Shown here: piece by piece, positions 1 to 38,156 of the stretch | Layout: each line of letters starts with the position of its first letter | Position numbering within the stretch: position 1 is the first letter of the stretch | The notes under the pieces: model-generated | What the model was told of the DNA's origin: nothing | What the model saw: the letters and a program-made list of their open reading frames with translations, nothing else | The model's database searches: none | Program-made: the position numbers and the translations under genes | DNA from: Thraustochytrium sp. TN22 | Lineage: Eukaryota; Sar; Bigyra; Thraustochytrida; Thraustochytriidae | NCBI GenBank assembly: GCA_013306675.1 | Contig: JABLUY010000302.1 | Span: 1-38,156, forward strand | Length of the DNA stretch: 38,156 nucleotides | Reading direction: 5' to 3'

Positions 1-183
1 GCCGCCGCCGCCGTTCGCGCTCTGCCGCGCGCCGCCGCGGCCTGCGCTGGCTGGGACGCGGCGGCGGTGGCGCGGCGCCGCGCCCGTCGTTGACTACGCG
101 GCCGGCGTGGCCGCGCTGCCGCTCGTCCGCGGCGCGGCGAGCAGCGACCCGAGGGCCTCGCGGCCACCGCGCCGCGAAGAACC

Positions 184-275
184 AGCCCAGCCCAGCCCAG
201 CCGAGCCGAGCCGAGCCGAGCCCTCGCTCGGGCGCGAGGCGAGGCGAGGCGAGGCGAGGCGAGGCGAGGCGAGGC
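184..275. repeat. Pentamer microsatellites (CCCAG/CCGAG)n and (GAGGC)n
   Basis: Positions 184-221 are pentamers of the CCCAG/CCGAG type, and 236-275 are near-perfect GAGGC units. A five-base period disrupts any reading frame, so this supports noncoding status. Confidence 0.85.
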
Positions 276-308
276 GGGTGGGCCGCGGGTTCTCGCGCTG
301 CGGCGCGT

Positions 309-355
309 GCAGCTGCTCGAGCAGCTGCTCGAGCAGCTGCTCGAGCAGCTGCTCG
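309..355. repeat. 12-bp palindromic tandem repeat carrying four CAGCTG E-boxes
   Basis: Four copies of the 12-mer GCAGCTGCTCGA (the last lacks one base) lie head to tail at 309-355. The array is self-complementary because CAGCTG and CTCGAG are each palindromes. CAGCTG therefore recurs at 310, 322, 334 and 346. Confidence 0.9.
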
Positions 356-620
356 TCGACAGCCAGGACGGCCTCGAGGAGGACGAGCGGAGCGCGGAGC
401 GGAGGGGAGAGCGGTCAGCGGAGGAGGGCCGCGAGGCGGAGAGGCGAGGCGACGGGCGCGAGGCGCGGGTGGCGTGCGAGGTGCGGCGCGGGCTGCCGCG
501 GGCTGCGCGGGGAGGAGTTCTCGGGGAGGGAGCGCGGGACCGACAAGCACCAAGAACTCGCAGGCGTGGTGAAGCGAAAGGGCCGGGCGTGGCGGCTGGC
601 CGGCGGGGAGAGGCGGAGCT

Positions 621-660
621 CGCAACGCAACACAACGCAACGCAACGCAACGCAACGCAA
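621..660. repeat. (CGCAA)8 pentamer microsatellite
   Basis: Eight tandem CGCAA units, one of them CACAA, fill 621-660. No coding role is visible. Confidence 0.9.
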
Positions 661-825
661 TGCCGCGCAAGCGCTGCATCGTGGTGAAGCGGGAGGAGCT
701 CGCGGCGGTCCGGACGGCGGCGAGTGGACCGGGCGCCGCTCGTGGGAGACCAAGGTGGCGGGCGCGCTGGCGGGCCGCTGCCTGTCTACTTGAAGAGGGC
801 GAGCGAGGGTGAAGGGTTCGCGAGC

Positions 826-900
826 GAGGCTGGAGATTCGTCGTGGCGGCGAGGCTGGAGATTCGTCGTGGCGGCGTGGCTGGAGGTTCGTCGTGGTGGC
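826..900. repeat. 25-bp direct repeat, three copies
   Basis: Copies at 826-850 and 851-875 are identical. The copy at 876-900 differs at three positions. The unit begins GAGGCTGGAGATTCG. The array sits about 170 bp beyond the end of the neighbouring minus-strand gene. Confidence 0.9.
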
Positions 901-1071
901 CTGGGCTCGCGTCAGGCGGCGAAGCGCTGCGCGGGGCTGCGAGTGGCGTAGTGTACATCATACATAAGATAGGTTGTGCTGTGATAACTTATGAGGGCAA
1001 ATGCCGATGTGATGCGCTTGTGCGTGCGCTTGTGCGTGTGTACGGGCAGCGGCCGTTCAGAAAGTGGTCAA

Positions 1072-4000
1072 TCAGAGAAAGTTGGGGGCGCAGGGCGCGG
1101 CGTTGGAGGAGAGCTTGTCGAAGACGAGGACGGAGTCGCCGACGAAGCGGTCGCCGTGCTCGATGGGCCAGCTCACAACGTCGGAGGAAGAGAGGCTCGG
1201 GCGCTCAGGGAACTCGTAGAGCGAGCGGCAGGCGATGAGCTCGTCGGGGCGGTCGTAGGCGACGGTGTAGGTGATGAGGATGCCGACGCAGTAGCCTTCG
1301 GTGTCGCAGAGCGTGAAGCTGCAGGTGAGGCGCACGCCGTGCTCGCTGTTGGTGAGCGAGGCGGCATAGGTGTGCTCGGGCAGCTCGCCGAACCAGAGCA
1401 CGGGTCCGTCCATCTGAAGCGGGCGCTCCTGGCCGTCGGTGCGGTACTCGTAGACGGACTGCAGGTTCATGGGCGCGTTGCCGTCGCCGATGCGAAAGTA
1501 GACGGCGCGGTTGGTGCCGCTGCCGACGACCTTGAAGGAGAGGTCCTTGTAGGCGCTGTTGATGGCCTTGGCGGCGACCTTGTTGAAGACGCCGGTGCGG
1601 CCGCAGAGCAGGTCGTTGGTGAAGTGGTCTTCAAAAATTTCCTGGCCCTCGGCCATGCGCACGCGCCAGCGCGCGGAGAGGAGCGCGAAGGAGGGGCTGA
1701 CGCGGATGGCGTCCCAAAACTTGACGCGGCGCGCCTCGCGGCGGCTCGTGACGAGCGAGCTCAGAAACTGGCGGAGCAGCTGGACGTCGTCGGTCTCGAG
1801 CGGCGTGTCGCCAAGGCAGAGCAGCTCGCCGGCGGCGGCGCCGGAGAGGGTTTCCTCGAGGCACGAGCGCATGACGCTCTCGAAGCGCGAGATGAGCTTG
1901 CGGATGCCCCTGCGCTGCAGCGCGCTCTGCGTGAGCTCGGCCAGCTCGCCCTGGTTCTGCGGGCGGTCGGCGTAGTCGCTGGCCTTGACCTGACACGAGC
2001 AAAAGAAGTCCATGATGCGCTGGCTCGTGTCCTGGTCCGCGGCGATGGTGGACAGCACCTTCTCGCCGATGTCGGCTGAGTCGAAGCGCGGGCGACCAGT
2101 GAATGCTGTTCCGGCCTCGGCCTCGGCGCCGCTGCCGCCTAAGGGCGAGCTGTTCAGGGACAAGCTGGGGCTGTCGGGCGGCAGGCCGTCGTCGGAGCCG
2201 CTCGCAGTGAGCTCGCGCGAATGCTGGTCCGCGGCGCCGTCAGGCGCCGAGGCGTGCGTGCGGGGCGAGAGGCCGCCGCCCACAATGTCGCTGTCGGCGC
2301 CGAGCGCCGCCGACTCCGCGTTGAAGAGCGAGTCGGCGAGGTCCTGCGACTTGAGTGCCTCGCAAAAGACGGGCGTGGTGATGCGCGAGGTGATCTCGCT
2401 CTGCAGCATGTAGCGGCGCGAGCGGCGCGTCTCCTGTGCTTCGGCGCGCTCGCGCTTGCAGTACTCGAGCAGTGCCTTGAGCAGCGACTCGCGCGTTTCG
2501 GCGCAAAGGCGGACGCGGCGGCCGCCGCGCTGGGCCGGACCAGCCGCGTCGCCGGCGCCGGCGCCGGCGGCGCGGGTCGAGCCGCTGGCGTTCGCGCCGG
2601 CGCTGGCGCCGGCGCTCGTGCAGGGCGTGGGCGTGGGCGTGGGCGACTTGCGCTTGGTGGCCTGTGAGTCGTCCTCGCTGCCGGAGGTCTCCATTGAACG
2701 GGGGATGCGGGGCTCCGCCTTGATGACTGGCATCGTTGGCAGCGAGGAGGAGGAGGAGGACGAGGACGACGACGAGGAGGAGGAGGAGGGGGGTGGCTTG
2801 GACGAGCAGGCTTTGGCGCCCTCGACCTTGATGGGCGTTTCACCCGGATCCTGCTCACGGCGGCGGCGCAGAACCGTTCGCGCCGAGGTGAGCTTGAAGG
2901 GCGTGGTCTCGCCGACACCAAGCAGGCGCAGCCAGCCGGGGCGCGTCGGGTCTTCCTCGAAAACAAGCATGAAGAGACAGTGCTCCGCGTTGCTGGTGTG
3001 CTTGTGGCCGGTCCAGCGGTAGTCCCAGCCCATGTGGTCCTCATTGGCGTAGAGGCTGGCGAGACAGGGCGCCTCGTGCTCGACGCGGCACGGCAGATAC
3101 TCGTTGCGTGGGTCCTGCTTGCCGCGCTCGACGCTGCGCATGAACTTGATGCTGGCGCCGCCCTCCTCGCGGATGCTGGTGACCTTTTGGCTGGCGTGCA
3201 GGTCGAGCACGGCCCAGGCGTGCAGCGGGGCGCCGCGCGCGGCGCTCGGATCCAGGCGCACGACGCCCTTGACGGCGCACCCGCAAAATCCCTTGGCGTT
3301 GTGTTTGGACGTGGGCCCGCACTGCGGGAAGCACCGCAGGTTCTTGGTGCGCGTGCGCGAATTCCAGCGCCGCTCGTAGCACGGTTTGAAGGACATGACG
3401 CGCTGATCGTCGCGCAGCGCGAAGATCTCCACGTGAGCGGCTGCGCCTGCGTGGCGCGAAGTGGCCGCAGGCGCCTCTGGGGGCGCAGGCGGCGCGTCTG
3501 GCGGCGCGAGCGACGGCACGTGCGGCGGCGCGTGCGGCGCATCGGGCAGTTCCGGTAAGTCGGTGAGCGAGAGCACGTGCGCGCGCAGGCTCTCGTCCGC
3601 CATGTCCAGGTCCAGGCCGAGGTCCACCGCGTGGGGATTCTGATGCAGTACCTCGTCCTGGTGGTGCTGGAGCTGGTGGTCGAGTTCGCCGTGATGCTGG
3701 TGCTGGATGGCGCTGCAAGTACTGCTCGTGGGCGGCCTCGACATGGCGTCCGCGGCCGAGAAGCCCTTCCGCATGTCCCCGCCAAACTCGTCCTCGGGTG
3801 CCAGGTCGTGGCTCAGCACGTGCATGGCTTCCATCGCATTGAGCGGCGGCAGCCCATACAGATAGCCGCCGTCCCCCCAGGGGCTCGTGGCGCTCCCGCT
3901 GTGCGAGTCGCCGCCGCCCGCGTGTGACGACTGCAGGTGCTGTACATATTGCTGGTGCTGCAAATGGTGGTGCACATGCTGCACCTGCTGCGCGTGCTGC

Positions 4001-4182
4001 AGCCTGCGCATCGACCCCGCCGACCCCGCCGAGGACGAGGGCGACGGCGAAGACGCCGACGAGGCGGAGAACTCCCACACGGGTGTGCCGTCGTCCACGC
4101 TGCCGGCGCTGCTGGAGCTCGAGGCCGCGCCGTACATCTCCTGCTCGCTCAGGTCCGCGTCCGAGTCGCCGCCCGAGCGCGC

Positions 4183-4214
<32 letters not shown>

Positions 4215-4234
4215 CGCCGGCCTCGCCCGGGTCT

Positions 4235-4291
<57 letters not shown>

Positions 4292-4365
4292 CGCTGCAGC
4301 CGCGCGGCGCGTGCGCCTTCTGGCCCGGCGTCCGCCCGCGCGCCGGTCCCTGCCAGCGTCAGCAT
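1072..4365 (-). CDS. Probable transcription regulator with two unrecognised domains
   Basis: Predicted 1097 residues. I chose the ATG at 4365 because the frame stays open upstream only through Arg/Ala-rich and GA-microsatellite sequence that does not look coding. Residues 1-120 are Ala/Gly/Arg and Ser rich. About 130-280 is rich in His, Gln and acidic residues, like an activation region. A compact domain at about 305-505 contains cysteines at 329, 345, 349, 361 and 363 and His355, a possible metal site. Two sumoylation consensus sites follow, IKVE at 512 and IKAE at 548, on either side of a long serine run. A basic helix-like stretch (about 617-678) precedes a folded C-terminal domain (about 755-1097) rich in aromatic and beta-type sequence. 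I recognise neither domain. The regulator call rests on architecture, composition and the SUMO motifs, not on homology. It could instead be another kind of nuclear scaffold. Confidence 0.7.
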
Positions 4366-4565
4366 CGGAAGTCGCGCCACGCCACCGTGACCGACGCGCG
4401 CCGCCGCCCGCCGCCCGCGCCGCGCCGCGCCCTGGCTGCGCGTCCGCCGGCCTCGCCGCGCCGCGCCGCCGCGCCGCGCCGCGCCGCCGCGCCGAGAGCG
4501 GAGTCGAGCGCGAGCGCGAGGCGCGCGAGGGCGCTTTGCTGGACGGCGAGCTGGTGGGTATGGAT

Positions 4566-4622
4566 GGATAGATAGAGAGAGAGAGAGAGAGATAGACAGA
4601 CAGATGGACAGAGAGAGAGAGC
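4566..4622. repeat. GATA/GA microsatellite upstream of the regulator gene
   Basis: Runs of GATA, GA and GACA units lie about 200 bp before the chosen start at 4365. Read as protein they would give Ser/Leu/Ile simple sequence, one reason for not extending the gene through them. Confidence 0.85.
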
Positions 4623-4906
4623 AGATCGGTGGCCACGCCGCGAGCGACGCGGGCGCGCGCGCGCCGGAGAGGGTCTGCCCGACTCTGCCGCGCCGCGCGG
4701 CGGGCCAAGTTCGCCAACGATGGCTGTCTGTCTGGCTGGACCGCTCGCGAGCAGCGGAGCGAGCGCGCGGGCGAAGCTTCCGCCGCTGCGAGCGGGCCTT
4801 TGAGCGAGCGACAGCCAACTTGAACTTGAAGGCAAGCAAGCTGAGCGATCCGTCCACAGATTCTCTCACAGGCAGTCCGGCCACGCGCCCTGCTGCGGCC
4901 CCAGCC

Positions 4907-5015
4907 CTGCGCTGCGCTGCGCTGCGCTGCGCTGCGCCGGCCGTGCAGGGGCGGTGAGGCCTGCGGCAGCAGGCTTCCCGGGCCCGCGCCTCGCGCTGCG
5001 CTGCGCTGCGCTGCG
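4907..5015. repeat. Two (GCTGC)n pentamer arrays
   Basis: Pentamer arrays occupy about 4907-4936 and 4993-5015, separated by unrelated GC-rich sequence. No coding signal accompanies them. Confidence 0.85.
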
Positions 5016-5230
5016 TGGCAGGCCGAGCAAGCGCGCGAGCTGAGGACGTTCGAGGCGAGGCGGCGAGCGAGAGAGGTCGCCGCTGCCGCCGGGCCTGCCT
5101 GCGGCGCGGCTGAACCGGCCGGCGGGACCAATTCTTGCTTGCGCCCGCCGTCGCGTCGCCGTCTTGGTCGCTGCGCTCGCGGCTGCTGCCGCACGCGGCA
5201 CGGGCAGACAAGCGCTCACGGCCGAGTCGT

Positions 5231-5280
5231 GGCGCCTGGCGTGGCCTGGCGTTGCCTGGCGTGGCCTGGCGTGGCCTGGC
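5231..5280. repeat. 10-bp tandem repeat, five copies
   Basis: Five decamers of the form GTGGCCTGGC (first and third slightly diverged) fill this interval exactly. Confidence 0.9.
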
Positions 5281-5961
5281 AGCTGGCTTGCTCGCGCGCG
5301 ATGCGACGGAGCGAGCGAAGCGCTCGTGCGGCCGGCGCGCGCCTGCGGCCGGCCTGGCCCGGCGACCCGTGAGCCACTGCGCACACGGACACGCCGATCA
5401 AGGCGGTGACTCGGAGCGCCAGCGCTTTTGACCTGCTGGGCGCCGCCCACGCTCGCTCGCGTCGGCTCGGCTCGCGCAGGAAGCGGCCGCGCTCACGGGC
5501 AGGCTGCCGCTGCGCCGCCGGCACTGCCCGGCAGGCTCGCTGCGGCTGCGCTCTCGCCGAGTCTCGCGAGAATCGCAGCCAGGCGCTGCGCTCGCTCGCT
5601 TGCGATTCGCGGGCGGTCCGTGTTTTGCTGCTTAGGCGGCGGACCCGGCGGACTGTGTTGAGCCCGAGGTCGCGCTGACCAGCTGGCGCATGAGCGAGCG
5701 AGCTCAACAACCAACTTGAACTGGCAAGGACCGCCAAGTCGCCGCTTTTCTCCACCGACAATGAGCCTGCGCGGCCAACTTGAAGTCGCGGCCCGGCCAA
5801 CCCACTTCATAACCTCGTTCGCCAGTAAGCGATACCAAGTGAGCGCGCCTCGGCAAGACACGTACCTGCACGCACTGCCACGCACTGCCTGCCACGCACC
5901 GGAGCAAGGTTGGCTGCGCGGCAGGGCCTAGCCGCTCCACGGTGCGCCGCGGGGGCTTACT

Positions 5962-5980
5962 TGCAACGTAGAACGTTGCA
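5962..5980. repeat. Perfect 8-bp inverted repeat
   Basis: TGCAACGT at 5962-5969 is mirrored by ACGTTGCA at 5973-5980 with three bases between. It could be a dimeric protein-binding site or chance. No transcript context is known. Confidence 0.6.
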
Positions 5981-7311
5981 GCAGAGGGTGGAATCGTGGC
6001 GCCGCGCACAGCGCGCAGCGCTTCGCTCGGTGCGCCTGCTTCCTTCCTGGCAGTGAGAGAGTGGCAGTTCATCATTGCAGGTAGCTGAAAGGTAAGCTAC
6101 GAGACGTATGCGACGAGAGCAGCAGCCTGCCGAGTCGGCGCGATCGCACTTCTGCCGACTCCCGACGAATCGACGGCAATTGACGACTCGCGACCTCCCG
6201 TGGGAGACCTGGCTGGCCACCGCTGGGCTCTGATCTGACACGGTCAGGCTCCGGCTTGCTCAAATGCCGTGGTTGCTGCAACTTGCTGGTTGCCGGCCAG
6301 CCTGAGGCGGCGGCCGCCAAAGGTCGCGGCCGCCAAATGCATCAAAGAACCTAAAGCTCCTTGCAGTGTCGCGCGCTGTCGCAATCGGCCTTGCTGTCAG
6401 TTCGCCCTGGGAGCGCCCCGTCTTTCGAGCCGGCAGTGTAGCTAGTACTGGCTCACTGCAGGCCCCAGTGGTTCGCCGTGGCGTGCGAGGTCACGTTAGC
6501 GCGGCCACCGCGGGGCGCGGCGAGGCGGCGAGCGCGGCTCGGCGAGGCTCGGCGGGCTCGGCGAGGCTCGGCGAGCGCCGCAGCAGCGTATCCTGGACCG
6601 TCTGCGCTGATCAGGCCGCGACCACGGCTGCGTTCGCGTTCCCATCAAAACTCAGCGGGCCGCCGTCGAGCGGCCGCCTTAGCTAGCTGGCCCCAGCGGC
6701 CGGCGGCAGCCCCCTCCCCAAGGCTTTGCGCTCGTGGGGGAGCCGCGAACTACGACAGGTGCGAGGTCTGGCAAGCCGCTGTACTGCCACCTCTGTTCAG
6801 GTAGTACTTGTAGGCGTCCTCGCGCACCACCGACGGCCTGACGATCGCTTTTACGACGCTGACGCGCCCCGGCCCAACCTCCCACGACACAGGCTGCCAG
6901 TGCTGGCGCGTCGCATTCGGACCTCTCCTCGGAACCGGACCTGGCGGGCGTTGAGCTTACAGCCGGGCATGTCGGAGTCAGAGGGCAGGGCAGTACGGGC
7001 TGCCAAAGATGCGACTGGATGCACGCACGCTCGCTCTCGATCTTGAACGCGCGAGTAGCATTTTCAGACGGTGGGTTGAAACTTGAGTCTGAAAGGGTTG
7101 CTCGGTGCGACCTCTCGCCTAGCCGTCGTGCAGTGCACACTGCAGGCGCGTGTCAGATCTTTCGGAATCGTACAAGTTGACGTGGGATCACCGAGCTGCC
7201 TGACGCCTGCTTGGCTCAACAGGAGACCAGTCAATTCGCGGCCGGTTCAAATGGCCAATTCGCTGCCGATTCAATCCCTTCGCTTACGCCTGGTTCAAAA
7301 ACGAGCAACTT

Positions 7312-7452
7312 CCCCACGAGCATGATCAGAAGGATTCACGAGGGAAATCAGTCCAGCCTTGCTGCCTTGGACCGACCGTGGTTCTGGTGCCTTGCAAAAC
7401 ATCCCCACGAGCATGATCAGAACGAATCACGTGGGAAATCAGTCCAGCCTTG
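7312..7452. repeat. 50-bp direct repeat, two copies
   Basis: Copies at 7312-7361 and 7403-7452 match at 47 of 50 positions and are separated by 41 bp. Each starts CCCCACGAGCATGATCAG and ends CAGTCCAGCCTTG. Nothing around them resembles a mobile element or a gene. Confidence 0.85.
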
Positions 7453-7938
7453 GACCCGCATCGTCTGCCAGTGCCATCGGCTGACGAAACCGGTCCAGGT
7501 CCGGCGGCCTGTCGACACCGTCTTGAAATGACGCTAACCTGACTTTGGATACCTGCGTTTGTTTCACGGGCCACGGACCGAGCAGGGACAAATGCCGAGC
7601 CCGCTTCGTCAGCCAACCCGCCAGCAAGCTCGCCAGCCAGCCCTCGAGTCCTGGCGGAATCGGCCGACGGCAGACAGCGGCACATTGCTCACCATGCGTT
7701 CATTTGGCCTGGCCAAGGTCATCACCTTTTCCTGGGAAAGAAAAAAAAAAAGATCACTTTCATGTTGCGTTTGTTCTACGTGAGTAACTTGTGCATTGCC
7801 ATGTTGGCGAGTACCATACAGTTGTGTTGTTTTCTTCATTGTTCGTCGTCCTTCATCTTCTACTCTCTCTCTCTCTCGCGTCGCTTGGGCTCGCCTGGGC
7901 TCAAGCTCGCCTCTCGCGCGTCTAGCTAGCTAGCTAGG

Positions 7939-8984
7939 TCAGGCATCATCATCGTCGTCGTCGTCGCCAAGATCAAGCTTGTTGATGCGCGCCTCGAGGG
8001 CGTCATCATCGTCGTCGTCGCCAGCACCGGCGCCGACGTCATCATCGTCTTCGTCGTCCAGGTCGAGGCCGGCGGAGGCCAGAAGCTCGTCGTCGTCGAG
8101 CATGTCAAAGTTCTCGTCGCCCTGGCCGTTGAGGTCAAGGTCGTCGTCATTCTGGCCCCAGCCGTGCGGGTCTTCGGACTCGACGTGCGCGGTGGCGTCG
8201 TCCGGGCCAGAACCCGGCTCAGGCGAAGCGGGCGAGGCCTCGTCCTTGACGCCCGCCTCCTCGCCAGAGCCGCCCGAGACCTGGTAGGCCTCCTTGATGA
8301 GCGAGACGCGATAAAAGTAGTTGCGCCAAAAGTCGCGCTCCGAGACCTCCTTGGGCACGAGTTTGAAGCGCTGGTCGCGCAGGTTCGGGTCGGCCTCAAT
8401 GACAGCCACTGCGTCCAACGCGCGCTCCTCAAAGTCGAATTTAAAGTCCACCGCATCCGGCGGCGGCACAAGGAACGTCTTGTCGTCTTTGGACAGCTCC
8501 AGGATGCGCCCGCGGATCGCCTCTGCGAACTGCTTGCTCGCCGCCTCCTCCCACGGCAGCACGCCCTCGGACCCGCTGGTCACGCTCGCAGCCGCCGCCT
8601 CCATCTGCTCCACCAGCGCGCGCCGCCGCTGCTCAGCCGCCTCGGCCGCCTCCTTCATGCGCTCCGCCAAGGGCTGCGCCTGCTTGGCCAAATCCTGCGC
8701 CTGCTCCGCCAGCGCCGCCGACTTGCTCGACATCCACCCCCACAGCGACGCCGCCTCCGCCTGCACGGCGCTCAGATCCGGCGCCTTGAACAGCCGCGCC
8801 TTGACCTCGTCATCATCGTGGTGCGTCTGCACCTCCAGCTTCTTGCCGCTCAGCTCGGGCCACGCGCCGCGCGCCTGACGCGCCGCCTCATCGCGCGCCG
8901 CCGCCTCTGCGTCGGGCGCCTCTTCTGCGGCCGCCGAATCTGCCCGCGCGTCCTTTGCCTGCTGCTCCTGCTGCTCCAGCACCA

Positions 8985-9017
<33 letters not shown>

Positions 9018-9162
9018 TCTGCTGCGCGCCCTCGGCCTCGTCCTGCGCCGCCGGCTCCTGCGCCGCCGCCGTCTGCTCCTGCAGCGCCTGCTGCGGCTCC
9101 TGCGCCTGCTGCGGCTCCTGCACCTGCTCCGCCTGCGCCTGCGCCTGCGCCTCCTCCGCCAT
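7939..9162 (-). CDS. BSD-domain-containing protein (BSDC1/SYAP1-like)
   Basis: Predicted 407 residues. The ATG at 9162 has a good context (A at -3, G at +4). The first 75 or so residues are Gln/Glu/Ala simple sequence from hexamer repeats. A middle helical segment (about 125-205) is rich in Ala, Glu and Gln and probably coiled coil. A BSD domain lies at about 228-295, with the characteristic Phe-Trp-x-x-Tyr-Phe core (FWRNYFYRV) and a downstream Leu-Ile-Lys. The C-terminal 110 residues are strongly acidic with aspartate runs. BSD domains occur in TFIIH p62 and in the synapse-associated and BSDC1 families; the domain placed after a helical N-terminal half and before an acidic tail is most like the latter. 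Cellular function is not established by the sequence. It is divergent from the tyrosinase fusion across 647 bp. Confidence 0.85.
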
Positions 9163-9809
9163 CTTGCCGCCTCCGCGCGCGCGCGCGCGCGCCGCGCCCT
9201 CCGCGCGCGCCTTCTAGACCGCCTCCTTGACGGCGCTCGCCTGCGCCGCTGCTGCCTTCCCCCCCGCCGCCGCCGCCGCCGCCGCCGCCAGTGCCGCGCC
9301 CGGGCCCGCCGCGAGCGCGCGCGCCGCCGCTTCCGCCGCTTCCACCGCCGCCGCCGCCGCCGCTCGCCGCGCGCCGCGTTGCGCCTCTGCCGCGCGCGCG
9401 CTCTTCGCTGCGCTCGTGCTCGTGCTCATGCTCATGCACATCCGCATGCTCATCATGCCCATGCTCAGCGCCGCGCTGGCCGGACGCTGACCGCGGCGCG
9501 CCGCGCGCCGCGCGCCGCGCGCCCGCGCGCCGCGCCGCCGCCGCGCCGCGCGCCGCCGCCGCGGGCTCGCGCCGCCGCGCCCCGAGCGGCAGGATCAGAA
9601 AGAAAGGTCCGCGCGGGACCGGGACCGCGGCCGACGGTCCCAAACGGGCAAACGCGGCCGCGCTCGCGGAGGACCCGAAGTACTAGAAGTGGTACGAGCG
9701 CGACGCGGGCGCGGAGGTCGGCGCGGCCCCAAGGCGCGCGGCGTCGAAGCCTGCCTCCGAGGCCAGGAGCTCGGCGAGACGTGCGAGCACCCGCGCGCAA
9801 CGAAGCACC
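9163..9809. promoter_or_regulatory. Divergent intergenic region between the BSD gene and the tyrosinase fusion
   Basis: These 647 bp separate two divergent start codons and so must hold both promoters. The left part has alternating GC dinucleotides (about 9175-9192) that could adopt Z-DNA, followed by GCC-trinucleotide runs. I see no clear TATA element. Open frames across it are Ala/Arg/Gly simple sequence and are not supported as genes. Confidence 0.5.
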
Positions 9810-12794
9810 ATGGGGTCCGGCCAGTCCGTGCTGACCGAGGGCGAGCTGGCGGCACACCTGACGCAGGAGGACGCCAGGAGCCTGGAGGTGATTCGCAAGG
9901 CGTGGGAGAGCAAGGGGAGCTTCCTGGAGCCGCACAGGCGCAGTCTGGTGCGCAGATTCCTGGAGGAACTCTTCGTGCGCGCAGTGGAGGATGTGTGCCC
10001 GATGGCGCTCAGCGTGCGGGGGATCGGCGCGATGGGCTTGCAAGACGCGGACGCGTTCTCGCCGTCGGACGCCTACGTGCGGCTGCGCGTCGAGGGCCAG
10101 GATCAGGTCTGGCAGACGCGCACGATCAACAACTCGCGGTCGCCCATGTGGGAGGAGTCTTTTGTCTTTGAGGCGCCCGGCGCGCGCGTCGGTGACGTGC
10201 TCGTGCTCGACGTGCTAGACGACGACCGCTACAGCGAGGATGACCACATCGGTCGCACCGAGGTCGTCTTGGAGCGCCGCCGCCGTGGCGCACGCGACGA
10301 GGCCGTGCACCAGCGTCTGCTTCAGGGCGGCAAGGGTGTCCTGCTCTTCAAGTACGAGCTGCGCTTCCCGGACCTCAAATTGCGCGCCGCCAAGACCTTT
10401 GACGCGCTTCTCGAGGCCTGTGACGAGGCCCTCGATCTCATCACGCGCAATGATCCCCCGCGCGCTGCCGCCGTGCGACGCAGCATCAGCGCCAAGATCG
10501 AGGACCTGGCCTCGGCCATCGAGGACGACCGCGTCGTTACACGCCAGGAGATCCGCACGCTCTCCGAGGCCGATCAACAGCGCTACCTGGCCGCCGTCAA
10601 GCTCATGATGCGTCCCGAGGCCGAGAGGAATAGCCCGCCCCTCCTTGGCTCACCAGCGGTCGCGCAAGACGAGCAGGGGCAGAAGCAGGAGGAGAAAAAG
10701 GACGACGGGGACCAGCACCAGGAGCAGCAGACCGACGGGGGCGCAGCCGCCTCCTCGTCGAGCTCCCTGGCGGAGGCCAGCGCCTTCTTCCGCCTCGCGG
10801 GCTACCACGGGTGGCCAGACGACTTCTGCGCGCACCGCCAGGAGAACTTTCCCGTCTGGCATCGCGCCTACCTGCTTGAGTTTGAGCGCGAGCTGCGCCG
10901 CGCGGATCGCGAGCTCGGCAACGACGGCCACATCGCGCTCCCCTACTGGGACTTTGGCGAATACGAGGTCAACGGCCAGGTGCTGCCGGCCATCTACCGC
11001 GGCGAGAACCTGCCGGGCCTGCCGGAGGGCTTCTTCAAGGACGAGCACGCCGGGCTCAAGATCGCCAAGCTCGGCTACCAGCTCGTCTCGGACGAGACGG
11101 CGCGCGCCAAGCTGGAGCGCAGCCGCATGCACGAGAATCTTCTGGCCAGCCTCGAGGAGAACCACCACTGGCAGCACGCCTCTTGCGAGAACACGACGGG
11201 CGTCCCGCTCGAGGACCCGCACAACTCCGCGCACATGGCCGCCGGCTTCCCGCTCACCAGCCTGGCCTACGCCGCCTTCCACCCGCTCTTCTACAATATT
11301 CACTGCAACGTCGATCGCTACTACGAAAAGTACCTGGCGCTCGAGCCCCAGAGCCTTGAGGAGTTCCGCGCCCACCAGCGCATCCGCGTCGAGGACAACG
11401 GCAACGCCGCGGAAGGCAAGTCTCTCGCCAACAAGTTCGAGGAGCCCCTCGCGCCCTTTGTGGACCCGGACACCCAGGCGCCCTTTCGTGTCGAGAAGAT
11501 CATGTCCACCGCCACGCAGGTGCTGGGCTACGTCTACGACAGCCTCCCCACGCCGCGCCCCGCGCTGCTCACGGAGCTGCCCACGCTGGCGCTCTTCGAG
11601 GGCGTTGACGTGGCCTTCTCGCTACGCGATCGCGACAACAGCATGAAGTCCTTCGAGCTCCACGTCTTTGTGCTGCCCGTCGCGCTGCAGGACGCCTGGG
11701 AGCCCCCACTCGATCACGATCCGGCCACCTGGGCCGCCTGGAGCGAGGAGCGCGGCCTGCGCTACGCCGGCTGGGCCACGGCCTTCGGCGGCAAGGGCCG
11801 CTCCTGCCGCAACTGCCGTGAGACGCGCCCGGTCAACATCGCCATCGACATCTCCCCGCATCTGCACGCTCTCGACGCCACGCGTCACGCCGTCGCGCTG
11901 CGCGCCGTCTGCGTCGATGAGTTCGGCGAGCGCGTTCCCCTGGAGCAGCTCCAGGAGCGCTTCGGCGAGGGCTGCGTCGTGCCGCAGCCGCGCATCGCGG
12001 GCCCGCTCTTTGCTTCCGCCGAGCTCGCGCTCGCCAAGGGTATGGATGCGGCCGACGACGCCTCCGTCGCCGCCGACGTCGAGCAGCTGCAATGGTACCT
12101 CAAGCAGTACGGCTTCTACGAGCACAAGCTCGACGGCGACTTTGGCGACGCCACCGAGGCCGCCGTACGCCGTTTCCAGGCCTACCTGGGCCTCGTCGAG
12201 GACGGCGTCGCCGGCGTCCTCACCAAGCGCGCCATGCTCACCAAGCGCAACGACGCGCGCCCGGATCGTGCTGGTCCAGGCGGCGACGAGGACTTCGAGG
12301 ACCGGCCCACCTTCGCCGCCGGCGCGCGCATCTCCTGGTGGCTTGGCGCGCATCCGGGCTACCTGGACCCTGTGCACCTCGAGGAAGAGGTCCAGCGCGC
12401 CTTTGACCTGTGGGCGGAGCATGCGCCCATCGACTTCCAGCGCGTCGACACGCGCGAGGCCGCTCACATTGTTGTGGTCTGGGGCGACCGCGCCGCGGAC
12501 GATGCCTTCAAGTTCGACGGCCGCGGCGGTGCCATCGCGCAGGCCTCCGCTTCCGCGGTCCAATTCGACGTCAGCGAGCCGTGGTCGCTCGCGCTCCACC
12601 CGACGCAGCGCGGCGACCGCCACTCCTACTGCGTGCTTCCCGTGCTCCTGCACGAGCTCGGCCACGTCCTCGGCCTTCGCACCCACAGCCCGGACCCGAG
12701 CCACGCCATGGGCGCCTATTACGTCTCCAACCGCGTCCAGCTCGCGCCCGCCGACCTTGACCGCCTGCGCGACATGTATGCCGCTGCGCCATGA
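9810..12794 (+). CDS. C2-tyrosinase-PGBD-matrixin fusion protein
   Basis: Predicted 994 residues, no signal peptide. It starts MGSGQS, an N-myristoylation consensus (Gly2, Ser6). A C2 domain (about 65-180) keeps all five usual calcium aspartates (D81, D87, D137, D139, D145). After a helical segment and a Gln/Glu-rich linker comes a tyrosinase domain (about 325-500). Its CuA ligands are H333, H342 and H351, with C340 placed for a Cys-x-His thioether. Its CuB ligands are H471, H475 and H498, with Asn472 after the first. A beta-rich tyrosinase-type C-terminal part follows. Residues about 745-805 form a peptidoglycan-binding-like domain, and about 825-994 a matrixin-like zinc protease with HELGH at 948-952 and a downstream Met. 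Tyrosinases oxidise phenols; matrixins cleave proteins. Both substrates are unknown here. No PRCGxPD cysteine switch is visible. The order PGBD-matrixin matches matrix metalloproteases; its joining to tyrosinase and C2 is unfamiliar to me. Confidence 0.92.
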   Translation: MGSGQSVLTEGELAAHLTQEDARSLEVIRKAWESKGSFLEPHRRSLVRRFLEELFVRAVEDVCPMALSVRGIGAMGLQDADAFSPSDAYVRLRVEGQDQVWQTRTINNSRSPMWEESFVFEAPGARVGDVLVLDVLDDDRYSEDDHIGRTEVVLERRRRGARDEAVHQRLLQGGKGVLLFKYELRFPDLKLRAAKTFDALLEACDEALDLITRNDPPRAAAVRRSISAKIEDLASAIEDDRVVTRQEIRTLSEADQQRYLAAVKLMMRPEAERNSPPLLGSPAVAQDEQGQKQEEKKDDGDQHQEQQTDGGAAASSSSSLAEASAFFRLAGYHGWPDDFCAHRQENFPVWHRAYLLEFERELRRADRELGNDGHIALPYWDFGEYEVNGQVLPAIYRGENLPGLPEGFFKDEHAGLKIAKLGYQLVSDETARAKLERSRMHENLLASLEENHHWQHASCENTTGVPLEDPHNSAHMAAGFPLTSLAYAAFHPLFYNIHCNVDRYYEKYLALEPQSLEEFRAHQRIRVEDNGNAAEGKSLANKFEEPLAPFVDPDTQAPFRVEKIMSTATQVLGYVYDSLPTPRPALLTELPTLALFEGVDVAFSLRDRDNSMKSFELHVFVLPVALQDAWEPPLDHDPATWAAWSEERGLRYAGWATAFGGKGRSCRNCRETRPVNIAIDISPHLHALDATRHAVALRAVCVDEFGERVPLEQLQERFGEGCVVPQPRIAGPLFASAELALAKGMDAADDASVAADVEQLQWYLKQYGFYEHKLDGDFGDATEAAVRRFQAYLGLVEDGVAGVLTKRAMLTKRNDARPDRAGPGGDEDFEDRPTFAAGARISWWLGAHPGYLDPVHLEEEVQRAFDLWAEHAPIDFQRVDTREAAHIVVVWGDRAADDAFKFDGRGGAIAQASASAVQFDVSEPWSLALHPTQRGDRHSYCVLPVLLHELGHVLGLRTHSPDPSHAMGAYYVSNRVQLAPADLDRLRDMYAAAP

Positions 12795-13144
12795 AGCACG
12801 CGCGCGCGCACAAACCACACGAACCACACACACCACACACACCACACACACACAACAAAAAAAGCGTGGTATCATCAATGATGTGTAAACTTCTGCGCGG
12901 TCTCTGGCGGACGCCGGCAGCGCACCCGATGCCCTAGGCGGGCGCGCCTGCACGCCCGCTCCTCAGCGACCTGCGCTTGCTATCAATTTGGGTTTTCACG
13001 GCCATGAAGAGGTCGTTCGAAAGCGCCGCTGCACGTACCATGGTACCATGCGACGCGCGGTCCGCTGCAAGCAGTCCGCGCCGCACGCACGACTGCCGCT
13101 GCGTCGCTCGCTCGCTCCCCAAGGTGCTTTCTCTTTTCAAGTGT
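12795..13144. other. Convergent 3' flanks with CA microsatellite
   Basis: This 350-bp interval lies between the ends of two convergent genes. Positions 12810-12863 are a CA/CCACA microsatellite ending in an A-rich run, probably within the 3' UTR of the plus-strand gene. A palindrome, GTACCATGGTAC, is at 13035-13046. No gene is seen. Confidence 0.6.
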
Positions 13145-14521
13145 TCATCGCGGCTTGGACTTGATCTCCGCCTCCGCGGTGCGGTGGATCATGATGGTGG
13201 CCACGGCGGCCTGGCCCGCGGCCTGGTAGCCGCGGCTCCAGTCGTACGAGACGGCGTAGGCGAAGAGGTTGCCGTTCGAGTTGAAGCCGGAGGCGACGAT
13301 CGGCACGGGCTCGCCCGTCTTCATCTTGACCGGCTGGCCCGCCTTGAGCCGCTGCTTGGAGTCCTTGTCCCAAAAGTTCCACATGCCGTCCGACCCGGTC
13401 GTCGCGAAGGTGCCAAAGCCCTGGTGAAAGCAGAGCGAGTTGACCGCAAAGATCTGCTTCGCGTTCTTGTCGCGGTGACACTTGAAGGCGAAGTTGTCGC
13501 TCAGACGGTGGCTTTGAAAGTACTGAAACGAACAGCGACCCTCGATGCTGGCAATGCCAAAGCACGAGCCGTTCGGATGGATCGCCACCGTGCGGTACTG
13601 CCGCTTGAGCGGCTTGGTCTGCGCAACGCGGTTCGGCTGCTGCTGCATGCCCGTGGCCGGCGACTGCTCGTTCATGACGCGCTCCGGCGTGCTTGGGTTG
13701 CTTTGCAGGTTGTAGATGACTACCTGGCGCTCGTCCTCCGTGCCGCCCGTCGCCACCACGGCGTACGGGAAGCGGATGTCCATGCAGTCGCACCGGCCCG
13801 GCAGCGGCAGGTCCAGCACGGGCTGCGGCGACCGCAGGTCCCAGTACCGGAGCTTCTTGTCCCAGCCGGCCGTGGCTAGAAGAGCCTTGTCCGGGATCCA
13901 TCGGATCGAGCGGATCGGCGCGTCGTGCCGTCCCACGTCCTGCGCCTGCTGCTGGCCCCCGTTTGCGGAGAACGTCCACATCTTGGCCATGTTGCCGGCC
14001 GTCGCCGCGAAGCACCCGGTCCCGTCGTGCTTGAAGCACACGTCCAGCACCGGCGCGCCGCAGTCCACGAACGCCTTGAGCTGCGCCTGCAGGGCCTGCC
14101 CGTTGTCCGCAACCTCGTAACACCGCACCTTGCCGTCCCAGGACCCAGCCACCAGCAGGTTCTGTCCGCTCACCGGCGACCACGCCAGGCACGAAAGGCT
14201 GTCTGTCGCCGCCGATGCGTCGCGCGGGATCTCGTAGTCGTTGTTCTCGTTGCTCAGCATGCCGCCAAAGCCGCCTGCCGCCTGCTGCTGCTGCTGGCCG
14301 GCCTGCGGCTGTCCGAAGCCCGTGCCGGGCGACGAGAACCCGCCGTTGCTCTGCCCGAAGCCGCCGCCGTTCTGCGCGCCGCTCTGCCCGAAGCCGCCGC
14401 CGCCGCCACTGGCGCCAAACGAGAAGCCGCCGCCGCCGCTGCCGCCGCCGCCGAAGCCGCCGCCGCCGCCGCCGCCGCCGAACGACGACGCCCCGAACGA
14501 CATCGACGACCCGAACGACAT
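13145..14521 (-). CDS. RAE1: Rae1/Gle2 mRNA export factor with FG-rich N-terminal extension
   Basis: Predicted 458 residues from the ATG at 14521. Farther upstream the frame reads only Ala-rich and unrelated sequence. Residues from about 90 to the end match the Rae1/Gle2 seven-bladed WD40 propeller closely. Diagnostic blocks include AGSWDGKVRCYEV, GWDKKLRYWD, IASIEGR, FKCHR, GSDGMWNFWDKD and FAYAVSYDWS, all of which have clear counterparts in human RAE1. The family binds the GLEBS motif of Nup98 at the nuclear pore and acts in mRNA export and spindle assembly. The first ~88 residues are Gly-rich with repeated SFG, GFG and FGQ and a poly-Gln run, resembling FG-nucleoporin repeats. Human RAE1 has only a short FG-containing N-terminus (368 residues in total), so this extension is unusually long. 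Confidence 0.95.
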   Translation of the reverse strand: MSFGSSMSFGASSFGGGGGGGGFGGGGSGGGGFSFGASGGGGGFGQSGAQNGGGFGQSNGGFSSPGTGFGQPQAGQQQQQAAGGFGGMLSNENNDYEIPRDASAATDSLSCLAWSPVSGQNLLVAGSWDGKVRCYEVADNGQALQAQLKAFVDCGAPVLDVCFKHDGTGCFAATAGNMAKMWTFSANGGQQQAQDVGRHDAPIRSIRWIPDKALLATAGWDKKLRYWDLRSPQPVLDLPLPGRCDCMDIRFPYAVVATGGTEDERQVVIYNLQSNPSTPERVMNEQSPATGMQQQPNRVAQTKPLKRQYRTVAIHPNGSCFGIASIEGRCSFQYFQSHRLSDNFAFKCHRDKNAKQIFAVNSLCFHQGFGTFATTGSDGMWNFWDKDSKQRLKAGQPVKMKTGEPVPIVASGFNSNGNLFAYAVSYDWSRGYQAAGQAAVATIMIHRTAEAEIKSKPR

Positions 14522-14532
14522 CCTGCCGCCGC

Positions 14533-14563
<31 letters not shown>

Positions 14564-14991
14564 TGGCGCGCGCCCCGCCAAGCGTGCGCCGCCGCCGCTC
14601 CGCTTTGCGCTTTGATCGATCCATTGTGCAGTGTCACCAGTGCCAGTGCGCCAGCAAGCAAGACCAACCGTATGGTACCGCATCGTGGTACCCCTCGTAC
14701 ATGACTTGCTGCTGCGCGGTCTCAGGCTCGTCGAGCGCGACACTCGCTTCAACGCCAATGACACGTGCCCTGGACGACTTGACAGTGCGTGCAAGACAGC
14801 TTGCAGTGCGCTGCTCCATTGACTAGTGGTCAGGTCGCCGGTATTGCGTCGCTAGCTGGATGAAGAAGACGGTGCTTCTTGTTCAGTCGTCCTTGGCGCT
14901 ACATCACTCACTGTCACTGTCAGATTTGTTCACTTGCACTTTTTCACTTGCTCTGAGAGTTCTTCTTGTTCTTCCTACGTCCTCTTCTTCT
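14522..14991. promoter_or_regulatory. Upstream region of RAE1
   Basis: These 470 bp lie between the RAE1 start codon and the stop codon of the next minus-strand gene. The part next to RAE1 is GCC-rich. Farther up, GC content falls and two GGTACC sites occur near 14674 and 14686. No gene is supported. It must hold the RAE1 promoter and the 3' UTR of the gene at 14992-15798. Confidence 0.5.
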
Positions 14992-15798
14992 TCACTCGGT
15001 GACGAGAACCAGGGCAGTGCCAGCCTCCTGGGACAGACGGGCACCCTCAAAAAGGACAAACCAAGCGCGGGCGAGATCGGCCTTGAGGCCGTCGACAGCG
15101 TCGCAGGATGCAATAGGAGCTTGCAGGCTGGCAAGAGCCTGCGCACTGACGTCCATGCCGCCGCCGCGACGTACGGCGCCATGCCGTGGTCGCAGCGAAA
15201 CGCCGAGCAGCGGGGAGAGCTCGGCGAGCTCGGAGAGCAGGTCGGTGCTGGCGCCAACCCAGCCGCCGGGCACGCGGCCGGTGGCGTCAAAGATGGGCGG
15301 GCCGGCGCCCTCGACGGGCAAGAAGAGGCCCTCAGATGCGTGGCAGATGAGATGACTTCCCCGCGCGCGCTGGTCCTCGTCCTCCATGGCCAGCTGCACG
15401 AAGGACTTGGTCTCCGGCACGCCGCCCGCCTTGCCAGCCTGCGCGTGTGCAAAGTCCGCCCAGGAGTATCCCAAAATCGCGCACGCGTAGAGCTCCTGCA
15501 GGTCCTGGAAGGCGTCGAGGCTGATCTCCATGCGCTCGCAGCGCGACTCTGCGCCGACCGCCACGCCTGGGTCCTCGAACCTCTCGGGGCCCGCCGCCTC
15601 GGCCTTGCAGCCGCCCTTGGCAGCGCCCGCGTCGCGGTCCTGGTCCTCGTCGCGCGCGAGCTCGAGCTGCTGCTCGTGCACGAGGTCCGCGGCGACCTCG
15701 AGCGCGTCCATGACGCGCCGACGCAGGTCGCGCTCGCGCAGCTGGCCGGCCAGCAGCACGCGGAGGCCGCCGGGCGCGGGCCTCGCGGCCTCCGCCAT
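14992..15798 (-). CDS. Uncharacterised 268-residue protein
   Basis: I chose the ATG at 15798 (protein begins MAEAARPAPG), just past which the divergent WD40 gene begins. The frame has the strong third-position G/C bias and balanced amino-acid composition of neighbouring genes, whereas the opposite strand here reads as His/Arg/Leu-rich shadow. The N-terminal half is helical and charged. The middle part contains Trp/Tyr/Phe-rich blocks such as ILGYSWADFAHAQ and LICHASEGLFLPVEG, then a Gly/Trp turn (GGWVGAS), typical of a folded soluble domain. There are no membrane segments and no signal peptide. I do not recognise the family. The very short divergent gap suggests co-regulation with the WD40 gene. 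Confidence 0.65.
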   Translation of the reverse strand: MAEAARPAPGGLRVLLAGQLRERDLRRRVMDALEVAADLVHEQQLELARDEDQDRDAGAAKGGCKAEAAGPERFEDPGVAVGAESRCERMEISLDAFQDLQELYACAILGYSWADFAHAQAGKAGGVPETKSFVQLAMEDEDQRARGSHLICHASEGLFLPVEGAGPPIFDATGRVPGGWVGASTDLLSELAELSPLLGVSLRPRHGAVRRGGGMDVSAQALASLQAPIASCDAVDGLKADLARAWFVLFEGARLSQEAGTALVLVTE

Positions 15799-15927
15799 GG
15801 TCCCGGTCTGCCCGCGCGGGGCGTGCCGGGCCGGGCCGGGCCGGGCCGGGCGCCTCTCGGCGACAAGACCGTTGTGGGTCTGCCGCAGAACCCGACCTGC
15901 AGCGCGCCGCAGTGCGTCAATGGTGCC
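15799..15927. promoter_or_regulatory. Compact 129-bp bidirectional promoter
   Basis: The start codons at 15798 (-) and 15928 (+) are divergent and only 129 bp apart. The gap contains a GGGCC/CCGGG pentamer run at about 15825-15852. If both starts are right, both promoters and 5' leaders share this space. Confidence 0.5.
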
Positions 15928-18477
15928 ATGCGCGCGCAAGAGGGCACCGCCGCGGCAGCGGCCGCCGCGGCGGCGCTGGATGCGCGCGAGCGCGCGCTGG
16001 AGCGCGGCCGCGAGCACGAGTTCCTGCGGCTGCTGGAGGTCGCGCTGGAGCTCAGCGAGTGCGGCGCAGGCATGACGCACACGTGCCGCGTGCTGCAGAA
16101 GCTGCACGGCCTCGAGCCGGGCGTGGACGTGCGCGACGAGGAGGGACACAACGGTGAAGGAGAGCAGCGACTGGCAGGGGAGGCAAAAGAGCAGCTGGAG
16201 GAGGACAACGGCGAGGGCGAAGACAAGCTGGCGGCGAGGCTGCGGCGCTGCGCGCTCTCTGAAGAGGCCTGGGCCGCGATCGATCGTGCCACGCGCCTCA
16301 AGCAGACGTCGCCACTGCTCCTGGAAGAGTTGCGCGCGCTGCACAGGAATCTGGTGCACTGGATCGACGTCTTCGCGCGAGACCCCGGGACGGACTTCGC
16401 CAAGGACGTGCAAAACCACAAGCATGAGGCGTACCTCAACGGCGTCGCACTACTGCACGGCCTGCAGGACGTCTACAAGCAGAGTTTCCTGGCGCTGCGG
16501 CCGTGCATGGCCAACTTGGAGACCTTCAACGAGCGGCGCGACGCCATGAAGGAGCTCGACGGCCTCGACCCGGCCCTGCTCGTGCCGTGCGTGAGTCCGG
16601 AGGCCTTTCACGTGCTGGAGGCGGAGGTGGCCGAGGTGGTTGTCACGCTGCGCAAGCTGCCGCTCGAGTCGAAACTGCATGGCCAGCCCATTTTACGCCA
16701 GCGACATGACGCCGAGCAAATGGTCTTAGAGTCCTACGAGCTGTCACGCGCAAGCCACGACCACCTGTGGGTCTTCGACGGCCTCGACAGCTGCACACGC
16801 AAGGCGCAGGCCGCGGCGCGTGCCGCAGACCCCGAGGGCACGCACGGGTCGGCCGCCGCGCATAGCGAGCTGCCAGGTCTGCTGCAGGTCGCCACGCAGG
16901 CGCAGAGGCTAGAGGGCTCGATGCGTGCGCGAGGGCGGCGCCAGGACGCGCACGGCGGCGAGGCGCGCCTCAACCGGCGCTACTCGATCGAATCGCTCTT
17001 TGACACCTCGCCGGACCGCATCGTGAGCTATCTGCGCAAGCGCACCATGGCCTTCCTGCAAACCGAGCTGCTCGTCGACATGTACACGTTGTGCGCGTGC
17101 GTGCTGACGGCGGCCCTTGCGCTGGCCGAGGCACTCGGGCAGAACGAGCAGCTGAGCGAGCTGCTGGCGAATGGCCAGGTGCTGGCCGCGCATCTGGTCG
17201 GCTCAACGCTGCCGCTGCTGGAGCGCTCGCTCAATTTCGAGCCGCGGCTCGTGCAGTTCAACTTTGCGCACCTGACTCTGCGCGGACTGGCCGGCGCTGA
17301 CGGCGCCAACCGCTCGTTGCACCGTCAGATCCGCAAGCTGCGCATCCTGGACAAGGTCTTCGAGGGTCTCGACGTCTTTGCCTTCCCTCGCACCATCGAC
17401 ACGCACTTTGCGGCCGTGCGCTGCGTGGCGCGCAGCCACCTCGAGTCAACCCTGCTGCTCACCTGCGGCGACGACCGCGCCATCCGCGTCTGGGACGCCT
17501 GCACAGGCGCCTGTCTAGGGCTCTTCACCGGCCACCGGTCCGTGGTGTCCTGGTGCGAGTTCTCGCCGGACGACCGTCTCGTGGTGAGCGCCTCCTTCGA
17601 CCTGACGCTCAAGGTGTGGGACTCGCGCACGGCGCGATGCACGGCGACGCTGCACGGCCACACGGAGCCCATTTTGGACGGCGCCATCTGCCCGCAGGGG
17701 AAGCTGCTGCTCTCGGCCAGCATGGACGGCACCGTGCGGCTGTGGGCGGTGGAAACCGGCGCGTGCTTCCGCGTCTACCGCGCGCACCGACCCGACACCT
17801 GGGTCAAGCGCGTGTGCTTCCTCCCAAGCGGGTCCGGGTTTGTCTCTGCCGGCCTCGACGGCCGCCTCGCGCTGTGGAGCTTGAGTGCGGGGTCCATCGG
17901 CAAGCGAAAGACCAAGGAGGCCAAGGACAGCGAGCCGGCGCAGGCGCGCCGCGCCTCGCTGCGCCTGGCGCAGGCGCTGCCGGCGCCGTACGCGCCCAAG
18001 TTCGACCAGCTCCAGGCCGAGGTAGAGCAGGTCGAACAAGAGGAGACGGCCGAGGAGCTGCGACCCGCGCACGTGTGGACCGACCTGCACGCGGATGCCA
18101 TCATCGACATGGACGTGATGGCCCGGCCGAAGCAGCCCGCCGTGCTGCTGACCGCAGCCAAGGACGGCGCCAGCCACCTGGTCAACCTTGGCACGACGGA
18201 GCTCTTCAAGACTGTGCACAGCGGCGGCGGGTCGGCGGCCGTGGGCGCCGCCTCGGCCAAAACCTGGGCCGTCTCGGTTGCTTTCTCCCCCGATCGCAAG
18301 TTCTTCGCGCTCGCCCGCTTCGACAACACCGTGCAGGTGTACGCGACCTCCAACGCCACCCTGCTGCGCACCTTGCATGTTCACAACCACGGCATCACCT
18401 GCGTCACCTTCTCCGGCAACTCCCGCCATCTCTTCCTCGGTACCTCCTCCGGAGGCCTACAGATTGTAAGCTTGTAA
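15928..18477 (+). CDS. WD40-repeat protein with novel helical N-terminal half
   Basis: Predicted 849 residues. The frame is open upstream to 14860, but that part lies opposite a better-supported minus-strand gene, so I start at the ATG at 15928, before a poly-Ala run. Residues about 20-485 are mostly helical and not recognisable. They include a hydrophobic stretch around 385-405 (LLVDMYTLCACVLTAALALA) that could be a membrane or buried helix. Residues about 490-849 form a WD40 propeller. Clear blades end DRAIRVWD, DLTLKVWD, DGTVRLWA and DGRLALWS. A basic and acidic insertion (about 655-710) follows, then more degenerate blades to the C-terminus. WD40 propellers are interaction scaffolds, and no specific partner can be named. 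Confidence 0.85.
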   Translation: MRAQEGTAAAAAAAAALDARERALERGREHEFLRLLEVALELSECGAGMTHTCRVLQKLHGLEPGVDVRDEEGHNGEGEQRLAGEAKEQLEEDNGEGEDKLAARLRRCALSEEAWAAIDRATRLKQTSPLLLEELRALHRNLVHWIDVFARDPGTDFAKDVQNHKHEAYLNGVALLHGLQDVYKQSFLALRPCMANLETFNERRDAMKELDGLDPALLVPCVSPEAFHVLEAEVAEVVVTLRKLPLESKLHGQPILRQRHDAEQMVLESYELSRASHDHLWVFDGLDSCTRKAQAAARAADPEGTHGSAAAHSELPGLLQVATQAQRLEGSMRARGRRQDAHGGEARLNRRYSIESLFDTSPDRIVSYLRKRTMAFLQTELLVDMYTLCACVLTAALALAEALGQNEQLSELLANGQVLAAHLVGSTLPLLERSLNFEPRLVQFNFAHLTLRGLAGADGANRSLHRQIRKLRILDKVFEGLDVFAFPRTIDTHFAAVRCVARSHLESTLLLTCGDDRAIRVWDACTGACLGLFTGHRSVVSWCEFSPDDRLVVSASFDLTLKVWDSRTARCTATLHGHTEPILDGAICPQGKLLLSASMDGTVRLWAVETGACFRVYRAHRPDTWVKRVCFLPSGSGFVSAGLDGRLALWSLSAGSIGKRKTKEAKDSEPAQARRASLRLAQALPAPYAPKFDQLQAEVEQVEQEETAEELRPAHVWTDLHADAIIDMDVMARPKQPAVLLTAAKDGASHLVNLGTTELFKTVHSGGGSAAVGAASAKTWAVSVAFSPDRKFFALARFDNTVQVYATSNATLLRTLHVHNHGITCVTFSGNSRHLFLGTSSGGLQIVSL

Positions 18478-18719
18478 TCAATGACTGGTTTGGCTGAATG
18501 TCATGTCTGTGGGGGTACTACCATGCAGCACCAAGGGGCGGAAGCATTGCGAGGTAGAACAGCCTTTCGACACGCGCGACGCGAACCGCAGTCCGCACGA
18601 GCGAGCAGGCTGAGCCGAGCCGAGCATGGTGGCATTCTTCCTCAGCCCCCAAGGCAACGTCCTTCTTGCTCTTTGTTCGTCTCGGAGTCTTCGTCGCCAC
18701 CTCGCCGTGCGTCCATCCC
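18478..18719. other. Convergent 3' flanks of WD40 and LtrA genes
   Basis: These 242 bp hold the 3' ends of two convergent genes. No gene or array is visible. Confidence 0.5.
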
Positions 18720-21700
18720 TCAGCCCAAGGCAATGTCCCTGCCATGATTCTCCTCGATCACATCGCAGTAGTCGTCATCGTCGCCCAAGATGGTCTCGTT
18801 GTCGCTGTTGCGCCCCCCGCCGTCGTTTTCGGCCGCCTCGTCGTCCTGGCCCACGTCGTCCGCGCCGGCCTCCTCGACAACCTCGATGTTAACCGGGACG
18901 TGCACGTCGGTTGGAACGAGCTCCGGCACGAGCGTCTCGTCCGTGGCCGCCACGGCCTCCGCTTCGGAGGCCAAGGCGGGGCCAGGCGCAGGCGCCTTGG
19001 AACGCGGCGAGTCCAGGCCCGGCGCCGGTTGGCAGTTTGGGCCGCCCGTGCCCTCGCCCGTTGCGATGTCCACAATGTGCATATCCCGCAGGCTGTCCCG
19101 GTGGAGTCTGGCGCGGTGCCGGAGGAGCGCAGCGAGGTGTTCGCGGCGAATGCGCGCGCGCGTCTCGGCGTGAGCGGCGTGTGCAAAAAACAGCGCGACC
19201 AGCACGACCATGAAGAGCGCGAGCGTGGCGCCCGAGGGGAGGTCGGCCCAAATGAGGAGAAAGAAGGAGCCAACAAGGAAGAGCTTGAAGAGATGCACGA
19301 GCAAGAGCTGCGGCGCGGCGCGCACGTTGGCCAGCTCGCGGTACGGGCCCTCGTGCATAACATCAAAGATGCAGAGCAGGCCGGTGACGAACGAGAAAGG
19401 CATGGCGCGATAGACGTACTCGGATGCGCTGGGCGTCTCGAAGTCGTCATTCTGCACGTAGGTCCAGACGGCAATGCCGCCGACCGCACTGAGGGACATC
19501 ATAAAGAGGGGCTGCAGCATGGACACCAGGATGCCTCGCACGCGCGACTTGCGGCCGGCGAGTTCGGACGGGACGAAGCGCTGGATGAAGAAGTAGTCGA
19601 CTTTGACGAGGGAGATGAGCCAGAACCCCAGCACGAAGCTGATGTAGTGATCGACGGCCTGGCGCACGCTGGCATTGATGACGCTGAGGACGCCCTCGCC
19701 GAGCATGATGAGCCCTAGTTCGCTCTCGCGGTGCGAGACGAAGCCGATGTCGACCGGCAGCACGTGGGCGTTGACGAGGGCGCCCGTTAGAACCTGCGCG
19801 AGCAAAATGAGAAAGTTCAGATAGTGGGAGACGCCCCAGAGTGCGCAGACCACGAGGATGCTGGCGCCCTGCGAGATGGCGACGACGCTGCCGAGCTGCA
19901 GCACGAGCGAGACGCCGGCTTGGACCGCGAAGCGCCACGCGGAGCCGACGGCGCGCGGGTTCTTGCCGTGGTGCGAGGCCCAGATCTCCACTGCGACGAA
20001 CATGATGAGGAGGTCAAAGAGCGCCTTGACGACGGCAAACGAGTACATGTAGGCCTGGAACCGCGCGCTCGTGGTGTCGAGTTGCGTCCGCACGAGCACC
20101 TCGCTGGCGAGAAAGGCGACGAGCCCGAAGAGTACGAGGCTGACGAGACGATGGTAGACGTCGCCGCTGACAAAGGTGGCCTGCAGGAACTTGTGGCGGT
20201 TCCAGCAGTCGAGCACGGCGGAGGCCTCAAAGAAGTAGAGCGCCACCGTCGGAGCGGTCACCTCGGCGAGGTCATCAAAGTCGACGTCGTTGAGGCGGTA
20301 GGCAAGCGCAACAATGACGAGGTCGTAGAAGAGCTCCTGCCATTCCATCTCGTGCGCCGTGTGCAAGTTGTTCCAGTCAAGACGCGGCTGAAAGGGGCGG
20401 TAGAAGGCGGTCTCGCGCAGAAAGGCGCGCGTCTTGCGCCAGACCGTGCGGAGCTTGGATGGCGGCACGTAGTTGCGGCGCTTGGACGGCATGTGCGCCT
20501 TTATGGAAGCGTTCACTTTGGCGCCCATGGCGACCAGGTGGTCGCTGCTAGCGCGGCGCATGCGTTTGATCTTGGAGCCGATGGAGCCGATGGACGAGTT
20601 GCTGTCGTCGCGAGGCGCTCCGATGGTCTGTGCGTCCCCGGAGTCGCGCAGCTCCTCCTCCTCGGCGTCCATGATGAGCAGCGAGTCCTCCTCTTGCGGC
20701 GCGCCGCCGGCCGCAGCGACGCGCGCGGCGCGTTCCTCCGCGGCGCGCTGCTCGCGGCGCAGGCGCAGGAAGCGCTTGAGCTTGCCGACCGCAATAATGG
20801 CCGCCACCGTGCGATTGAGCTTGCGCTTGCGCTTGAAGCGACCGCGCACAATGTCGAAGACGAGCAGGCAGGCAAGCATGGCGTCCGCGAGGAGCACCAC
20901 GAATACCGGGTCCAGGTGCGCCGCGCCGAGCGACAAAAAGGCGCATGGCACAATGACGAGGCGCAGGAGCCAGATGCGCTTGCGCTCGTGTCCGTGGCCA
21001 AAGTGTACGTGGCGGCGGCGCCGCCAGACCTTGGACGAGGTGTGCTTGGCAAAGGACGGCGGCGCGCGGGCTCGGCGCCGTTGCCGGCCCGATGCGGAGG
21101 CGGCCTGCGGTGCAGCTGTGGCCGTGGCCGTGGCCGCCGGCGGAGCGCCTGGCGACCCGGACGAGGAGGACGCCGAAGAGCCGGGGTCTTCTTCTTCTTC
21201 TTCGTCGCAGGCACCCTTGTCGGCGGCCGAGCCCTTGTCGGCACAGGTATCGTTCTCGTCGCAGGCGTCGTCTTCGTCTTCGTCGTCTTCGTCGTCGTTG
21301 TCGTCTTTGTCGTCCTTGCCGTCCTTGCTACCTGCTGCCTTGGTGCCTGACTCGGGGAGGCGCGAGGGCAGCTCGTGGTCCGCACGGGTATCGATGCGAA
21401 TGCCGAGCTCAGCGAGAATGTCGACCTGTAGCAGCTGCTGCACGGCAAGCAGAAAGGTGGCGGCGAAGAGCGAGATGGCGAGCATCCAAAAATAGGTGCC
21501 GCGCTTCTTGCTGTACTTTTTGGCCTCGTAGAGAGCCTCGTAATACTCCTCGTAGCTGGAGTACTGCAAAGCGTCCGGGTAGAGCTTGTCCTGCAGATAA
21601 AGCATCTTCTTGAGCGCCACGCCGCAGGCGACAAGCGCCGCGGCGTAAAGGGCGTAGGTCTCGAGCCACGCGGAGGCCGCGCTCTTGGGGCCACGCAGCA

Positions 21701-22850
21701 AGATATGATCGTTCTCGTTGAAGGGAAGTGTGGTGAAGTGCAGCATCTGCAGGAGACCCATCATGGCGTAGGACAAGAAGAAGATGGCGACCCAGCGCGG
21801 CGAGAGCTCCGGCACGGTCTCGTCGCGGTCGAGACCGGCGAAAATGATGATCTGCAGCACGCCCTCGCCGAGCATAAGCATGGTGAACTGGCCGAAGCGC
21901 AGGATGCAAAAGGCAACGTCCCACGGGATGGCGTTGTCCTTGGTAAGGCCGAAGTGGAGAATGACAAACTGCCAGGCCGCGCGCGTCACCATGTAGGAGG
22001 CGAGCCAGACGCCGGCCACGGCGAGCAGCGGCGCCTCGACGAGGACGAGCGCGAGTGCCACGGCGAGCAGCGCGATGGGAATGCACTCCATGGCGGCTGC
22101 TATGCGCGCGTGGCGGCGCGCGTTTTCCTGCTCGGTTTCCATACACCAGAGCTCGAGCCAGATGCCCAGCTGCAAGCCGTGGCTGACGAGCATGCAGATC
22201 GTGAACCCGAGTGCCTGGCCGTCCGCGTAGTCCTCGAGCTCCGCCACGGTGGTGAGCTGGTGCGCCGCGAGCGTGAGCAGCAGGGCCTGCAGCGAGAAGA
22301 CCAGCCGGTGAACGTTGTCGTCAAAGCGCAGCGTGGCGTCAAAGGACAGCCGCGAGAACCAGGCGCCGTACATGAGCAAGATGGTGGCCAGGAAGATGAG
22401 CACGTTGTCCCAGCTCACATCCTCGCCCAGGAGCGAGCCACTGCGGAAGCTGACGCCCACGTACAGCAGGTCGAAGAAGAGTTGCGACGAGCCCACATGC
22501 CGGTCCGGCCGCGGCACGCCCCACTGGTACAGCGGCTTTGGCGGCCGGTAGAACGGCAGCCGGTGCCTTGGCGGCTCGTGGTGCTGCCCATGGTGTGCTT
22601 CGTCCTCGTGGTGCGAGCCGGCGTCAAAGCCCTCGCGCTCCTCGCCGTGCTCGCCGTGCCTGCGGCGCTTGGACTCGCTCTCACGTCTTGCAAGCGCGGC
22701 GTGCCGCTCGTGGTCGCCGCGCGGCTCCGTCACGGCCTGCACTACCGAGTCTCGCCGCCACCGCCGGTTGCGCAGCTGGCACAGCTCCGGCCCGCGCGGC
22801 CCGTGGTCGGAGTTGGCGCGCTGCACCACCACGCTCAGCGCCGGGTCCAT
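18720..22850 (-). CDS. Membrane protein with two tandem LtrA domains
   Basis: Predicted 1376 residues from the ATG at 22850 (A at -3, G at +4). Upstream sequence in the same frame is Arg/Ala simple sequence. A hydrophilic His/Arg/Glu-rich N-terminus (1-115) is followed by an LtrA-type membrane domain (about 117-500). It opens with SSQLFFDLLYVGVSF and carries MLGEGVLQII near 323. An acidic, Asp-rich linker (about 507-560) and a basic cytosolic region come next. A second LtrA domain (about 830-1230) opens with EWQELFYDLVIVALAY and carries MLGEGVLSVI near 1045. Each copy has many hydrophobic segments, and the tail is acidic. LtrA proteins are named after a low-temperature-requirement locus of Listeria; their biochemical function is poorly known, and transport or redox roles are only suggestions. 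Bacterial members are usually single-domain and about 400 residues, so this is an internal duplication or fusion. Confidence 0.88.
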   Translation of the reverse strand: MDPALSVVVQRANSDHGPRGPELCQLRNRRWRRDSVVQAVTEPRGDHERHAALARRESESKRRRHGEHGEEREGFDAGSHHEDEAHHGQHHEPPRHRLPFYRPPKPLYQWGVPRPDRHVGSSQLFFDLLYVGVSFRSGSLLGEDVSWDNVLIFLATILLMYGAWFSRLSFDATLRFDDNVHRLVFSLQALLLTLAAHQLTTVAELEDYADGQALGFTICMLVSHGLQLGIWLELWCMETEQENARRHARIAAAMECIPIALLAVALALVLVEAPLLAVAGVWLASYMVTRAAWQFVILHFGLTKDNAIPWDVAFCILRFGQFTMLMLGEGVLQIIIFAGLDRDETVPELSPRWVAIFFLSYAMMGLLQMLHFTTLPFNENDHILLRGPKSAASAWLETYALYAAALVACGVALKKMLYLQDKLYPDALQYSSYEEYYEALYEAKKYSKKRGTYFWMLAISLFAATFLLAVQQLLQVDILAELGIRIDTRADHELPSRLPESGTKAAGSKDGKDDKDDNDDEDDEDEDDACDENDTCADKGSAADKGACDEEEEEDPGSSASSSSGSPGAPPAATATATAAPQAASASGRQRRRARAPPSFAKHTSSKVWRRRRHVHFGHGHERKRIWLLRLVIVPCAFLSLGAAHLDPVFVVLLADAMLACLLVFDIVRGRFKRKRKLNRTVAAIIAVGKLKRFLRLRREQRAAEERAARVAAAGGAPQEEDSLLIMDAEEEELRDSGDAQTIGAPRDDSNSSIGSIGSKIKRMRRASSDHLVAMGAKVNASIKAHMPSKRRNYVPPSKLRTVWRKTRAFLRETAFYRPFQPRLDWNNLHTAHEMEWQELFYDLVIVALAYRLNDVDFDDLAEVTAPTVALYFFEASAVLDCWNRHKFLQATFVSGDVYHRLVSLVLFGLVAFLASEVLVRTQLDTTSARFQAYMYSFAVVKALFDLLIMFVAVEIWASHHGKNPRAVGSAWRFAVQAGVSLVLQLGSVVAISQGASILVVCALWGVSHYLNFLILLAQVLTGALVNAHVLPVDIGFVSHRESELGLIMLGEGVLSVINASVRQAVDHYISFVLGFWLISLVKVDYFFIQRFVPSELAGRKSRVRGILVSMLQPLFMMSLSAVGGIAVWTYVQNDDFETPSASEYVYRAMPFSFVTGLLCIFDVMHEGPYRELANVRAAPQLLLVHLFKLFLVGSFFLLIWADLPSGATLALFMVVLVALFFAHAAHAETRARIRREHLAALLRHRARLHRDSLRDMHIVDIATGEGTGGPNCQPAPGLDSPRSKAPAPGPALASEAEAVAATDETLVPELVPTDVHVPVNIEVVEEAGADDVGQDDEAAENDGGGRNSDNETILGDDDDYCDVIEENHGRDIALG

Positions 22851-24325
22851 GCTCTCCTCCGCTCGGCCGTTCGCGCCGCGCAGCCGCCTGCGTCGCCTCG
22901 CCTCGCCTCGCCTGCGCCCTCGCGCCGCCGGCAGCTCGTCGCGCCGCCGGCAGCTCGGGCTCTGCGCGCGCCTGCGCGCTGGAGAAGTAAAGTACTGCTC
23001 GCCCTGCCGCGTCCTGGCGATGGTTGGGCGACGAACGGAGGCCCTCTGCTCGGACGCGGAGCTTTGGCCTTGCCTTTCTCCAGCCTCCAGCCGCGCGCAC
23101 GTGCGCGCCACGAGCGAGGACCACCGTGGAGTGCGTGGAGTCCGTGGTCCAGGCGACGGAGCAGTGGAAGCCTTGGAAGCCTGGGTGGGCCAACAGGAAT
23201 CAGTGACGCTGTCTCCAGCACTGGAGGAACAATTCGCTTCCTCGCCAAAGCCAACGAGAGTCTACGGGTGGTGGCTTGCAGTGGTACCTTGCAGTACCAG
23301 CTACCGTGACACCGTGCGAACAATGCGAGCAAGCCGCGAGCGCCCCGCGAGCGCCCGTACAAGCAGCACCAGCACGTTGAAGAGTCTCTAGCTAGCTAGC
23401 CTCAGAGCCTTGCATGCCTCGGCGACCCCGTCCGCTCAAACAAACCATCATCCAGGCACAACCACCTCCTCAAGGCTTGCTCTTCAAGTCGCCCTGCACA
23501 TCCTCGCATCTCCCCTCCGTCCACTTCGCCCAGCCTCCGCCCAGCACAACCTGCGTCGCACCGAACGAGCTCGCAGCCCTCGGCGCGTCCAGCCAAGCCT
23601 AGCGCCTCTGCGCTCGCCTCGCCTCCGCCTTCTCCTCAGGCTCCCGAGCTCTCTGCAGCGCAGTGCAGTGCTCTGCAGTGCTGGCCCGCCGCCGGCCTCT
23701 CCATCATCCTCCCACGCCGCGACCACCTCCTCCTCGGCCTTGACCACCTGCTCACCGCGCCTGCTCACGCCGCCGGCGCACCCGTGCGCCGCGCGGCGCC
23801 TCTTCCGCGCGCGGTCCGGGCCCGAGTCAACTCCGGCAGCCAGCACGTCGCTGCAGTGCAGTCTGCAGGCCAGGGCGCCCGCAGGCTGGCGCGGCGCGCG
23901 AGCGTGCCGTGCCGTGCACGGCGTGCAGCCTGAGAGGCGGCGGCGCCCGTCCCGGCGGCGTGTGCCGCGCACGGCGCGCGGCGCGCCGTTTTCGCGTGGG
24001 ATGATGGGCCCGGCTGATGATGGGTGAGTGAGAAGAGCGCGGCGGGCTTTGTGCCCTTGGCGGCAGGGAGCCCGACTTGCGCGCGGGAAGCGCGACTTGC
24101 GCGGCGCGGATAGGCCAGTGGCGGCGGCGGCGGGGCCCTACTGGCTGGCTGCAGAGGTCGGCGCCCGAGCTGACGGCGGCGGGCGGCGGCGGCGAGGCCA
24201 GACGGCAGGCAATCCCGCATCGACCGCGACCGCGACCGCGACCGCAAGCGCGACCGCGACCGCGACCGCGACCGCGACCGCGAGCTCGACCTTGACGGCG
24301 AACCCCGGAGGCGCAGCAGGCGAAG
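22851..24325. promoter_or_regulatory. Divergent intergenic region, LtrA and aminotransferase genes
   Basis: This 1.5-kb gap separates two divergent start codons. Open frames in it are Arg/Ala/Ser rich, overlap each other and lack conserved-looking sequence. It contains a CTAGCTAGCTAG run near 23391-23400, a GGTACC site near 23283 and CTGCAGTG repeats around 23655-23690. No gene is supported. Confidence 0.5.
24221..24283. repeat. (CGCGAC)n hexamer microsatellite
   Basis: About ten CGCGAC units lie 40-105 bp before the aminotransferase ATG, probably in its promoter or 5' leader. Confidence 0.85.
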
Positions 24326-25447
24326 ATGACGGCGCTGGTGTCGGCGCAGCGCGCGGCGGCGGCGGCGCGCGGCGGCGTGGCGCGGCTGCAGACGAGGGCC
24401 CTGTCGGCGGCCGCCAGCAACCCGGCGGCCGTGGACCCGGCGTCGCTCAAGTGGGATGAGCTCGGGTTCTCGCTGGTGCCGACCAAGTCGGTGGTGCTGT
24501 TCAAGCACAAGGACGGCAAGTGGTCCGAGCCGCAGCTGAGCGGGCCCACCATGGAGGTGAGCTACTGGGCGAACATGATGCACTACGGCCAGGCGCTCTT
24601 CGAGGGGCTCAAGGCCTTCCGCCTGGAGAACGGCGACGTGAGCATCTTCAACCCGTGGGCGAACTGCGCGCGCATGAACAAGGGCGCCGCGCGCCTCATG
24701 ATGCCGCAGGTGCCGGAGGATATCTTCCTCGAGGGCGTCAAGCAGTGCGTGCTGGACAACATCGACTACGTGCCGCCGGCCTCGGCCAAGGGCGCCGCGC
24801 TCTACCTGCGCCCGCTCTACATCGGCGCCGGCGCCCAGGTTGGCCTCGGCCCGGCCAACGAGTTCATCTTCGGCGTCGGCTGCTCACCGGTCGGTGCCTA
24901 CTACAAGGGCGGCCTCACGCCCATCGACGCCATCGTGCCGGACCGCTACGATCGCGCCGCCCCGCTCGGCGTCGGCGCCTGCAAGGCCGCCGGCAACTAC
25001 GCGGCCGACGTGCTGCCGTCCAACGAGGCCAAGAAGGCCGGCTTCTCGGTCGCGCTCTACGCCGACGCCGCCACGCACAAGTACGTCGAGGAGTTCTCCA
25101 CCTCCAACTTTGTCGGCATCTCCGCGGATAAGTCCACCTACGTGACGCCCAACTCGCCGTCCATCCTCGAGAGCATCACCAACAAGATGCTCCAGCAGCT
25201 TGCCGAGGACCGCGGCCTCAAGGTCGAGCGCCGCGACGTCAGCTTCGACGAGCTCGAGTCCTTCTCTGAGGTCTTCGCCGTCGGCACCGCCGTCGTCACC
25301 TCGCCGGTCTCCAGCATCACCTACGGCGACAAGGTCTTCCGCTATGACAGCATCGACGTCGCCAAGATGCTCTACGAGGACCTCACCGCCGTCCAGCGTG
25401 GCGCCAAGGAGGACAAGCACGGCTGGCACTACATCGTCAAGGCCTAA
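24326..25447 (+). CDS. BCAT: Branched-chain amino acid aminotransferase, mitochondrial type
   Basis: Predicted 373 residues, about the usual length for eukaryotic enzymes. This fold-type IV PLP enzyme reversibly transfers the amino group of Leu, Ile or Val to 2-oxoglutarate. The PLP lysine is K220 in CKAAGNYAADV. Other family blocks are HYGQALFEGLKAFR (near 90), ALYLRPLYIG, EEFSTSNFVGI and AVGTAVVTSPVSSI. The first ~35 residues have Arg, Ala and Ser but no acidic residue, as in a mitochondrial presequence, with a plausible cleavage region near RALSAAAS. The redox CxxC motif of human BCATs is absent: Thr-Ser occupy the GTAVVTSPV region. The ATG follows GCGAAG, a good context. It is convergent with the first transporter gene, with 203 bp between. 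Confidence 0.95.
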   Translation: MTALVSAQRAAAAARGGVARLQTRALSAAASNPAAVDPASLKWDELGFSLVPTKSVVLFKHKDGKWSEPQLSGPTMEVSYWANMMHYGQALFEGLKAFRLENGDVSIFNPWANCARMNKGAARLMMPQVPEDIFLEGVKQCVLDNIDYVPPASAKGAALYLRPLYIGAGAQVGLGPANEFIFGVGCSPVGAYYKGGLTPIDAIVPDRYDRAAPLGVGACKAAGNYAADVLPSNEAKKAGFSVALYADAATHKYVEEFSTSNFVGISADKSTYVTPNSPSILESITNKMLQQLAEDRGLKVERRDVSFDELESFSEVFAVGTAVVTSPVSSITYGDKVFRYDSIDVAKMLYEDLTAVQRGAKEDKHGWHYIVKA

Positions 25448-25650
25448 TTTTGATCCTGACCCTACCAGTAGAAAAAGAAAAAGGGAAAAACAACTTGCTG
25501 TAGTAGAAGACCCTGGGCCGGACGGTCGAGTGAACGCGGCGCGAACGAGGGATCTTGTCCGTGCTCGCACGACTCTGCAACCTGGCGTGCCAAAGCGATA
25601 GCTCGCGCTCGCGAGCCAGCCTCAGCCTTTTTAGATGATGGTAAAACAAC
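25448..25650. other. Convergent 3' flanks
   Basis: This 203-bp interval separates the aminotransferase stop from the transporter stop. An A-rich stretch at about 25470-25492 probably lies in the aminotransferase 3' UTR. Confidence 0.5.
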
Positions 25651-27036
25651 TCAAACCACCTTGCGACGCTGCGCGTGCGATGGCTCGCGCCCATGCATGA
25701 TGCCCTCCCAGCAAGACGGGAGCACGACGAGCGCGTTGGCGGCATGAATGACCGCGCACAACCAAAAGGGCGCCGTGCCGGCCAGCGTCGCCCAGTGGCT
25801 CGAGTGCGCAAAGAGACGTGAAAAGACGATGGGCAGCGTGAGGCCAAGCGGGAACTGCAGGTTCTTCATGGCGCTGGACAGCTCACCCTGGCCGGCCAGG
25901 GCCGCGTCGCCCGCCTCCGCAACCAGTGTCTCGAAGGCCGCCTCGTCAAAGACCGACCGCAGCACCGGGCCAAGCACGAGCAAGCGGTCGTCCGGGGCTA
26001 GCGCTGTGATCAGATTGTCGGCCATGAGCGCCCACTGGCGCATGATGCACGTGTGTCGCCGCCCGAGCGCCTGCATGATGCGCACCGAGTAAAAGGGAGC
26101 GAGGAAGTCCACCACGTTGATGATCTGCTGCATCTGCGCGTCCTCGTGCATCTTCCACCCAAAGTGCTGCGCGCGGAAGCTGTCCCCCGTGCCGTTGTAG
26201 CTTGCGAGATTGATGCAAACCGACGCGAGCGCCAGCGTGCGCAGCCCCGCGGACCGCCCGAAGAACCTGACAAAGGAGAACGGATTTGCCGCGTGGCGCA
26301 TGTTGAAGACGCGCCGCTGCTCTGGTCGCATCGCCTCGTCCACGAGAATCAAGAAGATGGCTGCCGCGCACACGTTGGCCAGCGCCGCCAGCTCCAAGCA
26401 CCGGCGCGGGCTCATTTCCGACGCCTGCACGACCGCCAGGGCCACCATGCGCAGCACCGCCATAAACATGCCGGCCAGCTTGCGCACCTGCACAAAGCTG
26501 TCGGACCCGCGGCCGCCCAGGCGGTCCGCCAGGCTCACCGAGAACGCCTGCACGAACGGTAGCGCGAAGGTGTTCATGACGCGGTACGTCACGTACGCCC
26601 AGAGCGTCGGCCGCGCCGCCATGAACAGGCGCGTGGCGGCCAGCATGCTCGGCGCCAGAATGAGCGCAGGCCGCCGCCCGAACGAGTCGATGAAGTTCCC
26701 AATGAGCGACCTGCTCAGGAGGCCCATGACCGTGTCCACGGCGTCCAGGTCCGACCGGACCTCGTCCGCCGCGGCGAAGTCGCCGCGGTTGATGTCTAGC
26801 AGTAGCTGCGGCAGCGCCGCCGACACCAGGGCCACGCCGACGCTGATGAGCGCGCGCCCCAGCACGAGCGCGGCGAGCTGCAGCGCGTCATGCCTCGCGA
26901 GGAGGCTCCGCACCCCGAGCCGCGGCGCCTTGGCAGGCAGCGGCGGCGCAGGCGGCGGCGGCGCAGGCGGCGGCGGCACGCCCGCTGCCGCCGCCGCACC
27001 GCCGGGCCGCGCCCCGGACCACTCGCGTCGCAGCAT
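25651..27036 (-). CDS. Major facilitator superfamily transporter, paralog 1
   Basis: Predicted 461 residues from the ATG at 27036. After a Pro/Ala-rich cytosolic N-terminus (about 1-45) the protein is hydrophobic with about 10-12 likely membrane segments. The loop after the second segment carries GNFIDSFGRRP near 112, matching MFS motif A (G-x3-D-x2-G-R-R). A related VRIMQALGRRH occurs in the second half, as expected from the internal two-fold repeat. The central loop with a PEQRRVFN-type sequence followed by HAANPFSFVRFF is like TetA/MFSD14-type members. The substrate cannot be inferred. It is a tandem paralog of the next gene on the same strand, with 445 bp between. Confidence 0.85.
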   Translation of the reverse strand: MLRREWSGARPGGAAAAAGVPPPPAPPPPAPPLPAKAPRLGVRSLLARHDALQLAALVLGRALISVGVALVSAALPQLLLDINRGDFAAADEVRSDLDAVDTVMGLLSRSLIGNFIDSFGRRPALILAPSMLAATRLFMAARPTLWAYVTYRVMNTFALPFVQAFSVSLADRLGGRGSDSFVQVRKLAGMFMAVLRMVALAVVQASEMSPRRCLELAALANVCAAAIFLILVDEAMRPEQRRVFNMRHAANPFSFVRFFGRSAGLRTLALASVCINLASYNGTGDSFRAQHFGWKMHEDAQMQQIINVVDFLAPFYSVRIMQALGRRHTCIMRQWALMADNLITALAPDDRLLVLGPVLRSVFDEAAFETLVAEAGDAALAGQGELSSAMKNLQFPLGLTLPIVFSRLFAHSSHWATLAGTAPFWLCAVIHAANALVVLPSCWEGIMHGREPSHAQRRKVV

Positions 27037-27481
27037 TGGGACTGCCCGGTCGTTGCCGCGGCTGCCGAGCCGTCACGAACCAGCGGAGTCTCCGTGTGAC
27101 CGTCACTCGGCGTCGGCGTGGCCGCAGTGCCCGCGCGAAGCCTGAGCTGCACGATCATTGCGGCCACGTGGTACGTGCACGCGTGCCACGTCGAACGTAC
27201 GGTGCCAAGGTCACTCACTGTCAGTACGGCAGCCTGGCCGTGCGCCGGAGAGGGTGTGACTGCGGTTCGTTTTGTGACGAAGAGAATGCACGGGTGCGGC
27301 CGCGCTTCGAATGCACGCACGTCGTGACACGGTGTGAAGGGGAGTTCAAGAGTCACCGCAGAGGCAAGGCTCACGATGGTTTTCAACTCGAAGAAATCAT
27401 GTCACACAGACAGACGGGCAGCAAGCAGGCGGCCAGCCAGCCAGATACAGCGGACCTAACTAAAGGCCCTGTCTTCGCGCA
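27037..27481. promoter_or_regulatory. Spacer between tandem transporter genes
   Basis: These 445 bp must hold the promoter of paralog 1 and the 3' end of paralog 2. GC content is lower than in the genes. I see no repeat array or gene. Confidence 0.5.
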
Positions 27482-28954
27482 CTACTCCGACTTGCGCCGG
27501 TCGCCGCCAGAGCGGCGGTGGCCACGCATGATGCCGTCCCAGCAGAGCGGAAGGACAATGAGCGCGTTGAGAGCATGGATGAGGGCGCAGAGCCAAAAGG
27601 GGCCGGTCCCCTTAAAGTTGGCCCACTGGCTGGAGCGCGCGAAGAGGCGCGAGAAGAAGATGGGCAGCGTGAGGCCAAGAGGGAAGCGCAGGTTCATCAT
27701 GGCGCTCGAGAGCTCGCCCTGACCGGCGTTGGCCTCGTCGCCCGCCTCGGCGACGAGCGTCTCGAAGGCCGCCTCGTCGAAGAGCGACGTGAGCACCGGA
27801 GAGAGCGCCAGCAGGCGGCCGTCGGGCGCCAGCGCGGTGATGAGGTTCGTCAGGCCAAAGGCCCACTGCCGCAAAATCGTGGTCCGCTTGCGGCCGAGCC
27901 GCTGCATGATGCGCACCGAGTAAAAGGGCGCCAAGATGTCGACCAGGTTGATGACCTGCTGCATCTGCGCGTTCTCGCGCATCTTCCAGCCGAACTGCTG
28001 CGCGCGGTAATTCTCCAGCGTGCCGTTGTACAGCGGGATGCTCGTAAGCAGCGTCACGAGCGCCAGCGTGCGCAGGGCCTTGGATCGGTTGAAGAACTCC
28101 ACAAAGGAGAACGGATTCGCCGCGCGGCGCATGTTGAACGGCCGCCGCTCCTCCGGCCGCAGCGTCTCCTGCACAAACAGGTAGAAGAAAACCGCCGCAC
28201 AGCCGTTCGCCAGCGCCGCCAAGGCAAAGCTCTTCTTCAGGCTTAGGTGGTACGAGCGCACGTAGTTGAGCGCCGCCATGCGCACCATGGCCAGAAACAT
28301 GTTCGAGTACTTGTTCACCTGCGCGAAGTCGTCCGATCCGCGCCCGCCCAGGCGGTCCGCCAAGCTCGCCGTGAAGGCCTGCATCAGCGGCATGAGGCTG
28401 AACATGTTCAGCACGCGGTACGCCACGTACGCCGTGTTGGATGGGTACACGGCCACCAGCAAGCGCGCCGCCGCCGACATGGCCGGGCCGAGGATGAGCG
28501 CGGGCAGACGCCCGTACGAGTCGATGAAGTTGCCAATGAGCGACCGGCTCAGCAGCCCCGTCACCGTGTTGATCGTCTCGATCACCGAGCGCACCTGCTC
28601 CGCCTTGGCGTGGTCCCCCAGGTTGATCTCCAGCAGCAGCTGCGGTGACGCAACCGCCACGAGCGAGAACCCTATGCTCACGAACCCGCGACCGATCACC
28701 AGCGCCGCCAGCTCGAGCACGTCCTTTCTCGCCAGCAGCTGTCGCAAGAACGACGAGGACGACGGCTTGGGCGCGCCAGCGGAGTCCGCCGCTGAGGCCG
28801 AGGCCGAGGCCGAGGCCGAAGATGAAGACGCCTCGTCATCTGGCTTGCCCGAGTCATCTTCGCCCGAGCCGACCTCCTCCTCCGAGTCTTCGGCGGGCGC
28901 GCGGGCGCCGCTGGTCTTGCCGGCTGCGCCCCCCGCGCTGGCCCGCCGCCGCAT
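27482..28954 (-). CDS. Major facilitator superfamily transporter, paralog 2
   Basis: Predicted 490 residues from the ATG at 28954. The first ~70 residues are acidic and serine rich (SASASASA), unlike the Pro/Ala N-terminus of paralog 1. From the first membrane segment onward the two align almost without gaps, sharing long blocks such as GLLSRSLIGNFIDS, SLADRLGGRGSD, NPFSFV, APFYSVRIMQ and DEAAFETLVAEAGD. Motif A here reads GNFIDSYGRLP near 139, so the second arginine of the usual GRR is leucine. The second-half copy reads VRIMQRLGRKR. The duplication is recent enough to keep loop sequences. The substrate is unknown. Confidence 0.85.
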   Translation of the reverse strand: MRRRASAGGAAGKTSGARAPAEDSEEEVGSGEDDSGKPDDEASSSSASASASASAADSAGAPKPSSSSFLRQLLARKDVLELAALVIGRGFVSIGFSLVAVASPQLLLEINLGDHAKAEQVRSVIETINTVTGLLSRSLIGNFIDSYGRLPALILGPAMSAAARLLVAVYPSNTAYVAYRVLNMFSLMPLMQAFTASLADRLGGRGSDDFAQVNKYSNMFLAMVRMAALNYVRSYHLSLKKSFALAALANGCAAVFFYLFVQETLRPEERRPFNMRRAANPFSFVEFFNRSKALRTLALVTLLTSIPLYNGTLENYRAQQFGWKMRENAQMQQVINLVDILAPFYSVRIMQRLGRKRTTILRQWAFGLTNLITALAPDGRLLALSPVLTSLFDEAAFETLVAEAGDEANAGQGELSSAMMNLRFPLGLTLPIFFSRLFARSSQWANFKGTGPFWLCALIHALNALIVLPLCWDGIMRGHRRSGGDRRKSE

Positions 28955-30505
28955 CCTCGGCCGCCCCTCCGGGCCTCCCAGGCTCTGCCGCCGCGAGGGT
29001 CTGTTCGCGCTCTGCCGCAGTCCGACGAGCCGAGCCTGGGCTTGTCACGCTCACATGTCAGTGACTCGGAGGACGCGCCCAGCCTGAGCGAACCCAGCAA
29101 GGAGTAGAGACGACGAGCTCGTCGCCTCCAATGGCGTGCACCAGAGTCTGCAGGAGCTCATCGCGTGCAATGATCTCTATCAGAGCGACGAGAGCGCCGC
29201 CGAGTGCGCTTGATCGAGAACGCGCGCCGTGTGCTTTGTTCTCGACAAGCTGAATGGGAGCTAAGGTGTGACCTGCTCGCCACGAGTGCTCGTTCACATC
29301 CTGGCCTGCAGGACTTTTCCAGCAGCGTAAGGCTGACCGAGGCACCGCAAGGCGCCTTGCTTGCTTGCTAGCTAGCTATTAGTAATGAGAGAGACATCGG
29401 ACTCAGAACGTCAATGTCCCGGGCCCTCATACTGAGCTCGTCAGCTTTGACCAGTGCAGAGTGATCTCCGAGTTCACTGGCAAGTCTGAGTCCGAGCTAT
29501 ATAGCTAGAGCACTGCAGCGGAGCGCCATCTTCTGGCCAGTCGACTGCCCGGCCAGCCCTGCCATAATTCCGCCAGCCTCCACACGCACGGCTGCACGTC
29601 CCTTGCGGCACAGGACCGTGCATCCGAACCAGGATCGTACGCATGCGCTCCAAAGCCCGACCTGGCCAGGAACTTCCAGCCACTTGCTGCCTGCAGGCGT
29701 CTAGGCGCCGCACGCCGTGCTCGCCTCGAGCCGCTTCCATGGCCAGCGCCGCCCTCCGAGTCCTGCAGTGCCCTGCACTGCGCTCGCCCTCGCTGCCGTC
29801 GTCGTCCCGGCGCTCCTTCTCGTGTTTTGCCCGGGTCTCGACTCGGGCGCTGCCGCGTTCAAAATTCAAAATTCACAATCATGTTCAAGTCCAAGTCCAA
29901 GGTCGTTCAAATCGGCAATCAGCGCGCGCGCGCGCGCTCGCGCGCTGGGGCCAGCGGCGCGGCGCGGCGCGGCGCGGCGAGGCGAGGCGAGGCGAGGCGA
30001 GGCGCGGCGAGGCGCGGCGCCGCGCCGGCGGCGAAGGTCGCACCGTCGGGCGAAGGCAGGGGACGACGGCGTGCGCGCGAACCTGGCGGCGGCGGAGCTG
30101 GAGCTGGAGCTGGAGCTGGAGCTGGAGCTGGAGGCCCGGGTTGCGGCACCGGGCGGCACGGGCGCGGCAGGGCTGTCATGGCACGTGGAAGCGGCGGAGC
30201 GATCCGTGCGCTAGGTACAAGCTGGGCGGGCGGCGCGGCGACTTCATAGTTCGCGCTGGGACGCGGGCTGGAGTCGCCCGCGTCCCTCGCGGTCCGAGAC
30301 GCGCAGCGCACCGGCGTGGCGTTCGCCCAGGGCGCCAAGGGCGGGACCAAGGTGGCGAGACTGGCCGGTGGGCCGGTCAAAGTGACTGCAAGATGGCACA
30401 GGGCGCGGCGGCAGCGGCAGCGGCGGCAGAGGTGGCGGTGTCGGGAGCAGCAGAACTCAACGCGAGGAGGCCGTCCGCTGGCGGGGGAAAAAGCAGCGGG
30501 CCGGG
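28955..30505. promoter_or_regulatory. Divergent intergenic region, transporter and pyruvate carboxylase genes
   Basis: These 1.55 kb lie between divergent starts. The left and middle parts are less GC-rich and contain GCTAGCTAGC near 29367, a palindromic AGCTATATAGCT around 29495-29506 (a possible TATA element, far from either ATG) and TTCAAAATTCAAAATTC near 29859. The right third, next to pyruvate carboxylase, is filled with microsatellites. No gene is supported. Confidence 0.5.
29922..30133. repeat. GC dinucleotide, GGCGC/GGCGA pentamer and GGAGCT hexamer arrays
   Basis: A GC dinucleotide run (29922-29937) is followed by pentamers GGCGC then GGCGA (about 29955-30020) and by GGAGCT hexamers (30094-30133). 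All lie 370-590 bp before the pyruvate carboxylase ATG, in probable promoter or 5' leader sequence. Confidence 0.85.
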
Positions 30506-33500
30506 ATGCTGCGCACGGATCTGCGCGCGAGCATGCGGCGCGCGGCGTCGCTGCGCGCGCTGCACGTGACGCGCAATGCGAGCAGCTTCTCGAAGCTGAT
30601 GGCGGCGAACCGTGGCGAGATCGCCACGCGCATCATGCGCGCGACCAACGAGCTGGGCATCCGCTCGGTGGGTATCTTCTCGCACGAGGACCGCTTCACG
30701 CAGCACCGCTACAAGGCGGACGAGTCGTACCAGGTGGGCAAGGGCAACACGCCGGTGGGCGCGTACCTGGACATCCCGTCCATCATCAAGGTGGCCAAGG
30801 AGAACAAGGTGGACGCCGTGCACCCGGGGTACGGTTTCCTGTCCGAGAACGTGGGCTTCGCGAAGCAGTGCGCGGCGAACGGCATCACGTTCGTGGGGCC
30901 GACGCCGGAGAACCTGGAGCGCTTCGGCGACAAGACCGCGGCGCGGCAGATCGCCATCGAGAACGGCGTCCCGGTGGTGCCCGGCACGGACGGCCCGGTG
31001 AGCACGCTGGAGGAGGCCCGCGCCTTCATCGACAATGGGGTTGGGTACCCCGTCATCATCAAGGCGAGCATGGGCGGCGGCGGCCGCGGCATGCGCGTGG
31101 TGCAGTCGGCGGAGGAGCTCGAGGAGAACTTTAGCCGCGCGAGCTCTGAGGCGCTCTCGGCCTTTGGCGACGGCACGGTCTTCATCGAGCGGTACGTGGA
31201 CCGGCCGCGGCACATTGAGGTGCAGATCCTGGGTGATGGCCAGGGCAACGTCGTGCACCTCTTCCACCGCGACTGCTCCGTGCAGCGGCGCCACCAAAAG
31301 GTGCTGGAGACGGCGCCGGCCGTGAACCTGGACCCGGCCGTGGAGAAGGCCATGATCGACGACTCGGTGCGGCTCATGAGCGCGGCCAAGTACAAGAACG
31401 CCGGCACGGTGGAGTTCCTCGTGGACAAGCAGGGCCGTCACTACTTTATTGAGGTGAACCCGCGCATCCAGGTGGAGCACACTATCACGGAGGAGATCAC
31501 CGGCGTGGACCTGGTGCAGAGCCAGATCCGCATTGCGCGCGGCGAGTCGCTGGCGGACCTGGGCCTGCGCCAGGAGGACATCAAGGTGCGCGGCCACGCC
31601 ATGCAGTGCCGTGTGACGACCGAGGACCCGTTTACTGGTTTCCAGCCGGACTCGGGCGTCATCGAGGTCTTTCGCAGCCCGGGCGGCATGGGCATCCGCG
31701 TCGACGACGGCCCGGGCTTCGTGAACGCGCACATCACGCCGCACTACGACTCGCTGCTCGTCAAGCTGACGGCGCGCGCGCTGGACCGCGGCGACTGCGC
31801 GCGCAAGCTCAAGCGCGCGCTGCAGGAGTTCCGCGTGCGTGGCGTGACCACCAACAAGAGCTTCCTCAACAACGTGCTCAACCACCCGGACTTTCTCCAG
31901 GGCACCGTGGACACCAGCTTCATCGCGGAGAACCCGGACCTGGTCAAGCCCTCCCGGTCCACGAACCGTGGCCAGAAGCTGCTCAAGTACATTGGCAACA
32001 CCATCGTGAACGGCCCGGAGAAGGCGCTGGGCGCCGCCCCGGGCGTCGTGCCCTCCAAGGTGGACGCCATCATTCCGTCGCTGCAGGAGCCGGCGCCGCG
32101 CGAGGGCCGCTCGCTGCGCCAGATCTACGTCGAGGACGGCCCGGCTGCCTTTGCCAAGGCGGTGCGCGGCAACAAGGGCCTTCTGCTCACCGACACGACC
32201 TGGCGCGACGCGCACCAGTCGCTCCTGGCCACGCGCGTGCGCACGCGCGACCTGGAGGCCATCGCGCCGGCCACGCGCATCGCCATGCGCAACGCGTACT
32301 CGCTCGAGATGTGGGGCGGCGCCACCTTTGACGTCTCCATGCGCTTCTTGCGCGAGGACCCGTGGGACCGCCTGGCGCTCCTGCGCGAGCAGGTGCCGGA
32401 CATCCCGTTCCAGATGCTCTTCCGCAGCGCCAACGCTGTGGGCTACACGAGCTACCCGGACAACGTCGTCTACAAGTTCTGCGAGAAGGCGCAGCAGACC
32501 GGCATGGACGTCTTCCGCGTCTTCGACTCGCTCAACTACCTGGAGAACATGCGCCTGGGCATTGACGCCGTCGGCGCGGCCGGCGGCATCATCGAGGCCG
32601 CCGTCTGCTACACGGGCGACGTTTCGGACCCCACCCGCGGCAACTACGACCTCGACTACTACCTGGACTTCACGCGCAAGCTCGTCGACCAGGGCATCCA
32701 CGTGCTCTGCATCAAGGACATGGCCGGGCTGCTCAAGCCGCAGGCGGCGCGCCTGCTCGTCGGTGCCATCCGCAAGGAGTTCCCCGACCTCCCGATCCAC
32801 GTCCACACCCACGACACCGCCGGCACCGGCGTGTCCTCCATGCTCGAGGCCGCCTACGCCGGCGCCGACGCCGTCGACTGCGCCTCCGACGCCATGTCCG
32901 GCACCACGGCGCAGCCCTCCATGGGCGCCATCGTCAACTCGCTGCACGGCACCGACCTCGATACGGGCGTCTCCGTGGACGAGATCGTCCCCATCGACGA
33001 CTACTGGGAGGCCACGCGCGGCATCTACGCGCCCTTCGAGTCGGGCCAGATGTCCGGCTCCGCCGACGTCTACAAGCACGAGATGCCCGGCGGCCAGTAC
33101 ACCAACCTCATGTACCAGTCCAAGCAGCTTGGCCTCGCCGGCCAGTGGCCGGCCATCAAGCGCGCCTACGCCACCGCCAACGAGCTCCTCGGCGACATCA
33201 TCAAGGTCACGCCCTCCTCCAAGGTCGTCGGCGATCTCGCGCAGTTCCTCGTGCAGAACGACCTCACCGCCGAGCAGGTCATCGAGCAGGCCGAGACGCT
33301 CTCGCTGCCCAAGTCCGTCGTCGAGTACTTCCAGGGCTACCTCGGCATCCCGCACCACGGCTTCCCCGAGCCGCTGCGCTCGCGCGTGCTCAAGGGCAAG
33401 CCGCTTCTGCCCAACGGCAAGAACTGCTTCGAGGGCCGCCCCGGCGCCGAGCTCCCGCCCTACGACTTTGAGTCTTCGCGCGAGCAGCTCGAGGCCAAGT

Positions 33501-34060
33501 ACGGCGAGGGCAACGTGCGCGATGTCGACGTGCTGTCCCACGCGCTCTACCCCGAGGTCTTCGACGACTACATGGCCTTCCGCAAGGAGTACGGCGACAT
33601 GCACGTCCTCGACACGCGCACCTTCGTCAGCGGTCTCGACGTCGACTCCGAGGTCGCCATTGAGCTCGAGCGCGGCAAGACCGTCTTCCTCAAGCTCGTC
33701 GCCGTCGGCGGCGTCTCCAAGAAGGACGGCAAGCGCGATGTCATCTTCGAGATGAACGGCCGCCAGCGCGTTGTCCGCGTGCTCGACGAGTCTGCCGGCG
33801 TTGGCACTGTCACCAAGGCCAAGGCCTCCTCCTCCGACCCGGGCTCCATCGGCGCCCCCATGCCTGGCGTCGTCCTCGATGTCCGCGTCAAGCAGGGCGA
33901 GATTGTCCAGGCCGGCACCCCGCTCCTCGTCCTCTCCGCCATGAAGATGGAGACGGTCGTCGCCGCCCCCGTCGCCGGCCGCGTCAACGCCATCCACGCC
34001 GGCGTCGGCGACAACATGCTCGCCGGCGACCTTCTTGTCGAGATCGACCAGTCCGGCTGA
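30506..34060 (+). CDS. PYC: Pyruvate carboxylase, mitochondrial
   Basis: Predicted 1184 residues, the normal length for a single-chain enzyme. It carboxylates pyruvate to oxaloacetate using ATP, bicarbonate and biotin. An Arg-rich presequence without acidic residues apart from Asp5 covers about 1-33. Biotin carboxylase with its ATP-grasp fold spans about 34-480, with the glycine-rich loop ASMGGGGRGM and EVNPRIQVEH at 316-325. The carboxyltransferase domain starts near 560, with DTTWRDAHQSLLATR at 563 and the lysine expected to be carbamylated at K737 (IKDMAGLLKP). An intervening conserved carboxylase region runs to about 1060. The biotinyl domain ends the protein, with biotin lysine K1147 in SAMKMETV. 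All key residues are present, so it should be active. The role is anaplerotic; in oleaginous protists oxaloacetate can also feed citrate export, but that is inference. Confidence 0.97.
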   Translation: MLRTDLRASMRRAASLRALHVTRNASSFSKLMAANRGEIATRIMRATNELGIRSVGIFSHEDRFTQHRYKADESYQVGKGNTPVGAYLDIPSIIKVAKENKVDAVHPGYGFLSENVGFAKQCAANGITFVGPTPENLERFGDKTAARQIAIENGVPVVPGTDGPVSTLEEARAFIDNGVGYPVIIKASMGGGGRGMRVVQSAEELEENFSRASSEALSAFGDGTVFIERYVDRPRHIEVQILGDGQGNVVHLFHRDCSVQRRHQKVLETAPAVNLDPAVEKAMIDDSVRLMSAAKYKNAGTVEFLVDKQGRHYFIEVNPRIQVEHTITEEITGVDLVQSQIRIARGESLADLGLRQEDIKVRGHAMQCRVTTEDPFTGFQPDSGVIEVFRSPGGMGIRVDDGPGFVNAHITPHYDSLLVKLTARALDRGDCARKLKRALQEFRVRGVTTNKSFLNNVLNHPDFLQGTVDTSFIAENPDLVKPSRSTNRGQKLLKYIGNTIVNGPEKALGAAPGVVPSKVDAIIPSLQEPAPREGRSLRQIYVEDGPAAFAKAVRGNKGLLLTDTTWRDAHQSLLATRVRTRDLEAIAPATRIAMRNAYSLEMWGGATFDVSMRFLREDPWDRLALLREQVPDIPFQMLFRSANAVGYTSYPDNVVYKFCEKAQQTGMDVFRVFDSLNYLENMRLGIDAVGAAGGIIEAAVCYTGDVSDPTRGNYDLDYYLDFTRKLVDQGIHVLCIKDMAGLLKPQAARLLVGAIRKEFPDLPIHVHTHDTAGTGVSSMLEAAYAGADAVDCASDAMSGTTAQPSMGAIVNSLHGTDLDTGVSVDEIVPIDDYWEATRGIYAPFESGQMSGSADVYKHEMPGGQYTNLMYQSKQLGLAGQWPAIKRAYATANELLGDIIKVTPSSKVVGDLAQFLVQNDLTAEQVIEQAETLSLPKSVVEYFQGYLGIPHHGFPEPLRSRVLKGKPLLPNGKNCFEGRPGAELPPYDFESSREQLEAKYGEGNVRDVDVLSHALYPEVFDDYMAFRKEYGDMHVLDTRTFVSGLDVDSEVAIELERGKTVFLKLVAVGGVSKKDGKRDVIFEMNGRQRVVRVLDESAGVGTVTKAKASSSDPGSIGAPMPGVVLDVRVKQGEIVQAGTPLLVLSAMKMETVVAAPVAGRVNAIHAGVGDNMLAGDLLVEIDQSG

Positions 34061-34827
34061 ACTTGAATTGGATGATGTCCAGAGAGCATTTCCTTTTTTG
34101 TTTATCGTACCTGCTCCACGAATTTTCATGCTTGCCGTGTGCACGTTTGCAGCTGCTACTTCTTGTCATGCGGAGTGCTTGTCTTGCAATCTCTTGTCTT
34201 ACAGACGCTTGTTTGCCTTGTCTTGCAATCGCTTGTTTTGCGCGTGCTTTCCGTCGTTTGATTCCACTGCGACGATCGCCTTGCTCATTGCTTGTCTTTG
34301 CCTTGTCTTGCAATCGCTGTGTCCACTGCGACGCTCCTCTTGCTCTTTGCTCGTCTTTGCCGTCTGCTGCGATGCTTCTGTGGCAATTGCTTGCCTTTGC
34401 CGTCTGCTGCGACGCTTGTCTTGCAAATGCTTGTCGTGTGCGCGCGACTAGGAGCTTTGATCCTGTCTTTGTGCTTTGCTCTCGCCCTTGCCATGTGGAA
34501 ATGTTTGAACGGCGCCATCGCGGAGGCCGCCGTCTGCCGTGACACTTGTCTGCCGTGACACATGTCTGCCGTGACACTTGTCTGCCGTGACACTTGTCTG
34601 CCGTGACACTTGTCTGCCGTGACACTTGTCTGCCGTGACACTTGTCTGCCGTGACACTTGTCTGCCGTGACACTTGTCTGCCGTGACACTTGTCTGCCGT
34701 GACACTTGTCTGCTGTGACACTTGTCTGGTGCATGCTTGCATGTTCTGCACGCCGGTTTCATCTTCTTCTGCCTGGCTGCCCCAGCCTTGCTTCCTCTTG
34801 CCTGCGGCAAAAGGTGAACGTATGTAT
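34061..34827. other. Convergent 3' region with degenerate T-rich repeats
   Basis: These 767 bp lie between the stop codons of pyruvate carboxylase and the repeat protein. Positions about 34180-34460 hold irregular repeats built from CTTGTCTTGCAAT and CTGCTGCGACGCTTGTC-like segments. They lead into a perfect 16-bp array, listed separately. No gene is supported, and open minus-strand frames here are by-products of the array. Confidence 0.65.
34533..34724. repeat. 16-bp tandem repeat, 12 copies
   Basis: Twelve head-to-tail copies of TCTGCCGTGACACTTG occupy exactly 192 bp. The second copy has one substitution (ACATG) and the last one substitution (TGCTGTG). Copies are otherwise identical, suggesting recent expansion or homogenisation. 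The array sits 473 bp beyond the pyruvate carboxylase stop and 104 bp beyond the stop of the minus-strand gene. Confidence 0.97.
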
Positions 34828-37536
34828 TTACAGAGCCCATGTGGCTGCCGACGCTGGCAGCTCCTTCTCCTCCAAAATCTGCTGCTCCGTCGGCGGGAGG
34901 TCGAAAGCATTCTCCCACTTCCGATCTCCTGCCACCTCGTGAAAGTCGAGGAACATCACGTGGACGAACCTCTGAAAGACCTTTAGCGCCTGCGGCGGCA
35001 GGCTCTTGAAGCACAACGAGTCGCTCATGTCGCACTCGGGATGCACCGCGTGCAGAAACTCGCACATGGCCAAGTGAGTCGACCTGGGCAGCTCCAGGAA
35101 GCGCAGGGAAGTCAACACGTCCTCCTCCCGCGCATTGGTGTCCTCGTCCACGGCCGCCTCGGCGTGGCTAGCGCGCTTCACGGCGTGGCTAGCGCGCTTC
35201 ACGGCGTGGCTAGCGCGCTTCACGGCGACGTTGGAGGTCGCGTCGGGACCCGCCTTGGCGTGACTGGCACGCTTGATGGCGACCTTTGAGGTCGCGCCGG
35301 GGCCCGAATTGACCCTGGCCGTGCTGCGCACGCGCGTCTTGGCATCAACCACGGGGCCGACAGCGCCGCGCTTGCTGTTGCCTTGCATTGCGGAGGTGGC
35401 AGATGCGCGGCAAGCGCGCTTCACAGCGACCTTGGAGGTCGCGTCGGCGCAGGTGCTCGTGGTGGTGGAAGCGCGGCTGGCGCGCTTCATGACGACCTTC
35501 CTGGCGCTCGTGTCGACGCCCGCCTTGAGCTTCGCCGTGCTGCGCGTACGCGCCTGCGCATCGATGCGCGCTTCGACATTTGCAGGTTTCGAGTTGATGA
35601 TGGTGCGCTTGCTCTTGCCGAGCGCAGTAGCGGTGCCAGAGGTGCGGCAAATGCGCTTCGTGGCCGCCTCGGAGGTCGGGCGAAGGCTGGACTTGGCCTT
35701 GGGCTTGGCCGTGCTGCGTGCGTCCGCCTCTGCGTCGTCGCACGTCTTGCTCTCGACCTCGGCCTGGAAAAGGTCCGAATCGGTGACGGCGCGCCTGGTC
35801 CTGCTGGGCGCGGCCGAAAGGCCGGAGGCGCCGCAGCGAGCGCGCTCGGCGGCAACCTTGCAGGCCATGTCGAGGCCGATCTTGGGGCCGGCCGTGTACG
35901 TGCGACGCGCGGGCGCCTCCGCGTGATCGCTCGTCTTGCCCTCGACCTCGGCCTGATACAGGTCCGAGCCGACGGCCGCGCGCTCGGCCTCGTCGGGCGC
36001 GGCCAAGGGGCCAGAAGCACGGCTAGCGTGCTCGACGCCGGCCGTAGAAGCCACGTCCGGAAGGTCGCCCTCGCGCCAGGCGGTGGCCGCGCTCCTCACC
36101 GCGCGTACGCCGTCGCGCGCCTTGGCATCCCCTTCCGAGCTGGGCTCGGTCTCGGTCTCGGCCGCAATGGAGGTATCGCACTGCGTTGCCGCGTCCGTGA
36201 CCGAGACTGTGCCGCTGTGCAAGCGGAGCTTCATGGCACGAACCTCCCGGATGGTCTCCGACAAATGCTTGGCGAGCCAAGAAATGTTTTCGCTCGAGGC
36301 GTCCTCATCACGGACGAGCACCTTCACCTTTGCCTGTACGTCGGTGAGCTGCGAGCACACGGTCGCAAGCTTGGCCTGCATTGCGGCGCGGTCCTTGTCG
36401 ATCTCGGAACGCACAGCTGCGAGCTCGGCGCGAGTTGCGGCGTACTCCTTGTCTTTCTCGCGAAGTTCATCGAAGATGCGCTTTTCGCCTTTCTTGACAT
36501 CGGTGAGCATGTCCAGTACTCTGTTCTGAGCCACCCCGAACACGCTGATCTGGCGTTGCAGTTCAGCAACATCGGCTTGGCTTGCCTCCTCAAACAGCGT
36601 GGGCGATGGGGAAGGCGAGTACTCATCCACCATTTCATCATTTTGCTTTGGAGCAGGCCGTCCGTGGAAGTAGAGGAAGGGTTCCTCCAGCACTTGCTCT
36701 GCCCGTGCCGGCATTGCTGCAGGGGCGCTCAGTGGCGAGGCCAGATTGGCTCGTCCCTGCGTCTCGGCGCCGCTCCGAGACTCGCTCCGAGTGGAGAGCG
36801 TGCCGGGTGCCATCTCGTTGCGGAGAACCACCGGCGCGCTCGCAATGGCACCCTTCGCGATGCCAGCGGCACGAGGGAGGCGGCTCCCCTCAGCGCCGTC
36901 CTGAAAGCCAGCCCGCTTCGCATCGAGGGCGATGTTCTGGAGCACGTTCTGGCTCGCGCCCTCGTACGCGGAGCTAGAGTCCGAGTCTGGCGAACCAGGT
37001 GGCGCGCGGGTCGGGACGCGGCACATGCGAGCGGTAGAATGCTCGTGCTGGTGCTGGTGGTGATGCTGGTGCTCCTCGAGCTTGGGCGATCGCGCGCCCC
37101 TCTTGGGAGCAGCCTTGTAGGCAGACGAGTACCCATGGGCGCTGCTGTCACTCTCCACGTCGCCGCAGCTGTCGCTGCGGGCGCCGTCGCTCCGGCCGGG
37201 GCTGTAGCTGCTCTTGCTGCAATCCGACCTGGCCGACTGGGGGTTTCTTTGCGCCTGCACCCTTTGCCTCATCGCGCGACCGTGCGCAGCGCTCGAGCGG
37301 GACGCGGCGGTGGTTTTCGCTGCGACGGACCGGTGCGAGCGAACGCTTTCCATTGGGCTGATCGAGGCCGACGCAGTCGGGTCGGTCTCCAGCGGAGAGA
37401 GCCCCCGGGAGGGCTCCTGCACAAGATCCTCACTTGCACTCGCAGGATCGGGCGAGGGCGTGTCCGCGCACATTGAGCGCGCGTTGTTGGAGGACAGCGG
37501 CGTCGGAAGGTGGTAGTCGCCCGCCATGTCGTCCAT
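34828..37536 (-). CDS. Coiled-coil protein with nested basic repeats, unrecognised
   Basis: Predicted 902 residues from the ATG at 37536 (A at -3, G at +4). The frame continues upstream to a GTG, which I do not accept as a eukaryotic start; a second ATG at 37527 is possible. Residues 1-310 are Ser/Ala/Arg rich and disordered, with a His/Gln run. About 315-432 is a charged heptad-like region, probably coiled coil. About 495-800 consists of degenerate tandem repeats. The long units of about 60 residues contain ASRASG, DSDLFQAEVE-KT and ARSTAKPKA. They shorten toward the C-terminus to units ending KVAVKRAS and finally KRASHAV repeated three times. The last ~100 residues form a compact, Leu/Phe-rich domain with CEFLHAVHPECDMSD. 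Basic KRAS motifs look like basophilic kinase sites. A cytoskeletal or chromatin scaffold role is only a guess. Confidence 0.75.
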   Translation of the reverse strand: MDDMAGDYHLPTPLSSNNARSMCADTPSPDPASASEDLVQEPSRGLSPLETDPTASASISPMESVRSHRSVAAKTTAASRSSAAHGRAMRQRVQAQRNPQSARSDCSKSSYSPGRSDGARSDSCGDVESDSSAHGYSSAYKAAPKRGARSPKLEEHQHHHQHQHEHSTARMCRVPTRAPPGSPDSDSSSAYEGASQNVLQNIALDAKRAGFQDGAEGSRLPRAAGIAKGAIASAPVVLRNEMAPGTLSTRSESRSGAETQGRANLASPLSAPAAMPARAEQVLEEPFLYFHGRPAPKQNDEMVDEYSPSPSPTLFEEASQADVAELQRQISVFGVAQNRVLDMLTDVKKGEKRIFDELREKDKEYAATRAELAAVRSEIDKDRAAMQAKLATVCSQLTDVQAKVKVLVRDEDASSENISWLAKHLSETIREVRAMKLRLHSGTVSVTDAATQCDTSIAAETETEPSSEGDAKARDGVRAVRSAATAWREGDLPDVASTAGVEHASRASGPLAAPDEAERAAVGSDLYQAEVEGKTSDHAEAPARRTYTAGPKIGLDMACKVAAERARCGASGLSAAPSRTRRAVTDSDLFQAEVESKTCDDAEADARSTAKPKAKSSLRPTSEAATKRICRTSGTATALGKSKRTIINSKPANVEARIDAQARTRSTAKLKAGVDTSARKVVMKRASRASTTTSTCADATSKVAVKRACRASATSAMQGNSKRGAVGPVVDAKTRVRSTARVNSGPGATSKVAIKRASHAKAGPDATSNVAVKRASHAVKRASHAVKRASHAEAAVDEDTNAREEDVLTSLRFLELPRSTHLAMCEFLHAVHPECDMSDSLCFKSLPPQALKVFQRFVHVMFLDFHEVAGDRKWENAFDLPPTEQQILEEKELPASAATWAL
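35161..35223. repeat. 21-bp in-frame tandem repeat, three identical copies
   Basis: Three perfect 21-bp units (each starting GGCGTGGCTAGCGCGC on the + strand) encode the terminal seven-residue KRASHAV repeats of the overlapping minus-strand gene. The perfect identity marks the youngest part of the nested array. Confidence 0.95.
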
Positions 37537-38156
37537 CGTGCGCGCCAGAGGGCGCTCGCTCCCCGCGTCGTCTGCTTGCTTGAATCCCTGCCTGTTCGAG
37601 CGCTCGTGTTCCGGGTTTGCAGGCCGCCCGCCCACCCGCCCAGCCGGCCGCCCGGCGCACGTTGGCTCCTCGGGCCGAACCGACGACAGCTTGGCTCCCG
37701 GACGGACTTAGCGAGTGGCGGAGAGTTTTCCAGGCCCGCTTGCAGTGCGCGAGCCACTGCTCTCCCCCGGCCGAGCAGCAGGCCCTCGCCTCGCCGCAAT
37801 CGGCGACACCAAATTTCTTCTGGCCGTGCGATTCCGTCCGCGGGCGACTCGGCGTCGTCGCGCTCGCCTCGCGCCTGGCGCGCGCCGCCCTGCGGCGCTC
37901 GCCGCCCAGCGCGCCGCCCGTGCTCACCCGCGAGGGCAGCGCCGCGGCCGTTGGCGCCAGGGCTGCGAGGCTAAGATGTCAGGAATTTGACCCTCGTCCG
38001 GCCCGTGAGTCATCTCCTCCAGCGGCGGCCGGGGCGGCATCACGGCGGCATGGGCATGGCGGCGGTGGCGGCGGCGGCGGCATGGCGGCGGCGTGGCGGT
38101 GGCTACCTCCAACCCTGATGCTACCGCCGCTGCCACTAGTCGCCCCCATGCCACCG
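37537..38156. other. Upstream flank of the repeat-protein gene to the window edge
   Basis: This should contain the promoter of the minus-strand gene. The last ~120 bp are GGCGGC/GGCGGT simple sequence. Short frames on both strands are Arg/Ala/Gly rich, and none is supported. A gene continuing past the edge cannot be judged. Confidence 0.5.

Follow-up and report, generated by a model that had tools for sequence, protein, structure and literature searches.

What is a phenol oxidase doing on the same polypeptide as a matrix metalloproteinase (MMP)? The question is raised by a single gene in a stretch of 38,156 nucleotides from Thraustochytrium sp. TN22 (the whole stretch is called the window hereafter). 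The original prediction had proposed a chain with tyrosinase, C2, peptidoglycan-binding (PGBD) and matrixin domains, acting in cross-linking and remodelling, for instance of wall scales or a pigmented matrix. Pro-tyrosinases need a protease for their activation, and MMPs are textbook extracellular proteases. The best explanation for the observations described below is that the product of the gene is a single intracellular chain comprising two zymogens. The gene and its Pfam domains are as follows:

9810 to 12794, + strand: whole gene, a C2 - pro-tyrosinase - pro-matrixin chain of 994 amino acids (open reading frame, Pfam, full-length Hondaea relative)
10008 to 10280, + strand: C2 domain, residues 67-157, 62.3 bits (cut-off 22), with calcium-type Asp D81, D87, D137, D139 and D145 (Pfam, synaptotagmin alignment)
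10779 to 11336, + strand: tyrosinase core (PF00264), residues 324-509, 85.9 bits (cut-off 22.6), with six copper-ligand His, C340 and N472
12072 to 12236, + strand: PG_binding_1 match, residues 755-809, 62.2 bits (cut-off 23), the MMP prodomain helices (Pfam, sequence and fold alignment)
12330 to 12779, + strand: Peptidase_M10 catalytic domain, residues 841-990, 83.2 bits (cut-off 24) (Pfam, sequence and fold alignment)

All four domains score above their Pfam cut-offs in a frame of 994 codons uninterrupted by any stop, and the four-domain architecture proposed from the sequence is thus confirmed. The plant-type polyphenol oxidase domains DWL and KFDV are absent from the Pfam listing of the protein at E values up to 1. 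The best match in the database, P0002 from the thraustochytrid Hondaea fermentalgiana, covers 100% of the chain at 61% identity (60.5% in 1000 alignment columns) and bears the name 'Matrix metalloproteinase-2'. Since both proteins start with MGSG(Q/L)SVLTEGEL, the ATG at 9810 is supported; the Pfam scores and the full-length Hondaea relative together exclude a chance origin.

The fusion is not confined to one locus. In a six-frame search of the genome (37.9 Mb, 453 contigs, E up to 0.001; intron-split copies could escape), tyrosinase, M10 and PG_binding_1 gave two matches each, always at the same two loci: the window gene and a paralog on contig C123, at about 11.6-14.9 kb. The three domains appear therefore to be coupled, and tyrosinase and M10 were found in no form other than the two fused loci. 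The paralog is a 1075-amino acid frame that shares 38% identity with the window protein (781 alignment columns); its tyrosinase, PG_binding_1 and M10 matches exceed their cut-offs. No C2 domain was detected in the paralog nor in its Hondaea counterpart.

Three protein searches retrieved 65 database proteins that combine PF00264 with PF00413, which make a family set of 67 members when the window protein and the paralog are added. As only the best 120 of 170 matches were used in the third search, and about 8000 candidates were scored in each, the family must be larger than 67. Named sources include Hondaea (2), Chlamydomonas schloesseri, Edaphochlamys, Gonium, Pleodorina, Volvox, Astrephomene, Ostreobium (2), Emiliania huxleyi and Durusdinium trenchii assemblies (2). 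One member, P0015, has a peroxidase domain inserted between shield and prodomain. Prokaryotic-type tyrosinases without protease appear lower in the search lists. A scan of prokaryotic genome contigs yielded 18 pattern stretches and a scan of viral contigs yielded 68, none of them a confirmed relative; both relied on two short peptide patterns, so that absence from these groups is not shown.

One may ask whether at least two adjacent genes have been read as one. Such errors do occur, as illustrated by P0004, a model from a Durusdinium assembly whose front part consists of a thiolase and a relative of the BSD gene that neighbors the window gene (51%, 289 columns); the most plausible reading of P0004 is a fused gene model. 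This explanation is, however, refuted by the relatives: besides the unbroken frame, there is a 61% identical protein of full length, the same core at a second locus and a family of 67 members. We consider its probability negligible. Because P0004 carries a relative of the BSD neighbor, the neighborhood of BSD gene and fusion appears to be shared.

The descent of the two copies was examined in a tree built from 39 rows by 726 columns. Its bootstrap was unsettled (0.968), 15 of the 36 internal branches are open and the midpoint is an arbitrary choice of root. One group (100/99) contains the window protein, Hondaea P0002, P0003, the Durusdinium-assembly model P0004 and P0005. Its sister group (95/95) is made of the paralog, Hondaea P0034, P0017, P0006 and P0035. 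A Hondaea protein is the nearest relative of each paralog, and the presence of both a Hondaea protein and a copy from this genome in each group makes it look as if the duplication predates the split from Hondaea, with both copies keeping the fused core.

The copper-binding part of the chain is larger than its Pfam match, and comprises these additional features:

10533 to 12011, + strand: entire type-3 copper unit, made of core and shield, residues 242-734
11544 to 11585, + strand: core-shield linker after an LGYVYD motif, residues 579-592, a candidate activation-cleavage loop (pLDDT, abPPO4 position; function inferred)
11586 to 12011, + strand: C-terminal beta-rich shield domain, residues 593-734 (about), from the predicted structure
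11784 to 11816, + strand: F659 ... C666-x-x-C669, a placeholder-like Phe followed by a CxxC copper-loading-like motif (comparison with abPPO4)

The ligands H333, H342 and H351 (CuA) and H471, H475 and H498 (CuB), the thioether-type cysteine C340 in a C-x-H arrangement and the Asn (N472) that follows the first CuB His all lie in a single frame, exactly where they had been placed. Across the 67 members, the six ligand columns hold His in 65, 65, 64, 67, 66 and 65, and the cysteine column holds Cys in 66. The residue after the first CuB His is Asn in 45 members and Asp in 18.

In the predicted structure, residues 242-734 fold like hemocyanin and pro-tyrosinase. The shield domain between tyrosinase and protease had been overlooked in the original prediction. 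A PDB sequence search with residues 480-740 gave matches to the end of the tyrosinase core only, and none across the shield; its assignment as a fungal-type shield is based on the predicted fold and on the spacing of Phe and CxxC compared with abPPO4, the latent tyrosinase of Agaricus bisporus. The latter and the pro-tyrosinase of Aspergillus oryzae also combine a type-3 core with a C-terminal beta shield, with a placeholder Phe followed by CxxC and a linker after a Y-motif. Phe454 and Cys462-Cys465 of abPPO4 correspond to F659, C666 and C669 of the window protein. These positions are conserved in the family, with Phe in 61 of 67 members and each CxxC cysteine in 63.

In abPPO4, activation occurs by proteolytic removal of the shield. 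The linker of the window protein lies where abPPO4 has its cleavage loop, which comes after the YG motif of that enzyme, and the pLDDT of the model drops to 62 at residues 581-590. Inspection by eye of the linkers in family sequences showed proline-rich stretches and no strict MMP-type cut motif, and the linker lacks conservation as a recognisable protease site. As all copper ligands are present and a C-terminal shield is attached, the copper oxidase is probably made in latent form, like the fungal pro-tyrosinases. A difference is that the fungal enzymes are activated by a separate protease, while the window chain carries a pro-matrixin of its own, together with a C2 domain and a lipid-anchor motif.

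The identity of the copper enzyme admits more than one explanation: it could be a catechol oxidase or an oxygen carrier rather than a tyrosinase. One possibility is an intracellular, hemocyanin-like handler of oxygen or copper, regulated by proteolysis and not acting as a phenol oxidase. Molluscan hemocyanin units are indeed the nearest solved structures by sequence and by fold, and the CxxC copper motif would suit such a role. Fold alone does not separate an oxygen carrier from an oxidase; however, fungal pro-tyrosinases match almost as well by fold, and the Asn that prevails after the first CuB His was linked in the original prediction to phenol hydroxylation. An oxygen or copper handler seems thus very unlikely.

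Two further features belong to the protease half of the chain:

12246 to 12254, + strand: R813-N-D815 at the cysteine-switch position, with zero Cys in residues 735-840 (alignment to MMPs)
12651 to 12686, + strand: zinc motif HELGHVLGLRTH, residues 948-959, with one residue more than HExxHxxGxxH

Residues 731-991 are predicted to fold like proMMP-9. As they align to pro-MMPs as a single piece, by sequence and by fold, a free peptidoglycan- or wall-binding module can be ruled out: the PGBD match is real, but it belongs to an MMP prodomain. A model of the Gonium protein shows the same two folds, one like hemocyanin and pro-tyrosinase and the other like proMMP-9. Compared with proMMP-9 and proMMP-2, the window protein has neither cysteine switch nor signal peptide, its pro-matrixin sits behind a tyrosinase, and its third zinc ligand is shifted.

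The cysteine switch PRCGxPD is missing although the prodomain fold is present: PRCGVPD of MMP-9 aligns to KRNDARPD. The R813 column is Arg in 54 of 67 members and the D815 column is Asp in 59. Aspartate switches are known in karilysin and in astacins (PMC6949598), and this precedent makes D815 a candidate aspartate switch. The likeness to karilysin, a bacterial MMP, consists in an Asp of the window protein lying in the region of the switch Cys of mammalian MMPs. The pro-segment of karilysin has 14 residues (PMC6949598), whereas the window protein has a full MMP-like prodomain.

The predicted HELGH sequence is found at residue 948 within an M10 fold; the third His, however, lies one residue past the metzincin position, giving HExxHxxGxxxH instead of HExxHxxGxxH. 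For this reason, the protease of the window copy may be weak or dead. The paralog has a canonical motif (HEVGHVLGLQH), and HExxHxx[GS]xxH is found in 61 of the 67 members. The third His is solely in the later position (+12) in P0001, P0002 and P0005; His occupies both positions in P0003 and P0081 and neither in P0004 (cut short), P0089 and P0091. The zinc-site columns are well filled (H948 in 65, E949 in 64, H952 in 65 and H959 in 65 members), and Met occupies the Met-turn in 66 (M967 in the window protein). With copper ligands in 64-67 of 67 members, the zinc HE..H in 64-65 and the metzincin pattern as above, both active sites are kept across the family.

A shifted His, the absence of a cysteine switch and a retained prodomain, under which the zinc site may stay covered, would also be expected if the oxidase worked alone and the pro-matrixin served as a folded cap or scaffold; this would apply at least to the window clade, whose zinc site has drifted. 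We find this explanation doubtful, as the window clade keeps HE..H, a later His and the Met-turn residue, and as the canonical motif persists in the paralog and in most of the family.

We return to the reading of two zymogens in one chain, which raises the question of where the chain resides. The relevant feature is at its start:

9810 to 9830, + strand: N-terminal MGSGQSV, a predicted N-myristoylation-type motif (motif match; N-myristoyltransferase family in genome)

The heptapeptide fits the pattern MG-x3-[STAGCN], and an N-myristoyltransferase family is encoded in the same genome. Of the 67 members, 23 have the pattern and 44 do not; 41 members start otherwise than MG, and the N-terminus may be incomplete in many rows. 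Among 85 other matches of the same searches the pattern was never found, a weak control since these are mostly prokaryotic-type tyrosinases. Three members end in CAAX motifs (CALL, CVLS, CALL). Hydropathy indicates no secretory signal peptide within the first 60 residues of the window protein, in which the maximum over 12 residues is 0.72. In the first set of 39 members the maximum is 1.72, and a strongly hydrophobic N-terminus is found in none of the 39, as judged from hydropathy and not from a trained predictor. In the set of 67, values of 2.0 or more at the N-terminus are reached in P0067, P0079 and P0095, and hydropathy above 2.0 over 19 residues anywhere in the chain is found in P0089 and P0095 only.

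Matrixins and many tyrosinases act extracellularly. The chain might accordingly be an extracellular enzyme for cross-linking and remodelling of wall scales or of a pigmented matrix, delivered through unconventional secretion or fixed by an outside anchor, and the three hydrophobic N-termini would fit that role. This explanation seems, however, unlikely: signal-like N-termini are absent in 39 of 39 and 64 of 67 members, cytosolic lipid-anchor motifs of two kinds recur, and the calcium-sensing domains are of cytosolic type. The recurrence of N-myristoyl and CAAX motifs and the scarcity of hydrophobic N-termini argue for a location on the cytosolic side of a membrane, and not in the wall or the scales as had been proposed. 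The broader idea that a single chain unites the folds of a phenol oxidase and a matrixin with signals for membrane targeting is supported, as far as predictions from sequence and model go.

In the C2 domain, the five acidic positions for calcium ligands are filled, as indicated by alignment to synaptotagmin C2 domains. Precomputed Pfam matches for the 65 database members show C2 in 18, EF-hands in 9, neither in 38 and both in none; all 9 EF-hand members carry a canonical EF loop close to their C-terminal end. Because so many members lack either domain, and because no C2 was detected in the paralog and its Hondaea counterpart, calcium control cannot be universal.

Altogether, these observations lead us to propose a membrane-tethered, calcium-responsive cytosolic pro-tyrosinase that carries its own activating pro-matrixin. 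The chain would sit on the cytosolic face of the membrane, and calcium entry, for example upon wounding or membrane damage, would engage the C2 domain or, in volvocine relatives, the EF-hand pair. The matrixin, in which Asp D815 replaces the cysteine switch, would turn active and cut the exposed linker (about 579-592) of its own chain or of a neighbor's. The shield would then depart, the tyrosinase would oxidise nearby phenols or tyrosines, and the resulting quinones might cross-link or darken the damaged site. We assign a probability of roughly 0.4 to this chain of steps as a whole; our confidence in the predicted anatomy (domains, ligands, shield, prodomain, motifs and conservation) is much higher.

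The arthropod prophenoloxidase is likewise cytosolic, latent and devoid of signal peptide, and is activated by proteolysis upon wounding. By analogy, the window protein would work as a self-contained, single-chain form of the prophenoloxidase cascade. In arthropods, however, the proteases are separate, the type-3 copper protein is of a different class, with a hexamerin-type fold, and activation is extracellular.

The original prediction had regarded the architecture as undescribed. The legend of Figure 1a in a 2016 article (Sci Rep, PMC4707469) includes PG, ZnMc and EFh boxes among those of tyrosinase-domain proteins, so the architecture is already in print and not wholly new. Judging from that legend and from our volvocine matches, these apparently green-algal proteins have the same order of tyrosinase, prodomain and matrixin, but with a C-terminal EF-hand pair where the window protein has an N-terminal C2 domain; very probably they are the volvocine form of the tyrosinase-M10 family. 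According to the same source, green algae have few TYR domains, without DWL or KFDV. Section 4 and the legends of the article do not discuss the architecture: protease, shield, lipid motifs, C2 form, location and function go unmentioned there. It was the one relevant paper found in the open-licence literature, where no functional study of the architecture was found; proteins with this architecture are many as database entries, and not as subjects of functional work. The two-enzyme family is therefore real, widespread and, as far as searched, functionally unstudied.

A bolder version of the proposal is that of a eukaryote-wide family of self-activating, calcium-gated, single-chain prophenoloxidases at the inner side of the plasma membrane, where calcium would cause the matrixin to remove the shield and the tyrosinase would seal or poison the wound, with a new zinc motif, HExxHxxGxxxH, in the window clade. 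In this general form we consider it rather unlikely. If two linked zymogens do operate inside the cell, the arrangement would be a built-in answer to the problem of activating a phenol oxidase at the right place, and matrixins would enter the cytosolic biology of algae and thraustochytrids.

Two further details concern the paralog of the fusion gene, a second locus in the same genome with the tyrosinase-PGBD-M10 core, and the zinc motif of the fusion gene itself:

L003:2644-5871, (-), paralog, frame of 1075 aa containing poly-Gln stretches
window 12651-12686, (+), zinc motif HExxHxxGxxxH, where the window's clade has its third His one residue further along than in the canonical motif

No C2 domain was detected in the paralog. 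Its counterpart in Hondaea fermentalgiana is P0034 (62% identity, 744 columns), which resembles the paralog in the same respects, including the lack of a detected C2 domain.

P0015, a metagenome protein of the tyrosinase + M10 family, additionally contains a heme peroxidase domain that scores 140.8 bits (PF00141). In this one protein, the domain (residues 694-925) is inserted with the tyrosinase shield on one side and the pro-matrixin on the other.

Other genes in the window include the following:

2523-2610, (+), tRNA-Ala, anticodon GGC, 88 bases, predicted by ARAGORN
7939-9162, (-), BSD-domain gene, adjoining the fusion gene
14860-18477, (+), WD40-repeat protein, 1205 aa
30506-34060, (+), pyruvate-carboxylase-like protein, 1184 aa

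P0004, a gene model from a Durusdinium assembly, is probably made of several genes merged into one, and its source is perhaps a thraustochytrid contaminant. Because a relative of the BSD gene (51% over 289 columns) precedes the fusion in P0004, the gene neighbourhood is common to both the window and this model.
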